IMG/VR virus record: IMGVR_UViG_3300036853_000468
Span: 1 to 57,729 of that record
Length of the DNA: 57,729 nt
Reading direction: 5' to 3' (one strand)
From: a virus
Shown here: positions 1-57,729 of the stretch, in pieces
Numbering within the stretch: the first letter of the stretch is position 1
Layout of the letters: each line of letters opens with the position of its first letter
Program-made: the position numbers and the translations under genes
Notes under the pieces: model-generated
Told to the model about the DNA's origin: nothing
What the model saw: only the letters and a program-made list of their open reading frames with translations
The model's database searches: none

Positions 1-1410
1 ATGAACTCGCTATTAAAACAGGAACGCATTAACCGCAGATGGTCACGTGCCTATGTTGAGAAGATTACCGGAATCCCTCAGAGGTCCCTTGAAAACTGGG
101 AAGAAGGGGGCATTATCCCTCGTCAAAATAACATTGAATTACTCTGTAGGCTGTACGACAAAACGCCGGAAGAGCTAGGATTCGGACAATCACATGATAT
201 AATGGGGATCACATTAACTGTTTATGCGCCACAGGAAGGTACTCCTATGTCCGATCTCATTCGTCGTGCGATGTTTAGCAATCTTGGGTCCAGGCTCACT
301 GGACTTATTGATACATGGCCCAAACGGAATTATCGTTACGAAGAGCTGCAAGGTGAGATTAATAAAGCGATCTTTGATCATCATGTACTTGCGCCTACCG
401 ATAACATTGCTCTCCTCTCCCGTCGTGAAGCACTCCAAAGCGTGGCCCTTGTCCCTGTACAGATGATATATGGTGTTGCCCCTATTGAAGTAGGAGGCAA
501 ACAGAAGACAGATACCGACCTGCTTCTCAAACATTGTGCAGCAGGGATTACCGCGTGCTGGTATCTGCTTCGTGGCAAGGAACTAAACTTTGTTAGCGAC
601 CTCATGTCCACCTATATCTCTCTTTTGCAACCGACTATCTGCTCGCATTCAGAAGCATACCGAAACGCATCGGCAACCCTGCTTTCCCAAAGCTTCAGGC
701 TCAGAGGCTCAATAACTGAGAGTGCCCTCAAAAAAGGCAGCCAGGCGATACCCTATTATCAGGAGTCTATCCGCTATGCACAGATAGCTGGCAATAGAGC
801 AGAGCAGGCCATTGCCAGTCGCATGATGGCCTTCTCTTATGAGGCACAGGGCATACAGGGGTATGAGCAAGCTTTGTCCTATGCGCAAGCAGCCTATGGG
901 CTTATGGAAAAGACCACGCCTAAATTCATTCGCAGTTTCATCACTTCTGGTCTCTCGCTGATGAGTGCCCGCAATGGGAATATGGACGACGCCATTCATG
1001 CACTCTCGGAAGCCCATGATCTGTTTGATCCAATGCAACGAGTACCATCGGTACTCTACGCTGAGTCGAATCTTCTTGCCATTTCAGCACATATATCCCA
1101 ACACTGTGGACAATGGGGGGAAGCAATCGATCTGTGCGAAAAGAGCCTCGTCACTCCTGATATTTCAGCACGGGGGAGCGTTCAGAGGCGTATTCAGTAC
1201 GCAAAGACGGAAGTGAGCCGTGATGATCAGCCTCGTGACATGGATCTCTGCATTAAGCTCCTGTCTGAGGTCGTTACCGGAGCCAAAGAACTGGATTGTA
1301 AACGGTATCAAGATGAAGCCAGTGAGGTCTATGACTTGCTTCGGATTGCGTGGCCACGTGAGGATGTCATAAAAACGCTTGGACGCGATTACTTTAGTCT
1401 CGCAAAATGA
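1..1410 (+). CDS. XRE-type HTH protein with helical-repeat C-terminal region
   Basis: Probable transcriptional regulator of 469 residues. Residues 1-60 form a Cro/CI-type helix-turn-helix ending in PEELGFG, the same ending as the stand-alone HTH gene at 52781. The remainder is alpha-helical with TPR-like signatures such as AEQAIASRMMAFSYEAQG and ALSYAQAAYGLM, suggesting a sensor or protein-binding array. The ATG is the first base of the window, so an upstream start cannot be excluded, but the HTH begins immediately as in family members. I associate this architecture with Ktedonobacteria genomes, where such genes are abundant. It is separated from the phage genes by a terminator, so it could be host flanking DNA or a phage-carried regulator. 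The ligand is unknown. Confidence 0.75.
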   Translation: MNSLLKQERINRRWSRAYVEKITGIPQRSLENWEEGGIIPRQNNIELLCRLYDKTPEELGFGQSHDIMGITLTVYAPQEGTPMSDLIRRAMFSNLGSRLTGLIDTWPKRNYRYEELQGEINKAIFDHHVLAPTDNIALLSRREALQSVALVPVQMIYGVAPIEVGGKQKTDTDLLLKHCAAGITACWYLLRGKELNFVSDLMSTYISLLQPTICSHSEAYRNASATLLSQSFRLRGSITESALKKGSQAIPYYQESIRYAQIAGNRAEQAIASRMMAFSYEAQGIQGYEQALSYAQAAYGLMEKTTPKFIRSFITSGLSLMSARNGNMDDAIHALSEAHDLFDPMQRVPSVLYAESNLLAISAHISQHCGQWGEAIDLCEKSLVTPDISARGSVQRRIQYAKTEVSRDDQPRDMDLCIKLLSEVVTGAKELDCKRYQDEASEVYDLLRIAWPREDVIKTLGRDYFSLAK

Positions 1411-1488
1411 GCAAGAGGAAAGCGAGTATTGACATAGTCAGTACCCGCTTCATTTTGCTGCAATTTCTCTACGCTGTGATTATAGCAC

Positions 1489-1524
1489 AAAAGGGCCACT
1501 CACTTTTCGACAAGTGGCCCTTTT
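1489..1524. terminator. Bidirectional intrinsic terminator
   Basis: A 12-bp perfect stem, AAAAGGGCCACT (1489-1500) with AGTGGCCCTTTT (1513-1524), has A and T runs at either end, so it can stop both the rightward gene ending at 1410 and the leftward operon ending at 1601. It sits between two copies of TGATTATAGCA (1477-1487 and 1571-1581). Confidence 0.85.
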
Positions 1525-1600
1525 CATTCTTCGACTGGCCTGCGTTCTGACAATAATGTAGCACCCACACTGATTATAGCATACAACGGTCTCTCACCGC

Positions 1601-2698
1601 TCACGCCTGTGCTAATTGGCGCGTAATCCAGCTCTCTGATAGACCAAACAGAGACAGCACCGACGGAAGATATCTTTCCCAAAATGCGATTTGAGATGAC
1701 TCATGGAGCAACTGTTGTATCTGATTGGCATAGCTTGGCGTTCCTCCACGCTTGTATTCCGCCAGGACGTTCATCAGCCACGTAGCTAGCTTGCCTTTAT
1801 CAGAGGTCTGGATCTGATATCCTACCTGCTCGATGTATCCAATTGACTGATACATGGCAATCACCGCACTCCTCTGGGTGAAATGAGCACCATGATAGAT
1901 GGAACTCATTTGATCGAGCTTATGGAGCACGGTGTCCACAAGTGTCTCTGTGATCAGATGGTCATGCCGCCCACACGCCAGTGCATACATGTAGCCCCCA
2001 TTGTTTAGCTCAACGGTCAACTTGGGCATGGCCGCTTCCAGACCAATCAGATGCAAACTACTCTGGAAGACCTGTTCGCGTTTCCTGTCTCCATCATAAA
2101 AGTCCTCCCAGAAAGGATGCTGTTCAATCTGTTTGGCAGCATCTTTGGCACGGCTGATGTAGGAGTTGTACCGCTCAGCAGCGGTAAGTGGGACGTGGTT
2201 CTGAATACGCCGGAAACGCGTTGCAAGCTGCGTTTCCGACTTGTTGCGTACCTGAATGATCGTCAGTCGGTAATTGAGAAAGTAGTTTTTGGCAATCGGT
2301 GAGAGTTGGTCAAAGTACCTTCCTGGTTCAACCGGCGGGTCAGAATTTGGCTCAGCAATCGCTTTTTGTTGTGCTGTCCAGGTCTTGAACTCTCCTGCCA
2401 TAAATCTGAGTACGGAAGTCATCCTCTGATGGCCGTCGATCAGATACCAGAAGGATTCTCCCGTCTCACTAAAGGATTGGTATCCTTCCAATTGGGGGAC
2501 ACTTTCCCCAAGCAGGATGGTATCAATCAGGGCCTGGCGCTGGCGTCTGTACCAGACCTCCTGACGTTGAAATGACGGGATCACGATGTAGCGATGTGGT
2601 TCTGCCTGCAATTCTCGCATCGAGACATAGTAAGGCGGAAGTTGCTCCTGTGGGGAAGCAAACCGCTCCTCTCTGATACTGTTTTTCTGTTCTGTCAT
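1601..2698 (-). CDS. DUF262 (ParB/Srx-fold) domain protein
   Basis: 365-residue DUF262 protein. The hallmark motifs are present: IPSFQR near residue 42, where a substrate strand packs, and LIDGHQRMTS near residue 107, the ParB-like DGxxR nucleotide-binding motif. DUF262 is the N-terminal half of GmrSD and related modification-dependent restriction enzymes. This protein lacks the HNH DUF1524 half: its C-terminal part is helical with no HNH-like motif. It could be a phage-borne defence or anti-defence protein, or a DNA-processing factor; the sequence does not decide. It is the last gene of the leftward 4920-1601 operon and has an AGGAG ribosome-binding site 7 nt before its ATG. Confidence 0.8.
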   Translation of the reverse strand: MTEQKNSIREERFASPQEQLPPYYVSMRELQAEPHRYIVIPSFQRQEVWYRRQRQALIDTILLGESVPQLEGYQSFSETGESFWYLIDGHQRMTSVLRFMAGEFKTWTAQQKAIAEPNSDPPVEPGRYFDQLSPIAKNYFLNYRLTIIQVRNKSETQLATRFRRIQNHVPLTAAERYNSYISRAKDAAKQIEQHPFWEDFYDGDRKREQVFQSSLHLIGLEAAMPKLTVELNNGGYMYALACGRHDHLITETLVDTVLHKLDQMSSIYHGAHFTQRSAVIAMYQSIGYIEQVGYQIQTSDKGKLATWLMNVLAEYKRGGTPSYANQIQQLLHESSQIAFWERYLPSVLSLFGLSESWITRQLAQA

Positions 2699-2707
2699 GC
2701 GATTCTC

Positions 2708-3289
2708 CTAATTGGTTATACTTGACTCTGTTGTGACTCCCTGGCGGCCCGTCTCATCTCTGTGGACGAGTGCGGGCCTCCTCGTTCGTTTCAAATAGCG
2801 GGCAACCTGAGCCACCCGTTCGGCATCTTCTTTCGCAATAGCTACTAACTGGTAGCACTTCGAGCATAAAATGCCGTAGCGTTTTCCGGTATTGATGTTG
2901 ATATCACCACGAAGATTCCCGTTATTGGTGCCACACGCGGCACACGTCTCTTCTATCTTTTGTTTATGATTCTTGCATTTAATGCATTCTTTCCCTCTCC
3001 TCTCTTTATGTTTCCTCTCTGGATCGTCCAGATTAAAATATTCAGGAGTTGCGGGGTAGGATCGATGGCACTTAATGCACCGGATCTTCTGGTGTGGATC
3101 GCCTTTCGGAATAGGAGGCACCTCCTCTACAAGCCCCAGGCGCTTCAATCGTTTGAGGCGTGATCTTGCATTCAGGCACGTATGGCATTCACTGGAAAGC
3201 CCACTTTTGTTGCGGCTCGTCGTGAAAAACTCGCGTGTTGCGGGAAAGGAGTCCCCGCAACCAGTACATATTTTCATCTCCTCGCTCAT
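2708..3289 (-). CDS. Endonuclease VII-like zinc-ribbon nuclease (HNH superfamily)
   Basis: 193 residues with three cysteine clusters. An N-terminal CTGCGDSFPATREFF...CHTC ribbon and a second IRCIKCHRSYPATPEYF...CIKC ribbon precede a C-terminal segment with CAACG, DININTGKRYGILCSKC and QLVAIAKEDAERVAQVARYL. That last segment matches the phage recombination endonuclease VII/HNH pattern, in which a zinc-bound beta-beta-alpha core cuts branched DNA. The usual first catalytic histidine is not obvious (DININTG sits where HDHxTG is usual), so activity is uncertain. The start overlaps the upstream stop by 4 nt. It may work with the RusA resolvase encoded divergently at 5105. Confidence 0.7.
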   Translation of the reverse strand: MSEEMKICTGCGDSFPATREFFTTSRNKSGLSSECHTCLNARSRLKRLKRLGLVEEVPPIPKGDPHQKIRCIKCHRSYPATPEYFNLDDPERKHKERRGKECIKCKNHKQKIEETCAACGTNNGNLRGDININTGKRYGILCSKCYQLVAIAKEDAERVAQVARYLKRTRRPALVHRDETGRQGVTTESSITN

Positions 3290-3576
3290 TCGTTACGGTC
3301 TCTCCTGATCAATGAAGACCTCTTCTCAATCTCTTCCAACTCTTCAGCAGTGATTGTGACCAGAGTCGGCTCGTCCATCGCAAGCAGGATAGTCTGCTCT
3401 TCCGTTGTCAGCTCAGAGACCTGCCATTCCCCTTTCTCGTCACGGACATAGATGATCTTGTCATGTAACGCTTTACTCTCAAGTTCAGCTAACTCCTCGC
3501 GACTGATCGTGAGTGCCAGCTCTAATTGACCAAGAATCCTCTGTAGTTCGATGTAGCGTTTAAGATTCACCGCCAT
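3286..3576 (-). CDS. Hypothetical protein, acidic coiled coil
   Basis: 96-residue protein of unknown function. The ATG at 3576 is chosen because a GGAGG site precedes it by 6 nt inside the 3' end of the DUF488 gene, a 17-nt overlap. Residues 10-35 (ELQRILGQLELALTISREEL) and 75-95 are strongly helical and charged. It has no cysteines, signal peptide or membrane segment. The tight overlaps on both sides show translational coupling with the DUF488 and endonuclease VII-like genes. Confidence 0.7.
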   Translation of the reverse strand: MAVNLKRYIELQRILGQLELALTISREELAELESKALHDKIIYVRDEKGEWQVSELTTEEQTILLAMDEPTLVTITAEELEEIEKRSSLIRRDRNE

Positions 3577-4240
3577 AATGAGCCTCCAATACATCTAATT
3601 CAGGGATAGTTGTTCCCCGCTTCGTGAGCTTATGGCTTTGGACAGGTCCGACCTCCGACACGAGCCATGCGCCACCGTTGAGCGCATTTCGTTGTGCAAC
3701 TCTGAGCCAACACAACAGGTAATCCCCCGTGGAAGCAAAGCCCGTTTTGAGGATGACTGCTGGTACGTGTTCCTTACCCTGCGCGAGGAATACTTTTGCC
3801 CCTACGCTCACATGGCCTTTTGTCGGCATTGGGGCAGGTGGGAACACCACTTCTACATCGGGCACCTTCTCCGAGAGTCGTCGTACTACCTCAGACAGAT
3901 GGCAATACCGATATTCCAGGCACGCGCACAAGAGGATGAGATCATGGCCTTCCTTGAGGTACCGCATCAATCCTTTGATTCCTATCTCAGGATTGACCAG
4001 TTCAATCTCACATTTTCCAGGGAACATCTGGTTGGACGGGTGCTTTGAATTGCCGAGGAATGCACCGGCCAGGTGATAGCGAGTCCCCCACCGCTTTACC
4101 AGAGCATCTTTCTGCCATTCATGCCTCCATGACCATGGGTTGATGCGGCAATCAATGAGGAGCATGTTGGAGGAACTCATGAGTTCCTGAACACGTGTCC
4201 CAGAGGGGTCCTGCTCGGTTCCGATGGGGTAGACCTTCAT
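3560..4240 (-). CDS. DUF488 family protein
   Basis: 226 residues. The N-terminal 125 residues fit the DUF488 fold: LLIDCRINPWSW near residue 28 (the family's D-x-R strand) and LILLCACLEYRYCHLSEVV near residue 103, which corresponds to the LLCxE..CHR signature. The remaining 100 residues are an extra domain of unknown role containing GHVSVGAKVFLAQGKEHVPA. The biochemical activity of DUF488 is not settled; members often sit in mobile elements and defence-rich regions. The stop overlaps the next gene's start by 17 nt, and the start overlaps the upstream gene by 4 nt. Confidence 0.75.
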   Translation of the reverse strand: MKVYPIGTEQDPSGTRVQELMSSSNMLLIDCRINPWSWRHEWQKDALVKRWGTRYHLAGAFLGNSKHPSNQMFPGKCEIELVNPEIGIKGLMRYLKEGHDLILLCACLEYRYCHLSEVVRRLSEKVPDVEVVFPPAPMPTKGHVSVGAKVFLAQGKEHVPAVILKTGFASTGDYLLCWLRVAQRNALNGGAWLVSEVGPVQSHKLTKRGTTIPELDVLEAHYGGES

Positions 4241-4464
4241 TCTATTGCCTCAAATTTCGACACAATCAATGCTACTAGTTCGTTTTGTCCCATCATTGCT
4301 ACCTCTTCGATTGTTCCAAGGTTGCGCCGCTTGCGCTTGCTCCCACGCGTCACAGCAGAAACATAGATTGTTTCTGTCCCATCAGATTTCTGGCTGATAT
4401 AAGATGGAAACTGCACATTATAGCCTTGCGCCTTGATGATACGCTCAATATCTTCTCTGGTCAT
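4237..4464 (-). CDS. Hypothetical small basic protein
   Basis: 75 residues from ATG 4464, with an in-frame TTG six bases upstream as an alternative. The sequence begins MTREDIERIIKAQGYNVQF, a helix-turn pattern, followed by a beta-rich middle and a basic patch RGSKRKRRN near residue 43 that could bind nucleic acid. An AAAGGA ribosome-binding site lies upstream. The stop overlaps the DUF488 start by 4 nt, so it belongs to the same operon. No family recognised. Confidence 0.65.
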   Translation of the reverse strand: MTREDIERIIKAQGYNVQFPSYISQKSDGTETIYVSAVTRGSKRKRRNLGTIEEVAMMGQNELVALIVSKFEAIE

Positions 4465-4479
4465 TGCCAAAAAATCCTT

Positions 4480-4734
4480 TCAAGATAGGCAAGGAGTAAC
4501 GGTTTCCTGTTTCCTCTTTCTCCGAAGCTTCCATTGCACAAGAAATTCGTTCGCGTGTGCCTCGCATATCCCGTGTGATCCCTCACCAGGCGCAAGTCCT
4601 TGCTCAGCGAGGCACCAGGCACACGGTGGAATAGCACATCCTCTTGAAAGCACTGCTATAATGCTCTCAGGGGATTCGATAGCTGACTGATTTTGCATGA
4701 AATCCCTCTTATGGAGCAGGCTGTGTTGCTGCAT
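4480..4734 (-). CDS. Hypothetical zinc-binding small protein
   Basis: 84 residues from 4734, or 72 from the internal ATG at 4698; both have a plausible ribosome-binding site. The core is a likely zinc site, CAIPPCAWCLAEQG, followed by EGSHGICEAHANEFL, with a spacing of C-x2-C ... S-H-G-I-C-x2-H. I have seen such small CxxC...SHGICxxH proteins in phage genomes without known function. The basic tail KLRRKRKQET suggests nucleic-acid contact. Confidence 0.65.
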   Translation of the reverse strand: MQQHSLLHKRDFMQNQSAIESPESIIAVLSRGCAIPPCAWCLAEQGLAPGEGSHGICEAHANEFLVQWKLRRKRKQETVTPCLS

Positions 4735-4743
4735 AGTCTGTTC

Positions 4744-4920
4744 CTATTTCAACTGTGGTATTACTTCTTCCGCATCCTTTTGTAACTTTTCCCCATTCAC
4801 AATCCATGCACCAATCTCAGCAAGAGGCGCATCCTGAAGAAGACGCCCTACTTTGAGATGATGATGATATCGCTCGACTAATTCGCGTAGTTGAGCATTT
4901 TCTCGCTCTAACTCTTCCAT
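4744..4920 (-). CDS. Hypothetical short coiled-coil protein
   Basis: 58 residues. It starts at ATG 4920, which is preceded at 7 nt by AAGGAG; a longer form from 4959 would overlap the promoter and is less likely. Residues 1-20 (MEELERENAQLRELVERYHH) form a leucine-zipper-like coiled coil, suggesting dimerisation. It is the first gene of the leftward operon, about 20 nt after the predicted transcription start. Confidence 0.65.
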   Translation of the reverse strand: MEELERENAQLRELVERYHHHLKVGRLLQDAPLAEIGAWIVNGEKLQKDAEEVIPQLK

Positions 4921-4947
4921 CTCCTTTCTCCTTTCACTTCGATCTAC

Positions 4948-4976
4948 ACCATACAACATCGGTGAACTTCAAGCAA
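4948..4976 (-). promoter_or_regulatory. Leftward promoter of the 4920-1601 operon
   Basis: Read on the minus strand: TTGCTT (4976-4971), 17-nt spacer, TATGGT (4953-4948). The half-sites CAACATCG (4954-4961) and GCAACGTC (4973-4980) lie in the spacer and across the -35 box. The sequence from the spacer to beyond the -10 (CGATGTTGTATGgTGTaGAtCG) closely matches the promoter at 8180-8208. Confidence 0.6.
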
Positions 4977-5001
4977 CGTCATCCTATATCGTCCTACGAC
5001 A

Positions 5002-5030
5002 TTGATCGAAGTAGAGCGAAGTGATATGAT
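5002..5030 (+). promoter_or_regulatory. Rightward promoter of rusA and primase
   Basis: TTGATC (5002-5007), 17-nt spacer, TATGAT (5025-5030). The -10 box is identical to those at 8203 and 9260, and the segment after it resembles them. It is divergent from the leftward promoter with 25 bp between the two -35 boxes, so one regulator could control both. Confidence 0.6.
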
Positions 5031-5104
5031 TCGACTCTATGGTGCTAGCCCAAGCCTCTTTTCATCATGCCCACGGGTGATATGGAGCTAGAAAGAATAG
5101 CCTT

Positions 5105-5542
5105 ATGCATGCGAGGAAGATTTCTAACAAAAATATCCTGTTAAGGGCAACGCTCAAATTGCCACCTGGAATCAATCACTCCTACAAGATTGTGCGAGTG
5201 CGCACGAGGACCGGCATGCTCCGTCATCGTCTGGCGGCGACTCCAAAGCTCATACTCTTCAAAAAAGAGGCAAAAGAGTGCCTTTCTGCCGCATATAAGA
5301 ACTGGATGATGATTAAAGACACACGGGCAAACAAACGGGAATTATCCGTGCGACTTGCTCTCTATTATCCCGATGCCCGCAGGCGTGATATCGATGGGCC
5401 GATTAAGGCAGTACTTGATGCGGCATTTTGTTCCATTTCCCTCGATGACCGCCTGGTGGTTGAACTGCATGTGAGTAAGTACATTGATCGCGCTAATCCA
5501 CGATGTGAGATCAGTGTCAGCCTTGCGGAAGAGGAACGCTGA
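5105..5542 (+). CDS. rusA: RusA-family Holliday junction resolvase
   Basis: 145 residues. RusA is a dimeric, metal-dependent endonuclease that resolves four-way junctions in phage replication and recombination. The family core is clear: PDARRRDIDGPIKAVLDA near residue 96, with the DxD-type acidic pair (D102, D104), and SLDDRLVVELHVSK near residue 118, with the second acidic pair. The length is typical. The start is the ATG at 5105, with only weak purine-rich sequence upstream. The stop TGA overlaps the ATG of the primase-helicase by one base, so the two are translationally coupled. Confidence 0.88.
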   Translation: MHARKISNKNILLRATLKLPPGINHSYKIVRVRTRTGMLRHRLAATPKLILFKKEAKECLSAAYKNWMMIKDTRANKRELSVRLALYYPDARRRDIDGPIKAVLDAAFCSISLDDRLVVELHVSKYIDRANPRCEISVSLAEEER

Positions 5543-7932
5543 TGAAAATCAACAAAGCTGAAATTGAGCGTGCGTATAGATTACTGTTTGCGCAGGGTCA
5601 AGTGGTTGAGCTACGGGCACTCAAGGCGACAATAGAGCATGGATCATCCTATCCAGCAACCTATGGGGGCTACTTCAATAATGTGGAGGCTTTGCTCACG
5701 GCCCTCCGCCGCGTACAATCTGCCAAAGGGGTCTATGTTACGCTTCAAGTCTGTAATCCTGACCTGCTTCACCGAACCTATAACGAGCTGGTCAAACAAG
5801 ATAGCGGTATGGCAACATCGGATAAAGACATCCTTTGCTACCGCTGGCTCCTGATCGACAGTGACCCAAACCGCTCGGTGTCCGATATCTCCTCAACTGA
5901 GAGAGAACATGCGGATGCTTTAGCGCATAGCCGGATGATTGCAGAGGACCTCGCGCGGCGTGGCTGGCCAGCGCCCATCGTGGCGGATAGTGGCAACGGG
6001 GGACATCTGCTCTATCGTATTGATTTACCAGTCTCGGATAAGCCCCTGGTCGAGCGCACACTCAAAGGGCTGGCATCGCTCTATGATACGCCTGGTGTGC
6101 ATGTGGATCAAACCGTCTTCAACCCCGCACGCATTTGTAAGTTGTACGGCACCCTCGCTTGTAAGGGAGCCGATACCCCAGAGCGTCCGCACCGGGGGGC
6201 GCGATTGCGCGATATTCCTGAGAGCCAAGAGAGTGTCCCCAAAGAGCTGCTTGATACGATTGCACAACCTTTGCGAACAGATTCTCCTGTAAAACTTCCC
6301 GATGGCATAAAGGAAGGTTTCACCGCAGAGGCGTTTATCCAGAGGCATGCTATTGAGACTTATGGGCCGCAGCCCTATGAAGATGGGACAAGGTGGAACC
6401 TAAAAGCGTGTGTCTGGGACCCCTCGCACACTGATTCAAGTGCATGTATCTACCAATTTGCCGACGGGCGTTTAGGCGCTAGCTGTAGTCACAATGGATG
6501 CAAGGGCAAGGGTTGGCGCGAGTTCAGGATGGCGTTTGAGCCTGATGCGTATAGCAAGCCATCCACAAAAACAAGTGGGGATCTTTGGCTTGCCTCCTAC
6601 GATGCCGATGATGCTGGCAACGGGGACGCGGTCTTTACGCTCTATGGGCAGGATTTTCTCTGGTGTAGTTCGCGTGGCTGGTTCGTGTGGAGTGGGACAC
6701 ATTGGCAACTGGACATAGATGGATGTGCCGTTAAGAGACGTACAGTCGAGACACTTAGACGACGCAGGCATGCAGCAGTTGACGCAGGACGAGAGGCAGT
6801 GATCACCGCAACGAAAGCTGACGATAAGCGGGTCAACGGGGCGGTCAACCGCTTCAAGACCCTCGTCTCAGTTGCTATTGAAGAGTTTGACCGTAATCCT
6901 GACTTGCTTAACTGCAAGTCAGGTGTAGTGGATCTGAGGACGGGAGAGCTGGCACCACACGACCGTAAACAACGTTTCACCTACTGCGTTGGGGTGCCGT
7001 ATGGGGAAGCGGATTACACCGAGTGGCTGGAATATCTTGAGGGAGTTATCGGTGGCGGGTATGAAGTCGTGGACTACCTCCAGATGCTCTGTGGGTATAG
7101 CCTGACTGGTCACACAAGAGAGGAGATCCTGATCTATCTTCATGGCCCCACGCGTTCAGGAAAAGGCACATTTGCAGAGACCTTCATGGCACTACTACCT
7201 GATCCCCTCGCGACAATGGTTGACTTCAATTCCTTCACCGCAAAACGTGAAGGAGATGTCAGCAACTTCGACCTCGCTCCGCTCAAACCCGCTCGTATGA
7301 TCTTTGCGAGCGAGTCTCAGCGAGACCAGAGCTTGAACCCCGCAAAAATCAAGCAGTTGACGGGTGGAGACCAGATTAGGGCCTGCTTCAAACATCGGGA
7401 CTTCTTCAGTTACCGGCCTCAGTTCAAGGTCTGGATGCTTTCAAACCACCCCTGCAATGGTGATCCTGAGGATGATGCGCTGTGGGGGCGTGTGCGAGTA
7501 ATTGAATTTCCAAAGAGCTTCCTGGGCGTAGAGGATAAGAGCAAGAAAGAGAGACTCAGAGATCCTGATGTGCTGCAAGGCGTCTTGTGGTGGGCGGTGC
7601 AGGGGGCGATGAGGTGGCACGAGCTGGGACCAAAGGGTTTGTTAACCCCTGAGATTGTGGCGAAGACAACACAGGAACATCGGGATGAGCTGGATTACGT
7701 CGGAGCGTGGCTTGATGAATGCGGAAATGATCAGACCGACGGGTGGACGCCTAATGAGATCGTGACAGCAAGTTACACGGGTTGGTGCAAGAACAACAAT
7801 ATCCAGTATCTCAAAGGCCCAAAAGCACTTGCGCAGAGTCTCAAGGCAAAAGGATACAGCCCTGGCGTGGTGAAGTGGATCAATGGGAAAGCCAAGCGGG
7901 GCGTTGCTGGTCTTTACATTTTCGATGAATGA
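5542..7932 (+). CDS. Primase-helicase (AEP primase fused to D5/P4-type SF3 helicase)
   Basis: 796-residue replication protein. The N-terminal AEP-type primase has LIDSDP (residues 104-109, metal-binding acids), DSGNGGHLLYRI (about 151) and FNPARICKLYGT (about 193). A C/H-rich segment follows near 290-330 (CVWDPSHTDSSAC, then CSHNGCKGKGW) and may bind zinc. The middle has the D5_N-like LLNCKSGVVDLRTGEL, and the C-terminal helicase has Walker A GPTRSGKGT (535-543), acidic FASESQRD as Walker B-like, and MLSNHPC with the arginine-containing ALWGRVRVIEFP. It would prime and unwind DNA at the phage origin. The stop lies at the left edge of the iteron cluster 7931-8107. Confidence 0.9.
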   Translation: MKINKAEIERAYRLLFAQGQVVELRALKATIEHGSSYPATYGGYFNNVEALLTALRRVQSAKGVYVTLQVCNPDLLHRTYNELVKQDSGMATSDKDILCYRWLLIDSDPNRSVSDISSTEREHADALAHSRMIAEDLARRGWPAPIVADSGNGGHLLYRIDLPVSDKPLVERTLKGLASLYDTPGVHVDQTVFNPARICKLYGTLACKGADTPERPHRGARLRDIPESQESVPKELLDTIAQPLRTDSPVKLPDGIKEGFTAEAFIQRHAIETYGPQPYEDGTRWNLKACVWDPSHTDSSACIYQFADGRLGASCSHNGCKGKGWREFRMAFEPDAYSKPSTKTSGDLWLASYDADDAGNGDAVFTLYGQDFLWCSSRGWFVWSGTHWQLDIDGCAVKRRTVETLRRRRHAAVDAGREAVITATKADDKRVNGAVNRFKTLVSVAIEEFDRNPDLLNCKSGVVDLRTGELAPHDRKQRFTYCVGVPYGEADYTEWLEYLEGVIGGGYEVVDYLQMLCGYSLTGHTREEILIYLHGPTRSGKGTFAETFMALLPDPLATMVDFNSFTAKREGDVSNFDLAPLKPARMIFASESQRDQSLNPAKIKQLTGGDQIRACFKHRDFFSYRPQFKVWMLSNHPCNGDPEDDALWGRVRVIEFPKSFLGVEDKSKKERLRDPDVLQGVLWWAVQGAMRWHELGPKGLLTPEIVAKTTQEHRDELDYVGAWLDECGNDQTDGWTPNEIVTASYTGWCKNNNIQYLKGPKALAQSLKAKGYSPGVVKWINGKAKRGVAGLYIFDE

Positions 7933-8107
7933 AGTGTAAGGATTGATGTAAACTGCCTTCTAGAGAGGTTTGATAGACCTTACACTTGCGCGTGAATGAA
8001 GTGTAAGGCTCCTTACACTTACACTTCTTACGGGTGATTCCCTCTTATTTTTTCTTTGTTTCTATAGAGAGAAACCCTGAATGAAGTGTAAGAAGTGTAA
8101 GTGTAAG
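7931..8107. repeat. Iteron cluster AAGTGTAAG; candidate replication origin
   Basis: Eight copies of (G)AAGTGTAAG in both orientations: plus at 7931, 7998, 8083, 8092 and 8099; minus at 7979-7987, 8012-8020 and 8018-8027. Two copies form a perfect 10-bp palindrome around CT (7999-8020). The cluster starts on the stop codon of the primase-helicase gene and holds an AT-rich tract (8045-8068). This arrangement fits an initiator-binding origin, though a regulator-binding array is possible. Confidence 0.6.
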
Positions 8108-8171
8108 GCTTTGTCCAGACCTCTCTCTTGTTGTGATCAGGCAAAATGGAAAGAGAGTGATAAAAGACGGG

Positions 8172-8208
8172 CAACATCGTTTAACTACATAGAACGATGT
8201 TGTATGAT
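8172..8208 (+). promoter_or_regulatory. Promoter with palindromic operator
   Basis: TTTAAC (8180-8185), 17-nt spacer, TATGAT (8203-8208). A perfect 10-bp inverted repeat, CAACATCGTT (8172-8181) with AACGATGTTG (8193-8202), covers the -35 box and spacer, so a dimeric repressor bound here would block polymerase. It drives the gene at 8263. Confidence 0.65.
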
Positions 8209-8262
8209 GTGGAGCGAAGTGGTGCGATCTTATTTGAAGGTGAATGAAAAGGAAGAAAGAAT

Positions 8263-8568
8263 ATGGCAGAAGAACAAGAGATCCCGCTTGGGGAAAGAAC
8301 AATCTTCGTAACAACTCGCGATGGGCAAGTTCCAGTCACTGTCTATAGAACCAGCGACAAGCAGGATTGGATGACCACACACATGTCTCACCTCTATATG
8401 TCTTGCACGCCATACGTGCGAGACATGAAGATTAAGCAGTGGGAAGCAGAGGGAAAACTCAAGCGCAGTAAAATTAAAGGAAAGGCGCTGTATATTCGCC
8501 TTGTCGACCTCAACTGGATGAGGGATGAAATACACAGCGCCAAAGAGGTTCCTACTGAGGAAAACTAA
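8263..8568 (+). CDS. Hypothetical protein, possible DNA-binding
   Basis: 101 residues, unknown family. A beta-rich N-terminus (RTIFVTTRDGQVPVTVYR) is followed by a helical region with YVRDMKIKQWEAEGKLKRSKIKGKALYI. That last piece looks like the recognition helix and wing of a small winged HTH, but the evidence is weak. A GGAAGAAAG ribosome-binding site precedes the ATG. It is transcribed from the operator-covered promoter at 8180-8208. Its last 17 nt overlap the end of the convergent gene at 8552. Confidence 0.65.
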   Translation: MAEEQEIPLGERTIFVTTRDGQVPVTVYRTSDKQDWMTTHMSHLYMSCTPYVRDMKIKQWEAEGKLKRSKIKGKALYIRLVDLNWMRDEIHSAKEVPTEEN

Positions 8569-8812
8569 CTCCGAGCCAATTCCAGAAAAAAGGAGAAGCT
8601 TCTTGAACAAGAGCAATAAGCTGCTGTGGAGAGTACTCAATCGCAGCAGCAGAGGAGGAAGCTGCTGCGTTGGAGACTGCGAACACAACGTGAGCCGCCC
8701 TGTCTGCTGTTTGTCGTATGGCTGTGAGAGTTATTTGTCTATCTCCTAATTCGATGAAAAATCCGCACTCTAGGGAATTTAGTACTACTTGAATTCTATT
8801 CTCTGAGTTCAT
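8552..8812 (-). CDS. Hypothetical protein
   Basis: 86 residues from ATG 8812, chosen for its GGAGG at 5 nt; a longer open frame to 9058 runs through the HTH gene and is rejected. The sequence shows ECGFFIELGDRQITLTAIRQTADRAA, a mixed strand/helix unit, then an alanine/serine-rich linker (VSNAAASSSAAAIEY) and a tryptophan/phenylalanine-rich end (ASPFFWNWLGVSFPQ). No family recognised. It lies about 110 nt downstream of the HTH gene and is probably co-transcribed with it. Confidence 0.6.
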   Translation of the reverse strand: MNSENRIQVVLNSLECGFFIELGDRQITLTAIRQTADRAAHVVFAVSNAAASSSAAAIEYSPQQLIALVQEASPFFWNWLGVSFPQ

Positions 8813-8924
8813 GTTGTCCTCCGCTACACGCGAATAAAAACAAGAAGCAATCCTCCCTCTCGAATCATTGTAAAGCCCGACAACAAAAGTTATACAAGAC
8901 TGGTGCCCTGACTTTTCCACAAAG

Positions 8925-9146
8925 TTATCCACATTTCTTGGGAGGATCGGGTCTGGGCATATGATACTCCTGTACGTAGGTCTCCGCCTCTTCTTCCTTG
9001 AAGAGGAACAGCTTCTTTTGTGAAGGGATTCTATGAAGCGGAAGGATACCAGCGTCAATGTCCTTCCGTATTTGGTTGCATGACCTCACCCCCGCACGTT
9101 GCATTACCTCTTTCATGGTGAGGTAGCCTTCTGGGACGCGTGCCAT
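8925..9146 (-). CDS. MerR/excisionase-like HTH protein
   Basis: 73 residues from ATG 9146, which has AGGAGG at 8 nt; an upstream GTG at 9155 is the alternative. PEGYLTMKEVMQRAGV is a helix-turn-helix of the MerR/excisionase style (helix 1, turn, second helix with RSCNQIRKDIDAG), followed by a wing (ILPLHRIPSQKKLFLFKEEEAETYV). Such single-domain proteins act as phage regulators or recombination directionality factors. It is expressed from the strong leftward promoter at 9183-9211, so it is a candidate for the protein that binds the nearby operators. Confidence 0.75.
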   Translation of the reverse strand: MARVPEGYLTMKEVMQRAGVRSCNQIRKDIDAGILPLHRIPSQKKLFLFKEEEAETYVQEYHMPRPDPPKKCG

Positions 9147-9182
9147 TGGTTTCACCTCCTCTTATAGTGCATATCAATCAAC

Positions 9183-9211
9183 ACTATAACACGTCGAGCA
9201 ACGTCAGTCAA
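9183..9211 (-). promoter_or_regulatory. Strong leftward promoter of the HTH gene
   Basis: Minus strand: TTGACT (9211-9206), 17-nt spacer, TATAGT (9188-9183); each box matches consensus at 5 of 6 positions. The left operator arm CGAGCAACG (9195-9203) lies in the spacer. Confidence 0.7.
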
Positions 9212-9265
9212 AATAGCTATACGCTATTGGTTGTCGTTGCTCGATATTGAATGACATAGTATGAT
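9195..9265 (+). promoter_or_regulatory. Rightward promoter and dyad operator
   Basis: TTGCTC (9237-9242), 17-nt spacer, TATGAT (9260-9265). A 9-bp inverted repeat, CGAGCAACG (9195-9203) with CGTTGCTCG (9235-9243), encloses a second one, AATAGC (9212-9217) with GCTATT (9223-9228). One arm overlaps this -35 box and the other the leftward promoter's spacer, so one repressor could silence both or form a loop. Confidence 0.65.
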
Positions 9266-9344
9266 GTGTGTGATCAAAAAGACAAAGGGAGATGAAGGAT
9301 GAGCCACTATGATGGTGTGTGCTTCTATATAAAGGAGGAGTGCT

Positions 9345-9644
9345 ATGTGGCCTGATTCATGGTTCTGGATCGGTATGATGCTTGGAACGCTGTATGGAAC
9401 GTTATTCGTTCTCTGCTCGTTTGCACTATTTTGCCAAATAACAGCGCAACTGCGTCAGTCCTTGCCTAAACCTCAAGCAAAGAAACCCAAACTAAAGAGC
9501 GAACAGGTGAGCCTGAGAAGAGCATACGTGCGCAAAAGTGAGTATGTGCCAGAGCAGCGCGTGGAGAGTTGGCGTGAATATACTCACAAGGTTAATGCAC
9601 CTACACAACCGCTGACCACTGAGCAATTATGGCCCGACTCGTGA
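9345..9644 (+). CDS. Small single-pass membrane protein
   Basis: 99 residues. Residues 5-32 (SWFWIGMMLGTLYGTLFVLC) form one hydrophobic membrane segment; the rest is a basic cytoplasmic-type tail rich in K, R, P and Q. An AAAGGAGG ribosome-binding site at ideal spacing predicts high expression. It stands alone behind an operator-controlled promoter and converges on the lysis genes. Lysogenic conversion, superinfection exclusion or a lysis accessory role are possible; nothing in the sequence decides. Confidence 0.7.
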   Translation: MWPDSWFWIGMMLGTLYGTLFVLCSFALFCQITAQLRQSLPKPQAKKPKLKSEQVSLRRAYVRKSEYVPEQRVESWREYTHKVNAPTQPLTTEQLWPDS

Positions 9645-9668
9645 TTTTCTCGTCATCAACACTGGCTT

Positions 9669-10046
9669 TTACGTCGATCCCTCCGGCAAAGGTAGATTGA
9701 CTGGTGTTGCCTTGTCTGCGCTTTCGCTTTGCACCGCGTTGAGCAGATGGACAGAGCGCTCAATAAGATCTCCTGTAACTGGGTCAGGTGGTATGGGTAG
9801 ATGCGCCTCTTTCAGGAAGTTGCGGACAGACTCTAGAGCTTTTTGCTTCTTCTCCTCAGAGGTGAGTGAAATGCCCCCCTTGTGCATTTGCTCGACTGCC
9901 TGCGCTGCGTCTTCCGCAAATTCTTTGAGTTTGCGGAGTCGATTTTCAGGAAGATACCGGACTGCAATATTCCAGAGAAAGGCAAGTATGAAGCATTCCA
10001 GCGGGAATCCTGCGATAAGTAAGCTCATGATTGTATCGAATGTCAT
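9669..10046 (-). CDS. Holin, LLH-type
   Basis: 125 residues. An N-terminal membrane segment (TIMSLLIAGFPLECFILAFLW) is followed by a charged helical domain with AAQAVEQMHKGG, QKALESVRNFLKEAHLPIP and DLIERSVHLLNAV. This is the pattern of the LLH family of phage holins, with its AVxxxEQ...K and IExAVxxLN elements. Holins form membrane lesions that let the endolysin reach peptidoglycan. Only one base separates it from the amidase gene, forming a lysis pair at the end of the late operon. Confidence 0.8.
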   Translation of the reverse strand: MTFDTIMSLLIAGFPLECFILAFLWNIAVRYLPENRLRKLKEFAEDAAQAVEQMHKGGISLTSEEKKQKALESVRNFLKEAHLPIPPDPVTGDLIERSVHLLNAVQSESADKATPVNLPLPEGST

Positions 10047-10047
10047 G

Positions 10048-10893
10048 TTATGCCTTCTTGGGAATCGCTGCGTAGGCTGCGTTCAGTTCCAGGCCCCACT
10101 GCTGCTCATATACTACGCCTACTTTTGGGGTCCACCAGAGTAAGCCAAACTTAAAGAGTTGACGCGTTCCCGCTCCTAAATCAGGACGATGCAACTGTAC
10201 AGGGCTTGCGCCGTATGCCGGTCCTAAAGGCACGTTGGCCGCGTCCCACGGGTGGCTCAGGATGTATGTTCTGAAGCCAGCGTCAACTGGTATGCCCCCA
10301 AAACTCAGCACTTTCCCGTCGTCTTTCCATCCCTGTGGTACCATGCAGGTTGTTCCTCCTTTCAGATAGGCCCATAACGCGTCCCACGGGTAAGGACCTG
10401 GACAACGCGCCCGATTGACAGGATCGATATCTGCATGCGAGATGACCCCGCCATTTCCATCTCCCGCACGCTTGGGTATCCCGTAGGTATCACAAATACA
10501 CTGTACGACCTGAAAACTCTTCTGCACTTGTATGGAAGTCAACACGTCTGAATTATCGTTTGACGGCTTTACATGCTCAATTGAAATGCTAGTGAGGTTT
10601 GGGTTTACATTGTCTGGTAAGTAGGAGGCATGTCCAGCAGTGAGTACTCCATTTCCCCACGCCGCTTGATTCATACTGACGCCCTGAACGATATGACCGT
10701 CTTGCCCTATGATCAGATGTGTGGATGCCTGTACGGTACTTGTGGCAAAGTAGTTTGCAATGTTTTCAGCAGATGATCCGCCCGCCGTTCCGTGCAAACA
10801 GATATACTTTGGCTTGTAGCCTAATCTCGACATCGATTTTTGCTGGTAGTCTATTTCGATGGCTTCATCCAGCCAACCGTTCACAATCTTCAT
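10048..10893 (-). CDS. Endolysin: N-acetylmuramoyl-L-alanine amidase (Amidase_2)
   Basis: 281 residues. The zinc amidase domain covers about residues 5-180: H34 in YICLHGTAGG, H153 in ISHADIDP and C164 in RARCPGPYPWD match the three zinc ligands, and E106 in SIEHVKP fits the catalytic acid. It cleaves the bond between muramic acid and L-alanine of peptidoglycan for lysis. The 100-residue C-terminal extension (from about TTCMVPQGWKD) is aromatic-rich and may bind the cell wall. There is no signal peptide, consistent with release by the adjacent holin. Confidence 0.9.
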   Translation of the reverse strand: MKIVNGWLDEAIEIDYQQKSMSRLGYKPKYICLHGTAGGSSAENIANYFATSTVQASTHLIIGQDGHIVQGVSMNQAAWGNGVLTAGHASYLPDNVNPNLTSISIEHVKPSNDNSDVLTSIQVQKSFQVVQCICDTYGIPKRAGDGNGGVISHADIDPVNRARCPGPYPWDALWAYLKGGTTCMVPQGWKDDGKVLSFGGIPVDAGFRTYILSHPWDAANVPLGPAYGASPVQLHRPDLGAGTRQLFKFGLLWWTPKVGVVYEQQWGLELNAAYAAIPKKA

Positions 10894-10905
10894 TGGTTGC
10901 TCCCT

Positions 10906-11274
10906 TCATTTTGTCATATCTTCCATGATGGATCTAACCATATCAGAAGCAAACAAAACCTTGCATAGTTCATTGACGCATAGTAAAAGCCTGTGATACT
11001 GTTCAGTATCATCTTGTGAGAGCGTGCATCCCCTGCGATCTACCAGCCACTTTTTGGTGACTTGCCAGCCATTAATCCGAAGGTTCCACGCCTGTAATGA
11101 GACCTCAAAGTAGTGGAGGTCGTCGATATATACACGTCCTTCAATGAGTTCAGCACGCTTTACCTTGAGACCAGCTCGAACTGGCTTGTCTAATTTTCGT
11201 GATGCTGCGTGTTCTTTCGCAGTACACTCTGCAATCTTTGCGTCAATCCACTCATCACCAGATTGGGAAGTCAT
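10906..11274 (-). CDS. Small protein resembling the type ISP R-M C-terminal domain
   Basis: 122 residues. The segment from about residue 50 to 105 contains YFEVSLQAWNLRINGWQV, then TKKWLVDRRGCTLSQDDTE, QYHRLLLCVNELCKVL. It resembles the short conserved C-terminal block found in type ISP restriction-modification enzymes, whose pattern is roughly W-x-F-x-I-G-G-Y-Q-V, K-W-L-K-D-R-K-G-R-x-L-S. No helicase or methyltransferase part is encoded nearby. The N-terminal part (WIDAKIAECTAKEHAASRKLDK) is similar to the small gene at 13165. Function unknown; the resemblance is from memory. Confidence 0.6.
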   Translation of the reverse strand: MTSQSGDEWIDAKIAECTAKEHAASRKLDKPVRAGLKVKRAELIEGRVYIDDLHYFEVSLQAWNLRINGWQVTKKWLVDRRGCTLSQDDTEQYHRLLLCVNELCKVLFASDMVRSIMEDMTK

Positions 11275-11317
11275 GACTTGCTGCTGTCCTCCTTCTTGCT
11301 CTCAACACCACTCAATC

Positions 11318-11458
11318 CTATTCTGTCTGACAAAGTGGGCACCCGATGACCCAGGATTGTCGCTTTGCGTCGCAGGTCATTTCGCCGGGTCGCAACTTCA
11401 GGAGGTCTTTATCGACAACCACAACCTGTGTTAATCGTTGTTCACTGCTCTCTTCCAT
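11318..11458 (-). CDS. Small hypothetical protein (46 aa)
   Basis: 46 residues starting MEESSEQRLTQVVVVDKD and ending IGCPLCQTE, with C29 and the C40-x2-C43 pair as possible metal ligands. It fills exactly the gap between two operon genes, three bases after the stop of the upstream gene. GAGG lies close before the ATG. No family recognised; short, but the tight packing supports it. Confidence 0.5.
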   Translation of the reverse strand: MEESSEQRLTQVVVVDKDLLKLRPGEMTCDAKRQSWVIGCPLCQTE

Positions 11459-11461
11459 GCC

Positions 11462-11701
11462 TCATTCTCTTGCTTTTAATATGAATATCTCTTGCTTGCG
11501 GAAAAGTGACACTGCCATTTGCTGTTGCCAGAATCCCGCATGCGCTGTGTCGATATGCATGCGAACCTCCATCTCCTGAAAGATCTCTTCCTCATAGCGG
11601 ATACAATCGTCCCACGTCACTGGCTCACCCTGCTTCTTTGCATTGCGATCCATCAAAGCCTGCCAGCGCTCTTCAAGATAGCGTCTTTGCTGTTCAGTCA
11701 C
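11462..11701 (-). CDS. Hypothetical protein
   Basis: 79 residues, helical and charged: TEQQRRYLEERWQALMDRNA, then WDDCIRYEEEIFQEMEVRM. No cysteine cluster, membrane segment or known motif. The start overlaps the upstream gene's stop by 4 nt, so it is translated in the accessory string of the late operon between the fibre genes and the lysis pair. Confidence 0.65.
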   Translation of the reverse strand: MTEQQRRYLEERWQALMDRNAKKQGEPVTWDDCIRYEEEIFQEMEVRMHIDTAHAGFWQQQMAVSLFRKQEIFILKARE

Positions 11702-11904
11702 TCTGCAACCTCTTCAGGATAGAGCACACCACGATACTTCTTTCCTTTATATGTCGCGCTTGCCTCGATTCCAAATGGCAACTTGTGCCCGATGATCTGT
11801 ATTTCCTCATACTTCTCAATCCACCAGCGTGGCTTGATACTGAGTGCTGCCATCTCCTCATCGGTCAGCGCAGGCGGTGTTTTCTTTCTCCTCTTGCGCT
11901 TCAT
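11698..11904 (-). CDS. Hypothetical small basic protein
   Basis: 68 residues. A basic N-terminus (MKRKRRKKTPPALTDEEM) leads into a compact region with KPRWWIEKYEEIQIIGHKLPFG and a beta hairpin ASATYKGKKYRGVLYPEEV. No family recognised. Its ATG overlaps (as ATGA) the stop that the upstream Acb2/Tad1 domain would use in its conserved frame, and lies directly after the stop of the frame as written. Confidence 0.65.
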   Translation of the reverse strand: MKRKRRKKTPPALTDEEMAALSIKPRWWIEKYEEIQIIGHKLPFGIEASATYKGKKYRGVLYPEEVAE

Positions 11905-12120
11905 TCATTCCGAGCTATGGCAGCGTTCGCAAACATCACAGACTTTTTCCAGCTCGGTCAAGGCTAAAGATTGCTCACGTGAATACGGTGTCAGATCAAC
12001 GATGAGCAGGGCAAATTCCTTTGCCTTCTCTCGGATCTCCTGGTATCGCTCGACTTGTCCTTCTTTTGGGGCATGGTAAGAAAAATCGTTCTCAATTCGT
12101 GCTCTCATGTCGGTATCCAT
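11902..12120 (-). other. Probable stand-alone Acb2/Tad1 hairpin gene nested in the fusion, with a one-base shift
   Basis: An internal ATG at 12120 (residue M100 of the fusion) has AAAGGA at 7 nt, so a separate hairpin protein of typical size could be made. Removing one A from the A5 run at 11944-11948 gives LEKSVMFANAAIARNE and then a stop that overlaps the next ATG by 4 nt, like other operon junctions here. Y114, H115 and K133 of the fusion lie where the family has its conserved YH and AKE positions. Possible explanations are sequence error, real loss of function, or slippage on the A run. Confidence 0.7.
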
Positions 12121-12417
12121 AGGGTTATCCTTTTCTTGTTTATGCGTAGCTTCAAAGTGTAGACCGAACACATCGATGCCACCAGGTGCAAAGGCCATAA
12201 ACGCGACCGATTCGGCGAGTGCTGCCGCATACGCGCCACCCCGTCTGCCGCCAAACAGGAAATCATCACCACCTGATGACAGTGCCTTACCCAGACGTTT
12301 CTTTTCCTTTTCAAATTCCCAGTCTTGCGGCGGCCCATATTGTTGCCACTCTCTGATGCATAGGCTGACTGCTGCTTGTAAGAATGTTCGGATGTGATGA
12401 AGTTTTGTATCACTCAT
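11905..12417 (-). CDS. Fusion: 'APGG' domain plus Acb2/Tad1 hairpin domain, tail frameshifted
   Basis: 170 residues in two parts. Residues 1-95 form a domain with LSSGGDDFLFGG and MAFAPGGIDVFGLHFEA that recurs as a separate gene at 51504; its function is unknown. Residues 104-158 (IENDFSYHAPKEGQVERYQE, REKAKEFALLI, SREQSLALTELEK) match the Acb2/Tad1 hairpin domain, whose known members sequester cyclic nucleotide or cADPR-type signals to block CBASS or Thoeris immunity. The family's usual ending (xMWANAAIARNE) is replaced by VCDVCERCHSSE. The expected tail is encoded in the +1 frame just after a run of five A (11944-11948). Confidence 0.75.
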   Translation of the reverse strand: MSDTKLHHIRTFLQAAVSLCIREWQQYGPPQDWEFEKEKKRLGKALSSGGDDFLFGGRRGGAYAAALAESVAFMAFAPGGIDVFGLHFEATHKQEKDNPMDTDMRARIENDFSYHAPKEGQVERYQEIREKAKEFALLIVDLTPYSREQSLALTELEKVCDVCERCHSSE

Positions 12418-12634
12418 CGAGCTTTATCTTCAACTCTGCTGCAATGAGCAGTGCTGTATGCCACTCGGCACTATGCTGTATAAGATGAGCATATTGGGTA
12501 GTGGTGAGCAATGGGTCACTCTCATCCAGGCGTGCTTTAATGGCATCGTTCCAACGATTCATCTCGCTACTACTGTGGAGCATGACGCGGTTGAGCACAC
12601 GGCGTACTTCCTGCACTGGAATGGTGTCACTCAT
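12410..12634 (-). CDS. Hypothetical helical protein
   Basis: 74 residues, predicted all-helical: PVQEVRRVLNRVMLHSSSEM, RWNDAIKARLDESD, EWHTALLIAAELKIKLDE. No cysteines or motifs. It overlaps its neighbours by 8 nt on each side, indicating translational coupling with the Acb2-domain gene that follows. Confidence 0.65.
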   Translation of the reverse strand: MSDTIPVQEVRRVLNRVMLHSSSEMNRWNDAIKARLDESDPLLTTTQYAHLIQHSAEWHTALLIAAELKIKLDE

Positions 12635-12962
12635 CCTTTGTTAGCTCCTCTCGTTCTTGCTGATGTGTAGCTTTGACATGACTCTCTGCTATCTTCCGTT
12701 GCTCCCGTACCTGTAGCTCTATCTGTGCGGCTCTCCATAGACAGAGATCCCACTCCTGTGCGCATTGACTGTGTTGTATTCCATCCTCATCTATCCATTC
12801 AATAGTGTACCACTGACGAGATGCAACCCTCGGTCGATACTCGCAAGAGAAGGTTACTTTTCCGCTGAACATCATTTCGTCCATAAATGCAGAAAGACTC
12901 ATTTCAGCCCACGGTGTCTCGTTCCGGCGCTGATAGACATTGCTATCAAAAAGTGAACTCAT
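12627..12962 (-). CDS. Hypothetical protein
   Basis: 111 residues from ATG 12962, which overlaps the upstream stop as ATGA; a start at 12992 would lie deeper in the upstream gene. Central beta-strand pattern (KVTFSCEYRPRVASRQWYTI) resembles small single-domain RNA- or DNA-contact folds, but no family is recognised. The C-terminal third is a charged helix (REQRKIAESHVKATHQQERE). Confidence 0.65.
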   Translation of the reverse strand: MSSLFDSNVYQRRNETPWAEMSLSAFMDEMMFSGKVTFSCEYRPRVASRQWYTIEWIDEDGIQHSQCAQEWDLCLWRAAQIELQVREQRKIAESHVKATHQQEREELTKDE

Positions 12963-13168
12963 ATTGTTTGCTCTCTCAACTTCCCCTGACAATGCGAACA
13001 GATGACATCTGTTGCCACCTCCTCTGAAGACAGTTCTCTTCGCACTCCATTCTTTCTGGTCTCACTCTTGAACCCATGTTCAGCATAGCACGCTTTATGG
13101 AAATAGTCGAATGCTCGTCCTGGCATGATTTCGGTTTGCCATGCGATAGAGATGATGGTGTGACTCAT
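12959..13168 (-). CDS. Small zinc-finger-like protein
   Basis: 69 residues. H24-x2-C27 in FHKACYAEHGF and the C-terminal VICSHCQGKL (C-x2-C) together make a plausible four-ligand zinc site. Function unknown. ATGA overlaps on both sides place it firmly in the late accessory operon. Confidence 0.65.
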   Translation of the reverse strand: MSHTIISIAWQTEIMPGRAFDYFHKACYAEHGFKSETRKNGVRRELSSEEVATDVICSHCQGKLREQTI

Positions 13169-13347
13169 TGCTGCTCCGGTTGTGCCTCTGTTTTAGCCCT
13201 TGCACGGCCTGTGGATGCGCGTTGGAGACGACGCGCATCAATCTTGTCCAGTATAGCCATAGCGCGTTGCTCCTTCTCTTGCGCCTCAGCAATCTTGTTG
13301 TTCAGCCACGGGTCCCAGGTCGGACCCGTATTTTGGTGGGTTTTCAT
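13165..13347 (-). CDS. Hypothetical short helical protein
   Basis: 60 residues from ATG 13347, with AAAGGTG at 6 nt; a longer frame to 13425 overlaps the upstream gene and lacks a ribosome-binding site. TWDPWLNNKIAEAQEKEQRA and MAILDKIDARRLQ resemble the N-terminus of the protein at 10906 (WIDAKIAECTAKEHAAS, LDKPVRAG), suggesting a duplicated helical module. Function unknown. Confidence 0.6.
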   Translation of the reverse strand: MKTHQNTGPTWDPWLNNKIAEAQEKEQRAMAILDKIDARRLQRASTGRARAKTEAQPEQQ

Positions 13348-13361
13348 GATCATCACCTTTG

Positions 13362-13883
13362 TCACTTTATAAAATGGAACACCAACGCCATAACGATGCC
13401 AGCAACTCCCACGAGGTAGCCCCACAATGCATTTGCCCCTGTGGATTTACCGCCTATTTCGCTACGGGATTCACGCAGGCCAGCTATTTCTTTTGTTAGG
13501 TTTTCCACGCTCTTGTCAAAGGCAAGTCGCTGGCTCTCCAATCTGCTCTCAAAAAAGATGCGCATTGCTTCAAGCTTGTCGTCATGCGCCTTGAACAAGC
13601 CAAGCGCTTCCGCTCGTTGCATGAGGAGTTTCGCCTGATCGTCAAGCTGCCCCCGAAACTCGTTACTGCGCAGATTGTAGTCCTTTTGTGCCTCTTCCGC
13701 CTTGATGATGGCCTTCTCCGAAGCTGCGAAGGCACTGGTCACGGCCTCCTTCTGTGCTAGAAGCGCCGCCTGAACTGCAATTTCCGCCGCCCGAAAGCGC
13801 ATATCGTATTGCCTGTCACGCTCGTCCACAATACGTTCTAGAAATTCTCTCATAGGGATGGATGGCAGCCCGTCTTCACTCAC
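13362..13883 (-). CDS. Membrane-anchored coiled-coil phage protein
   Basis: 173 residues. A long alanine-rich coiled coil (RFRAAEIAVQAALLAQKEAV, SEKAIIKAEEAQKDYNLRSN) leads to NEFRGQLDDQAKLLMQR and ends in one membrane segment (WGYLVGVAGIVMALVFHFIK). I know this layout, with the NEFRxQLxDQ signature and a terminal transmembrane helix, from many phages where the gene lies between tail fibre and lysis genes; a holin-like or lysis-accessory role is often proposed but unproven. Start overlaps the upstream gene by 4 nt. Confidence 0.75.
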   Translation of the reverse strand: MSEDGLPSIPMREFLERIVDERDRQYDMRFRAAEIAVQAALLAQKEAVTSAFAASEKAIIKAEEAQKDYNLRSNEFRGQLDDQAKLLMQRAEALGLFKAHDDKLEAMRIFFESRLESQRLAFDKSVENLTKEIAGLRESRSEIGGKSTGANALWGYLVGVAGIVMALVFHFIK

Positions 13884-14197
13884 CGCTCAATCGTCTGGCT
13901 ATCAATATCAAATGTCTGCTGATCCGCCGTCCCCCGCTTCAGGACAATACGCCTCTTATGTGTGCGTATGATCCCCACATCGTTTGCCCCTGGTGTATAG
14001 GTAATCGTGGCTGGATTCCCCGCCGTTAAACTACTGAACACTCCGGTACCTACGATTTCCGTATTTGGATATGATGAGTCGATAAACACAAAGGTGAAAT
14101 CGCTCACGGTAAGCCCCGTAATATCGAGACTGCCCAATGCAGGAACTAGCCCGAATGTCCACGGAGGCTTGCGATCTCCTTTAACCCATTCACTCAT
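13880..14197 (-). CDS. Putative virion-associated beta-sandwich protein
   Basis: 105 residues, beta-rich. GSLDITGLTVSDFTFVFIDS, then TGVFSSLTAGNPATITYTPG and IIRTHKRRIVLKRG look like an immunoglobulin-like or baseplate BppU-type sandwich, as found with tail fibres. ATGA overlaps with the fibre gene before it and the coiled-coil gene after it. The assignment rests on pattern and context only. Confidence 0.55.
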   Translation of the reverse strand: MSEWVKGDRKPPWTFGLVPALGSLDITGLTVSDFTFVFIDSSYPNTEIVGTGVFSSLTAGNPATITYTPGANDVGIIRTHKRRIVLKRGTADQQTFDIDSQTIER

Positions 14198-16830
14198 GTG
14201 GTGGCCCCCTTTCCAATTCCTGATCCATCACGGCTATAGCCCGTTGCATTTCCGCTATGGCTATAGCCCGTTGCATTTCCGTCATTGCTATAGCCCGTCG
14301 CATTACCGCTTCGTCCATAAGCAACAATAAGAGGAGTTGAAAGCCTGAAGAGACAGGATACATCTCTCATTTGAGTAGTTCCTACGCCGCCAAGGATAAA
14401 GCGAGATGCAATATCTCTATACTTCCCTGCGCTCATGAGGCGGAAGCGGGCTGCGATGTCTCTTAGCTGAGTAGCAGATAGCAGGCGAAATCTACCAACG
14501 ATATCCTTCAGTTGATCAGCCGATTTCAATTTGAGTCGAACCGCTATATCCTTAAGCTGATCTGCACTTTTCAGCCTGAAACGAGATATTACATCCTTCA
14601 ACTGAGCGGCAGACATGAGGCGAAATCGAAGAGAGATGTTCTTCAGTTGATCGGCAGATTTCAGTCTGAATCTGGCTACAATGTCTTTGGTCTGCTGGCC
14701 AGCAATCACGAGAATAAAGCGTGTTGTAATGTCTTTAAGCTGTGAAGCTGACATCAAGCGAAAGCGTGCTGCGATGTTTTTGAGGATGGCTAATCTGAAG
14801 CGCGTCGTTACGTCTTTTTGCTGGAGTGCAGACATGAGGCGGAGACGCGTTGCCACGTCTTTCAATTGAGCCGCACTCATTAAACGAAGTCTGCTTGCTA
14901 TATCCTTGAGCTGCAACGCGCTCATGAGGCGGAGACGCGCCGCGATATCCTTGAATTTTGCCAGCCTGAAGCGAGCAGTAATGTCCTTCAGTTGGTCAGC
15001 GCTTTTTAGTCTCAAACGAGCCGTGATATCTCGAAGCTGGCTGACAGACATCAGGCGCAAGCGAGCCGTGATATCTCGAAGTTGATCAGCACTTTTTAAT
15101 CGTAGTCGAGCAACGATGTCTCGAAGCTGGCCCGCTGACATCAGCCTGAAGCGAGCAGCAATATCCTTCAACTGTAAAGTTGACATCAAGCGGAAACGCG
15201 CCGTAATGTCTTGAAGTTGATCAGCACTTCTGAGTCTGAGACGAGCAGTAACATCCTTTAATTGTGCAGCAGGCACCAGCCTGAAGCGAGTGGCAACGTC
15301 CTTGAGTTGCAAAGCTGACATGAGGCGAAGACGGGAGGGAATATCCTTGCCATTGACTCCCAGTCCTATTGTGTAGTGATTTATTACTTTTGTAGAGTTA
15401 AGAGCAGTACTATAAATAGCGACTTCATCAATGATGCCAGCAAAAAATAATCCTGTCGCAATATCTTGCCCGATTGACGCGATGCCATAGGTAAAATTTG
15501 CGGTTGTATTCGCTGTCCCCTGACTAATTCCATTAACGTAGAAATTGAGAGTCGAGCCATTATAAGTAGCTACGCAGTGATAAAGAACATTTTGAACAAT
15601 AGATGGACCTTGAACAAGAACAGCATTTTGGATAGATGCTGTCAATTTTTGGGCTGCATCAGAATAGATAGAGATCGCTTGTCCCACTGCATTGGTTCCA
15701 AGTCCAATGGCAATGCCATAGACCCCTACTCCAGGAACGGTTGGAAATTTCAGCCAGCATTCAAGTGAGATGGCATTGGCCCCAACAGGTAATCCGGTCG
15801 TTGGGAGCGAAATATAGCCGCTTGACCCATCAAAAAGCTCGGATTTATCAGGATCGTTGCGCAGCAGTCCTGCCTGCCCAAGGGTGATTCCTCCATGCAG
15901 CGTACCATCCTGCGCCTGACTCCCGAGATCGACTGCATTCGTTCCCGCCAATTCACCTAACCGATAATAGCGTAGTGGAGATTCCGCAAGAATAGTTGCG
16001 CTATACTGACTTCTCAAGCGAAAGCGCGTCGAAATATTGAGCGCATAGTTAGAGAGCAATGAGGACATACCGCGCCGTACATAGTGCGGTATGTTCGTTG
16101 GTGAGACAGCGCGAACTATGCGTCCAGTGATGGCACGATCTACCCAGGCGGGTAACGGAACAGAAGGGGCTGCTTCAAAAATCTTACCCGTGATACCCCG
16201 CAGCGTCCAACGAGGCTGGCTGAGCGGCCCAGGTGGAAGTGTATCATCGACACTGAACGAATCAAATTGAACGATGTTACCGGCCCCCGTTGGGCCACCA
16301 ACTATTCCAAAGAAGCCCGGCGTCGTAATACCGCCGCTATCCGTGGCGGCCATCATCCAATTGGCAGGTTCAACCGTCCCATCTGCCCATGCCTTCGCAT
16401 AGAGATTGGTTCCCTGCGCACGGAAACGCATCCAATAAAAAGGTCCTGCTGAATAGCTGAAGTTTACAGGAGTCCCAATCGTTGTGAAGGAACTAGCCAG
16501 ATTTCTACGGAAAGTAATCGTCTGGCTGGTGTTCCCGACAATACAGGAGTAAAAGTTGTTGCTATCCAGGAACCGGAGAGAGATACCAGCAAGATCGGTC
16601 AGGGTTGCGACATTGAAACGCACCAGACCTTCGGCATCCACCGCTACACGGTTGCCAAGGCACATAACCCCTACGGTTGCATCGACGAAAGTCATGCGGG
16701 CATGATTGCCTGTAACGTCTAGTGTTTGGATGCCGCGTTGCTGTGACCACGGTTGCCCGTCGGTAGCAATTCCCCAACTCCCACTGGCGACTGGTCCTCG
16801 ATAAACGGTATCTTGCCCTATGAGTGCCAC
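14194..16830 (-). CDS. Tail fibre with LamG domain and 15-residue repeats
   Basis: 878 residues; likely the host-contact protein of the tail. Residues 1-200 are a beta-rich N-terminal region. Residues about 275-485 form a concanavalin/LamG-type domain (YYRLGELAGTNAVDLGS, SLECWLKFPT, YHCVATYNGSTLNFYVNG, FFAGIIDEVAIYSTAL), typical for carbohydrate binding. Residues about 493-835 are some 22 copies of a 15-residue unit like LKDIAARFRLMSAQ. The C-terminus has three NATGYS units. LamG domains occur in phage adhesins; the repeat region has no family I recognise. Final gene of the tail module, followed by small accessory genes. Confidence 0.8.
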   Translation of the reverse strand: MALIGQDTVYRGPVASGSWGIATDGQPWSQQRGIQTLDVTGNHARMTFVDATVGVMCLGNRVAVDAEGLVRFNVATLTDLAGISLRFLDSNNFYSCIVGNTSQTITFRRNLASSFTTIGTPVNFSYSAGPFYWMRFRAQGTNLYAKAWADGTVEPANWMMAATDSGGITTPGFFGIVGGPTGAGNIVQFDSFSVDDTLPPGPLSQPRWTLRGITGKIFEAAPSVPLPAWVDRAITGRIVRAVSPTNIPHYVRRGMSSLLSNYALNISTRFRLRSQYSATILAESPLRYYRLGELAGTNAVDLGSQAQDGTLHGGITLGQAGLLRNDPDKSELFDGSSGYISLPTTGLPVGANAISLECWLKFPTVPGVGVYGIAIGLGTNAVGQAISIYSDAAQKLTASIQNAVLVQGPSIVQNVLYHCVATYNGSTLNFYVNGISQGTANTTANFTYGIASIGQDIATGLFFAGIIDEVAIYSTALNSTKVINHYTIGLGVNGKDIPSRLRLMSALQLKDVATRFRLVPAAQLKDVTARLRLRSADQLQDITARFRLMSTLQLKDIAARFRLMSAGQLRDIVARLRLKSADQLRDITARLRLMSVSQLRDITARLRLKSADQLKDITARFRLAKFKDIAARLRLMSALQLKDIASRLRLMSAAQLKDVATRLRLMSALQQKDVTTRFRLAILKNIAARFRLMSASQLKDITTRFILVIAGQQTKDIVARFRLKSADQLKNISLRFRLMSAAQLKDVISRFRLKSADQLKDIAVRLKLKSADQLKDIVGRFRLLSATQLRDIAARFRLMSAGKYRDIASRFILGGVGTTQMRDVSCLFRLSTPLIVAYGRSGNATGYSNDGNATGYSHSGNATGYSRDGSGIGKGATT
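14326..15355 (-). repeat. 45-bp repeat array in the tail fibre gene
   Basis: About 22 degenerate 45-bp units encode [LF][KR]DI[ATV][AST]R[FL][RK]L-[MKR]S-A-x-Q. The invariant core is D-[IV]-x-x-R-[FL]-x-L. Units alternate mainly between MSALQ/MSAAQ and KSADQ endings, suggesting past duplication of two-unit blocks. A few units are one or two residues short (AKFKDI, AILKNI). Confidence 0.85.
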
Positions 16831-16833
16831 TGT

Positions 16834-17307
16834 TTACTTACCGATGATGGAGAGAGTGAATGTCATCTCTATCCCCTGCGGATTGTTGAGATCAACCTGA
16901 ATGCGGTCCCCAAATGGTAAGCCTGCCGGTACGATGAGCGTCGTCATACCAGTAAATGCGACCGCCTCACTTGCACGACTGGGTGGATCAGGAGGGTCAG
17001 CAGTGGCTTGTGATAAGGTAATGCCAAGTGTACCTACAACTGGTCCAACTATTGGAATAAGCTCATCGAAAGCTGTTAGTCTGGATATCACAAAATCATA
17101 GGTGAATGTATAGAGGTAAAAGTCCACGGGAGTCGGATCTTCTCCCACTGTCCCACGCCCCGCATACGTAGCAGTGGGCGTCCCTCCCGATGCTACTGTT
17201 ACATCAATGTCAACGGTCATTTCGTGGAGGTCGCCTACAGTCAAAGCGCCTGATGAATAGGTCGTTATAGTGGTTTGCGTATCACTGAGAACAGTTCGTG
17301 CTGCCAT
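16834..17307 (-). CDS. Putative virion structural protein
   Basis: 157 residues, beta-rich and low in charge (TQTTITTYSSGALTVGDLHE, ATYAGRGTVGEDPTPVDFYL). Such sequences are common among tail-tip and fibre-associated proteins. It lies three bases upstream of the LamG fibre and may attach to it or assist its assembly. No specific family recognised. Confidence 0.6.
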   Translation of the reverse strand: MAARTVLSDTQTTITTYSSGALTVGDLHEMTVDIDVTVASGGTPTATYAGRGTVGEDPTPVDFYLYTFTYDFVISRLTAFDELIPIVGPVVGTLGITLSQATADPPDPPSRASEAVAFTGMTTLIVPAGLPFGDRIQVDLNNPQGIEMTFTLSIIGK

Positions 17308-17316
17308 GTTATTCTC

Positions 17317-17973
17317 CTATTCTTCAGTCCATTCAATTGTAATATCCATAACTTGCCCTGCGGTCGTTGCCTGACCATTAAAGTTAATAGCCAGCTCCTG
17401 AGCAACGCCACGAAGCACAATTGCTTCTGATGGCCTTGCGCCGAAATCTGCAATGTATCTATCGTTGAGATTTGCAGTAGCTGCTGGTGTTACTGCCAGT
17501 GTCAATCGAAACGCACGGATGATCGTAGCCGAGGCGTCTACTGTTGCCTGGGTTGTGTAGAGCACAACAAGCGCCGTCGGTCCTCCGTCACTGCTGTCAT
17601 ACTTGGTTGGGGTGGGATTTGAGTTAGTGCCTCCTGTATTGGCTATTGTGTGCTTCTTGATATAGCAAAGTATCTCTGTTGCAGCCGTCGCCGCGCCTGA
17701 AATTTCGATACGTGTGACGCGAACAGTCTTCGTTGTCGATCCTCGAAGGATGACTAGATCCTGCATCGTTACGAAGGTAGCGATAGCTGAGGCACTATAG
17801 ACATAGGTAGCCTTATAACCATCAGTTAACGTAAATGCAGCAGGGGCAGAGTCGTTACTTGATCCATCTGTAAAAGACTTCCCACCTTGTAGTGCCTTGA
17901 AGCCGATGCCTGGGACATAGACACATCCTATTGGAATATTATTGCTGTCGGCAGGTGTTGAGCCGAATGTCAT
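17317..17973 (-). CDS. Putative virion structural protein
   Basis: 218 residues, beta-rich with many T, A, S and N residues. Features include TKTVRVTRIEISGAATAATE, a hydrophobic strand LVVLYTTQATVDASA and a C-terminal VAQELAINFNGQATTAGQVM. The sequence style and position between tail hub and fibre point to a tail-associated capsomer or fibre base. No enzymatic motif is seen. Confidence 0.6.
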   Translation of the reverse strand: MTFGSTPADSNNIPIGCVYVPGIGFKALQGGKSFTDGSSNDSAPAAFTLTDGYKATYVYSASAIATFVTMQDLVILRGSTTKTVRVTRIEISGAATAATEILCYIKKHTIANTGGTNSNPTPTKYDSSDGGPTALVVLYTTQATVDASATIIRAFRLTLAVTPAATANLNDRYIADFGARPSEAIVLRGVAQELAINFNGQATTAGQVMDITIEWTEE

Positions 17974-17990
17974 TTAATACACCCCTTTCT

Positions 17991-18503
17991 TTACAAACGA
18001 AAACCCTGAACTTCTAGGCCTAATGCACCAATTGGTGTTATAGTGCTTCTCCACGCCCCAAATTTGTAGATACTCGATTTATACGCTACAAGATTCGGAT
18101 CTCCAGGCAGTGGTCGGTAATCCCACGCGAAACACTCGCATCGTCCGCTCGCCTTGTCGATGACCCGTCCGATGACCTGAAACTCAAGGCTATTCCCACT
18201 TGCCCCAAGTGTGTCCAGTGATCTTGTTTTGAATTGAAAAGCGGGCATATCAGGATTGATTTCGAGTACTGCCGTTCGACCATCGGGGCAGTGGAGCGTG
18301 AGTTCTTTCAGCTTGCGGATATCACCAGTGCTTACAATGTCGTCCCCCCAATCGAGCTTGCGCAGCCCTCTCTGACCCGCTTTCAATGTTGGGACAAGTT
18401 GACGTTCTGACCACCGTTTGCCCGTAGTCAGAAGCACTGACCAATAAGACAAGCTCGGATCTATCGCATCTCCAACAGCGTAGAGGCTTGTAGCTATGCT
18501 CAT
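17991..18503 (-). CDS. Hypothetical protein in tail module
   Basis: 170 residues. RKLKELTLHCPDGRTAVLEI, SLEFQVIGRVIDKASGRCEC and ITPIGALGLEVQGFRL suggest a compact beta domain. I have an impression of similar proteins in other Ktedonobacteria phage regions but cannot name a family. Its start codon region overlaps the extended -10 promoter of the opposite-strand gene at 18539. AAGGAG precedes its ATG. Confidence 0.6.
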   Translation of the reverse strand: MSIATSLYAVGDAIDPSLSYWSVLLTTGKRWSERQLVPTLKAGQRGLRKLDWGDDIVSTGDIRKLKELTLHCPDGRTAVLEINPDMPAFQFKTRSLDTLGASGNSLEFQVIGRVIDKASGRCECFAWDYRPLPGDPNLVAYKSSIYKFGAWRSTITPIGALGLEVQGFRL

Positions 18504-18505
18504 CG

Positions 18506-18514
18506 TGCTATACT
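18506..18514 (+). promoter_or_regulatory. Extended -10 promoter of the opposite-strand gene
   Basis: TGC followed by TATACT (18509-18514) makes an extended -10 element; no good -35 box is seen. It lies over the start of the leftward gene at 18503 and 24 nt before the ribosome-binding site region of the gene at 18539, so rightward and leftward transcription would compete here. Confidence 0.45.
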
Positions 18515-18538
18515 CCTTTCTGAAGGGAGAAAATACCG

Positions 18539-18979
18539 ATGTTCAGTTGGTTGAAAGTCGAGATTGATACTCTTGCTGAGACAGGAGAAGTTACTGATGT
18601 TCGTTACAGCCATACCCCAGAAGAATTTATCGCAGAGTTGAAACGACGTAACGAGTATGTTTACGTCGCGAGACCTCCCTGTATCGGATGCCACTATACG
18701 CCTGAGCACCTTGCTCCAAGGAACGCTGTTGACACGATGGATAAACAGTCGATGAGTTATCATCGAATTCCAGAGTGTATACGAATAACCATTGCGCATT
18801 TTATGCAAAATCCTAACGTGCCTGACTTTGTTACCTGCTATGGTTTTTACTATCTGCACTGGCATCAAAACAAGTATTTGCGTGCAGTAAAAGAAGCAGT
18901 CCTCGTCATTTTTCAGGAAGTAAAGCACTTGCCTGATCTTCAGGAGAGTGGACTTAAACTGACTGGTTATTTTGACTAG
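18539..18979 (+). CDS. Opposite-strand accessory gene (moron) in the tail cluster
   Basis: 146 residues, the only rightward gene within the leftward late operon. AAGGGAG precedes the ATG at 9 nt. The sequence is acidic and soluble: EIDTLAETGEVTDVRYSHTP, YVARPPCIGCHYTPEHLAPR with a C-x2-C pair, then a histidine- and aromatic-rich stretch (CYGFYYLHWHQNKYL). No family recognised. A frame on the other strand (18500-19003) also exists but has a hydrophobic, phage-atypical composition. Position and strand fit a moron, expressed from the prophage for host fitness or phage exclusion. Confidence 0.65.
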   Translation: MFSWLKVEIDTLAETGEVTDVRYSHTPEEFIAELKRRNEYVYVARPPCIGCHYTPEHLAPRNAVDTMDKQSMSYHRIPECIRITIAHFMQNPNVPDFVTCYGFYYLHWHQNKYLRAVKEAVLVIFQEVKHLPDLQESGLKLTGYFD

Positions 18980-19012
18980 CAAAAGGAATACCAGCACAAA
19001 CACTCCTGCCTC

Positions 19013-19747
19013 CTATACATATGAATAGGTAAACGTTATCACAGGTGTTATCGTACCTAACGACATGTTGGGGCCTGTGAACAAAATGATCGTAAAGAAT
19101 ATCTTTCCTGCTGTAGTTGCTGCTGGCGTGCGCCTATGTGTTATGTAATCTATGGATCCCTGTAGGTCTTGCCATGCCGCCAACCATGCAGCGGCCCCTG
19201 GCGACACACTGCCCGCTGTCCCTGTGGTGGCACTTGGGCTACTTCCCACACTGCCCGCTGTTGGATTCCCGGTCTGATCATCACCGTACAAGTTGGCTTT
19301 GGCATAACTTTTAGAGCTTGTATCCGTTGCATGCCCGTTGACAATTGGGCTGCCCGCCTCCGCTCCCGGTTGCGTGCCTGCTACTGGCGCATTATGTGCG
19401 GAACTACTGTATGCTGTGAGTGTTGGAGCGGTCGCAAATGTTCCCAAGTTGTCGTAATCGATGCAGCCAACATTGGCTTTGCCGTTCGTTCCATCGTATG
19501 TGGCAATTTTGACACCGCCCGAATTATCCGATGTGGTGAAATACCAGAGTTCAGGAACCGCACCAGGGCTGGCCGGTCTCGCATATTGCGGCCATGCAGC
19601 AGAACCAATGGTCGCACTACCAGCACCTGCTGCACACCATCGGACCTCCTGTTGACCAGCAGAGCCTCCAAATGTTACGGGGTTCCATGTCGGGCTAGCA
19701 TCGGTATTACTGTTCCACATGGACCTTATGGCGGTGAAATCTGCCAT
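19013..19747 (-). CDS. Putative tail fibre/structural protein
   Basis: 244 residues from ATG 19747, which follows GAGGAGAAAAAG; a longer frame to 19867 overlaps the upstream gene. Starts MADFTAIRSMWNSNTDASP and continues with a Gly/Ser/Ala/Thr-rich beta sequence (GSVGSSPSATTGTAGSVSPG) ending in IFFTIILFTGPNMSLGTITP. Composition and place fit a fibre or tail-surface protein. No family recognised. Confidence 0.65.
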   Translation of the reverse strand: MADFTAIRSMWNSNTDASPTWNPVTFGGSAGQQEVRWCAAGAGSATIGSAAWPQYARPASPGAVPELWYFTTSDNSGGVKIATYDGTNGKANVGCIDYDNLGTFATAPTLTAYSSSAHNAPVAGTQPGAEAGSPIVNGHATDTSSKSYAKANLYGDDQTGNPTAGSVGSSPSATTGTAGSVSPGAAAWLAAWQDLQGSIDYITHRRTPAATTAGKIFFTIILFTGPNMSLGTITPVITFTYSYV

Positions 19748-19808
19748 CTTTTTCTCCTCATATTGATGTTCAAATTCTTCTCCTGTGAGGTGCGTATACG
19801 TGATAGCC

Positions 19809-20189
19809 CTAAAACTTGATTGCGAATCCAATTGCGTTTGCACCAATACTTGCCCACACATCCACATTGGTGGATGTCAGTGTTGAATAATCACAACCGA
19901 TGGTCGCGGCTGAGGGTGTAGACGTGAGATTCCACACAAAAAGCACGAGGTCGGGAACGGCCCCCAAGCCATGCGCCACCGTTACCTTTCCACTGATTGT
20001 CGAGAAAGAGCCAAACTTAGAGATACGTGAAACGGTACCCAGGGCCAACTCAAGCTGAGCGACTTTACCATTGACCGTATCAATGTTCAGTGCTGCATCT
20101 GCTTTTTCAACCCATCCTTCTATATTATTCATGTTTGTTGCATTTGCAGCCGTAACATTATTTTGCCAGGTTGTTCGTGTGTAAGTCAT
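19809..20189 (-). CDS. Tail fibre-like protein with HGLG motif
   Basis: 126 residues. NVTAANATNMNNIEGWVEKA is a helical N-terminus seen in tail fibre subunits, followed by GKVTVAHGLGAVPDLVLFVW. The strand-HGLG-x-P-strand element is common in C-terminal receptor-proximal domains of phage fibres. Small and probably a trimeric fibre tip or attachment protein. Confidence 0.65.
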   Translation of the reverse strand: MTYTRTTWQNNVTAANATNMNNIEGWVEKADAALNIDTVNGKVAQLELALGTVSRISKFGSFSTISGKVTVAHGLGAVPDLVLFVWNLTSTPSAATIGCDYSTLTSTNVDVWASIGANAIGFAIKF

Positions 20190-20199
20190 TTACTGCCTC

Positions 20200-20580
20200 T
20201 CACGAATAGGTGATGGTTATCGGAACGACCATATTTTCCGTGCTTGTCTTTGCGTGTGCTGGTGAAAATATTCCACGCGCAAGCAGAATACCGCTGTTGG
20301 CGGCTTCACTACCGCCCAAAAAAACACCTACCTCTCTTGTTGTGAATCCAATTGCTTCCGTTGGTTCTATATAAATTTGCTCTATGATGACACCCGTTCC
20401 GCCAATTGCATTTGTTGTGATACGTTTTCGGAAACGCTCACTCTTGAGTATGGTGTCAGCAGCATTGGGCGTTGTAGCGTCGTCCCCCAAAGCTATAAAA
20501 AACACTTCGATGTCAGCGGTGCCTGCATTGCCATTGCGTAGAGCGTTTAGCCCAACTATTGTTTTTGTCATTGCAGTCAT
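20200..20580 (-). CDS. Tail-collar fibre-like protein
   Basis: 126 residues from ATG 20580, after GAGGTGAT. The sequence contains ALRNGNAGTADIEVFFIALG, then FRKRITTNAIGGTGVIIEQI, IGFTTREVGVFLGGS and ILLARGIFSPAHAKTSTENM. This strand order with REVGVF and an ARG-containing strand is reminiscent of N-terminal domains of tail collar/fibre proteins that dock to the baseplate. It follows the hub gene directly. Confidence 0.6.
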   Translation of the reverse strand: MTAMTKTIVGLNALRNGNAGTADIEVFFIALGDDATTPNAADTILKSERFRKRITTNAIGGTGVIIEQIYIEPTEAIGFTTREVGVFLGGSEAANSGILLARGIFSPAHAKTSTENMVVPITITYS

Positions 20581-20591
20581 GATCAATCACC

Positions 20592-22136
20592 TCAACACAC
20601 AATAAGCGTATCGCTGCATAAAGTACTGTTTGAACATATCGGACAAGCAAATGTGGAATAAGTAAAGGAGGCATCAACGTTGATATCAACACTGAACGAT
20701 TGTACGGTCGTTACAATCGTAGTCGTCGCTGCCGAACTGTCACTACCAGACACGCCCCCTTTGGTAATCTCACCCCAAAACTGCACCCACGTATCGTCAC
20801 TTGGCCCTGCTATCGCTCGCACTTTGTAGTACATGTTGTACCCATCAGTGCTGTCAGAAGCATTCACACTTTCAATGAGCATCTGTCCTGAGAGGCTCCA
20901 ATCTGGCAAGTTCACCGTCGCTAATTGACCAGCCGCATAGCGTGGATCACGTGTGGTAAATTCAAGTGTCGGTGGGGATTGCACTGCATAGCGTGTCAAC
21001 CTAGCACCGCCAATAGAGAGTTGAGCCTCAAGTGTAGTGAGCGCAATGTCCTCCTTCTCGTCCACGATACCCGTCGATCCATCTATCGATGCCTGGAGAG
21101 CGATCTGTGCATCATTGCTAATAATAGCGGTGTTCTTGTACAGCCCGATGTAAGCGATTGCGATTGTGTCGCTACTGGTGAATACTGTTTCTGTACTGAT
21201 ATCAAATTCACCTTTCGACCAATAGAAATCTTTCCCACTGTCGAGACCGCGTATACCAACTGTTTTTGCAACACTATTGACGGTGACAGCAGGCACATGG
21301 GCAAGAGCGTAGGACATCGGCCACGACTGTGTATTTCCATCTCCTTTTCGTGTCTCATTCTGCACAGTCGTCTCGATAGTTCCTCCGGTCATGATCTGGC
21401 AGTTTCTGTATTTCGGGTTTGATCGCGTGACCGTTGGTGGATTGATCACCTCATCAACCGTTGTGCCATCTATCACCACAGCATTTTCAATAGCGGTATA
21501 AGGCACGACCCAGAGCTGACTTCGATAGTCAATTTGCCAAAAAAACGGTACGCCGGACGAAGAGATATTCTTGACTACCTCATCAAAATCTTCTGCCAAA
21601 GTGGAGTAGTCGAATGCGATGGATGGAATGTATCCGATAGCTTCACCGCAAAGCAGTGTATCTGAGCAGTATCGCGTATCAGAAATAGTGTGATCATCGT
21701 AAATCATACCAATAGTCAAACCTTCATACCGTAGAACATTTTCATAGAGGTAACGTGCAATACCTGCACCTGTATAACCTTCAAAACTGGCTGCAATACG
21801 ACGCTTCACCGCCAACCAGTGTTTATCACGTGCTGAAAGTTGATGGTAGAGTTCAAAGACGAATCCAGGCTTACCATATTTGGGAGCAGAGAGATAGCCA
21901 GCGAAGATGCCGACGGTGTTCCCATTATAGATAGTGATCTGACTATCTTCTGGAAAGTAGGTCGGGGTGGGTGTGCGAATCGCGAAGCTTGCCGTAGAGT
22001 ATCGCCCTATGGCACTCTCAACGGTAAGACTGCCCGCCTCAATGGTGTACGGCACACCTCTGATAAGCACAAAGGGACTTCCATCATCGCTGTACCAAAC
22101 GGGAGCACTTAGCGCTCTTCGTGCTAACCTTGCCAT
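20592..22136 (-). CDS. Tail hub / tail-tip protein
   Basis: 514 residues. The N-terminal part (PFVLIRGVPYTIEAGSLTVE, SQITIYNGNTVGIFAGYLSA) and the middle (AEDFDEVVKNISSSGVPFFW, QIDYRSQLWVVPY) fit siphovirus tail-tip hub proteins that cap the tail tube and carry fibres. It sits right after the tape measure gene, the usual place for distal tail and hub proteins. The C-terminus has a cysteine cluster, ACPICSNSTLCSDTLIVC, and an internal RYCSDTLLCGE, unusual for a virion protein and possibly metal-binding. Confidence 0.7.
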   Translation of the reverse strand: MARLARRALSAPVWYSDDGSPFVLIRGVPYTIEAGSLTVESAIGRYSTASFAIRTPTPTYFPEDSQITIYNGNTVGIFAGYLSAPKYGKPGFVFELYHQLSARDKHWLAVKRRIAASFEGYTGAGIARYLYENVLRYEGLTIGMIYDDHTISDTRYCSDTLLCGEAIGYIPSIAFDYSTLAEDFDEVVKNISSSGVPFFWQIDYRSQLWVVPYTAIENAVVIDGTTVDEVINPPTVTRSNPKYRNCQIMTGGTIETTVQNETRKGDGNTQSWPMSYALAHVPAVTVNSVAKTVGIRGLDSGKDFYWSKGEFDISTETVFTSSDTIAIAYIGLYKNTAIISNDAQIALQASIDGSTGIVDEKEDIALTTLEAQLSIGGARLTRYAVQSPPTLEFTTRDPRYAAGQLATVNLPDWSLSGQMLIESVNASDSTDGYNMYYKVRAIAGPSDDTWVQFWGEITKGGVSGSDSSAATTTIVTTVQSFSVDINVDASFTYSTFACPICSNSTLCSDTLIVC

Positions 22137-22155
22137 TATCGCCTCCTTTCAAAAC

Positions 22156-24816
22156 TCATATGCGTGCTCCTGTATTGAGTCTTATGCCGTCAACGATATA
22201 CGGCATCTGCGCACGTGTTAGCCGTTGCCCATCGAGAATGATGTCAGGAAGATTGACAATGATCTGTGGCTGTGGAACTTGACTGAATTGAGCTGGAACA
22301 ACGCGTGTACTTGCTGGCAGAGCGCTCGGTGCCATGCTCATTGAAATTGGGGCTACAAGATCCCCTAGCGCCCCGCGAAGTTGTGGGAGACCAGCAAGCA
22401 TTCCTTCTGAGATTTGTCCAGTAATCCCCTCGCCTTGCTCAGCCAGGAAGCGTAGTGGTCCGATTCGCGCAGGGCTATGTGGCAGATGATCAGCAATATA
22501 GTTTGTTACCGTCGATATTGCGCTACCTACCGCGCCTATGGCATTTCGTATCCCTTGAGCTATTTTATTTACAATATTCATTCCACCCTGAAAAGCAGAA
22601 TTAGCTGCTGATGCAAGAGCACCTGCTATCACTCCTGGTATACCTGAGAGCGCGGCATTGGCCCGACCTGCCATTTGCATGAGCTGGCTGATAAATCCAC
22701 TGACGAGCTGTGCAGCCAACCTTACAGCCTCAATATTGAGCCGAGCGAACCAGATCAACGTGCCCAGGACGAGGTCTGGAATTATCGATCCGCCGACGAG
22801 TGCACGATAGAGCATTGTGAAATATCCGATTATTGTGGTAACGATGCCCATGACCAATCCGCTGATAAAACCCCATACTGCTTGAAATAATCCAGCTATA
22901 ATATTGAGTACACCAGTGAACATATTAACTATTCCGCCCCAAATAGTGCCTAGATCAGCCCCTAATCTATCAAAACGCCCCGTAAATAAATCCACGAAAA
23001 ATCCAATAATTCCAAGAATAATCTGTATCGCCCCTGAAATAACCTGAACAATTCCACCGAAGACGCGAGCGATCCCACCAATTACCCCTGCAAGCCCTGC
23101 AATAATCCCTACCAGTACTGCGAGCAAAATGCCTATGGCCACCACAACAACACCAAGAATAATTGCTCCGATTAACTGAAATGCAGGTATAGCAGGTTGA
23201 ATTGCCTTAACAAGGTCATTCCAGGCAGGAACTATTTGAGACTGAAATACCGTTACAAGTTGCTGCCATACGGAAATGAATACAGAAGATAGATATGAGC
23301 CGATTTGCTGAAATATTTGCTGAACAAATTGAAGGATAGGAGTAGGGATAGCCGCAACAAGTTGATTCCAATGCTGAACAAGCAAAACGATGCCAGCTAC
23401 CAGAAGTGCAATACCGGCACCAACAGCAATAAATGGTGCGGCAACCGTTAATGTAGCAATAGCCGCCGCACCTGCCGCCGCTGCCCAACTCCAAAAGGCG
23501 AATACCAGTAATCCAGCGATAGCCCCTGCGACTGAAACCAGTACGGCCATCAGTGCTGTCAGAGCAACCTGATTCTGTTGGAAGAAGTTTGTGAGATTGG
23601 CACCTACACCGACCAGTGTCGTTACTCCATTAACAACACCAAGCAGAGCCGTCGTTACACCTCCTGCAAGTATAGCTGCGAAAGACTGAAATGCAGGTGA
23701 AGAGAAACCATCTATGAGCTTGCCAAGTGCGGGTAAAAGCGCCGTACCGATTTTGATACCTGTTGTTTCCAGTACCTCTTTTGTCCGGTCCCACTTGAAG
23801 TTGAAATCACCTTGAACTGATGCCCAACCCGTGATGGAACTGCCACCCTGTTTAACCGATGCCGTGATATTTGTCACGTTATCCCTGAAGGTCTGCATGT
23901 GGTCGCCAGTCAATCCCAACATGCCCTGTAGCTGTTCAGTCCCCCCAACGATGTCCTTCATGGCACTGATATAATCGGCACTCCCCGCAGGGAATTTCTT
24001 ACCGATAGCGTCGGTGATCATTGCCAGTGCGTCAGGCAGGGACTTCTTCATGGCAGTAGCCACATCGTCTGTGGTCAATCCAACACTTTCCAGTGCGTTT
24101 CTCGCCTGGTCAGTTGGCGCATTGAGTGCAAGGATCGTTTGGCGCAAATAGGTTGCGGCCTCAGCAGCCGGTACACCTGAAGCCGTGAGTGTTGCCATGC
24201 CTGCCGAAATATCGGTGAGTCCGACACCCGCTGCCGATGCGGTAGGTAAGATGGCCGCAAGTGAGGCCGCAAGATCGCCCATCTTGGTCTTTCCTGCCGC
24301 TACTGTCGCTATTAGGGTATTTGTGGCCTGTGCAGAGGAAACATTTGCTGCTGCGTAGTCGGTCATGATTGTCGTTACCCCATCGGCAACGACCCCCAGA
24401 TCGGCTGATCCAACCTTGGCACCCATCGCTGCATCACGTAGCGTTTGCAGTGCTTTTGTCCCATGCTGACCACTACTCTCGATGAGATACATTCCGGCTG
24501 AGAGTTGTGCTGTAGTCGTACCAACCGGACCTGCCATTGCCAGGATGCCATCACTGACCATTTTGAGGCTGCTTGCTGATTCACCAGCACCTGTTACCAG
24601 CGAGGTCATTGAACTTTGAAAATCGCCAGCCATCTTGACGCTTGCAATACCTATTCCAACCAGAGCCACAACGCCAGCAGCAGCAGCACCCAACGCAAAA
24701 GCGCGGATCTTCCCCGCTGTTTCATCAACAGAGGCTCCGACCGCTCGCATTTTGCTTGCGGTTGCGTCGGCTCCCTCGTCTGAAACTTTTGCTACAAGCT
24801 GACTGGCTAGAACCAA
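22156..24816 (-). CDS. Tape measure protein
   Basis: 886 residues. The N-terminal 350 residues match the PhageMin_Tail family (FALGAAAAGVVALVGIGIAS, GMATLTASGVPAAEAATYLR, LPDALAMITDAIGKKF), followed by many hydrophobic helices (about 370-700) and a C-terminal segment with NYIADHLPHSPARIGPLRFL. It sets tail length and is ejected with DNA. By the usual scaling of about 0.15 nm per residue the tail would be near 130 nm. The start is a TTG at 24816 with GGAGGG at good spacing; no ATG fits. Confidence 0.9.
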   Translation of the reverse strand: MVLASQLVAKVSDEGADATASKMRAVGASVDETAGKIRAFALGAAAAGVVALVGIGIASVKMAGDFQSSMTSLVTGAGESASSLKMVSDGILAMAGPVGTTTAQLSAGMYLIESSGQHGTKALQTLRDAAMGAKVGSADLGVVADGVTTIMTDYAAANVSSAQATNTLIATVAAGKTKMGDLAASLAAILPTASAAGVGLTDISAGMATLTASGVPAAEAATYLRQTILALNAPTDQARNALESVGLTTDDVATAMKKSLPDALAMITDAIGKKFPAGSADYISAMKDIVGGTEQLQGMLGLTGDHMQTFRDNVTNITASVKQGGSSITGWASVQGDFNFKWDRTKEVLETTGIKIGTALLPALGKLIDGFSSPAFQSFAAILAGGVTTALLGVVNGVTTLVGVGANLTNFFQQNQVALTALMAVLVSVAGAIAGLLVFAFWSWAAAAGAAAIATLTVAAPFIAVGAGIALLVAGIVLLVQHWNQLVAAIPTPILQFVQQIFQQIGSYLSSVFISVWQQLVTVFQSQIVPAWNDLVKAIQPAIPAFQLIGAIILGVVVVAIGILLAVLVGIIAGLAGVIGGIARVFGGIVQVISGAIQIILGIIGFFVDLFTGRFDRLGADLGTIWGGIVNMFTGVLNIIAGLFQAVWGFISGLVMGIVTTIIGYFTMLYRALVGGSIIPDLVLGTLIWFARLNIEAVRLAAQLVSGFISQLMQMAGRANAALSGIPGVIAGALASAANSAFQGGMNIVNKIAQGIRNAIGAVGSAISTVTNYIADHLPHSPARIGPLRFLAEQGEGITGQISEGMLAGLPQLRGALGDLVAPISMSMAPSALPASTRVVPAQFSQVPQPQIIVNLPDIILDGQRLTRAQMPYIVDGIRLNTGARI

Positions 24817-24818
24817 GA

Positions 24819-25070
24819 TTACTTCCCTCCTTTCGGTTTATTGCGCTCCTGAATATTCTTCTGGGCCTGGGCCTCTGCTTTCATGTAGAGGAGTGCTTTT
24901 TGTTCCCACCAGAGCGGCTGTTCTGCCAGCTCCCACGGCGCAACGCCCAAATACTTCGCCGCCTGGACAAACGCGTACTCTTCAGTACATGCTCCAAATT
25001 TCCCCTCGCTTGCTAAATAGCGCCTCAGATTCTTTAGCTCCTCCTTTTCTTCCTCTGAGGCGCTGATTTG
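24819..25070 (-). CDS. Tail assembly chaperone, frameshifted C-terminal part (T)
   Basis: 83 codons open in the -1 frame relative to the upstream gene, with no start codon of their own near the overlap. The frame is closed upstream by TGA just before 25080. Protein reads QISASEEEKEELKNLRRYL, GKFGACTEEYAFVQAAKYLG, VAPWELAEQPLWWEQKALLY, MKAEAQAQKNIQERNKPKGG. It would be produced as a 213-residue fusion through -1 slippage at 25070-25076, like lambda gpGT. The position directly before the tape measure gene is the standard one. The stop TAA is followed at once by the TTG of the tape measure gene. Confidence 0.85.
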   Translation of the reverse strand, partial: QISASEEEKEELKNLRRYLASEGKFGACTEEYAFVQAAKYLGVAPWELAEQPLWWEQKALLYMKAEAQAQKNIQERNKPKGGK

Positions 25071-25459
25071 TTTGGGTTTATAAACCGTTCAATAATCTCT
25101 TTAAAGAGCCAGTAGGGAAGCTCATCTAAGCTATCTGCATTGAGCGGGACCACTTTGATCAGCTTTGAATTGCACTTTTCTCCATTTTGACAATCTTCAC
25201 ATTTACTACATGGAAAATAATCTTCTAAATCCCATGACTCGAAAAATGAGAGAAGCAGTGTATAGACCTCATCTTCTATTTCCTTCTGCTTTTCTTCATT
25301 GTCAACCGTCTTTTCCGCCAATTTCGTAAGGTACTGCATTCGATTCAATACCTTTGGCGTCAGTCGGCTTGGATAATACTCAATGGTGAGTATCTCACCA
25401 TTCCCTAGTGGAAATTTCGCTTCATCGCTATCATTGAGTATATTGCTAAGATTTGGCAT
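25034..25459 (-). CDS. Tail assembly chaperone (G-like)
   Basis: 141 residues without frameshift. TIEYYPSRLTPKVLNRMQYL and EDEVYTLLLSFFESWDLEDY are features of tail chaperones, which coat the tape measure during tail assembly. A cysteine-rich insert FPCSKCEDCQNGEKCNSKL is unusual and may bind zinc. Located between tail tube and tape measure genes. It yields a longer product through the slippery site near its end. Confidence 0.8.
   Translation of the reverse strand: MPNLSNILNDSDEAKFPLGNGEILTIEYYPSRLTPKVLNRMQYLTKLAEKTVDNEEKQKEIEDEVYTLLLSFFESWDLEDYFPCSKCEDCQNGEKCNSKLIKVVPLNADSLDELPYWLFKEIIERFINPNKSAPQRKKRRS
25070..25076 (-). promoter_or_regulatory. Programmed -1 frameshift site CCCAAAC
   Basis: The heptamer C CCA AAC fits the X XXY YYZ rule in the zero frame: Pro-CCA can re-pair on CCC and Asn-AAC on AAA. 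It lies within the region open in both frames and ahead of the zero-frame stop at 25034. The overlapping heptamer A AAC CCA (25073-25079) also fits but is a weaker candidate. Confidence 0.8.
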
Positions 25460-25466
25460 TTTTTAC

Positions 25467-26471
25467 CTACAGTGCTGTTAATAGATTGGTGAGAGTGAGT
25501 CGCTGTGCTAAACCCGTACTCCATGCAGGATCTTCAATCAGCTCACATTCCCATGTAATTGCATAGACACCATCTTGATCTTCCCACGGGTTAGGTTTGA
25601 CGAATTTCAAAGCCATATCGTGTTGAAAAATGTTGTACACAGCACCGGGCCCATCGGATGCAATTTGTGCACCTTGTGCCTCACAACGGATGTACTTTGT
25701 GGTCCCTGCTCGCATGTCGTTAAGCGGAAGCATGCCATTCGCGTCGGCCTCTTGTGTGATTTTGAAAGAGGTTTTTGGAGGATGGTCAACATGGGCAGAC
25801 CAGGAGGCTGCGGAACGATTGATAAACCAGGCTGGTCCATAAATGTCGGACATATCAAACTCAACACTCTCCACATTCAGGAGTTGCGTCGTACCGAGAC
25901 CGGCGGATGTGGCATCCATCCATATATTCCACTGATTAGCTGTACTTGGAGCAAGAGTTATCGTCGTTGGGGATGCCGTCATCGTGATATTGTCTGTCGT
26001 CAATTGTCCAATGAGATCAGCACTACAGGTAAACTCATCTCTTGAGCCTTTGTAACCAAAGCTAGTAAAAAGACCATAGGAGAACTTTTGTGCACGTGTC
26101 GCAGTTTCACCATTCTCGATTGAGAATGTTTTAAGAGAGGCATTGCCAGAAATTGGAGGCGTGAATGTGTGATCTTTTGCGGTAGCAGATGTACCGTGTG
26201 CAGCTATAACACCAGTTCCCATTGCACCATTTAAGGGATAAATAAGAGCATTGAAATCAAGAGGACCATCCACACTCCCACTCGACCACTCCTTGTTCAG
26301 TGCGCTGGAGCTGGCATATTTGCGCCCCGTGCCACGATACATCTTTACTTCTGCCTCAATGCCTAGTTTCCAATCACCCCACCGCAAAAGTTTGTTTGCT
26401 GGCACCGAAGTTCCTGATGTGGATTCTACACCTATTTGTGTATTCTGATTTATTGTCGACCGATGCGGCAT
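25467..26471 (-). CDS. Major tail (tube) protein
   Basis: 334 residues. Begins HRSTINQNTQIGVESTSGTS, VPANKLLRWGDWKLGIEAEV, a typical start of siphovirus tube proteins, and continues with YSYGLFTSFGYKGSRDEFTC-like strand pairs and a C-terminal domain ending LAQRLTLTNLLTAL. It would polymerise as hexameric rings to form the tail tube. There is no sheath gene, so the tail is non-contractile. Position just upstream of the chaperone genes supports the call. Confidence 0.8.
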   Translation of the reverse strand: MPHRSTINQNTQIGVESTSGTSVPANKLLRWGDWKLGIEAEVKMYRGTGRKYASSSALNKEWSSGSVDGPLDFNALIYPLNGAMGTGVIAAHGTSATAKDHTFTPPISGNASLKTFSIENGETATRAQKFSYGLFTSFGYKGSRDEFTCSADLIGQLTTDNITMTASPTTITLAPSTANQWNIWMDATSAGLGTTQLLNVESVEFDMSDIYGPAWFINRSAASWSAHVDHPPKTSFKITQEADANGMLPLNDMRAGTTKYIRCEAQGAQIASDGPGAVYNIFQHDMALKFVKPNPWEDQDGVYAITWECELIEDPAWSTGLAQRLTLTNLLTAL

Positions 26472-26543
26472 ATGTCACGCCTCCCATCATCCCTTTCCTG
26501 ATATCTATCTAAAGATGCCAGGAGAGAGATACAAAAGGAAAAT

Positions 26544-26969
26544 TTATACCTGTTCTACAATGTGGTGATATAAACCACCAGTATGACTCCACTTCACACC
26601 GTCAGCTCGTACTTCGTCATAGTGCAATGGGTTCTCTCGATAGCAGCTTGATACATAACCGCCGATCACACTCCCTGATGTCCGTTTGAAAGTGTCGTCA
26701 ATAAGTGCAGACATCTGAAAGAGTAGTGTGAGCATTGCAGATGGGCCAACAACTTTAATCTGAAAAAGGAGGTGAGCGAATATGCGGATCGCGTTGAGCG
26801 TTAAGGTGTCATGACCAGCCTGGAACGAGAGCACGATCCAGGGAGGCATTGTGCCTACGGGAGCAGCTCCGGTGTGAATGCCACCAGTTGCGAGAGCCAC
26901 CAGTGTTGGATTGGCTTCAAGCTCCGTTTTGATAAAGTCGAGAGAAGCGGCTATTTCGGCTGTGCTCAT
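26544..26969 (-). CDS. Tail terminator/minor tail protein (DUF3168-like)
   Basis: 141 residues. [40 protein letters not shown] and [20 protein letters not shown] follow the strand/helix order of tail terminator proteins that cap the tube at the head-proximal end. It precedes the tube gene in the usual neck order. The family assignment is by pattern and position. ATGA overlap with the small gene upstream. Confidence 0.65.
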
Positions 26970-27091
26970 TTTGACTTGCCTGCTGTCCTGTAAGCAATGG
27001 CCGCCGCTTGCTTTTGGGACTTGCCTGCCTTGATCTCAGTCGCAATATTTTTGCTGATAGTCTTCTGGCTGCTTCCTTTTTTTAATGGCAT
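26966..27091 (-). CDS. Small conserved basic phage protein (41 aa)
   Basis: 41 residues: [19 protein letters not shown], then [20 protein letters not shown]. This short lysine-rich pattern (KGSS..TIS.NI..EI.AGK.QKQA.AIA....GK) is one I recognise from many phages among neck and head genes; function unknown. GAGGGA lies before the ATG and the stop overlaps the next ATG. Confidence 0.75.
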
Positions 27092-27098
27092 TGGTCCC

Positions 27099-27365
27099 TC
27101 ATTCGCTCTTTTGAACAGGAGAGATGAAAACATCATATTCCTGTCCTAGTTTGGCCTCATGGAATACTTGTGCAGCCGCTGGATTGACAATGCCCATCTT
27201 GAGATCACCTGATGGTGTGGCACTCCCAAACGGCTCACCCTGCACCGCGCCTAACTCGACATACGCCCCCTCGACTACCTTTGCCTCCTCTTCACCAGGA
27301 GCTTTGTAATATCCGCGCATGCGGGTAACTCGATCTAAACGAAATCGTGCATGAATTTGTGACAT
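27099..27365 (-). CDS. Hypothetical neck-region protein
   Basis: 88 residues from ATG 27365, with AAAGGA at good spacing; the open frame to 27515 is rejected because it runs through the upstream gene without a ribosome-binding site. Sequence: [61 protein letters not shown] beta-rich small protein. No family recognised. Confidence 0.65.
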
Positions 27366-27378
27366 GAATAGATCCTTT

Positions 27379-27777
27379 CTATCGTGCGGCTGCTTCCATC
27401 CTTTGCTTGAGAAGTTGCATGGCCTTGTCGAATCCTGCCCTCGTTCGTTCAATGCCTGGCTCAAAAAAGGGCCTTGGTGGCTGATGCACTGTCCCATAAT
27501 TTGGATAGATGGCATACTCAGCAGCCACCACGATATACGCTTCCATCTCTCCTGGGCGTGCTAATTCTGGGAATGCTTTTCCCCCGCCTGTATAGGTACT
27601 GCTATCACTCGTGATGTTGTATACGCTGTTAAACATGAATCCAGTGTCGATTAAGTCGTTAGCCTGTATTTCCGCCTTGACATTGCCCTCTCCATCAAGC
27701 GCAACTTTGCGCACGACGGCTTTCATTGCTGGCTTGATAGCACTGGCTACGTTATTCCAGTGGTTGAAGCTCGCCAT
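27379..27777 (-). CDS. HK97 gp10-like tail completion/neck protein
   Basis: 132 residues from ATG 27777, which shares its A with the upstream stop TGA. IDTGFMFNSVYNITSDSS, then AYIVVAAEYAIYPNYGTVHQ and PPRPFFEPGIERTRAGFD give the gp10-family signature (D-T-G-x-L...YA-x-Y-x-E/N-Y-G-T...PAPFL-x-PA). These proteins join the head connector to the tail. Position in the neck cluster agrees. Confidence 0.85.
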   Translation of the reverse strand: MASFNHWNNVASAIKPAMKAVVRKVALDGEGNVKAEIQANDLIDTGFMFNSVYNITSDSSTYTGGGKAFPELARPGEMEAYIVVAAEYAIYPNYGTVHQPPRPFFEPGIERTRAGFDKAMQLLKQRMEAAAR

Positions 27778-28139
27778 CAAGCCACCTCCGCCGCAAGCAC
27801 ATCGGTAAGACCGGAGAGTGAACGGAGATCTAGCACTTTCTGCACTTTCAGCTTTCTCGTGCCAAAGTAGAGATTGCTGTTTTCTCGCACATCCGTTCCG
27901 TAGGGAAAATGCACAACCCACGTTGACTGGGATGCTATCAATTCGGCGTATACGCTGAGCAGGCTACCTTTTGGTGGCTCCAAACCAGCAAGGGCTTCGA
28001 TACCGGAGCTTTCCGTCTCTGTTGGTTCCCCATAGGTGCCGGTGCTTGTCGTCACGTGCTTGATGACACACGGCGTATCACATACAGCGGCTGCAAGATC
28101 GGCGCGTATGGAGGCAAGTTCAGTAACAGGCAACATCAT
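27777..28139 (-). CDS. Head-tail joining (stopper/adaptor) protein
   Basis: 120 residues. IRADLAAAVCDTPCVIKHVT, then SLLSVYAELIASQSTWVVHF and LYFGTRKLKVQKVLDLRSLS match the beta-barrel layout of head closure proteins. It lies in order between the connector-like gene and the gp10-like gene and overlaps the upstream gene by 20 nt. Confidence 0.65.
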   Translation of the reverse strand: MMLPVTELASIRADLAAAVCDTPCVIKHVTTSTGTYGEPTETESSGIEALAGLEPPKGSLLSVYAELIASQSTWVVHFPYGTDVRENSNLYFGTRKLKVQKVLDLRSLSGLTDVLAAEVA

Positions 28140-28716
28140 CCCTCCTCATCTTTGCGATCTTTGGCTTTGCCATTCTGCGAAAGTATGCAGCCAGTTCAAG
28201 CTTTGCGGCTCTCATGTCTGAGCGCTTCAATGTCTGCCCATTGACTGAAATGTCGTAGGCCCCTGCAAGTGCAGACGCCCAAAATGTGAGCAAGTCAGCA
28301 GCAGTACAGTTGAGATCGTAGATCTTGCCTGTTGCATAGATCGGCGGCCACTGCCCAGGCGCTGTTCCATTCACAAATGGGGTGAGTTGGAACTGAAAAT
28401 GCCCTGTGATGTAATCCGATGCAAGCGGTGTCAGCACTTTCCAGGGACTACCAGAAAGATACCCTTGCAGTGTCGCGTCACTTTCCCACCATTGATAGCG
28501 CGAGTAGAAATCTGCATACACAAACTCCGCTTGATTGTTTGTGCTTGCAGTATTCACGACGACTGGCTCAGCACGCAAAGGCTCCATGCGAATATCTTCA
28601 CGATTTACGTCTAGCTGATCCTGCACGTTTTGGTCGGTGAACTGCTGACTCGTCGGATCGTTGATCATCATCCTCACTTGTGCTATCAGCGTCAACATGC
28701 TCTCCCTGACTGCCAT
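28120..28716 (-). CDS. Head-tail connector protein
   Basis: 198 residues. MLTLIAQVRMMINDPTSQQF, then TDQNVQDQLDVNREDIRM is a connector-type N-terminus (short helices contacting the portal), followed by a region with DLNCTAADLLTFWASALAGA and LKRSDMRAAKLELAAYFRRM. The start is at 28716 or at 28698 (MLTLIA); either way the beginning lies within the preceding gene's coding sequence in another frame, an overlap of at least 101 nt. Confidence 0.7.
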   Translation of the reverse strand: MAVRESMLTLIAQVRMMINDPTSQQFTDQNVQDQLDVNREDIRMEPLRAEPVVVNTASTNNQAEFVYADFYSRYQWWESDATLQGYLSGSPWKVLTPLASDYITGHFQFQLTPFVNGTAPGQWPPIYATGKIYDLNCTAADLLTFWASALAGAYDISVNGQTLKRSDMRAAKLELAAYFRRMAKPKIAKMRRDDVACY

Positions 28717-28855
28717 CGATTAACTCGCTCTCTGGTTGCTCTTCGGGTACTGCTCTCGGATCGTCAATTTCAACGGCCCCTTCTCCAAGCAATCGTTTGA
28801 CGTGATCCTCATTCAGCACAAGCTCCTCGCGACCATTGGAAAGTTTGAGCCACAT
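28598..28855 (-). CDS. Hypothetical head-module protein, acidic tail
   Basis: 85 residues. The N-terminus WLKLSNGREELVLNEDHVKR, LLGEGAVEIDD resembles short phage proteins that begin W[VL]xLxNGRExLVxxEHxxRLL and lie after the capsid gene. The C-terminal 45 residues are acidic then basic and low in complexity (DADSTSEDDDQRSDES). That tail is encoded across the start of the connector gene in another frame. Confidence 0.65.
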   Translation of the reverse strand: MWLKLSNGREELVLNEDHVKRLLGEGAVEIDDPRAVPEEQPESELIDGSQGEHVDADSTSEDDDQRSDESAVHRPKRAGSARRKS

Positions 28856-28865
28856 GAAACACCTC

Positions 28866-29261
28866 CTAGAGTGATACAGGAAGTAAAAGTGCCCATATCG
28901 TTCCGGTCATGGACGCAGCAAAATCTATATTTAAGGTATTATCCGCCTGGATAAATCGTGAGACATCAAAAGGTCCGATAAAAGCAGTTCCGGTTGAAGC
29001 TGTTAAATTTCCCGATGTGAAATCGCCGATGCCACTTCTAAAGGCGGGCGGATTTGCACCAGCTTTCACCGTGACCGTCTTCGTGCCTGCAAATGTGTTT
29101 TGTATATACAGGACAAGCCTATCTAAATTGGCTCCCGCAGGAATACCTGTTGATGGGATAGTAACAACCATCCCGTTTGCTGCATCAATTGCGGTACCTG
29201 CCTGATTGAGTACTGCCCCATTTGCAGTAAGATTGGTAAGTGGTAAAGCTGTTCTTGCCAT
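28866..29261 (-). CDS. Putative head decoration/fibre protein
   Basis: 131 residues, beta-rich: ALPLTNLTANGAVLNQAGTA, LDRLVLYIQNTFAGTKTVTV, TAFIGPFDVSRFIQADNTLN. This is a jelly-roll-like small protein, directly downstream of the capsid gene, where decoration or head-stabilising proteins usually lie. No catalytic motif. The assignment is by pattern and place. Confidence 0.6.
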   Translation of the reverse strand: MARTALPLTNLTANGAVLNQAGTAIDAANGMVVTIPSTGIPAGANLDRLVLYIQNTFAGTKTVTVKAGANPPAFRSGIGDFTSGNLTASTGTAFIGPFDVSRFIQADNTLNIDFAASMTGTIWALLLPVSL

Positions 29262-29273
29262 GTTCTCCCTCTC

Positions 29274-30230
29274 TTACGGCTTTTGCAGATATGCAACAGC
29301 GATAGCGTCGGGCCTGATCGTTTTGGCCCCATACAACATCAACCCTTTGACGGCATCCCCAAACCGACGTTCCGGTCGATACGCCTCAACTTCTCGCAGC
29401 CCTTCAGCCTTGGTGAGGCCCATCGAATGTCCAGCGAAAAAGACATCCTGTGAACCGGATGCACCGACCGTCCCACCAATATGCGGAGCATTCAAACTCT
29501 CGTAGATGTCCATGTTCTCAATGCGTCCTAGATAGGCGTCAGAAGCATTGCCAGCAGAGGCGTCAAGCTTTCCAGAGAGGATCGTGAGCCGTGCACTGGC
29601 AGTATTAAAGCCGGTGAAACGGGCGTCCATTGTGAGGTGCGATTTGCCCCAGGGCGGACACACACACCATCTGCCTTGTTTCGGAATTTTTGCCTCGGTG
29701 AGCTTCTGCGAGAGCAGTACGAGATTATCGTAGAGCGTGGTACCCGCGCCAATATTGGCCGCTGTGGGGACAGTAACCGTTGTGAATGAGCCTGATGAAC
29801 CAATAAGGTTGGCAGACTGGGCGTCTGTGTAGAAACCCGAATAGTACAGGTCCATCGTATCGGCCATCTGATAACCGGCGTCACTCATCGCCTGCGCCAT
29901 GACCTTGGGGTTACTCTGGGCTTTGTCCACGTCATCGATTAGAAAGTTGTATGACTTTGCCTGGCTGATGGTAAGCATGGTTTGAGCGTCGGTCAGGCTC
30001 TGCGGAGCTGCCATATCCGTATCTTTGACATAATTGGATATAGTCACAACTCCAATGGCGCTGATTCTCACGGTATCGCCATAGGCACTGATCTCACCTT
30101 GATAGTCGGTATTGAACAGAGCACCGAATACCTGATTCTTACGCAGGTTGACGATCATTGAATCAGCCCATATTTCAGGGATGAAGTTATTTAAGCTCAA
30201 GTGAGCCTCCTGCAATCCCTTGCTTAACAT
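29274..30230 (-). CDS. Major capsid protein (P22 coat-like, HK97 fold)
   Basis: 318 residues. NNFIPEIWADSMIVNLRKNQ, VFGALFNTDYQGEISAYGDT, VRISAIGVVTISNYVKDTDM and a C-terminal VEAYRPERRFGDAVKGLMLY are hallmarks of the P22 coat/HK97-fold capsid group (N-arm, E-loop after GEI..GDTVRI, A-domain). It is preceded by the scaffold gene, as expected. There is no fused protease domain. Confidence 0.88.
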   Translation of the reverse strand: MLSKGLQEAHLSLNNFIPEIWADSMIVNLRKNQVFGALFNTDYQGEISAYGDTVRISAIGVVTISNYVKDTDMAAPQSLTDAQTMLTISQAKSYNFLIDDVDKAQSNPKVMAQAMSDAGYQMADTMDLYYSGFYTDAQSANLIGSSGSFTTVTVPTAANIGAGTTLYDNLVLLSQKLTEAKIPKQGRWCVCPPWGKSHLTMDARFTGFNTASARLTILSGKLDASAGNASDAYLGRIENMDIYESLNAPHIGGTVGASGSQDVFFAGHSMGLTKAEGLREVEAYRPERRFGDAVKGLMLYGAKTIRPDAIAVAYLQKP

Positions 30231-30267
30231 CTCTCAAAAGGTGCTAGGCAAGAAATACAAAAGATTA

Positions 30268-30948
30268 TTAGCGTGGCATTGGATTACTGGCCATCCATTG
30301 CGTGATTTCAATTCTTCTTGCGCGGTACTCTTCCGCTGACATCTTGGAAATGATGTCCCAGGAGAGCGGTTGTGCGCTACTGCTACTACGTGGCGGATTC
30401 GTTGCGCCTCCACTGGATGGCGATGGCGTTTGTGGCTTCAGATCAAATTGCTTGACCATTGCCTTAAATGCAGCTTCCAAATTAGCAGGATTGCCCGCCT
30501 CATCAAATTCAAGAGCGGCTTTATCCAGTAGTCGCGTGGCCGCTTCAGGATTGAGACCTTGCTTTATCGCATGCAATTGGATCGCGTGATTCAAGCGGTC
30601 TTCCTGATGTCGAGAGATGACATCATCACGCTCTTTTTGCAAAGTTGCCAGTTGCTCTTGAAGTTTCCTGGTCGTAAGGGACTGCTTCTCTTGTTCGGAA
30701 AGTTGAGATGCTTCGATCTGCTCTTTAAACTGTTTGAGTTGCTCATTCTCAAGACGGTGCGCTTTTGCATCAGCATTTGTCTTTTTAAGAGCAGCCTCCA
30801 TACGCTGGACTTGCGCTTGCAGATCAGCAATAGTTGGTTCTGTCGTGGCGGGTCCTGATGTCGCATCAGTTGCCGGTGTGCCCGTCGCGGGCTTGGGGTC
30901 CGTTCCGCTCAACGTCGCGTCTTGCGGATCGGTGGTATCTTCTGCCAT
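30268..30948 (-). CDS. Scaffold protein
   Basis: 226 residues. A low-complexity N-terminus (DPKPATGTPATDATSGPATT) is followed by a long coiled coil (IADLQAQVQRMEAALKKTNA, EQEKQSLTTRKLQEQLATLQ) and a helical C-terminal domain (PLSWDIISKMSAEEYRARRI). This is the pattern of phage scaffolds, whose C-terminal helices bind capsid protein during procapsid assembly. Immediately upstream of the capsid gene. Confidence 0.85.
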   Translation of the reverse strand: MAEDTTDPQDATLSGTDPKPATGTPATDATSGPATTEPTIADLQAQVQRMEAALKKTNADAKAHRLENEQLKQFKEQIEASQLSEQEKQSLTTRKLQEQLATLQKERDDVISRHQEDRLNHAIQLHAIKQGLNPEAATRLLDKAALEFDEAGNPANLEAAFKAMVKQFDLKPQTPSPSSGGATNPPRSSSSAQPLSWDIISKMSAEEYRARRIEITQWMASNPMPR

Positions 30949-30989
30949 AGTACTCTCATTTCTATAACAATGTCAAGGATATGTTTGGG

Positions 30990-31313
30990 TTAACGGTGTG
31001 TATTATAAGTTGTTATAATACGGTGAAACTCTGAATCAGTGAGATTGTACATTGCGATAAGGCCACGCCGTGCTTCAAAAGCATGCCTGCTCATAAGCCC
31101 CTGCTCTTTGGGCGTGATCAGCATAGGTTCACCGCTACGAGGTGATATTCCAGAGCACACACGCTTATTATAAGCATCGCAACTCTCGTAATACTGCTGC
31201 GCTATCTCTGCTTCGCGTTCCTGCTTAGGAGTTGGCCCAAGCCACTCACCATACAGCAACTTCTTACGTTCAATAAGCCCTTGTAGCTGCTCAACAGACA
31301 TAAAATCGCTCAT
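30990..31313 (-). CDS. Hypothetical protein
   Basis: 107 residues, helical: SVEQLQGLIERKKLLYGEWL, GPTPKQEREAEIAQQYYESC, RHAFEARRGLIAMYNLTDSE. No family recognised. It is the last of five small genes between the minor head protein and the scaffold, with a 4-nt overlap to the one before. Possibly an accessory gene rather than a virion part. Confidence 0.6.
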   Translation of the reverse strand: MSDFMSVEQLQGLIERKKLLYGEWLGPTPKQEREAEIAQQYYESCDAYNKRVCSGISPRSGEPMLITPKEQGLMSRHAFEARRGLIAMYNLTDSEFHRIITTYNTHR

Positions 31314-31591
31314 TGCCTTAATCCTTCCTGTATTTTCACTTGACGTACCATCTCTTCTAAAAGTGCCTGCTTTACCATCTCCTCAGTGAACAGTCTACAG
31401 ATCTCCGAGAGTGGTACCCATACATCGGTGCCATCGACTAACCTGCACTGGACAGAGACACCATGTATGCTGGTCAGCTTGTGCAGGACCTTAGCGGGTC
31501 TATTGCCGATAGTGGACATTACTGGTCGCTCTTGTGGAAATGGTTCATGCATACATTGCTCCAATGCCAGGGGCATTATAGGTTGTTGCAA
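31310..31591 (-). CDS. Hypothetical protein
   Basis: 93 residues from the TTG at 31591; internal ATGs at 31576 and 31519 are alternatives, none with a strong ribosome-binding site. The conserved-looking part is from KVLHKLTSIHGVSVQCRLVD, GTDVWVPLSEICRLFTEEM onward, a small beta sheet plus a helix. Function unknown. The start is uncertain. Confidence 0.5.
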   Translation of the reverse strand: MQQPIMPLALEQCMHEPFPQERPVMSTIGNRPAKVLHKLTSIHGVSVQCRLVDGTDVWVPLSEICRLFTEEMVKQALLEEMVRQVKIQEGLRQ

Positions 31592-31597
31592 AATGAC

Positions 31598-32212
31598 TCA
31601 TCGTTCAATCTCCGGTACAAACACCTTAGCAGCCGCAAAACATATCTTATCTGCTGTTAGGTGCGCAAGTTGATAAAGCGAGAAAATAGGTTCTATGGAG
31701 ATGGCACTTTTATCTATGGCCTCGTGTTCTCCTAGATAATTAATAAAGAACATTGTCATCTCGCACCAAGCAGGGTGAAACATACGCCTCAGTACATCCA
31801 TTGCGGCGTTCATATCTCTGCTGTATTTCGGAATAGGCACAGTGCCATGCTTGATATGTTGCCACTCGCCATCTGCTACATGGATAGGGACTTTGCAATT
31901 CGTGCAGGTGATAACGCTTTCATCCCATTCTTTATATTGCTCATCTCCGCTGCATACTTCAATTTGCAGGCCCATCACTTTCTCATGCACGAACCTATCA
32001 CGCTCAGGTTCTGACATTTCAGACCATTTCATCACAAAATCACCTCTTCTCAATACCCCCTGGCTCCAACGAATCCAATACTGTGTATCGCACTTCTGGC
32101 AAATCACGCCGCTCATGATTGACTCAGGCGAGTATTTTGTGATCGTGAGTGGCTTACTACAGCCTTCACAATCAAATGAGACTTCGTTCTCTGTATAGAT
32201 AATGTCTCTCAT
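31598..32212 (-). CDS. Hypothetical protein with two zinc ribbons
   Basis: 204 residues. First ribbon: FDCEGCSKPLTI ... VICQKCDTQYWIRW; second: VITCTNCKVPIHVADGEWQH (a CxxC plus histidines). The C-terminal half is helical (DMNAAMDVLRRMFHPAWCEM). A similar acidic, ribbon-containing protein is encoded at 48981. Function unknown; no virion role is obvious despite its place in the head cluster. ATGA overlap with the gene before it. Confidence 0.65.
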   Translation of the reverse strand: MRDIIYTENEVSFDCEGCSKPLTITKYSPESIMSGVICQKCDTQYWIRWSQGVLRRGDFVMKWSEMSEPERDRFVHEKVMGLQIEVCSGDEQYKEWDESVITCTNCKVPIHVADGEWQHIKHGTVPIPKYSRDMNAAMDVLRRMFHPAWCEMTMFFINYLGEHEAIDKSAISIEPIFSLYQLAHLTADKICFAAAKVFVPEIER

Positions 32213-32445
32213 CGTTTCTCCTGACCAGGAGCTGACAACGCTTTCACGTCGTCGCTGATCACGGTAGCAGTGGAGTCGATGACCGGATATATTGCCGTTC
32301 CTGGTGTATACTCCACACTAAAATGAATATAGCGCGATTTCTTTATCTCCGCATTAAGCCGATCAAGCGATGTCTTTAGCTGATCGTTTGCGAGTTTTAC
32401 GCTAGCTTGCAGAAAAGCATCGTAGAGGAAGTTCTTGTCACTCAT
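32209..32445 (-). CDS. Hypothetical protein
   Basis: 78 residues: LYDAFLQASVKLANDQLKTS, LDRLNAEIKKSRYIHFSVEY form an N-terminal helix followed by strands (TPGTAIYPVIDSTATVISDD). Unknown family. 4-nt overlaps with both neighbours. Confidence 0.6.
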   Translation of the reverse strand: MSDKNFLYDAFLQASVKLANDQLKTSLDRLNAEIKKSRYIHFSVEYTPGTAIYPVIDSTATVISDDVKALSAPGQEKR

Positions 32446-32669
32446 GGCTTATCTCTTTCCAATGGAGCGATGGGCATTCTCGCTTCTGTGCGATCAACGG
32501 AAATAGTAGGCATGTCGGGCCTTAGTCCTCCAGGTAGCCCTAAAAACTGAAAGGGTTGTTGGCAGTTAGTACACTTTATCGTGATGTCAGCCGCATATCT
32601 TCCACTGTCTTCCAACCTGCTGACAGCCACATTAGCCACAAATTCTTTATGTTCACACTTGCTCATCAT
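32442..32669 (-). CDS. Small zinc-ribbon phage protein
   Basis: 75 residues from ATG 32669, whose ATGA overlaps the minor head gene's stop. CEHKEFVANVAVSRLEDSG, then ITIKCTNCQQPFQFLGLPGG and ISVDRTEARMPIAPLERDKP. The pattern C-x-H...VxRL.D...KCxxCxxxFxFxGLPxGL...Pxx.P is one I know from small conserved phage proteins of unknown function. The zinc ligands are the CxH pair and the CxxC pair. Confidence 0.7.
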   Translation of the reverse strand: MMSKCEHKEFVANVAVSRLEDSGRYAADITIKCTNCQQPFQFLGLPGGLRPDMPTISVDRTEARMPIAPLERDKP

Positions 32670-33745
32670 TTCACCAACTCTTTCAGTGGAGTGACTTGTA
32701 TGCTCGCACCCCAATCGTTATGATGCTTATGAGTCACGAAGCTTTGCAACGTGACATTATTATTGGGCGACCTCCACAATTTGTAGCCACTCACACCGAG
32801 TATTTTACGCTGTACCCGCTCACTCTGCCGATTGAACCAGGAGGCACCAGTCTCAAGCTGTGGGCGAGTATCGGGTATCTCGCTGGTATCTATATCGAAA
32901 GGCTTCAACAGTTCTGCCCACGACTTTGTAACAGGCACTGGCGTACAGCGATCACACGGATGGATCGCAAAGTCAGTGTCCAGATCGTAGAGTGTTCCAT
33001 CAAGAGCAATACATGCTGCACATGTCCTTGAGTTTTTGGCACAAGTTCTACGATATTTCGTTACTACATCACTGTTTGCCCGATACGTCTCCAAACTCGC
33101 ATTTCTGGCTGCTCGATTGAGTTCATTGCGACTGAGCACGAGTGCTCTATTGCGAGAATCTTTCAGCGCCTGGCCTGCTTGCGTCTCCATAATACGCCGC
33201 ACGCTACGTGCCACAACACGCGGATTATTGCCAAGCGTGACGCCCGTAATCAATGTCTGTGCTATCTCGTCAGCCGCTCCTTTGCCCCATCCACTAAATA
33301 AATGAGCGAGTGGGCTACCCGCTTGTGTTGCTCTGATGAGCTGAGCAATCGTCTCTGGATTAGGGATACCAAACGACCATGATACTCCTGGTGGAACCTG
33401 AACATTCAGCAGTTGCATAGCCGCCTCAAGACCCAGGCGTATCCCGTCCTGCTGCAAGCGTCCGGTCATCGTTTGTGCCAACGCCGCATATATATCAATC
33501 TCACCAGCAATCAACCGCTTGATGACTTCGAGACGGTTTGCTTCATATAAGAAGTGTGCTGGTATCTGCTCACCTCGCTCAACATGCGTCATCATCTCGT
33601 CATAGAGCTTATCGAGCGCTGGCGTGATGACAGCGAGCGTGTTTTTGTGCGCCTGGTCCAGCGTCTGGATGGCTGCTGCTTCATGACTGAGCAGATCGGT
33701 GCGGTATTTGGCAACGATGCGCTGAATTTGGGAGGTAGTGGTCAT
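32666..33745 (-). CDS. Minor head protein (Mu gpF / SPP1 gp7 type)
   Basis: 359 residues. The C-terminal domain is diagnostic: SRNRALVLSRNELNRAARNA, SLETYRANSDVVTKYRR, then CAKNSRTCAACIALDGTLYD and HPCDRCTPVPVTKSW. This is the phage head morphogenesis domain, whose cysteine/histidine set (CxxC, HPxCRC) probably binds metal. Such proteins associate with the portal and may be ejected. It is separated from the portal by four small genes, more than is usual. Confidence 0.88.
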   Translation of the reverse strand: MTTTSQIQRIVAKYRTDLLSHEAAAIQTLDQAHKNTLAVITPALDKLYDEMMTHVERGEQIPAHFLYEANRLEVIKRLIAGEIDIYAALAQTMTGRLQQDGIRLGLEAAMQLLNVQVPPGVSWSFGIPNPETIAQLIRATQAGSPLAHLFSGWGKGAADEIAQTLITGVTLGNNPRVVARSVRRIMETQAGQALKDSRNRALVLSRNELNRAARNASLETYRANSDVVTKYRRTCAKNSRTCAACIALDGTLYDLDTDFAIHPCDRCTPVPVTKSWAELLKPFDIDTSEIPDTRPQLETGASWFNRQSERVQRKILGVSGYKLWRSPNNNVTLQSFVTHKHHNDWGASIQVTPLKELVK

Positions 33746-34203
33746 TTGTCAAAAACCCAGGGGATTGGACCATATTGGCTGTTTCCCTCACTATCAGGAG
33801 CAAAGCTATCCCCATACTGATACCCTGCGCGAGCCTTCCAACATGACCCATCCGGCTCTCGCAATTCGATATCGATCATATTTCCATCGAATGGCCTGGC
33901 CAGGAAGCAGTAGCCGTCAATTGTTCCTAAATAGATAGTTCCATCGGTCTCCCAGATAAAACCGTCCTGGTCAATCTCGATAGAGCGTGCATAGCGCTTT
34001 CTTAGTTCTTGATCCTCCATAGCCGTTCCATCGACATAGAGCACCGGCACGTATTTATGAGCACACCACCGTATACGCCCTTTGCCAAGGATGGCATGAT
34101 GCCTGTAGGTTTCGCGTAACACGATTTCATACGGCGTAACATCCCATGTTTTTATCTGTTTCCCGTTGAGATAGACAAAAGCTCCATAATCAGCTATGCT
34201 CAT
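33742..34203 (-). CDS. Hypothetical protein
   Basis: 153 residues, beta-rich: SIADYGAFVYLNGKQIKTWD, CAHKYVPVLYVDGTAMEDQE, FIWETDGTIYLGTIDGYCFL. Overlaps both neighbours by 4 nt. No family recognised. One of four genes inserted between portal and minor head protein genes. Confidence 0.6.
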   Translation of the reverse strand: MSIADYGAFVYLNGKQIKTWDVTPYEIVLRETYRHHAILGKGRIRWCAHKYVPVLYVDGTAMEDQELRKRYARSIEIDQDGFIWETDGTIYLGTIDGYCFLARPFDGNMIDIELREPDGSCWKARAGYQYGDSFAPDSEGNSQYGPIPWVFDK

Positions 34204-34553
34204 GCCGCTTGCTCCTCACTATCCTCATCAGGCACCCAACAATAATCTATTTCGATCTTCCATGCCTTGAAAAGCTCTTCTGCGTCATCAATGCTATAAA
34301 ATTGATATTGCGCATGAGGAGCAAGAATCTCTCTATCCTGCCTGCGGGAAACAGCAACATGAAAGACATCGCGATAGTAGGGGCCTGTCGTTCCAAATGT
34401 GAAGAGAGGAGTAAATTCCTCTGATTTGATCTCGATTTTGAGATGGTAGAATCGTGTATCATCTATCGTGATGGTCTGTCTATCATAGTGTGCAGCTCGC
34501 TTGCTGCTGAAAAAGAGTGCTGATCTTAGATTCACAGCTCCTCCTTCGGCCAC
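34200..34553 (-). CDS. Hypothetical protein
   Basis: 117 residues. SALFFSSKRAAHYDRQTITI, DDTRFYHLKIEIKSEEFTPL and YSIDDAEELFKAWKIEIDYC alternate strands and helices. Unknown family. It overlaps the upstream gene by 22 nt and the downstream one by 4 nt. Confidence 0.6.
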   Translation of the reverse strand: MAEGGAVNLRSALFFSSKRAAHYDRQTITIDDTRFYHLKIEIKSEEFTPLFTFGTTGPYYRDVFHVAVSRRQDREILAPHAQYQFYSIDDAEELFKAWKIEIDYCWVPDEDSEEQAA

Positions 34554-34915
34554 TCAAACATGTCTGGCACCAACTCAACCCGCTCTCGTATCCACTCAGG
34601 ATCATGATTGCAGAGCAGGTCCAGACCTTGCGATTGCGAGCTTATCGTGTGACAAGCAAAAACATAGGCATGTCGGGCAAAGAGCCTCAAAAGTTCCTCC
34701 CTATCGCACGCTCTCAGGAAACGCTCAGCATCAACAATATCCATAGCGTTGGTTGCCATCATATCTTCAAGCAGCAATTTCGCAAAGCCTGCAAATTGTG
34801 TATCACGTGGATTAGACATTGCTAGATGATCTTCTTTAACTTGCTGCATTTCCTCTTGAGTTGGTCCTGTAGATGTCAGCAATTTGTCCATAGCTTCACC
34901 AAATGATTCACTCAC
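34532..34915 (-). CDS. Hypothetical helical protein
   Basis: 127 residues, mostly alpha-helical: SFGEAMDKLLTSTGPTQEEM, FAGFAKLLLEDMMATNAMDI, EELLRLFARHAYVFACHTIS. Ends with DPEWIRERVELVPDMFEWPK. Unknown family. 4-nt overlap with the upstream gene. Confidence 0.6.
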   Translation of the reverse strand: MSESFGEAMDKLLTSTGPTQEEMQQVKEDHLAMSNPRDTQFAGFAKLLLEDMMATNAMDIVDAERFLRACDREELLRLFARHAYVFACHTISSQSQGLDLLCNHDPEWIRERVELVPDMFEWPKEEL

Positions 34916-35181
34916 TGCAATGACTCCTCAATTAATCGATAAGGAGTCATTGCATCGTCAATTTGCTTCATGCAATACTCTACCTCCGTAAAGACCACTT
35001 CTTTAGCATTTACATACTTTGCTATATCCCAATCAAGACACCATCTACCCTCGTATACTCTTTCTCCGCAATACTTTCTCATCGTGAAGATATGGCGCTC
35101 TCCAAAGATGCTCTTGGGATCATATTCATATCGGAGATAAAAGCCCTTATCGAGAATGTACTGTATTATTTCTCCTATCAC
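34912..35181 (-). CDS. Hypothetical protein
   Basis: 89 residues: GEIIQYILDKGFYLRYEYDP, KSIFGERHIFTMRKYCGERV, YVNAKEVVFTEVEYCMKQID. Mixed fold, no motif. 4-nt overlap with the portal gene's stop. Unknown function. Confidence 0.6.
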   Translation of the reverse strand: MIGEIIQYILDKGFYLRYEYDPKSIFGERHIFTMRKYCGERVYEGRWCLDWDIAKYVNAKEVVFTEVEYCMKQIDDAMTPYRLIEESLQ

Positions 35182-36647
35182 TGTTGCCCTCCTTGCTTCA
35201 TCGTCGACTGATCAGGCATCTGTTGCTGCATCGTCGGGTTTGGAGGTGGCAGGCCACGACCTTGAGAAAAAGCTGTCATAGCTTGCTCATCCTCATCAGC
35301 TTTCTTTTCCGCTTCAGTCTCAGGATCGTACCCAAGCTGTCTCTGCAAGGTGTCATCTGATATTCCAATGCCTTGCAGGATCGTCGCCTCTTGCGCCATT
35401 GCCATCTTGTCAACGGGTAGTATTGGCTGCCAATGTAACTCTATAGGATAGTCCTCGTACTGCTCAACTGGAATCTTCCCTGAGAGCACAAGGGCCGCCC
35501 TCGTGACATCCCTGATCAACGCTCCAGAGTGACGCTGCTTGTCCGTTGTCTTGTCGAGGAGTGGTCCATGCATCAGTTCAAGCGCAATGCCACTGATTGC
35601 GCCCAGGCCCGTCAACTTGTCGATACGGCCCTGGGCCACCGCCGGAATTCGGCTTTGCTCGTCCATATCGGAACGCAAGTCGGCAAGCACTGAGAGCAGG
35701 CCAGCAAAGTTGTCCATTGGAAGCAATGTCTTCATATCAGAATCGGGAGCTTCAAGACAAATGACTCCATCAACTGAGGTGTCCATCTGACTTGATCTCA
35801 GTCCATGCGCTACCGTTTTGGGATGACCATGATATTTCACAATGCGCATAATATTGGAGACCATGAAATTGATGGACTTATTCATCTGGACAAGATCGGG
35901 TGTCAGGTCGGGCCGTCCCCATGCCTCACAGGGATTAGGGAGATTTTGACGCGTGAAGATGGGGGCAAATGGATAGAGCCAGTCCTCTCGTATTCCAACT
36001 TGCTCCCATCTTGAAGCAGCGTCTCTCCGCTTGTAATTCGTGATAGTCCAGGAGTCCCATAGATCGTAGTTTCCAGCAGCATAATCGTCGTTATCAGGAT
36101 CAATGCGTGTGATAATCTGTCTCTTTTCAAGCTTGCCAGCAGCATAGGGATACTCAATGATGTAGGCAAGGATCAACTCGCAATCCTCTGGGTCGGTAAC
36201 AATCCGAACGTTACGCGGGTTGAGATTGACAATACGCGGATACTTCATACTTCCTTGCGCAGGGATCAGCTTCAGGAACATTTGACCAAACAGGCCACCA
36301 TTAATAGCAATCTTGCACAGCTTGATCATGCGGTTATCATCATCGCCACCCCAGAGGCCATCAATGAATTTCTGAATTGCCGTGTCTGGCTCTGTCGTCT
36401 CGTCACTGGCTTCGATTTCCAGCACTTTCCCAAAAAGCGCCGCTTCTCCCTTCATCACAATTGGTTCGCTTCGGTTCGGTTTCACGTTGTCATTTGGCTG
36501 GCCTTTGTCAACTTTCAACGGATCAGGCAGTGAACCGTCAAAAGCTTTCCATGCCTCATCCATCTGCTTTTTGCGATCTGCATCAACTTGTGGCATCGGA
36601 GCCTGGGCTAGCGTGTAGACATCGGGTTGTGTGGCTAGTTGATACAT
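35178..36647 (-). CDS. Portal protein
   Basis: 489 residues. Long phage portal pattern: FGKVLEIEASDETTEPDTAI in the N-terminal wing, RIVTDPEDCELILAYIIEYP, then the loop NKSINFMVSNIMRIVKYHGH and LTGLGAISGIALELMHGPLL, DKTTDKQRHSGALIRDVTRA. The GALIR.V helix and the GISIEL-like segment are typical of SPP1/Mu-type portals. It forms the dodecameric DNA gate of the capsid. The acidic/glutamine-rich C-terminus (TMQQQMPDQSTMKQGGQQ) is probably disordered. Confidence 0.88.
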   Translation of the reverse strand: MYQLATQPDVYTLAQAPMPQVDADRKKQMDEAWKAFDGSLPDPLKVDKGQPNDNVKPNRSEPIVMKGEAALFGKVLEIEASDETTEPDTAIQKFIDGLWGGDDDNRMIKLCKIAINGGLFGQMFLKLIPAQGSMKYPRIVNLNPRNVRIVTDPEDCELILAYIIEYPYAAGKLEKRQIITRIDPDNDDYAAGNYDLWDSWTITNYKRRDAASRWEQVGIREDWLYPFAPIFTRQNLPNPCEAWGRPDLTPDLVQMNKSINFMVSNIMRIVKYHGHPKTVAHGLRSSQMDTSVDGVICLEAPDSDMKTLLPMDNFAGLLSVLADLRSDMDEQSRIPAVAQGRIDKLTGLGAISGIALELMHGPLLDKTTDKQRHSGALIRDVTRAALVLSGKIPVEQYEDYPIELHWQPILPVDKMAMAQEATILQGIGISDDTLQRQLGYDPETEAEKKADEDEQAMTAFSQGRGLPPPNPTMQQQMPDQSTMKQGGQQ

Positions 36648-36650
36648 GAG

Positions 36651-37997
36651 TTATCTCCATATAGACTTCGCATAGCTTACACCTGATTGCTTCAAATCTT
36701 TCGTTGCGCAGAGATATCGGTCTGTGTCCATACCATGGTCATCTTCTTTGGCAGGCTCGTCTTTCAATTGCCCGTCAGATCCTTGCTTCCACACGTAGCT
36801 ATCAAACTCCTCGATGCTACACGTTGGCTTCTTCATCCTGACCAGCTCCTGATCACGCTCAACCAGGCAATTTGCAAAGTACATTAATCGCGGCTTGCCA
36901 TCACCAGCAGGCCGCAAACGAGAGGCCGTGGCCTGGATACCTTCACTGACTGACTTATAAGCAGCCGTTGTGTAGAGTCCTGAATGCCGTTCAAAGGTGG
37001 CCGCGTCTTCTGCATCGTGGTCTCTGAAGATCTGGCGAGGAAGGGGATCGCCGTCAGGCTGTCCCCATCTGGATAGTGCCTTGATCTGCTTGACGTGATC
37101 CTCTACCAGTCGCTGCGTCTTGTAGATCTCACGATAACAGTAGAATCGCCCGTCGCTGTCTTCTGCATACCACTTGCACACGAATGGATGGGTATAGCCA
37201 AAATCGAGACAGAGATAACGAGGCCAGGATGCAGGGATTTTGAAGGGAGCGACAACGTTACGGGCACGGTCCCATGAATCCTGGTAGATTGCACCTTCAG
37301 CCGCCGCCCATATGCCGAAGCGATAGCGAGCGAGACGAACACCAGTCAGGCCACCAAGCACACCGAGGACATACCTTCGTCCCTCTTCGGTCCAATCATT
37401 CTTGATCCTATCCCAGTAGCGCGGGTTGTCCTCATGCCTGGACAGCAGCCGTGTTGTTCTACCTTCAATCATGCGCTGGTTCAAGAAGTGTGTGGGGGCA
37501 TCTGGATTGAAATCCATAATGAGTTGCTGCCACGGAATCTTCCCTTTTCGCAGGCGCATCCGGCAAAACTCGATATCGTTGATGCTGCACTCGGTTGCTT
37601 CATTGATATAGATTCCGTCAAATTCCATAGAGCGTACTTTGCCATGTTTGTCGAGGCCATTAGGGATAAGAAGAGAGCCATTAGGATACATATAAGCAGG
37701 TGGCTTTTCTTTGCTTCCATGATAAAAGTGGATATTTTCATCAGGGTCAAGCACATCGTCTCGATACGTTGCGAGCGCCGAACCCGCGAGGTCGGTGTTA
37801 TATTTGCGAGCCACCAGGAACTTTGCACCCGCATACATGAGCAGAAGCGTGTGGATATAGTAGAGAATTCCAAAAGTTTTGCCAGTTCCGCCAGGGCCAT
37901 CAAGCCCGACCTCGGTATCGTGACAGGACCCAAGTTGCCAGATAGCACCGCGTATCTCAGGAGCTGCAATGCGCTTCTCTAGAGTGGCCGTGGTCAT
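36651..37997 (-). CDS. terL: Terminase large subunit
   Basis: 448 residues, packaging ATPase-nuclease. Walker A GPGGTGKT (34-41), Walker B GIYINEATE (128-136, E133 catalytic), coupling motif around 161-170. The RNase H-like nuclease has LCLDFGY (D265), YREIY (E290) and a late aspartate in KEDDHGMDTDRYL near the C-terminus. It resembles the PBSX-type terminases. It overlaps the small subunit gene by 4 nt and is followed by the portal gene after 3 nt. Confidence 0.92.
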   Translation of the reverse strand: MTTATLEKRIAAPEIRGAIWQLGSCHDTEVGLDGPGGTGKTFGILYYIHTLLLMYAGAKFLVARKYNTDLAGSALATYRDDVLDPDENIHFYHGSKEKPPAYMYPNGSLLIPNGLDKHGKVRSMEFDGIYINEATECSINDIEFCRMRLRKGKIPWQQLIMDFNPDAPTHFLNQRMIEGRTTRLLSRHEDNPRYWDRIKNDWTEEGRRYVLGVLGGLTGVRLARYRFGIWAAAEGAIYQDSWDRARNVVAPFKIPASWPRYLCLDFGYTHPFVCKWYAEDSDGRFYCYREIYKTQRLVEDHVKQIKALSRWGQPDGDPLPRQIFRDHDAEDAATFERHSGLYTTAAYKSVSEGIQATASRLRPAGDGKPRLMYFANCLVERDQELVRMKKPTCSIEEFDSYVWKQGSDGQLKDEPAKEDDHGMDTDRYLCATKDLKQSGVSYAKSIWR

Positions 37998-38437
37998 AAC
38001 TCCGCTTCCTCCACCACTTGAGGCATTTGAATCCAGCCCACAGGTACCTCACGAATGATGATCTTATTCCCTTCTGCCTCTTCAGGCTTGACATCAAGGC
38101 CCATGAGCTTACATCGGCGTTCTGAGATCGCAAGTATTCGATCAACGGCAAAGAGATTGACGCCAGGCTTTCCCTTGTCAGAATCAGCAAGAATAACGAT
38201 TTGTTCCCATACGAGAGCATGCAACTTGTCGAGCATATAGCATTCTTCACGCCGCAAATCTCCCACATTCTCAACAACAACGCGGTCCATCTCTCGCATG
38301 ACAGCTTTTCGACAAGCACTAGCACTTCCATACCCGCATTGCCTTGCAGTTGCCTCATATGTCCATTTTTTGGTACGCAGAGAGAGCGCCAATGCAACAC
38401 GAGCCGCCGCGTTTTCATCTCTATTTGGTGTTTTCAT
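37994..38437 (-). CDS. terS: Terminase small subunit
   Basis: 147 residues. The N-terminal HTH (ALALSLRTKKWTYEATARQC, GYGSASACRKAVMREM) recognises the packaging site, and the central helical oligomerisation region (RREECYMLDKLHALVWEQIV) assembles a ring. The C-terminal strand (IREVPVGWIQMP) would dock to the large subunit. It is the first gene of the late operon, about 65 nt after the -10 of the promoter at 38509. The start lies inside a 19-bp tandem repeat. Confidence 0.85.
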   Translation of the reverse strand: MKTPNRDENAAARVALALSLRTKKWTYEATARQCGYGSASACRKAVMREMDRVVVENVGDLRREECYMLDKLHALVWEQIVILADSDKGKPGVNLFAVDRILAISERRCKLMGLDVKPEEAEGNKIIIREVPVGWIQMPQVVEEAEL

Positions 38438-38448
38438 CTCTATTTGGT
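38411..38448 (-). repeat. 19-bp tandem repeat across the terS start
   Basis: Two perfect copies of ACCAAATAGAGATGAAAAC (minus strand; 38448-38430 and 38429-38411). Both contain an ATG but in different frames, since 19 is not a multiple of 3; only the upstream ATG (38437) gives the terminase frame. Confidence 0.9.
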
Positions 38449-38508
38449 ACCCTTTGATTGGACATACAGCCGCCTATTATTGTCTCGTCATTCGTACAAG
38501 ATGACTAC

Positions 38509-38537
38509 AGTATACGCCAGCACTGCTTGACTGGCAA
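38509..38537 (-). promoter_or_regulatory. Late promoter of the structural operon
   Basis: Minus strand: TTGCCA (38537-38532), 17-nt spacer, TATACT (38514-38509), both boxes 5 of 6 to consensus. It sits just downstream of the sliding clamp terminator and upstream of terS, so it could drive the entire 29-kb leftward late operon. Confidence 0.65.
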
Positions 38538-38553
38538 CTGGTCAATATGGCAA

Positions 38554-38589
38554 CAAAAAAACCGAGCCTCATGAAACACGAAGCTCGGT
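38554..38589 (-). terminator. Terminator of the sliding clamp operon
   Basis: Stem ACCGAGC (38589-38583 on the minus strand) with GCTCGGT (38567-38561), followed by a run of seven T on the minus strand. It lies six bases after the clamp stop codon. Confidence 0.8.
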
Positions 38590-38595
38590 CATTGC

Positions 38596-39753
38596 TTAGC
38601 GATTTTTGGACATTGGCATCAAAACGTACTGGTAGTCATCGCGTCCCAGTGGCACAATCAACGCTGGTCGCGCCTCACCTGACAAGAAAAAAGTGAAGCA
38701 CTGCGCCTGCACCGCCTTGAGCATCTCAGAGAGGTAGACAATGTTCAAGATGATATGCCCATCTTCTCCCTCAATGATAGTTGATAACTCATCGCGCACC
38801 GATCCCAAATCCTCACTTTCTGCCAGAAACGTCACCGATTCACCTGTATAGAACACCTTCAACATGTTCGAGCTGTCTTTGGCGAATGGCAGAAACGCTT
38901 TAAGAATCTGTTCCAGGTCCTTACGTCCAAGTGTGAAGACGGTTCTGTGCTCTTTGGGGATGGCCTGACTATACTTTGGAAATGTCCCCTCAATGAGTCT
39001 CGACACGACCGTTAACGGACCCGCCTGAAAGATGACCTGCGAAAGTTTCTGGTTCCACGTGATCTCGACATCCACACCTTTAGGCGTGACCTCTGCCAAT
39101 AGGCGCATGGCAGAGATTGGAACGAGGAGCATCACATTGCGATCATCGGCATGTGCAACGGTCCTGACTGCCATACGGAATCCATCCATAGAGACCAGAT
39201 TGACTGCATTCTTCCTGATATGTACCCCCATTGAGGTAAAGACCGGCCTGCTATCATCATTCGCTGCTGCAAACTCGACCTCTTTGATGGCAGTTCGTAG
39301 GGTATCACCGGCAATCGCGACTGGTTCGCTATCCAGCGTGCGTGGAAAAGCAGGAAACTCGCTCGCGTCGCGCCAGTAGTTCAGCGCAAAGATGCGTTTC
39401 CCACACGAGAGAACAAAGTGCTCTCCAACCTCGATAGTGACATCACCTCCTTTAGGAAGTGCCTTTACACAGTCGAGCAATGTCTTTGCGCCTATTGCAC
39501 AAACGCCTTCGTGTTCAATGTGTGCATCTACACAGAGCCTGATACCCGTCTCTAGATTGGTAGCACTGATAGACACATGTCCCTCGTGTGCTTCAATAAG
39601 GAAGTGTGCCAGAATCGGCAGTGTCGACCGTGTGGAAACGCTCCGATTAACTGTCATGAGTGCGTTCAAGAACGCATCTCGTTTAAGGGAAATTTTGAGA
39701 CTCGTCTGCGGTCGCTCGGTTGTCTCAATCTTTTCAAGGGTGATGGTTGTCAT
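38596..39753 (-). CDS. dnaN: DNA polymerase III beta subunit (sliding clamp)
   Basis: 385 residues, full length for DnaN. Three clamp domains are visible: N-terminal LKISLKRDAFLNALMTVNRS and TLPILAHFLIEA, central VEFAAANDDSRPVFTSMGVH and LVSMDGFRMAVRTV, C-terminal RDELSTIIEGEDGHIILN and EMLKAVQAQCFTFFLSGEAR ending PLGRDDYQYVLMPMSKNR, close to the universal YVLMPMR. The clamp tethers polymerase III to DNA. A phage-encoded copy suggests it replaces or competes with the host clamp during phage replication. No clamp loader or polymerase is encoded in the window. Confidence 0.93.
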   Translation of the reverse strand: MTTITLEKIETTERPQTSLKISLKRDAFLNALMTVNRSVSTRSTLPILAHFLIEAHEGHVSISATNLETGIRLCVDAHIEHEGVCAIGAKTLLDCVKALPKGGDVTIEVGEHFVLSCGKRIFALNYWRDASEFPAFPRTLDSEPVAIAGDTLRTAIKEVEFAAANDDSRPVFTSMGVHIRKNAVNLVSMDGFRMAVRTVAHADDRNVMLLVPISAMRLLAEVTPKGVDVEITWNQKLSQVIFQAGPLTVVSRLIEGTFPKYSQAIPKEHRTVFTLGRKDLEQILKAFLPFAKDSSNMLKVFYTGESVTFLAESEDLGSVRDELSTIIEGEDGHIILNIVYLSEMLKAVQAQCFTFFLSGEARPALIVPLGRDDYQYVLMPMSKNR

Positions 39754-39797
39754 TGTTTTGTCCTTTCCAGGGCAGAGACTACTCTGCCCTGACTCTT

Positions 39798-40682
39798 CTA
39801 TGCGGCTATTCTTTCATCCTGATAAGGCTTTTCCATATGCCCAATAATGGTGGAGGCTGCCCGTTGTACGGATTCAATTTCAGCCATCAGCGACTTCTCA
39901 TCGTTGCCCCACCCAATGAGATAATCAGAACTGAAGGGGTTATGTACTCCAAAGTGGTGAGCGACAATATAGGCCGTCGCTTCCGCCTGGCACTCTTTGA
40001 CGGTTTTCGTCATGTTTTCCCGTATGCCTTTAGGATGAAGCAACTCATGGGCGTATTCATGAGTAAGTGTCAGAAATCGGCTTGTAGAGTCAAGCCCTGG
40101 TTTCAGCCCAATTCGACCTGCTGCACTATACCCCTGTGCTCCTGCGGTATCTTGCACCTCAGAGACTATAATACCGTCCGCTCGTATCACCTCTACAAGA
40201 CGAGTGCATAGTTCCTCGCAATCCCCTTGCAATGGTGTGAAGAACGTGGGGAACGGGGGCATCCCCTCTTTCATTGGTTCCACCTGAGAATCCGCGAACA
40301 CATAGGCGACTTTGAAAAAGAGATGCTTTACGTCCCTGTCGGTCTCCTCATCGTGTTTACTATAGGGTCTTGGTTGATAGATGGGGATGCCCTTCTCACC
40401 CCTCTTTACGGAATAATTCATATTCCTCCAGGTTGTAAAGCCTGCAACATATTGGGGGTCAATATTTCGATGCATGCATTCAAGCATGATGAGGATCTGA
40501 TTGTTTGGACTATAGTGATGAAATTTCGAGCTAAACGCAAGCAGAGACAGCAAGCGCTCGCTTTTCCCACTTCGAATCTCATCGAGAAGGGATTGCGTAC
40601 CCGTTTTCATCGTCTGCTGTAATTCACTGCGTTTTGCCTCTGCCTTTTCTTGAGCCACTTCTTTGCTGTAGTTGGTATGCAT
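39798..40682 (-). CDS. ArdC-like antirestriction protein
   Basis: 294 residues. N-terminal ssDNA-binding ArdC part (about 30-135) with SRFLTL preceded by FHHYSPNNQILIMLECMHRN and ATTWRNMNYSVKRGEKGIPI-type sequence; C-terminal metallopeptidase domain with THEYAHELLH (H208, E209, H212) and the third ligand E234 in CQAEATAY. ArdC proteins protect incoming plasmid or phage DNA from restriction. Transcribed leftward from the promoter at 41610, ahead of the sliding clamp gene. Confidence 0.88.
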   Translation of the reverse strand: MHTNYSKEVAQEKAEAKRSELQQTMKTGTQSLLDEIRSGKSERLLSLLAFSSKFHHYSPNNQILIMLECMHRNIDPQYVAGFTTWRNMNYSVKRGEKGIPIYQPRPYSKHDEETDRDVKHLFFKVAYVFADSQVEPMKEGMPPFPTFFTPLQGDCEELCTRLVEVIRADGIIVSEVQDTAGAQGYSAAGRIGLKPGLDSTSRFLTLTHEYAHELLHPKGIRENMTKTVKECQAEATAYIVAHHFGVHNPFSSDYLIGWGNDEKSLMAEIESVQRAASTIIGHMEKPYQDERIAA

Positions 40683-40758
40683 GGTATACTCCTTTTGAAT
40701 CCTTGCGGGTTCGTTTGAGGGAACTGCGAGCAGCTCGTTTCTCAGGCTCGCTGCTCAT
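40624..40758 (-). CDS. Possible small basic protein (44 aa)
   Basis: 44 codons starting MSSEPEKRAARSSLKRTRK with AAGGGAAC before the ATG. It overlaps the first 59 nt of the ArdC-like gene in another frame. Composition is strongly basic. It may be a real leader peptide, but the same bases form a large stem-loop (40719-40765), which could be the constrained element instead. Confidence 0.3.
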   Translation of the reverse strand: MSSEPEKRAARSSLKRTRKDSKGVYHAYQLQQRSGSRKGRGKTQ

Positions 40759-40765
40759 GGTTCCC
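40719..40765. repeat. Large imperfect inverted repeat
   Basis: GGGAAC (40719-40724) and GAGCAGC (40728-40734) pair with GCTGCTC (40750-40756) and GTTCCC (40760-40765), with a 3-nt internal loop on each side and a 15-nt apical loop. It lies in the leader between the 40778 gene and ArdC and could limit read-through or protect mRNA. Confidence 0.65.
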
Positions 40766-40777
40766 TTGATGGTTCAT

Positions 40778-41185
40778 TTAGAACTTCAGCCGTGTACCGG
40801 CTGTTTTCCATCCGTCAGCGGTTTCTTTCTGCCATTCACCCTGGTACCACCGGATCGGGAGCTTGCGCCCTCGCTGTACAGGTTGGTCCAGGTCAATCGT
40901 CTCAATAAGGTCTGCCTTCGTTGCACCGCCCTCTTTCAGTCGATAGGTCATCCCGCACTCATCGCTGAAGTACCCATTTCCCAACGTCTTCATCCGTTGC
41001 CCCAGGTGTTCTGTTGGCAATAACGGAGGCGTATGCGGGCATCGGAATGCATAGGTATAGTCGCTCATACGTACACCAGTTGCCCACCAGAGCGTAATTT
41101 GCTTTGGCTCAGCGTAGCTCGTGAAAATGTTCTTGATATAGAGCCATCCGTCACGTTCAGCGAGAAGGGTAACGTCTGGTGCCAT
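40778..41185 (-). CDS. Hypothetical protein
   Basis: 135 residues from ATG 41185, preceded by AAAGGAGG at 5 nt. LLAERDGWLYIKNIFTSYAE, PKQITLWWATGVRMSDYTYA, LPIRWYQGEWQKETADGWKT give a beta-rich, tryptophan-rich protein. No family recognised. First gene after a leader of about 420 nt; expressed with the ArdC-like protein, so an anti-defence or early takeover role is possible but unproven. Confidence 0.6.
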   Translation of the reverse strand: MAPDVTLLAERDGWLYIKNIFTSYAEPKQITLWWATGVRMSDYTYAFRCPHTPPLLPTEHLGQRMKTLGNGYFSDECGMTYRLKEGGATKADLIETIDLDQPVQRGRKLPIRWYQGEWQKETADGWKTAGTRLKF

Positions 41186-41371
41186 GATGTCCTCCTTTTG
41201 GATACCGGCAATGGATGGAAATTTCACAAAAACATGAATACATCTCTCAGATGAGAGGCCCCATCCAAATGAAAATGGTGGATTTGATCAACGCCAGTGT
41301 AGTGCGCCATTTTCTAATGCTGAGAAGTTTGGTAGAGAACGAAGTCTGTGCAAAAGACTCGTACACCCATC

Positions 41372-41394
41372 GTTCTGATTGCTCAGAACTTTTT
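41372..41394 (+). terminator. Terminator-like hairpin in the leader region
   Basis: GTTCTGA (41372-41378) pairs with TCAGAAC (41383-41389) around TTGC, followed by TTTTT (41390-41394). On the plus strand this is a terminator shape, though no clear rightward gene precedes it. On the minus strand it is a stem-loop in the long leader of the 41185 operon. Confidence 0.45.
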
Positions 41395-41499
41395 GATGTG
41401 ATAGCTGGTCCAGGCGCACCTCATGCGGTTTGTAAAACCCATGCCAGAATCTCTACTGGAACGCCTGAAGTTTTGTCTTAAACGTTCTCAGCTCTGCAA

Positions 41500-41589
41500 T
41501 TATTTGGTTGTCGTGGCCGCTCCGTCCACCCACTCCGGGGCATCACGGCCTTTTTCACGGTTCTTCATCGGGTCCTTAACCCCCTCCAT
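41500..41589 (-). CDS. Possible leader peptide (29 aa)
   Basis: Reads MEGVKDPMKNREKGRDAPE, then WVDGAATTTK. It begins about 14 nt after the predicted transcription start of the strong leftward promoter, with GGAGATAGG before the ATG. It may be a leader peptide that senses translation, or chance. Hairpins follow it in the 420-nt leader. Confidence 0.35.
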   Translation of the reverse strand: MEGVKDPMKNREKGRDAPEWVDGAATTTK

Positions 41590-41609
41590 TCCTATCTCCA
41601 TCTATATAT

Positions 41610-41638
41610 ATTTTACCATTTTTGGCGTACTTTGTCAA
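41610..41638 (-). promoter_or_regulatory. Strong leftward promoter with operator in spacer
   Basis: Minus strand: TTGACA (41638-41633, perfect), 17-nt spacer, TAAAAT (41615-41610). One TTTGGCGTAC repeat (41621-41630) fills the spacer, so a protein bound there would shut off the 41185-38596 block. Confidence 0.75.
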
Positions 41639-41731
41639 GCGTTTTAAGGCAGTTTGAGACCAGTTTTATGCTTTCTGAAAAACTGAATTTGGCGTACTAT
41701 CCCTCTTGATTTTATACGAAATTTGGCGTAC
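41621..41731. repeat. Three direct TTTGGCGTAC operators
   Basis: Perfect copies at 41621-41630, 41688-41697 and 41722-41731 (spacing 67 and 34 bp). They lie in the leftward promoter spacer, over the -35 of a possible rightward promoter, and just before the ribosome-binding site of the 41755 gene. The arrangement fits autoregulation and divergent control. Confidence 0.75.
41689..41717 (+). promoter_or_regulatory. Possible rightward promoter of the 41755 gene
   Basis: TTGGCG (41689-41694), 17-nt spacer, TTATAC (41712-41717). The match to consensus is modest. The -35 box falls in the second TTTGGCGTAC repeat. Confidence 0.35.
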
Positions 41732-41754
41732 GCTTAGAAGGAAGGGAGGAAGTT

Positions 41755-42075
41755 ATGTCAAGACACCAGGGACAAACCAAGCCAGCTTATATCCCAACAG
41801 CGGATATTCAGGCACTTGCCGATAAGCTTCAAACTGATCCAAGTGGACGATCACTCTCGCGGGCAGAAAGGAATAGGGAGCTGGTTAAAGAGGAGGCTGC
41901 GGTTTTGTTGACCGTCCTGGCTGGACGCACAATCTCACATCGGTACGTTAAGGAACTGGCACGAGAGGATAAAGGCAGCAGACTCAAACCATCGCGTACC
42001 GTAGGGACCACGTTCTTCTATCGTGTTGGAGACCTACTCCAAGTTAAGTTCAACAATATGACGGCAAAAAGCTGA
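41755..42075 (+). CDS. Small probable DNA-binding regulator
   Basis: 106 residues. TADIQALADKLQTDPSGRSL, SRAERNRELVKEEAAVLLTV, LAGRTISHRYVKELAREDKG has helix-turn-helix character (RTISHRYVKEL as recognition helix) and a basic C-terminal part (SRLKPSRTVGTTFFYRVGDL). GGGAGG precedes the ATG. It stands alone with its own terminator beside the TTTGGCGTAC repeats, so it is the best candidate for their binding protein. No family recognised. Confidence 0.65.
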   Translation: MSRHQGQTKPAYIPTADIQALADKLQTDPSGRSLSRAERNRELVKEEAAVLLTVLAGRTISHRYVKELAREDKGSRLKPSRTVGTTFFYRVGDLLQVKFNNMTAKS

Positions 42076-42091
42076 ATCGGGCAACACAAAA

Positions 42092-42126
42092 CCGAGCTTC
42101 TCGATTTGAGAAGCTCGGCCATTTTT
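42092..42126 (+). terminator. Terminator of the 41755 gene
   Basis: 11-bp perfect stem CCGAGCTTCTC (42092-42102) with GAGAAGCTCGG (42108-42118), loop GATTT, then CCATTTTT. Confidence 0.88.
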
Positions 42127-42490
42127 AATGCACGGGGTACGTCCCCAAAAGGTTGTCTTGCTGTTCTCAGCAGCGGCCTTCGTATGGTTTTATGCTGAGA
42201 AGTTTCTCCTCCCATTTTGCAACCCTGTCGCTCAGGAGGCTTAGCCGCTACTCATCGGCTATCATTATAGCACCAACGCTCAAGCCCGTATCGGGAAACA
42301 ACGATCAGCAGCCGACGTGAAAGGTTCAATCCCTGTCGGGTTTCAGGCGGCCCCTTGCCTGACCGCCTGTACGAGAGTGCCTAAGGAAGATCAGACCAGA
42401 GTATATCTCAATTTCGTGCGAGCAGTCAAATTATGATACACTGACAGTGATCTCTCTAAAAAGAACCATGCGGACAAGGAGGATGATCGC
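42127..42490. other. Gene-free region with serial inverted repeats; candidate structured RNA
   Basis: No convincing gene. Inverted repeats follow one another: TTCTCAGCA (42164-42172) with TGCTGAGAA (42193-42201); AGCCG (42243) with CGGCT (42256); CCCG (42285) with CGGG (42292); CCGAC (42312) with GTCGG (42335); CAGGCGG (42344-42350) with CCGCCTG (42363-42369). A GGTTCAATCCC string at 42323-42333 resembles a tRNA T-loop, but no tRNA fold closes around it. The density suggests a non-coding RNA, a packaging site or a recombination scar. Confidence 0.4.
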
Positions 42491-42652
42491 TCAATTCCTC
42501 CTTCCACTTTCCCTCTGCTCTCGCATTAGCAGTACTTCCTGCTTTACTCTACGATACCAAGCTTTGGTAACTGCGTAGTCACGTCTGCGAAGTTCAGGAT
42601 CAGCACGACGCTTTTTCTGGTACTGTCGGTAGTATTCTCGTCTATCTGGCAT
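42491..42652 (-). CDS. Small basic protein (53 aa)
   Basis: 53 residues: MPDRREYYRQYQKKRRADPE, LRRRDYAVTKAWYRRVKQEV, LLMREQRESGRRN. GAGGAG lies 4 nt before the ATG, overlapping the stop of the upstream gene. The R/K/Y-rich helix pattern (YYxxYxxKxRxDPExRxR) is common in very small phage proteins and suggests nucleic-acid binding. Function unknown. Confidence 0.65.
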   Translation of the reverse strand: MPDRREYYRQYQKKRRADPELRRRDYAVTKAWYRRVKQEVLLMREQRESGRRN

Positions 42653-42661
42653 GTCACTCCT

Positions 42662-42847
42662 CTATGCCGTCTTCTCAAGACGCTGCACAATGCGTGTCAA
42701 TTCCTGCTCAATGCGCTCTGCATCCTCTCTGGACCATTCATGCTCGATCATATTCTCTACGATTGTCCCCGCATCAAGTGCAGATTGGATGAGACCAGCA
42801 GCCGTGATAGCTGCCTGCCGCTTAATTTCACGCTGTGATTTCTTCAT
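42662..42847 (-). CDS. Hypothetical helical protein
   Basis: 61 residues from ATG 42847; a longer frame to 42889 overlaps the replication gene. KKSQREIKRQAAITAAGLIQ, SALDAGTIVENMIEHEW, SREDAERIEQELTRIVQRLE is all-helical. No family recognised. It follows the replication gene by 13 nt and may be co-expressed with it. Confidence 0.6.
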   Translation of the reverse strand: MKKSQREIKRQAAITAAGLIQSALDAGTIVENMIEHEWSREDAERIEQELTRIVQRLEKTA

Positions 42848-42860
42848 CAAATTCGCCTTT

Positions 42861-44009
42861 TTACGCTGTCTTCTGTACGCTCTGCGCATACGCTAAAGCC
42901 TGCGTGAGCTTTTCATCTGGCAGGTGATACCAGTCTTCGGGTCGATTGATGTCGATTTGTGTTGTATCACTATCGGCAATCCCAATGAAATACCGACCTG
43001 TTTCCTCATCCTGTGCGCAGAGGAGCCAGAGATCGACTGATCGCATATCCCGTCCAACCTCGTCAAATTCCTCCCATGTCATACCAGGAATAACTGGTGC
43101 ATCCCTGACGGGTGGATTCTTTTGAACCTCATTGACCACATTTCCAAGGTGCAAACCATTTTCAACATACCATCCCTTCTTATCCTTCGCTCGCATCTTT
43201 GACACATACTGAGCCAGCTCACCAGGCAGTAATCCATACTGCACTACCAGCGTTGTTGCGTGATCAATCAGCGTTTTAGTAATTCTGATCGATCCATCCC
43301 CCTCCGTTTCAGAAGCCCATGCTTTATAGCAAACCTTCCATTCGTTTATCAAAGCCTGCACTTGTGGTGTGGCTGAAGACAAAAGACGTGATTTCCTCCT
43401 GTGATCAGATGATGATTTATCCGTAGTCTGTGTGGATACGTGGACATTATTGTCTTTCTTAGGTGTCTTTAAAGGGTTTCTTTCAGAGGTTTCTTTCTCT
43501 GATCGAGGTCTAACATCTGGTACGCCGAGGTCTAACGTTTGGGAGTCCGAGGTCAAAGATTTAGGAGTCCGAGGTCTAAACTTTTGACCTCTATCTTTTA
43601 TACCTCCACCATTTTGGGGGTCTAAATCTTTGACCTCTAAAGTTTGTACCTCTCCCTGCATTTTCAGGGCATACGATTTCTTGATACGTGCCTTATCGCT
43701 ATCATCAATCTCACAGATTAAAAGGCCATCTTTGACTGCTTTTGCAACGCCGTTGCGTACGGATTGTTCGGAGAGGCGTGTGCCTCTGTCCATCCTGCTC
43801 CCGTCTGCCCTCTTTCTTCCATGCATAAATTCATCTACACTGATCGATTTCGCAATTCCGTACTCCTGAAACCCCCATGTGTGCCGCAGGACATATTCCA
43901 CCACCTTCAATTCTGCCAGATTGTTGATGTCAGCAGTAATGTTAACCCACTCATTGGGCATGCGGAAAAAGTTACCTGCGGGTGACTCAAAACCGCTAAA
44001 TGTACCCAT
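42861..44009 (-). CDS. Replication initiation protein (winged-helix, O/DnaD-like)
   Basis: 382 residues from ATG 44009, with AAGGAGG at 7 nt. The N-terminal domain (FRMPNEWVNITADINNLAEL, KVVEYVLRHTWGFQEYGIAK, RDRGTRLSEQSVRNGVAKAV-like) is a winged helix as in phage replication O-type initiators. A low-complexity linker (about 140-200) is the part that contains the iterons. The C-terminal region (STQTTDKSSSDHRRK onward, with INEWKVCYKAWASETEGD) may bind the helicase. The design resembles lambda O, where the origin lies within the gene. Confidence 0.75.
   Translation of the reverse strand: MGTFSGFESPAGNFFRMPNEWVNITADINNLAELKVVEYVLRHTWGFQEYGIAKSISVDEFMHGRKRADGSRMDRGTRLSEQSVRNGVAKAVKDGLLICEIDDSDKARIKKSYALKMQGEVQTLEVKDLDPQNGGGIKDRGQKFRPRTPKSLTSDSQTLDLGVPDVRPRSEKETSERNPLKTPKKDNNVHVSTQTTDKSSSDHRRKSRLLSSATPQVQALINEWKVCYKAWASETEGDGSIRITKTLIDHATTLVVQYGLLPGELAQYVSKMRAKDKKGWYVENGLHLGNVVNEVQKNPPVRDAPVIPGMTWEEFDEVGRDMRSVDLWLLCAQDEETGRYFIGIADSDTTQIDINRPEDWYHLPDEKLTQALAYAQSVQKTA
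43505..43652. repeat. 22-bp iteron array inside the replication gene; candidate origin
   Basis: GAGGTC begins at 43505, 43527, 43549 and 43571, exactly 22 bp apart, with extended similarity (GAGGTCTAAC, then GTCC before the next). Inverted copies follow: GACCTC at 43586 and 43632, TACCTC at 43601 and 43647, with paired arrangement. A period of 22 is not a multiple of 3, so the repetition is selected at the DNA level and not for protein. The section lies in the linker of the encoded protein, as in lambda O. Confidence 0.8.
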
Positions 44010-44190
44010 ACTGTGACCTCCTTGCATAGAAAATATGCTCTCAATACGACAACCGTATGTACTGTTGTACGCTAACTATCTGAAAGATTTCAGTCTCCCT
44101 ATCTTCCTTTTGTGCCTCTTGTGCTCATGCGTTAGAATCGAGATGCGGGTACATGAACCGCCTGCTTTATATTGGAAGGACAAATTCATT
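44010..44190. promoter_or_regulatory. Divergent intergenic region
   Basis: Between the leftward replication gene and the rightward small gene at 44191. It holds the dyad ATACG-N5-CGTAT (44046-44060) and a possible rightward -10 TAGAAT (44133-44138). No -35 box of quality was seen, so promoters are presumed and not shown. Confidence 0.35.
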
Positions 44191-44454
44191 ATGGAACTCA
44201 TTAACACTCGATGCACACAAGGAAAACTGATTATTACCGAACATATCATTAAGATCCAATTAGGAAGCCTGAAAGAGCAAACGTTAAACCGCTCGTCCCT
44301 TACTGGCATTGATAGTAAAATGGCGGTACCATCCGTCTTCGGGTTAGGTGGTGGAACGAACCTCGTCTTTCACGGGCAAGGAGATGTTCAACTCCATGCC
44401 AACTTCGTGAAGACCAAGGTAGCGAAAGAGATCAAGTCCCTTCTTGGCATGTGA
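44191..44454 (+). CDS. Small PH-like domain protein
   Basis: 87 residues from ATG 44191, after GGAAGGA; an open frame from 44035 has a hydrophobic lead that is unlikely. MELINTRCTQGKLIITEHII, KIQLGSLKEQTLNRSSLTGI, NLVFHGQGDVQLHANFVKTK gives a seven-strand plus C-terminal helix layout like bacterial PH domains. I recall very similar short proteins from Ktedonobacteria. Function unknown; a terminator follows. Confidence 0.7.
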   Translation: MELINTRCTQGKLIITEHIIKIQLGSLKEQTLNRSSLTGIDSKMAVPSVFGLGGGTNLVFHGQGDVQLHANFVKTKVAKEIKSLLGM

Positions 44455-44517
44455 TAGGGTAGTAATCTCGTTGCTAATTCATCGAAAAATTATGCTAAAA
44501 TAGGCAACAAGAAAACT

Positions 44518-44541
44518 GCTACCCATCAAGTAGCCTTTTTC
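44518..44541 (+). terminator. Weak terminator
   Basis: Stem GCTAC (44518-44522) with GTAGC (44530-44534), loop of 7, followed by CTTTTT. Short stem, so efficiency is uncertain. Confidence 0.5.
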
Positions 44542-44614
44542 CTGATAGCCGTGTGGCTTACCCTGTCCTGCTAGTGTTTGTCCGACCCCAGTGTGAGCAG
44601 CGTAAGCCAGTGGG

Positions 44615-44875
44615 CTATGCAACCTCGTCCATTTCTGCACCGAGCGGTGCATCTTGATCTTTTTCTTCCACTATAGGGAATTCGTCAACGATCAAATCAC
44701 TAGATTTGACCCCTAGGGCTTTTGCGATCATCTCAATCTGTCTTAAGGCGACGCTTTCGGTATTATTGTTCCAATATCGATTAAGCAATTGTGCAGTCAC
44801 CCCTGCCTTTATCTGTAGCTGAGACTGATTAAGCCCTCTCTTTTTTGCTATCTCCTTGATAATTAGTCGGGCCAT
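44615..44875 (-). CDS. CI-like XRE repressor
   Basis: 86 residues. MARLIIKEIAKKRGLNQSQL, QIKAGVTAQLLNRYWNNNTE, SVALRQIEMIAKALGVKSSD is a canonical XRE helix-turn-helix, followed by a short acidic tail. Small repressors of this size lack the autocleavage domain. It is divergent from the early rightward operon and flanked by TTATTTGAAC repeats, so it is the best candidate for the lysogeny repressor. Confidence 0.82.
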   Translation of the reverse strand: MARLIIKEIAKKRGLNQSQLQIKAGVTAQLLNRYWNNNTESVALRQIEMIAKALGVKSSDLIVDEFPIVEEKDQDAPLGAEMDEVA

Positions 44876-44893
44876 GACACTCTTCCCTCTAAA

Positions 44894-44974
44894 TTATTTG
44901 AACCTAAATGTTCATGTGCCTAGCATAATGTATTTTCGCGTAAATGTCAATATTCATGGTTATTTGAACGTAAA
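44894..44974. repeat. Operator repeats of the immunity region
   Basis: TTATTTGAACCTAAA (44894-44908) and TTATTTGAACGTAAA (44960-44974), 66 bp apart and in the same orientation. The first also contains the dyad TGAAC-N6-GTTCA. They bracket the leftward promoter and adjoin the rightward -35 box. Confidence 0.7.
44922..44950 (-). promoter_or_regulatory. Repressor promoter
   Basis: Minus strand: TTGACA (44950-44945, perfect), 17-nt spacer, TATGCT (44927-44922). Both TTATTTGAAC repeats lie just outside it, allowing autoregulation of the 44615 gene. Confidence 0.7.
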
Positions 44975-44978
44975 AACA

Positions 44979-45007
44979 TTGACGTTTAACGTAAGATATC
45001 GTATACT
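44979..45007 (+). promoter_or_regulatory. Early rightward promoter
   Basis: TTGACG (44979-44984), 17-nt spacer, TATACT (45002-45007), each 5 of 6 to consensus. It drives the operon from 45057 to 49637. The operator ending at 44974 lies five bases upstream of the -35 box. Confidence 0.78.
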
Positions 45008-45056
45008 TAGAGAGTGAGAGGAAGTCTCTCACACGAGCCACAAGGGGACAACGGCA

Positions 45057-45566
45057 ATGGCAACCACAATCAGCAAAATCGAGAGACAAGCAGAGCAGGC
45101 AGCCGCACGAGCGGAATATATCCAGACAGCCGTGGTTGCGCTTCATGGTGATCATGCAGAGGTTGCGAGTCAGTTCGATCCTGAAGAGAGCTACCGCGTT
45201 CAAATCGAGGGTGGCTTACCAGTGGGTTGCAATTGCAAAGATTTCTACTGGAGATCCAAACGTAATCCAGGCCATGTCTGCAAACATATGGAAGCAACCG
45301 ACCTGTGTTTGAGTGCAACGTTACCCCTGATGAATACTCCTGCAATGAAGAGCCTGATCAAGGCTCTCGACAAGACATTCAGACCTGCGAAGGTACGACG
45401 TTCAGCCCCGAATGCTCAACTCATCACATCGTTGCAGGTTGCTGAAGGTGTGCGAGTACGTAAGATACGCCGCGATGCGAAGAAAAACGCTGGTGTGCTT
45501 GTTGTGAAGAAAGTCGTTGCTCCTATCGTAGAGTTGTCCCCTGTATGTCTACCCATTGCTGCATAA
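45057..45566 (+). CDS. SWIM zinc-finger protein
   Basis: 169 residues. The diagnostic SWIM pattern is VGCNCKDFYWRSKRNPGHVC, then KHMEA (C-x-C ... C-x-H), a zinc-bound module that contacts DNA or protein. The rest is basic (KIRRDAKKNAGVLVVKKVV). As the first gene of the early operon it may act in early takeover, recombination or host shut-off; the exact role is not visible. Confidence 0.75.
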   Translation: MATTISKIERQAEQAAARAEYIQTAVVALHGDHAEVASQFDPEESYRVQIEGGLPVGCNCKDFYWRSKRNPGHVCKHMEATDLCLSATLPLMNTPAMKSLIKALDKTFRPAKVRRSAPNAQLITSLQVAEGVRVRKIRRDAKKNAGVLVVKKVVAPIVELSPVCLPIAA

Positions 45567-45570
45567 AAAA

Positions 45571-45593
45571 GCTCCCGTCAGCAAAACGAGAGC
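45571..45593. repeat. Intercistronic stem-loop 1
   Basis: GCTCcCGT (45571-45578) pairs with ACGaGAGC (45586-45593), one mismatch, 7-nt loop. First of a series located between genes of the early operon. Confidence 0.55.
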
Positions 45594-45655
45594 CTGACTA
45601 CAGAGATGCTTCTCAAATTGAACCGTGAAGAGCATCCTGAAGGAAGTATATCAAA

Positions 45656-46465
45656 ATGATCCAGAATCTCAATGGTTTATCGCACGAACAAATCATGCGT
45701 GCCTGCCCTTCAGTCTTCGCAGAAAGCAAGCACGAATCACGCTCTGAGCGTTACCTGTATATTCCTACCAGCACCATTTTAACTGCCCTTGCATCAGCTG
45801 GTTTTGCCCCTACCACAGTGATGCAATCCAAGTCCCGTGATATCATGCGCCAGGATTTCACCAAGCATCTTATTCGTCTGAGAAAGATCGACGATTTAGG
45901 CTACACTAAACCGGATGTGCATGAGGTTGTGTTGGTCAATTCTCATGACGGTACCAGTGCATACAACCTGTACTCAGGTATCTTTCGACTGGTCTGTACA
46001 AACGGGTGCATTATTGGTGACATCGATTCGACCATGAAGGTCTACCACAAAGGTAACAACGTGGCAGGTCAAGTAGTTGAGAGCACGCTTCAGATTGTTG
46101 AGGAGTCAGAGCAGGTCATGGAAGACCTCACTGAGATGAAGCAGATTGAGCTTAGCCGTCCTGAGCAACTACTACTTGCTGAAATGAGCCTGAAAGCACG
46201 CTTTGATGTCGAGGAGGGAGAGAAAGAAGTTCCCTACCAACCATCTGATTTCCTGCGTACCCATCGGGCGGAGGACAAAAGCCCTGACCTCTACACCACG
46301 TTTAATGTCATCCAAGAAAACGCTATCAAAGGCGGCGTATCCCGCCGCGATGGTAAGGGACAACGACACACAACCCGTGAGATCAAGGGCATTGACCAGA
46401 ATGTGCGGGTCAATAGATTGCTATGGGAGTTAACTCAACGAATGAGGGAACTGAAACAGCAATGA
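45656..46465 (+). CDS. DUF932 family protein
   Basis: 269 residues. HESRSERYLYIPTSTILTAL, ASAGFAPTTVMQSKSRDIMR, QDFTKHLIRLRKID and NSHDGTSAYNLYSGIFRLVC, TNGCIIGD carry the DUF932 signature (sR.RYxxIPT...L..eGF.p..v.qs..R......KH..R.R, NSHDGTSAY, RLVCsNG). DUF932 proteins are frequent in phages and plasmids; the function is unresolved, with a suggested link to DNA maintenance or defence evasion. Second gene of the early operon. Confidence 0.82.
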   Translation: MIQNLNGLSHEQIMRACPSVFAESKHESRSERYLYIPTSTILTALASAGFAPTTVMQSKSRDIMRQDFTKHLIRLRKIDDLGYTKPDVHEVVLVNSHDGTSAYNLYSGIFRLVCTNGCIIGDIDSTMKVYHKGNNVAGQVVESTLQIVEESEQVMEDLTEMKQIELSRPEQLLLAEMSLKARFDVEEGEKEVPYQPSDFLRTHRAEDKSPDLYTTFNVIQENAIKGGVSRRDGKGQRHTTREIKGIDQNVRVNRLLWELTQRMRELKQQ

Positions 46466-46540
46466 ACTTGTTGCTCGTGATCGTTCCGCTGATTGTTAAA
46501 AAATCCGACCCAAGCAGGATAGCATAATGTTTGGATATCA

Positions 46541-46564
46541 GGGGGAGCGGGCAACTGCTCTCTC
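46541..46564. repeat. Intercistronic stem-loop 2
   Basis: GGGGGAGCGG (46541-46550) pairs with CTGCTCTCTC (46555-46564), three G-U pairs, closed by a GCAA tetraloop. Ends about 19 nt before the ATG at 46583. Confidence 0.6.
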
Positions 46565-46582
46565 TGGAAAGGAATTATCGAG

Positions 46583-46783
46583 ATGTCATACTTTCACATT
46601 CTCTACTTCGCAAAAGCAACAAGTATTCTTGAACGCCCCAATGACACACGCAAGTACGTTGTCTGGGTCGGTTTTTCCACGGTTCGCATGACGTGGGCAC
46701 AGATGACAAATCGACAACGACTCTATCAGATCGAAGCTGAGCGGCGTGCGGAACATATCGAACTGAACAGGATCTACGCATAA
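46583..46783 (+). CDS. Hypothetical small protein
   Basis: 66 residues: SYFHILYFAKATSILERPND, TRKYVVWVGFSTVRMTWAQM, RQRLYQIEAERRAEHIELNR. A beta-rich first half with a basic helix at the end. GGAAAGGA lies upstream. No family recognised. Flanked by stem-loops 2 and 3. Confidence 0.65.
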   Translation: MSYFHILYFAKATSILERPNDTRKYVVWVGFSTVRMTWAQMTNRQRLYQIEAERRAEHIELNRIYA

Positions 46784-46795
46784 CGTCACGATACG

Positions 46796-46821
46796 AAGGG
46801 GAGAGGTCAAACTCTCCCCTT
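46796..46821. repeat. Intercistronic stem-loop 3
   Basis: Perfect 10-bp stem AAGGGGAGAG (46796-46805) with CTCTCCCCTT (46812-46821), loop GTCAAA. No T run follows, so it is unlikely to be a terminator. Confidence 0.75.
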
Positions 46822-46868
46822 GGGAAATTGACACAGCAGCAGGGACGCTGTACGAAAGAGAGATCAAG

Positions 46869-47474
46869 ATGAAGCGTCAAACATTTACCAGTATTGCCGA
46901 GGTACGCGCCTATGCGCAGGCACGTTTCCCACCTGATACGCCATTTAGCCGCATGAGTGCCAGCGAAAAGAGCTATGCAAACGTCTGCAATATGACGCTC
47001 GCTGACCCTTCACTCGCCGCATTGAAACAGTCCCTCCAGGCGAGCGGGAAAAATGTTCAATCTGCCACACGAGAGAAGATCTACACGTTCTTTGCAGATC
47101 GCATCGTAGAGAGCAAGGAAGATCCAAAGACCGTGCTCGCAGCCGTCCAGCAAGAGTTGGTGCACATCCTTGAACAGTTGCAATCGATGCAGCCACTTGC
47201 ACCGGCTGACACTCCGATGGATGATAGTGAGCATGAGCAGTGGACGCGTGCACATACCGAGATCGGGTTGTTAGTAGATCAGGCTCGTAATTTTGCGCTC
47301 TGGTTAGTGCCCGAACAGGTGACGACGATGCTCAGGCGCATTGATGAGCAGTGTACTGCATTATATTCAGGGGATGCAGAGTTGAGTGAAGAAGAGAATA
47401 GACTTTATAGCGCGGCTAAAGCAGAGGACAATGTGCAGGAATCTCGGCTTTGCCCACGTGCTGAAGACATTTGA
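46869..47474 (+). CDS. Hypothetical helical protein
   Basis: 201 residues. FTSIAEVRAYAQARFPPDTP, FSRMSASEKSYANVCNMTLA, then EDPKTVLAAVQQELVHILEQ and LLVDQARNFALWLVPEQVTT: largely alpha-helical, acidic C-terminus. No family recognised. Expressed between DUF932 and the annealing protein in the early operon. Confidence 0.65.
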   Translation: MKRQTFTSIAEVRAYAQARFPPDTPFSRMSASEKSYANVCNMTLADPSLAALKQSLQASGKNVQSATREKIYTFFADRIVESKEDPKTVLAAVQQELVHILEQLQSMQPLAPADTPMDDSEHEQWTRAHTEIGLLVDQARNFALWLVPEQVTTMLRRIDEQCTALYSGDAELSEEENRLYSAAKAEDNVQESRLCPRAEDI

Positions 47475-47486
47475 GAATTGTTTAGT

Positions 47487-47504
47487 GGGGGGCTACGGCC
47501 TCCC
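47487..47504. repeat. Intercistronic stem-loop 4
   Basis: GGGGGGC (47487-47493) pairs with GCCTCCC (47498-47504) with one G-U pair; the loop is TACG, i.e. C(UACG)G in RNA, an extra-stable tetraloop class. It ends 26 nt before the ATG at 47531. Confidence 0.65.
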
Positions 47505-47530
47505 TGTCAAATAGATTGGAGGAGAGTATT

Positions 47531-48196
47531 ATGCCAGACTATCAATTTAACCCGAACGAACACCTCATACAAATTAAGTCTAGAGAGGGCAATAAGGACT
47601 ATCTGCCTGCTCAATGGCGCGTGGTCTGGTTTAGAGCAGCATTTTCACATGGCTCGATTGAGACAGAGATGCTCCACTTAGATCTGGATCGTGACACGGA
47701 AGAAGAAACCTCTGTCTGGAATGCCGAACAGCGTCGGAACGAGAAGATTCTCAAACAGGCAAAAGGTTTCGTGATTTTCAGGGCGATAGTGAAAGATGGT
47801 CAGGGTGGTGTCGGAACAGGCACAAAGTCTGAAAAGGCGGCCTCCTTCCCCGATTTTATCGAGAAAGCTGAAACAGGTGCTATCGGTCGAGCGCTAGCAG
47901 CCCTGGGCTATGGCACTCAATTTACGGGCGATGAGTGGGATGAAGCTCATCGTATCGTTGATAGCCCTGTAGACCAAGCAGCACAACAGGAGGAAATTGC
48001 TCAGATCAAGAAGAATTGGGTCGCGACCTACAATGTTATCGATGCACAAATAAAGGAACGATGGCCTGCTTTTGTCGCATGGGTTTTAGGCAAGACGGTT
48101 GCTGACCCAGACTTGAAATCGTATCAGATCAAGAAGCTCAAGGAGAGGATTGAAGAGCAAAAACGCGTCAAGGACAAGCCTTCAAAATCAGCATAG
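47531..48196 (+). CDS. Rad52/ERF-like single-strand annealing protein
   Basis: 221 residues from ATG 47531, after GGAGGAG. QAKGFVIFRAIVKDGQGGVG, TGTKSEKAASFPDFIEKAET, GAIGRALAALGYGTQFTGDE contains the (F)xE(K/R)AETGAxGRALAxLG element of Rad52-superfamily phage recombinases, together with a preceding beta sheet. It would anneal complementary single strands during phage recombination and replication. The C-terminal 70 residues are charged helix (KKLKERIEEQKRVKDKPSKS) and may bind the small SSB-tailed partner encoded next. Confidence 0.72.
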   Translation: MPDYQFNPNEHLIQIKSREGNKDYLPAQWRVVWFRAAFSHGSIETEMLHLDLDRDTEEETSVWNAEQRRNEKILKQAKGFVIFRAIVKDGQGGVGTGTKSEKAASFPDFIEKAETGAIGRALAALGYGTQFTGDEWDEAHRIVDSPVDQAAQQEEIAQIKKNWVATYNVIDAQIKERWPAFVAWVLGKTVADPDLKSYQIKKLKERIEEQKRVKDKPSKSA

Positions 48197-48206
48197 TACC
48201 AGCGTT

Positions 48207-48231
48207 GCGTCTGACCAGGGCAGTCAGACGC
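48207..48231. repeat. Intercistronic stem-loop 5
   Basis: Perfect 9-bp stem GCGTCTGAC (48207-48215) with GTCAGACGC (48223-48231), 7-nt loop. Ends 21 nt before the ATG at 48253. Confidence 0.75.
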
Positions 48232-48252
48232 TTCTCTATTGGAGGAGAAAAT

Positions 48253-48594
48253 ATGTTAGAAGACAAGCCAGAGAACAAAGAGCAAGGAGAGGAGCAAATC
48301 CCCTCGTTGAAATTGGAAGGTCCACAGGCCGCTGTACTTCGTGAGATTTTGGGGAAGGTGATAACGCCGTCTGAAGCGAGCGACCTCGCCTCGATCACGG
48401 TGCTAGAAGCAACCGAATACGCGGATGGCACCACCTTTTGCAAGTTTCACAAGTTTGGGCATGTATCTATATCGGATAGCACGTTATCCGATGAAACAAT
48501 GGATCGCTTTATGGCTGCGTGGATAGCGTGGAGGGTCAAACACTATAAGCCACCCGTAAAGGATGATGGTGGACTTGACGATCACCCGTTCTAA
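48253..48594 (+). CDS. Small protein with SSB-like acidic tip
   Basis: 113 residues from ATG 48253, with GGAGGAG upstream. The body (LKLEGPQAAVLREILGKVIT, PSEASDLASITVLEATEYAD, FCKFHKFGHVSISDS) has no recognised family. The C-terminus DDGGLDDHPF copies the acidic tip of bacterial SSB (DDDIPF), which recruits repair and replication proteins. Adjacent to the annealing protein, which suggests a shared role in handling single-stranded DNA. No OB-fold is evident. Confidence 0.65.
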   Translation: MLEDKPENKEQGEEQIPSLKLEGPQAAVLREILGKVITPSEASDLASITVLEATEYADGTTFCKFHKFGHVSISDSTLSDETMDRFMAAWIAWRVKHYKPPVKDDGGLDDHPF

Positions 48595-48604
48595 ATGTCG
48601 TTTT

Positions 48605-48628
48605 GCCGTGCCTATCATCAGGTACGGC
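48605..48628. repeat. Intercistronic stem-loop 6
   Basis: GCCGTgCCT (48605-48613) pairs with AGGtACGGC (48620-48628), one G-U pair, loop ATCATC. Ends 22 nt before the ATG at 48650. Confidence 0.7.
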
Positions 48629-48649
48629 GTTTTGATTGGAGGCGCGAGG

Positions 48650-48988
48650 ATGGAACGACAAGACCTTTTTGCAGATATACCAGTACCACTGCGGCTATCG
48701 AAAGTCGCGATCCCGTCCGATGCCAGGCAAGAGATCATTGACTACTTCGTGGCACTGGAAGCACAAATACCAGACAACTCCACTGATTGGTGTCGCGTGC
48801 ACAATATCATATCCTCTCTTTTGCATGAAGATGATCCCATTGAGGATATATATACAACAGCCAGGCAGCAACAGTTGCATTTCCAGAAAGATATCCATGA
48901 GCTGTATAAGGCAGCTCTGGAAATGCTTTATGCGGTCAGGCATCGGTTAGAGGCTGAATATATGAAGAAAGATGATTCCAATGAGTAA
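48650..48988 (+). CDS. Hypothetical protein
   Basis: 112 residues from ATG 48650. RLSKVAIPSDARQEIIDYFV, ALEAQIPDNSTDWCRVHNII, QKDIHELYKAALEMLYAVRH: all-helical, charged. No family recognised. An open frame to 48563 includes the end of the previous gene and is rejected. Overlaps the next gene by 8 nt. Confidence 0.6.
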   Translation: MERQDLFADIPVPLRLSKVAIPSDARQEIIDYFVALEAQIPDNSTDWCRVHNIISSLLHEDDPIEDIYTTARQQQLHFQKDIHELYKAALEMLYAVRHRLEAEYMKKDDSNE

Positions 48989-49637
48989 AATTGCTGGCTA
49001 TATCTTAGAGCAGCACATCGATCAGGGGGACGCATGGTTAAATGCGGTCGATCCGAAGTCAGTGGGGCCAACTCCAGCACATCGACAATGCGCCTGGAAT
49101 GATGAGCGACTCCACAATTTAGGAGAGGTGGAAATTATTGAATACATCACTTTAGAAAATGCAGAGAAGTATATCTGTGATTATTGCAATGAGAAACTCT
49201 CGGAACCTGCATACTTCTCGTTTGAGGAAAAGTACAAGTGGCTCCATCAGCGCATTGGCTGGATACAGGTCATCTCTCACGAGGTAATGTTTGGCCCTGA
49301 TCACTACAGAGATGTTATCGACTCAGCAGATATTGTCTGCCTGGACTGCGAAGCGCAATGTCCAGACTACTATGAAACTCTAACACGCGAAGAGAGCAAG
49401 AATAACTATACCTGTAGTGCGTGCAACAAGCCAATGATTCTACAAGGGAAGGAATCTCTGAAAGAGGCTGAAAACGGGGCCTGTAGTCTGATTCAACTTT
49501 TCCATTTTGAGGAGTTTGGTCCTGGCTACTTCGTGGCAGTGAAGAAGTATCGCAGAAAGTACAATGCCATATACGAGCTTTATGAGTTGAAAGATGCGGA
49601 AGCTCTCTATGAGGCTTTGCTCAAGGTTTCGGCATAG
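48981..49637 (+). CDS. Hypothetical zinc-ribbon protein
   Basis: 219 residues from ATG 48981; ATG 48972 is the alternative. YICDYCNEKLSEPAYFSFEE, then VCLDCEAQCPDYYETL and YTCSACNKPMILQGKESL give three CxxC-type clusters. It recalls the protein at 31598 in style. Last gene of the early operon, 15 nt before the terminator. Function unknown. Confidence 0.65.
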   Translation: MSKIAGYILEQHIDQGDAWLNAVDPKSVGPTPAHRQCAWNDERLHNLGEVEIIEYITLENAEKYICDYCNEKLSEPAYFSFEEKYKWLHQRIGWIQVISHEVMFGPDHYRDVIDSADIVCLDCEAQCPDYYETLTREESKNNYTCSACNKPMILQGKESLKEAENGACSLIQLFHFEEFGPGYFVAVKKYRRKYNAIYELYELKDAEALYEALLKVSA

Positions 49638-49651
49638 CCCCAAACGCGCAG

Positions 49652-49679
49652 GCCCTACCAGTGTAAGGTAGGGCTTTTT
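49652..49679 (+). terminator. Terminator of the early rightward operon
   Basis: Perfect 8-bp stem GCCCTACC (49652-49659) with GGTAGGGC (49667-49674), 7-nt loop, followed by TTTTT. Confidence 0.9.
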
Positions 49680-49701
49680 CTATTAGCTGAACCATTGGAT
49701 G

Positions 49702-49992
49702 CTACACAAGATTCATTGGCTCTAAGAGGCTGCTGATAATCTGTGCTCTGGTGACACGCCACAGATCTCTTTCGCTGACTATAATACAGCACCCGTTTCG
49801 CCAATAGACACTGTCGAACTGCTCGCTATGGGTCGGACTTTCCGACCTGATCAAGAAATAGCGCGTACCACGAGGGTAGGAGTAATGCAGTGACTGTGTT
49901 ACATCGAGGATATGGGTGATGACGCGATCTGTACCCTGGGTGTACAGGATGGCAGCGCAAGCCTGTTTGAAAGTGTTTGTCTCTTCGATCAT
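49702..49992 (-). CDS. Hypothetical protein
   Basis: 96 residues. FKQACAAILYTQGTDRVITH, LDVTQSLHYSYPRGTRYFLI, RDLWRVTRAQIISSLLEPMN. Beta-rich middle, helical ends. It follows the HerA fusion gene by one base, so it is co-translated, and is the last gene of the leftward 55276-49702 operon. Unknown family. Confidence 0.6.
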   Translation of the reverse strand: MIEETNTFKQACAAILYTQGTDRVITHILDVTQSLHYSYPRGTRYFLIRSESPTHSEQFDSVYWRNGCCIIVSERDLWRVTRAQIISSLLEPMNLV

Positions 49993-49993
49993 A

Positions 49994-51532
49994 TTATCCT
50001 ACTCTTTCAGGATGCAATTCAGTGAGCTGCGCGATATAATCAGCCTGCTCTCTAATGAATTGCTCTTGCTCAGCAACCTGCTCTTCCAATTCCTTGATCC
50101 TTTTTCGGAGCATCGTTTTGATGTCTAGCTGGACCAACTTGCTTCCATGGGGCCGGATTTGCGCTACCCGTGGCAACTGCTCTGCTGCCATGATGATCGC
50201 ATGCCCGACCTGGAGATCGCTAATCATCCGGTCCACTTCCGTGCCAGGCAACGGAATAAAGCTCTTATAGATGGCCCTATCGACGGGATGTATTACCTTG
50301 TGCAGAAACAGCACATTACATTGTGAGAGTGCATCCTTACTCACTTTTGCACTCCGCTGGCTGACGAGCATAAGTCCCAGGCCGCGTTTACGCCCACGTA
50401 AGGCGATGCGAATAAGTAAGGTTTTGAGTGGCGTTCTGGTACCTTCCGGTACCCATTCATGCGCTTCTTCCAGTACAATTTGGTACGGGCTTTTCCGTTT
50501 GGTGGTCAAGTTCCAGACGCAGGTAAAGTAGTTCAAGAGGATTTCGTGTGCCTCCTGCTCTGTATACTCTGAGAGATCGAGCAACACATTGCTACCCTGC
50601 TCAACGGAGTCTTTTGCCAGCTCCGCTGCCGTTTCAGCAGTAAGCAGGATATCTGCATTGGATCGACCAGCAACAAGCATGGTAAAACGCTCTTTTAAGC
50701 CTCTGTACTCACCTTCGATGTCGACAATGGTTACAGGAGTCTGGTTGGAAAGCAACTCTTCAACCAGGACCAATGCGGTATTCGTTTTCCCTGAGCGTGT
50801 TATACCCAACACCGCAATATTCTTCCCTGCAAGGCTATCAATATCAATGGTAAGTGCTCTTTCAACATCGATATACATATCATCTCCTCTTTGAGGTCTC
50901 GACTCTTGCGATAATAACGTGCCAGGCCCACCTGATAACAAGCTCACCATCCAGAGCCAGTCCATACGACGCGGGTCGATTTCCAACGGATGGGCAAGGA
51001 CAAAATCTCGTATCTGCCCATCGGTAAACAGCCAGTAATCGTTTTTCTCTTTCTCCGTTTCCCGTCGTCTTCCAACAATCCACCCATCTCTAAGCCATCG
51101 TTCAACTTTGTGATGGTCACATCCGAGCGCCAGGCAGAGGCCACGCATCGTATAGCCCTCTGCTGTTTTGTTGACGCCTAACCTCTTTGCCTTGAGTTTG
51201 ACGGCGATCTGTGTTCGTCCGAGCGTCTTGGCTATAGTGGCAATGGAAGCACGTCCCAAATTTGCCTCAAGATATTCTTCTTCTGCCCTGGTCCAGAATG
51301 GCTCTTTTTGGCGAGCCAGACCAAGCTGGCAGCCCCATTTTTTGACGACATACCGTGGGACATGAAGACGAGCTGCCAACTCATCGATGACCGGCTTTGT
51401 GCCATCGTACTTTGCCAGAATTAAGGCCCGTCCTGGCTCATCGAGGAAATACTTTTGTCGGATGCCTCCGGTGTGTGCCCCAACGCGCCTGGCTCCAACC
51501 TGTTCAAGTGGCATAAGGGGTTGAACCATCAT
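49994..51532 (-). CDS. HTH domains fused to a HerA-type ATPase
   Basis: 512 residues. Residues 30-115 hold two HTH units (VIDELAARLHVPRYVVKKWG; SIATIAKTLGRTQIAVKLKA) and 128-180 an excisionase-like winged HTH (LCLALGCDHHKVERWLRDGW). Residues 225-450 are a HerA/DUF87 ATPase: Walker A GITRSGKT (243-250), Walker B IVLEEAHEW (352-360), sensor LMLVSQRSAK. A coiled coil ends the protein (RKRIKELEEQVAEQEQFIRE). HerA-type motors translocate on DNA with partner nucleases. An internal ATG at 50878 (M219) with GAGGAG at 5 nt could give the ATPase alone. Confidence 0.82.
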   Translation of the reverse strand: MMVQPLMPLEQVGARRVGAHTGGIRQKYFLDEPGRALILAKYDGTKPVIDELAARLHVPRYVVKKWGCQLGLARQKEPFWTRAEEEYLEANLGRASIATIAKTLGRTQIAVKLKAKRLGVNKTAEGYTMRGLCLALGCDHHKVERWLRDGWIVGRRRETEKEKNDYWLFTDGQIRDFVLAHPLEIDPRRMDWLWMVSLLSGGPGTLLSQESRPQRGDDMYIDVERALTIDIDSLAGKNIAVLGITRSGKTNTALVLVEELLSNQTPVTIVDIEGEYRGLKERFTMLVAGRSNADILLTAETAAELAKDSVEQGSNVLLDLSEYTEQEAHEILLNYFTCVWNLTTKRKSPYQIVLEEAHEWVPEGTRTPLKTLLIRIALRGRKRGLGLMLVSQRSAKVSKDALSQCNVLFLHKVIHPVDRAIYKSFIPLPGTEVDRMISDLQVGHAIIMAAEQLPRVAQIRPHGSKLVQLDIKTMLRKRIKELEEQVAEQEQFIREQADYIAQLTELHPERVG

Positions 51533-51806
51533 TCCCTCCTACTTCAAAATGCAGGCCAGCGAATGTTACTCCGCCAGGGCAAAATGCCAGAATTGCCAGA
51601 CACTTACAAAGCACACCTATGCTCTTCCCAGATGTGTTTTTCACATAATACAAAACTGCATCCCCTCCTGATGCCAGAACATCCACCTGCGCTCTTGCCC
51701 ATGTGATATCAGCGTCAGAGATATCCCCCTGGGTACGTTTAATGTCGTGAATTCTAAGCGGCACCATCGCCTCGACAAAGAGTAGAAGTAATTCATCATT
51801 GGACAT
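51504..51806 (-). CDS. 'APGG' domain protein, paralogue of the 11905 gene
   Basis: 100 residues: LLLLFVEAMVPLRIHDIKRT, ASGGDAVLYYVKNTSGKSIG, CKCLAILAFCPGGVTFAGLH, ending FEVGGNDGS. It matches residues 1-95 of the Acb2-domain fusion (shared SSGGD/ASGGD, AFxPGGxxxxGLHFE). GGAGG precedes the ATG. Function unknown; carried in the excision/early block here and in the late accessory block there. It overlaps the HerA gene's start by 29 nt. Confidence 0.65.
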   Translation of the reverse strand: MSNDELLLLFVEAMVPLRIHDIKRTQGDISDADITWARAQVDVLASGGDAVLYYVKNTSGKSIGVLCKCLAILAFCPGGVTFAGLHFEVGGNDGSTPYAT

Positions 51807-51827
51807 CCATCTGGTTCCTCCGGCTGT

Positions 51828-52031
51828 TCAACCCGTCGATGTTTTTCTTGGTGCATAAGGATGGTGCTTCCCGATATATGCGGTCCTGACTCTCCCATCT
51901 TGCCACCATTCCGCATAGCAATATGGTCCGTGTCTTTCTCCGCTGCGACATTTATGACAAAACGCTTTTCCGCACGTTCGATATTGCCATCGATATGAAA
52001 CGTGACAATCCGTTGGAATTTCTTTACTCAT
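51828..52031 (-). CDS. DUF6788-like zinc protein
   Basis: 67 residues from ATG 52031, with AAGGGA upstream. CGKAFCHKCRSGERHGPYCY, AEWWQDGRVRTAYIGKHHPY contains the C-x4-C-x2-C cluster and the (H)GPYxYxxWxxxGxxxxxYIGK motif that I associate with DUF6788, abundant in Ktedonobacteria. Function unknown. Confidence 0.7.
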   Translation of the reverse strand: MSKEIPTDCHVSYRWQYRTCGKAFCHKCRSGERHGPYCYAEWWQDGRVRTAYIGKHHPYAPRKTSTG

Positions 52032-52419
52032 GAGCGTTCCCTTCCAACTCGTGTAGCCAGATCCGCATCCTTGCCAGTATCGTATCCTCTCCAAATTGAG
52101 AACAAGCCTGTTCCAGCCCTCTTTGTGCTTCGTCAAGCCGCTTTTGATAGGCAAGCTCAAAGATACGCATCTTACGCACTGATAACGAATCAGCAGGCAG
52201 GCACTCTAACGGCTCGCTGTTATCGAGCAGATAGGCCGCATTGATGGCCCACGACCCATAGCCAAACGTCCAATGTTTGACGATAAGCGACAAACTACAT
52301 ACAATGCGACATGTCTCCTTATCGTGAAATGATCGCCTGCCTAGCGTGAACGGATCATGATATTTGCTCAGTACACTCCTGAGCGTCCTACTCTCTGCCC
52401 ACTGTGGAATAGTGATCAA
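52024..52419 (-). CDS. Hypothetical protein (TTG start)
   Basis: 131 residues from TTG 52419, preceded by GAGAGG at 8 nt; no ATG fits. RSVLSKYHDPFTLGRRSFHD, VKHWTFGYGSWAINAAYLLD, FELAYQKRLDEAQRGLEQAC. Mixed alpha/beta, no motif. Overlaps the DUF6788-like gene by 8 nt. Confidence 0.55.
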   Translation of the reverse strand: MITIPQWAESRTLRSVLSKYHDPFTLGRRSFHDKETCRIVCSLSLIVKHWTFGYGSWAINAAYLLDNSEPLECLPADSLSVRKMRIFELAYQKRLDEAQRGLEQACSQFGEDTILARMRIWLHELEGNAHE

Positions 52420-52424
52420 TTCTT

Positions 52425-52784
52425 TTACCTCTCAGAACTACCATAGTAGGAACCAATTGGATACCGATCATATTCCTCCTTGGACACATACAACGCGTTG
52501 GTCATACATTCTGATGAACGTACATTATGTGTACAATTGGATATGTCGATCTCATACGTCTCTGGATGATGAATGATGACCGGGGGAGAGAAGGAAGTCG
52601 TGCAGGTCCTTATCCTCCTCCCTGTACAGGTGGTGGTTGAATGCCCTGGGATGATCGAGGTAGAAGCGGGATGGATGTGATGATCATAGATATAGCCATG
52701 CGTCAGCGCAGGGTCACAGGAACCCAGCCAGATACACGCGATCACCATAACGACCACGAAACACCCACGAGCCACTCTGCTCAT
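52425..52784 (-). CDS. Putative phage lipoprotein
   Basis: 119 residues from ATG 52784. The N-terminus SRVARGCFVVVMVIACIWLG followed by SCD is a lipoprotein-type signal peptide with cysteine near residue 23. The mature part is histidine- and proline-rich (YDHHIHPASTSIIPGHSTTT) and then has C..C pairs with ALYVSKEEYDRYPIGSYYGS. Phage lipoproteins often block superinfection or inactivate receptors; that is inference here. Its ATG overlaps the XRE gene's stop. Confidence 0.65.
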   Translation of the reverse strand: MSRVARGCFVVVMVIACIWLGSCDPALTHGYIYDHHIHPASTSIIPGHSTTTCTGRRIRTCTTSFSPPVIIHHPETYEIDISNCTHNVRSSECMTNALYVSKEEYDRYPIGSYYGSSER

Positions 52785-52987
52785 TTGCACTCCTCCAGAC
52801 CAAAGCCCAACTCTTCAGGAGTCATGCTAAAGAGTGCACAGAGCTTGTTCAGATTTGCGGGCCTTGGCTTTGTATCGCCACTCTCCCATCGGTAGATCGT
52901 TTGCTCGTCCTCTATCCCAAGCATCTCTGCGATATAGCCCACGCGCCAATTACGTCGTTGGCGTTCAGCTCTGAATTTGGTGTTCAT
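52781..52987 (-). CDS. XRE-type HTH protein
   Basis: 68 residues from ATG 52987, with GGAGG at 5 nt. RAERQRRNWRVGYIAEMLGI, EDEQTIYRWESGDTKPRPAN, LCALFSMTPEELGFGLEE is a full XRE domain. The ending MTPEELGFG equals that of the 1-1410 regulator's HTH, so the two are related. It may regulate this operon or another of the phage promoters. 4-nt overlap with the lipoprotein-like gene. Confidence 0.78.
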   Translation of the reverse strand: MNTKFRAERQRRNWRVGYIAEMLGIEDEQTIYRWESGDTKPRPANLNKLCALFSMTPEELGFGLEECK

Positions 52988-53196
52988 ATGAGCCTCCATA
53001 TGCGTGCCTGTAGCGTCTGGACGAAGCTCATACGGGCATCCATCACGCGTTGATGCGTGGCTTCGTTGCGCTCGTATAACTCTGCGTAGAGCATCGCACG
53101 AAGCAGATTCGTTACAGGATTCAGGTCAACTGCGGTTGCATCCAGCAAGTCCTTCATCTGCTGCTGAACAGTGGAGTATTGCTCTTCTTCAGTCAT
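52984..53196 (-). CDS. Hypothetical helical protein
   Basis: 70 residues from ATG 53196. EEEQYSTVQQQMKDLLDATA, NPVTNLLRAMLYAELYERNE, ATHQRVMDARMSFVQTLQAR: all-helical. The longer frame to 53340 runs through the upstream gene. Unknown family; overlaps both neighbours. Confidence 0.6.
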   Translation of the reverse strand: MTEEEQYSTVQQQMKDLLDATAVDLNPVTNLLRAMLYAELYERNEATHQRVMDARMSFVQTLQARIWRLI

Positions 53197-53581
53197 GATA
53201 GGAGTCCTCTGCATTCGGGATAATCGTACGGGCCTTGCCCTGGTAGAGTCGATGGCCGCAAGGCCTGGCATAGACACACCGTCCAACTTGACGCTCTTCT
53301 TCAATCTTCGTATGGCAATGTGGACAGAGGCCACGAGCAAGACTGCTCAGAAGAGCCTCCGCAACACGTGTATTGATGCGTGCAGCTTCCTCTGCCGCCT
53401 CCTGCACCGTCGGGAAGATGACATGAGGGCAGGCCATCATGCAATCGTCATCTTTCAGGCATGGGAATTTCCCATCTTGCACCACATCCTTATAGGCAAT
53501 GCCAGCCTTGCATGCTTCGTGGTCGACGCCATTAAAATGCTGACACCACCCCCCAAGTTGCTCCTCAAGCGTTTTCATCAT
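53189..53581 (-). CDS. Cysteine-rich phage protein
   Basis: 130 residues. WCQHFNGVDHEACKAGIAYK, KFPCLKDDDCMMACPHVIFP, TVQEAAEEAARI, then LCPHCHTKIEEERQVGRCVY, ARPCGHRLYQGKA. The pattern CxHxNGxxxxxCKAGxxY...PC.....C..fPTxeEa is one I recognise from phage proteins of unknown function; the C-terminal C-x2-C-x-H...C...C-x-H is a probable zinc ribbon. ATGA overlap upstream. Confidence 0.68.
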   Translation of the reverse strand: MMKTLEEQLGGWCQHFNGVDHEACKAGIAYKDVVQDGKFPCLKDDDCMMACPHVIFPTVQEAAEEAARINTRVAEALLSSLARGLCPHCHTKIEEERQVGRCVYARPCGHRLYQGKARTIIPNAEDSYHD

Positions 53582-53856
53582 GTGCACTCATCAAATTCAA
53601 CCTTAGGTATCTCGATCTGAACAACCCGCTCAGGTCGGCATGGCCCGTCTTCTGCATGCTCTCCGCACTCATGGCAGACAGTGAAGCCACCTATCAGGGG
53701 ATAGCTCCCATCCTTATAGCGAAAGGTGAAATCTGGCATCATTGCGTTATCAATGAGACCTGCAATCAGGACTTTATCCCCACAACAGTCGCAAAAGTCA
53801 GCGTCTTCTTCGTTGAGCACGCGCTTATATTCAGCCTGTGTTATTGTTCGTGGCAT
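53578..53856 (-). CDS. Hypothetical zinc-binding protein
   Basis: 92 residues from ATG 53856, after AGAGGG. RVLNEEDADFCDCCGDKVLI, FTVCHECGEHAEDGPCRPER show two CxxC pairs, i.e. one zinc ribbon. Ends VQIEIPKVEFDECT. Function unknown. Confidence 0.62.
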   Translation of the reverse strand: MPRTITQAEYKRVLNEEDADFCDCCGDKVLIAGLIDNAMMPDFTFRYKDGSYPLIGGFTVCHECGEHAEDGPCRPERVVQIEIPKVEFDECT

Positions 53857-53866
53857 ATATCCCTCT

Positions 53867-54421
53867 CTATTCATAATCGCTATAGTCTATGAAGCCCGCG
53901 TCCGCTTTCATGGCAGCCTCAGTCTGTTTGTGGTCTTCTGCAATAAGCACGCCCGATGTGCTCAATGCTTGCTCTCGTATGGCTTGCTCGTGTGCCTGTA
54001 AGAAGTTGAGGAGTTGAACAGTGTAGAATGTATTGTACTCTATCTCTTCGTCACCCCATCGCAAGCGGAGCATTTGACCGGAGGTCGGAGGTCTGTACCA
54101 GGAATGTGTATCCCCTGCTGGTACAATAGCGCCTTTTTGTAGCAGTCTGAAGGCGAGTGTGCTGTGTATGCTTGTATCAGCCCACAAAGCAAACGGCGGG
54201 TGCCCTATGGCTTTGATATAGCACTCCATACACACCTCTTCGGGACGGCTCCACTCCTGGGGGTACTCGTCGGCTGGATTGGGCTGAAACGTGAGCTGCT
54301 TGCCGGTCTCAAACAAGCACGCCCCGTAACTGCAAAAGGGTTTGCCACATTCGTCACAGGCATAGTTCGTTCCCTCGCAGCATGCGAGACAGGCTTGCTT
54401 AAACGTGAATTTGTATCCCAC
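53867..54421 (-). CDS. Hypothetical protein with zinc-finger N-terminus
   Basis: 184 residues. The N-terminus has CLACCEGTNYACDECGKPFC, SYGACLFETG and later RPEEVCMECYIKAIGHPPF, a cluster of four cysteine pairs. The rest includes LRLRWGDEEIEYNTFYTVQL, a strand-helix region, and an acidic tail (DAGFIDYSDYE). Unknown family. Confidence 0.62.
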   Translation of the reverse strand: MGYKFTFKQACLACCEGTNYACDECGKPFCSYGACLFETGKQLTFQPNPADEYPQEWSRPEEVCMECYIKAIGHPPFALWADTSIHSTLAFRLLQKGAIVPAGDTHSWYRPPTSGQMLRLRWGDEEIEYNTFYTVQLLNFLQAHEQAIREQALSTSGVLIAEDHKQTEAAMKADAGFIDYSDYE

Positions 54422-54436
54422 TGATTTCTCCTCTGA

Positions 54437-54838
54437 CTACACACTCAATACGCCGTTAACAACTTCCTCAAAGTGCGGTAATACCCCATTGGGCGCATCT
54501 AAGCAACACCACAAATGCAGGACATTATGTACATTGATATAGCGATCCTCTGTCGGAAAGACCTGATAGCATTCGCGATCCCCGATGAAGAGTTTGCGTG
54601 CTACAGCAAGGTCTTCCCATGTCGGCATCCTGTCGTTGGGCTTTGCGACAGAAACGTGGAGCCAACGCCTGCCATCAGCCTTGATGCTCACGTCTTCCAT
54701 CACGGTAATCCGCTGTCCTGCGAGCCGCTCCCAGATATGCCCCGTGCGGACCGTTGGCTGATGATGATCATAGATCCCTTCACCAATGTGCCAATCTTGC
54801 GGAGCTGGCAATCCTGACCACGTTTTTGTGGTATCCAT
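54437..54838 (-). CDS. DUF7694-like protein
   Basis: 133 residues from ATG 54838; an open frame to 55003 overlaps the excisionase gene. HIWERLAGQRITVMEDVSIK, RRWLHVSVAKPNDRMPTWED, LFIGDRECYQVFPTEDRYIN, LHLWCCLDAPNGVLPHFEEV fit a phage family (WLHVSxxxxxxxPTWExLxxxxxxFxGxxxxxxQVxPxxxxYVNxxxxxLHLW) that I know as DUF7694. Function unknown; often near replication and excision genes. Confidence 0.7.
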   Translation of the reverse strand: MDTTKTWSGLPAPQDWHIGEGIYDHHQPTVRTGHIWERLAGQRITVMEDVSIKADGRRWLHVSVAKPNDRMPTWEDLAVARKLFIGDRECYQVFPTEDRYINVHNVLHLWCCLDAPNGVLPHFEEVVNGVLSV

Positions 54839-54839
54839 G

Positions 54840-55082
54840 TCAGGCCACCTCCACAGAACCAAACAGCTTGTCCAGCGTTTCCCGTTTGATGCGGTAGACG
54901 TGACGCTTGCCACTATGGGGGAGGTAGACCGCTTCCATTGCTCCGCTTTTAATCCAGCGTCTGACTGTTGTATCGTCAACGCGTAAACGCTGTGCGACTT
55001 CATGAACGGTTAAGAGGTCGCTGCCTGCTTCCTGGCGACTTGCTGATCTCCGCTCTTTTGTCGTTCTTTCTGTGATGACCAT
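54840..55082 (-). CDS. xis: Excisionase-like HTH protein
   Basis: 80 residues. DLLTVHEVAQRLRVDDTTVR, RWIKSGAMEAVYLPHSGKRH, VYRIKRETLDKLF is an HTH_17/excisionase domain with recognition helix and wing. Close to the integrase and methyltransferase genes, it would give directionality to excision and may also regulate the operon. The CTCGTGA repeat array at 55294-55403 is the natural candidate for its binding sites. The symbol is by role and not by specific homology. Confidence 0.72.
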   Translation of the reverse strand: MVITERTTKERRSASRQEAGSDLLTVHEVAQRLRVDDTTVRRWIKSGAMEAVYLPHSGKRHVYRIKRETLDKLFGSVEVA

Positions 55083-55084
55083 GT

Positions 55085-55276
55085 TTATGCTCCTTCTTTT
55101 AGTACAGCGATGGCTTTTTGTATTTTTGTCATGATGCCCATCAGTATGCGAAGCAACGCAATGGATTCATCAGATGGTTTCGCATGCATTGTGTATCCCG
55201 CCATTGCAAGTACAAGAGCATTCACCTCATCTGATGTAAGCTCTATGGTGATGTTTTTGTCATCAATACCGGACAT
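55085..55276 (-). CDS. Hypothetical small helical protein
   Basis: 63 residues. NITIELTSDEVNALVLAMAG, YTMHAKPSDESIALLRILMG, IMTKIQKAIAVLKEGA: a short strand, then two or three helices. AAAAAGGAGG precedes the ATG. First gene of the leftward excision operon, two bases before the excisionase-like gene. Unknown family. Confidence 0.62.
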   Translation of the reverse strand: MSGIDDKNITIELTSDEVNALVLAMAGYTMHAKPSDESIALLRILMGIMTKIQKAIAVLKEGA

Positions 55277-55293
55277 AGCGTCCTCCTTTTTGA

Positions 55294-55403
55294 CTCGTGA
55301 ACGCTCGTGATAGCTCGTGATAGTGACTAGATTTTGTCAGCAACTTTGTCAGCTTAGCTCGTGATAGCTCGTGAAAATGGTGCTATCTCGTGAACGCTCG
55401 TGA
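55294..55403. repeat. Phased CTCGTGA repeats upstream of the excisionase operon
   Basis: CTCGTGA begins at 55294, 55304, 55314, then 55358, 55368, then 55387, 55397. Copies within each group are exactly 10 bp apart, one helical turn, which is typical of cooperative binding by an excisionase or regulator. The array lies directly upstream of the operon that encodes the excisionase-like protein and overlaps TTTGTCAGCTTA at 55346-55357. Confidence 0.75.
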
Positions 55404-56244
55404 AAGTGCTCAACTGGCTTCCGAGGCTGGTTTGTGCTTGATTCGCTGGCGACCGGTGAATTATACAAGAATACACAAGTCTTTTTCGCAATCCCTGTAC
55501 TGGCCTGTCTTCGCATGATGCAATAGCGGCGTCTGTCAGCTTATCTGTCAGCTTAGCCTCCGTGACTCAATATTTCCAATGAGCTGCAATCCTATCCACT
55601 CCGTGTAAGCCGGAGGGATCGCATTGGCAATTTCCTCCACTGTTTTCATCCAATCAATACCAAGCGCCTCACGTTGTGCTCGATCCTTTTGCCCAAAACT
55701 CCCTGCAATTGACCAGTACTCGCCATCTCCTGGTATCTTACTGGTTTTTGCTGCACGAAGTACGTGCTTAGGATGGGCAGGTACGATCAGAGGAACATTG
55801 CTCTCAAAGAGCCTATGGCGATAGGTTCTCAATCCGAACATTTCACCACAGAGCATGATCGGACAGTGCATGTGCCGCTTGGCTCCCACTACATTCTCGA
55901 TCACATAGGGCAAGCCCGACGCCTGAAACCGTTTGTATATAACGTCAATGAGCTGCTCGTACTTTTCCGCTGTGCCTGGCCGACACGCAGACATTATAGA
56001 GTAACCCTGACACGGAGGACTGGCCACCACCACATCAAAGCCATCTAGCGGATAGGTCAACGCGTTAGCCTGATGAAATTCAAACGGGTAGTGCGGTTGC
56101 GGCTCGATATCGACACCAACTACCTCAAAGCCTGCACGCGCATAGCCCACCGAGCACCCGCCCGCCTTACAGCAGAGGTCCAGTAAACGAGGTTTTTTAT
56201 GTTCCATCTTCTCTCCTCAGCGGATAGATCGCTTTGTCAGCTTA
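55335..56244. repeat. Dispersed TGTCAGC(TTA) repeats around the methyltransferase gene
   Basis: TGTCAGC occurs at 55335 (then A), and as TGTCAGCTTA at 55348, 55534, 55546 and 56235. Two copies touch the stop of the methyltransferase gene and one follows the stop of the integrase gene, so the methyltransferase gene is flanked by them. Confidence 0.65.
55548..56207 (-). CDS. C5 cytosine-specific DNA methyltransferase
   Basis: 219 residues, compact phage type. Motif I LDLCCKAGGCSVGYARAGF (SAM binding), motif IV SPPCQGYS with catalytic C66, motif VI VIENVVGA (ENV 104-106), motif VIII RTYRHRLFE (R127-R132), and a C-terminal IPPAYTEWIGLQLI for motif X-like. It would methylate cytosine in a short target, probably masking phage DNA from host restriction; the target recognition region is short. 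There is no cognate nuclease in the window. Flanked by TGTCAGCTTA repeats. Confidence 0.88.
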   Translation of the reverse strand: MEHKKPRLLDLCCKAGGCSVGYARAGFEVVGVDIEPQPHYPFEFHQANALTYPLDGFDVVVASPPCQGYSIMSACRPGTAEKYEQLIDVIYKRFQASGLPYVIENVVGAKRHMHCPIMLCGEMFGLRTYRHRLFESNVPLIVPAHPKHVLRAAKTSKIPGDGEYWSIAGSFGQKDRAQREALGIDWMKTVEEIANAIPPAYTEWIGLQLIGNIESRRLS

Positions 56245-57729
56245 CGCAAAAAGCACCTTTCCTAGTTCAGATATCGCCTGCACTTTCCTTTGCGCGATCA
56301 CGTGCAGGTATTTCAATGTTGTCTGAATCGACGTGTGCCCCATCAAGTCCCGTAACTCGACCAGCGTGGCCGAGACGGGATGGGTCAACATTAACGTCGC
56401 GAATGTATGCCGGAGATCGTGGAAACGAATATCTGGCAGACCTGCAAACTTGAGGCACTTCTTGAACATCTCACGAATGCCAGCCGACGTAAAGTAGCCC
56501 GCTGTTTGCCCACAGAAGATAAGATCTTTCTCGTTTACAATCTGCCGCAGCAGGTGATCGGCAAGTTGGTGTGCATGGTGTGCGTGCAGGCAGGCAACCA
56601 TTTCATCGGTGAGCGGTATATCTCTTCGGCTCCTCTTGGTTTTGGGGTCCGTCTCCTCGTAGCCGGTTTTTGGCGTGTAGGACAACGTGCGCCGGACATG
56701 CATGCGCTTCTGCGCGAAATCAATATCCGACCAGTGGAGACACTGAAGTTCCCCCATGCGTGCGCCGGTCGTTAGAGCCAGCATGAGCAAGCACTCATGC
56801 TTGTGGTATTGGTGATGCTCGCGGGTGAAGTATCCCGATCCTTCCCCACAAAACACAAGGTCGTGCTCGTTCACGATTTGCCGCCTCAGGTGGTCAGCCA
56901 GTTGCCACGCGTGGTGCGCACGTAACCGTGTGACCATTTCATCGGTGAGCGGTATATCTCTTCGGCTCTTCTTTAGCTTTGGGGCCGTCTCGACATAGCC
57001 GGTCCTGGCTATGTGGGACAACGTGCGCCGGATATGCATGCGCTTCTGCGCAAAATCAATATCCGACCAGTGGAGCGCCTGAATCTCCAAAGGCTGCATG
57101 CCGGTTGTGACCGTCAGCATGAGCATTAACTCATGCTGGTAACGATTGTCCCTGAGCATGGTGAGCAGCGTCCGAGCCTGCTCAAGATCAAGAAACTGCA
57201 TCTCCTCATCATCAACCCTGGGTAGGGTGATGTTTTGGCAGGGATTTTCTGCTAAGAGCTTATTTTTGACGGCATCATTGAGTGCCGATGCAATGATCTC
57301 GTGATGAAAGTGAATGGTTCCGGGTGCCAACCCTTCCTTTTGCTTTTTCCTGACGTAATCCAGAACGGCTTTTCGCGAGAGTTTCTTCAACTCCCACCCA
57401 CCCAGTTCAGGGATAATATGAACATTCAGACAACTTGACCACGTTCGGTCAGTGCTGGACTTTGCTTCGATTCTTTTCTCTTCCATCCACGCCTCCAGGT
57501 ACTCTCCCACCGTCTGCGAGGTGGGCGTGACACCACGCTCAATCTGCTGCTTTAACGCTTCAAGCTTTGCCAGGGCCTCCTTATATTTGGCCTGTTTTGT
57601 CCCCTTTGTGGAAGATGTTACCGTCTTGCGCCCGCCACCCGGCATCGTAACGGTCCCCTCCCATCGCTCGTGGGCCACACTGTAATATAAGGCTCCCTCC
57701 CCTTGCGGGCGTCTCGTTCCTGTTGTCAT
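56242..57729 (-). CDS. int: Tyrosine integrase with internal catalytic duplication
   Basis: 495 residues, longer than the usual 370-400. Arm-binding N-terminus (GEGALYYSVAHERWEGTVTM), SAM-like core-binding domain (EYLEAWMEEKRIEAKSSTDR), then a catalytic region duplicated: residues 199-309 and 311-421 align with an offset of 112. Copy 2 has the catalytic R324 (TTGARMGEL); copy 1 has Q212 (TTGMQPLEI). The remaining catalytic residues occur once: H437 and R440 (HDLRHTF), H465 (GHTS), Y474 (KYLHV). It integrates the phage genome. The start codon is the last base of the window. Confidence 0.92.
   Translation of the reverse strand: MTTGTRRPQGEGALYYSVAHERWEGTVTMPGGGRKTVTSSTKGTKQAKYKEALAKLEALKQQIERGVTPTSQTVGEYLEAWMEEKRIEAKSSTDRTWSSCLNVHIIPELGGWELKKLSRKAVLDYVRKKQKEGLAPGTIHFHHEIIASALNDAVKNKLLAENPCQNITLPRVDDEEMQFLDLEQARTLLTMLRDNRYQHELMLMLTVTTGMQPLEIQALHWSDIDFAQKRMHIRRTLSHIARTGYVETAPKLKKSRRDIPLTDEMVTRLRAHHAWQLADHLRRQIVNEHDLVFCGEGSGYFTREHHQYHKHECLLMLALTTGARMGELQCLHWSDIDFAQKRMHVRRTLSYTPKTGYEETDPKTKRSRRDIPLTDEMVACLHAHHAHQLADHLLRQIVNEKDLIFCGQTAGYFTSAGIREMFKKCLKFAGLPDIRFHDLRHTFATLMLTHPVSATLVELRDLMGHTSIQTTLKYLHVIAQRKVQAISELGKVLFA
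56464..57135 (-). repeat. Tandem 336-bp duplication in int
   Basis: Copy 1 at 57135-56800 and copy 2 at 56799-56464. Protein identity is high, with blocks such as HWSDIDFAQKRMH, RRTLS and SRRDIPLTDEMV common to both. Blocks of DNA are also nearly identical, e.g. around 56700-56735 and 57035-57070, so the duplication is moderately recent or maintained by conversion. Confidence 0.85.

Follow-up and report, generated by a model that had tools for sequence, protein, structure and literature searches.

Tyrosine recombinases usually have a single catalytic N-half per catalytic domain, an architecture that the Pfam family does not demand and from which the phage integrase described here departs by carrying two units. 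Xer recombinases have H-x8-Y spacing. XerC and XerD share this spacing with our integrase, and the NCBIfam XerC/XerD models match it below cut-off, but these enzymes have no arm-binding domain and a single N-half. The Tn916/Tn1549-type integrases (6emz, 6en2), which match our full model best by structure and rank with the top sequence matches, also have a single catalytic N-half, without an inserted half-domain. Single-block integrases of Ktedonobacteria (e.g. L172, L174, L176 and L200) have the arm-binding domain, the core-binding domain and the catalytic N-half in common with the protein; they differ in having one N-half, a length of about 373-406 aa for most, a TGMRRGE box and H-x9-Y. In the IntCTnDOT subgroup, some members lack the box I Arg at its usual place, and a different site within the single catalytic domain provides it (PMC8138268). 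The solution found here is a different one, the usual Arg being carried by a second whole N-half; a functional domain without box I Arg is not what we found, as unit 2 reads TGARMGE.

We analysed a 57.7-kb window, meaning the whole stretch of DNA under study, which is the virus record of a Ktedonobacteria-type soil phage. By sequence, the domain series of its integrase is arm-binding, core-binding, unit 1, unit 2 and C-half, laid out as follows:

56242..57729, minus strand: integrase (tyrosine recombinase) CDS, 495 aa
57538..57702, minus strand: putative arm-binding-like domain, N-terminal, about residues 10-64, from predicted secondary structure
57265..57510, minus strand: core-binding SAM-like domain, about residues 74-155 (Pfam PF14659/PF22022/PF13102; structure 2kd1)
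56824..57153, minus strand: unit 1, catalytic-domain N-half R193-T302, without Arg I
57085..57105, minus strand: degenerate box I in unit 1, TGMQPLE (Q212 for Arg I, L214 for Gly)
56488..56823, minus strand: unit 2, catalytic-domain N-half R303-T414, with Arg I (R324) and the beta-hairpin Lys (K363)
56749..56769, minus strand: intact box I in unit 2, TGARMGE
56245..56487, minus strand: catalytic-domain C-half, residues 415-495, with H437-x-x-R440, H465 and Y474 (H-x8-Y)

Tandem repeat of the catalytic N-half

A sequence-only reading of this DNA had described a head-to-tail duplication within the integrase, and this duplication is genuine. Self-comparison of the protein gave 96 identical residues at offset 112 and 22-27 at offsets 110, 111, 113 and 114; the half-versus-half alignment scored 403 (shuffled maximum, 55); and in the DNA, 264 nt recur as a direct repeat with 78% identity at a spacing of 336. 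The limits first given for the copies (199-309 and 311-421) proved slightly short, as gapped alignment places unit 1 at R193-T302 and unit 2 at R303-T414, with zero residues between them (T302|R303). The copies share 71% of their amino acids and about 74-78% of their nucleotides. PF00589, which scores the integrase at 135.1 bits (family cut-off, 27.1), matches the ORF twice, with profile positions 2-100 on copy 1 and 19-170 on copy 2.

As had also been proposed, Arg I is confined to copy 2, in continuity with the single HxxR, H and Y motifs. The box I region is TTGMQPLE in unit 1 and TTGARMGE in unit 2, whereas HxxR (437-440), H465 and Y474 are each present once in the integrase. The full R-K-H-R-H/Y set (R324, K363, H437, R440, H465 and Y474) occupies invariant columns, and by sequence the complete catalytic set is made up of unit 2 and the C-half. 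Arg I occurs in 133/133 full-length relatives and the box-I Gly in 94% of relatives; both are gone from unit 1, which keeps its open frame and most other family positions. Of the 18 columns at least 90% conserved in Ktedonobacteria, 13 are matched by unit 1 and 15 by unit 2, which argues that the loss in unit 1, as judged from these residues, is focal (box-I Arg and Gly) rather than general decay, with mild relaxation at most elsewhere. Over all relatives, the corresponding matches at columns at least 60% conserved (n = 23) are 14 and 19. Unit 2 shows two oddities when compared with Ktedonobacteria, A323 and C330.

Divergence and relatives of the two units

The sequence-only reading had considered a recent unequal crossover and suggested a count of synonymous differences between the copies. 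This count does not support a recent event: among 71 degenerate codons that specify the same residue in both copies, 22 differ silently. The units differ at 81/315 nt, which rules out a simple assembly expansion of a single copy, and the NG86 estimates were dS 0.91, dN 0.26 and dN/dS 0.29 (bootstrap 0.14-0.49). Divergence of this extent (71% protein identity, dS ∼0.9) fits neither a recent crossover nor a duplicate made in assembly. It is also patchy, with codons 220-239 and 255-266 being 95-97% DNA-identical and the remainder 63-66%. Gene conversion between the copies may have caused this pattern, with modest support from permutation of the silent identities, in which the longest run gave p = 0.16 and the two longest gave 0.034.

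In the N-half tree, the units are sisters (100/100) nested inside a Ktedonobacteria group (96/80) of single-block integrases. Tip lengths are 0.28 for unit 1 and 0.17 for unit 2, and a long stem (1.0) is common to both, each being the other's closest known relative; they also share derived residues, e.g. V286/V398, where 25/25 relatives have W. The nearest integrases, found in Ktedonobacteria genomes, are 34-38% identical overall and up to 44% per unit, which points to Ktedonobacteria as the probable host class of the phage.

Using an HMM built on the N-half to count units, we obtained two N-half matches in 1/243 integrase ORFs, namely 56242-57729(-). A family in which this insertion is an ordinary feature, which the earlier reading had named as the finding that would speak against it, was found neither in the 243 integrase ORFs nor with a junction-spanning query of phages, plasmids and 400 phylum genomes; the matches examined from the latter (Deinococcus, E. 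faecium, Klebsiella and Mycobacterium phage Luke) were all single-block. Full-protein pattern scans of IMG/VR and GTDB contigs returned zero relatives of the integrase, exact DNA patterns for the two conserved blocks were absent from IMG/VR, and a query of copy 2 plus the C-half recovered relatives at 28-39% identity, none closer. Open-licence papers yielded no description of a tandem N-half in tyrosine recombinases. The two-unit integrase is a singleton, its architecture being absent from every other integrase compared here. Sister phages by terminase (58-68% identical) do not have this integrase; their tyrosine recombinases, where present, are different ones. As a separate observation, two adjacent tyrosine recombinase ORFs from different clades were seen at each of L118, L122, L126, L138, L146, L151, L152, L155 and L156, mostly from Oscillospiraceae, and the viral L030 likewise has paired neighbouring ORFs from two clades.

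The C-half is anomalous in its spacing. Among about 220 sequences, it alone has an HxLRH-to-GH distance of 22, most relatives having 20, and it has H-x8-Y as opposed to H-x9-Y in 35/35 Ktedonobacteria rows. In the C-half tree the integrase falls outside the Ktedonobacteria clade (99/90); constraining it inside was not rejected by the AU test (p-AU 0.28). This odd spacing could mean an impaired or a mosaic enzyme, and a mosaic origin of the gene is possible.

Predicted structure and competing explanations

The full-length model had a mean pLDDT of 81.9 and was uncertain in unit 1 (pLDDT 31-84), where confidence was low since every relative had been aligned with unit 2. Its best PDB match was the Tn1549 integrase 6emz (TMt 0.75), the alignment spanning 421 columns for 316 residues, as though ∼105 residues were skipped. 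AF2 prediction of residues 1-311 with their own alignment gave a mean pLDDT of 89.4, with ∼80-98 in unit 1, and the structure match was again the Tn1549 integrase. The elements of unit 1 follow the order of those in unit 2 (H197-209, H213-217, four strands, H263-283), and, as regards the beta-stranded insertion between catalytic strands 2 and 3 of IntTn916-like arm-binding-domain integrases, the models have four strands in each unit; they also contain an arm-binding domain in which three strands are followed by a helix (E12-17, E22-28, E34-38, H45-64). The predicted fold of unit 1 is that of a complete half-domain, like that of unit 2, in keeping with the earlier suggestion that copy 1 could form an added lobe, although a half-domain predicted from homologues may lack stability alone. 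Lacking the catalytic Arg, the extra copy probably folds but is inactive, an appendage beside one complete active site.

On balance, we consider it probable that the gene arose by a tandem duplication that is not recent and that the enzyme still works. A Ktedonobacterial-type phage tyrosine integrase would have gained, at some time in the past, a tandem copy of ∼110 codons that encode the helices around box I and the beta-sheet bearing the catalytic Lys. A normal, working catalytic domain would form from unit 2 together with the C-half, and unit 1, dead in catalysis, would fold on its own as a half-domain within the linker from the core-binding to the catalytic domain, where it might serve as a spacer or protein-contact surface; the integrase would continue to integrate and excise the phage. 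In favour of this we count the repeat, the motif content, the sister relationship of the copies, dN/dS, the AF2 fold of unit 1 and the 6emz match, as well as the lack of a second recombinase in the record and the excisionase-like HTH protein nearby; against it stand the odd C-half spacing, the singleton status without a close relative and the low pLDDT of unit 1 in the full-length model. Tyrosine recombinases have one strictly ordered active site. A natural protein tolerating an Arg-less extra N-half in the linker would show the stretch limit of the clamp, and it would allow a pseudo-catalytic half to be tested as a regulator of synapsis or direction; as a singleton, the integrase carries limited weight. 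It is quite improbable that the single C-half can pair with either N-half in competition, its docking on unit 1, which has the normal linker but no Arg, giving a DNA-binding but inactive form and its docking on unit 2 the active one. If so, the integrase would hold a built-in decoy serving as an on/off or direction switch.

The two units could also stem from a deletion that fused adjacent paralogous integrase genes, joining the N-terminus and N-half of one to the N-half and C-half of the other; we regard this as possible, although not likely. The copies would then have been diverged already at joining, and in a variant the gene would be a three-part mosaic with its C-half from another recombinase lineage. 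Such a history is consistent with the high and patchy divergence (near-identity in codons 220-239 and 255-266, 63-66% in the rest), with an H-x8-Y C-half outside the Ktedonobacteria clade (99/90) when both N-halves are inside, and with the existence of adjacent integrase gene pairs elsewhere (e.g. L118, L122, L146 and L151). However, the exact abutment T302|R303 is what simple tandem duplication would give, the copies are mutually closest known relatives on a long common stem (1.0), and placement of the C-half with Ktedonobacteria was not rejected (AU test, p = 0.28).

We find it unlikely that the enzyme was inactivated or impaired by the duplication and that copy 1 is drifting junk in an immobile prophage. 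The loss of an invariant catalytic residue from copy 1, its somewhat longer branch (0.28 versus 0.17), its nine departures versus four in copy 2 at columns at least 60% conserved in all relatives, and the odd C-half spacing would all suit decay. On the other hand, the 336 extra nt are still in open frame despite dS ∼0.9, with dN/dS far below 1; outside box I, copy 1 is conserved about as well as copy 2 in the Ktedonobacteria comparison; and every catalytic residue is present once in a record with no other recombinase. We give very little credence to an assembly artefact, although a singleton in a metagenomic virus record invites the thought: expansion of one unit is contradicted by the 81 differences in 315 nt, and a k-mer chimaera of two integrases should join homologous positions, whereas here the end of one unit meets the start of the next.

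Surroundings of the integrase gene

The integrase was the only recombinase found in the record, as PF00589 and PF00239 revealed no second one and PF00239 no serine recombinase. Two further proteins in the record were:

54840-55082, minus strand: excisionase-family HTH protein (TIGR01764), conserved in sister phages
49994-51532, minus strand: protein with weak HerA/terminase-like ATPase matches, far below curated cut-offs

The record ends, 1 and 57729, coincide exactly with the start codons of the outermost ORFs; the record was therefore probably trimmed at gene borders, which places the att sites outside view. Less than 900 bases from the integrase 3' end, TGTCAGCTTA occurs four times on the plus strand (55347, 55534, 55546 and 56235; 0.18 expected), partly arranged as 12-bp tandem pairs, and GCTCGTGA occurs five times at 55303-55403. 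Both repeats are possible arm-type or excisionase sites.
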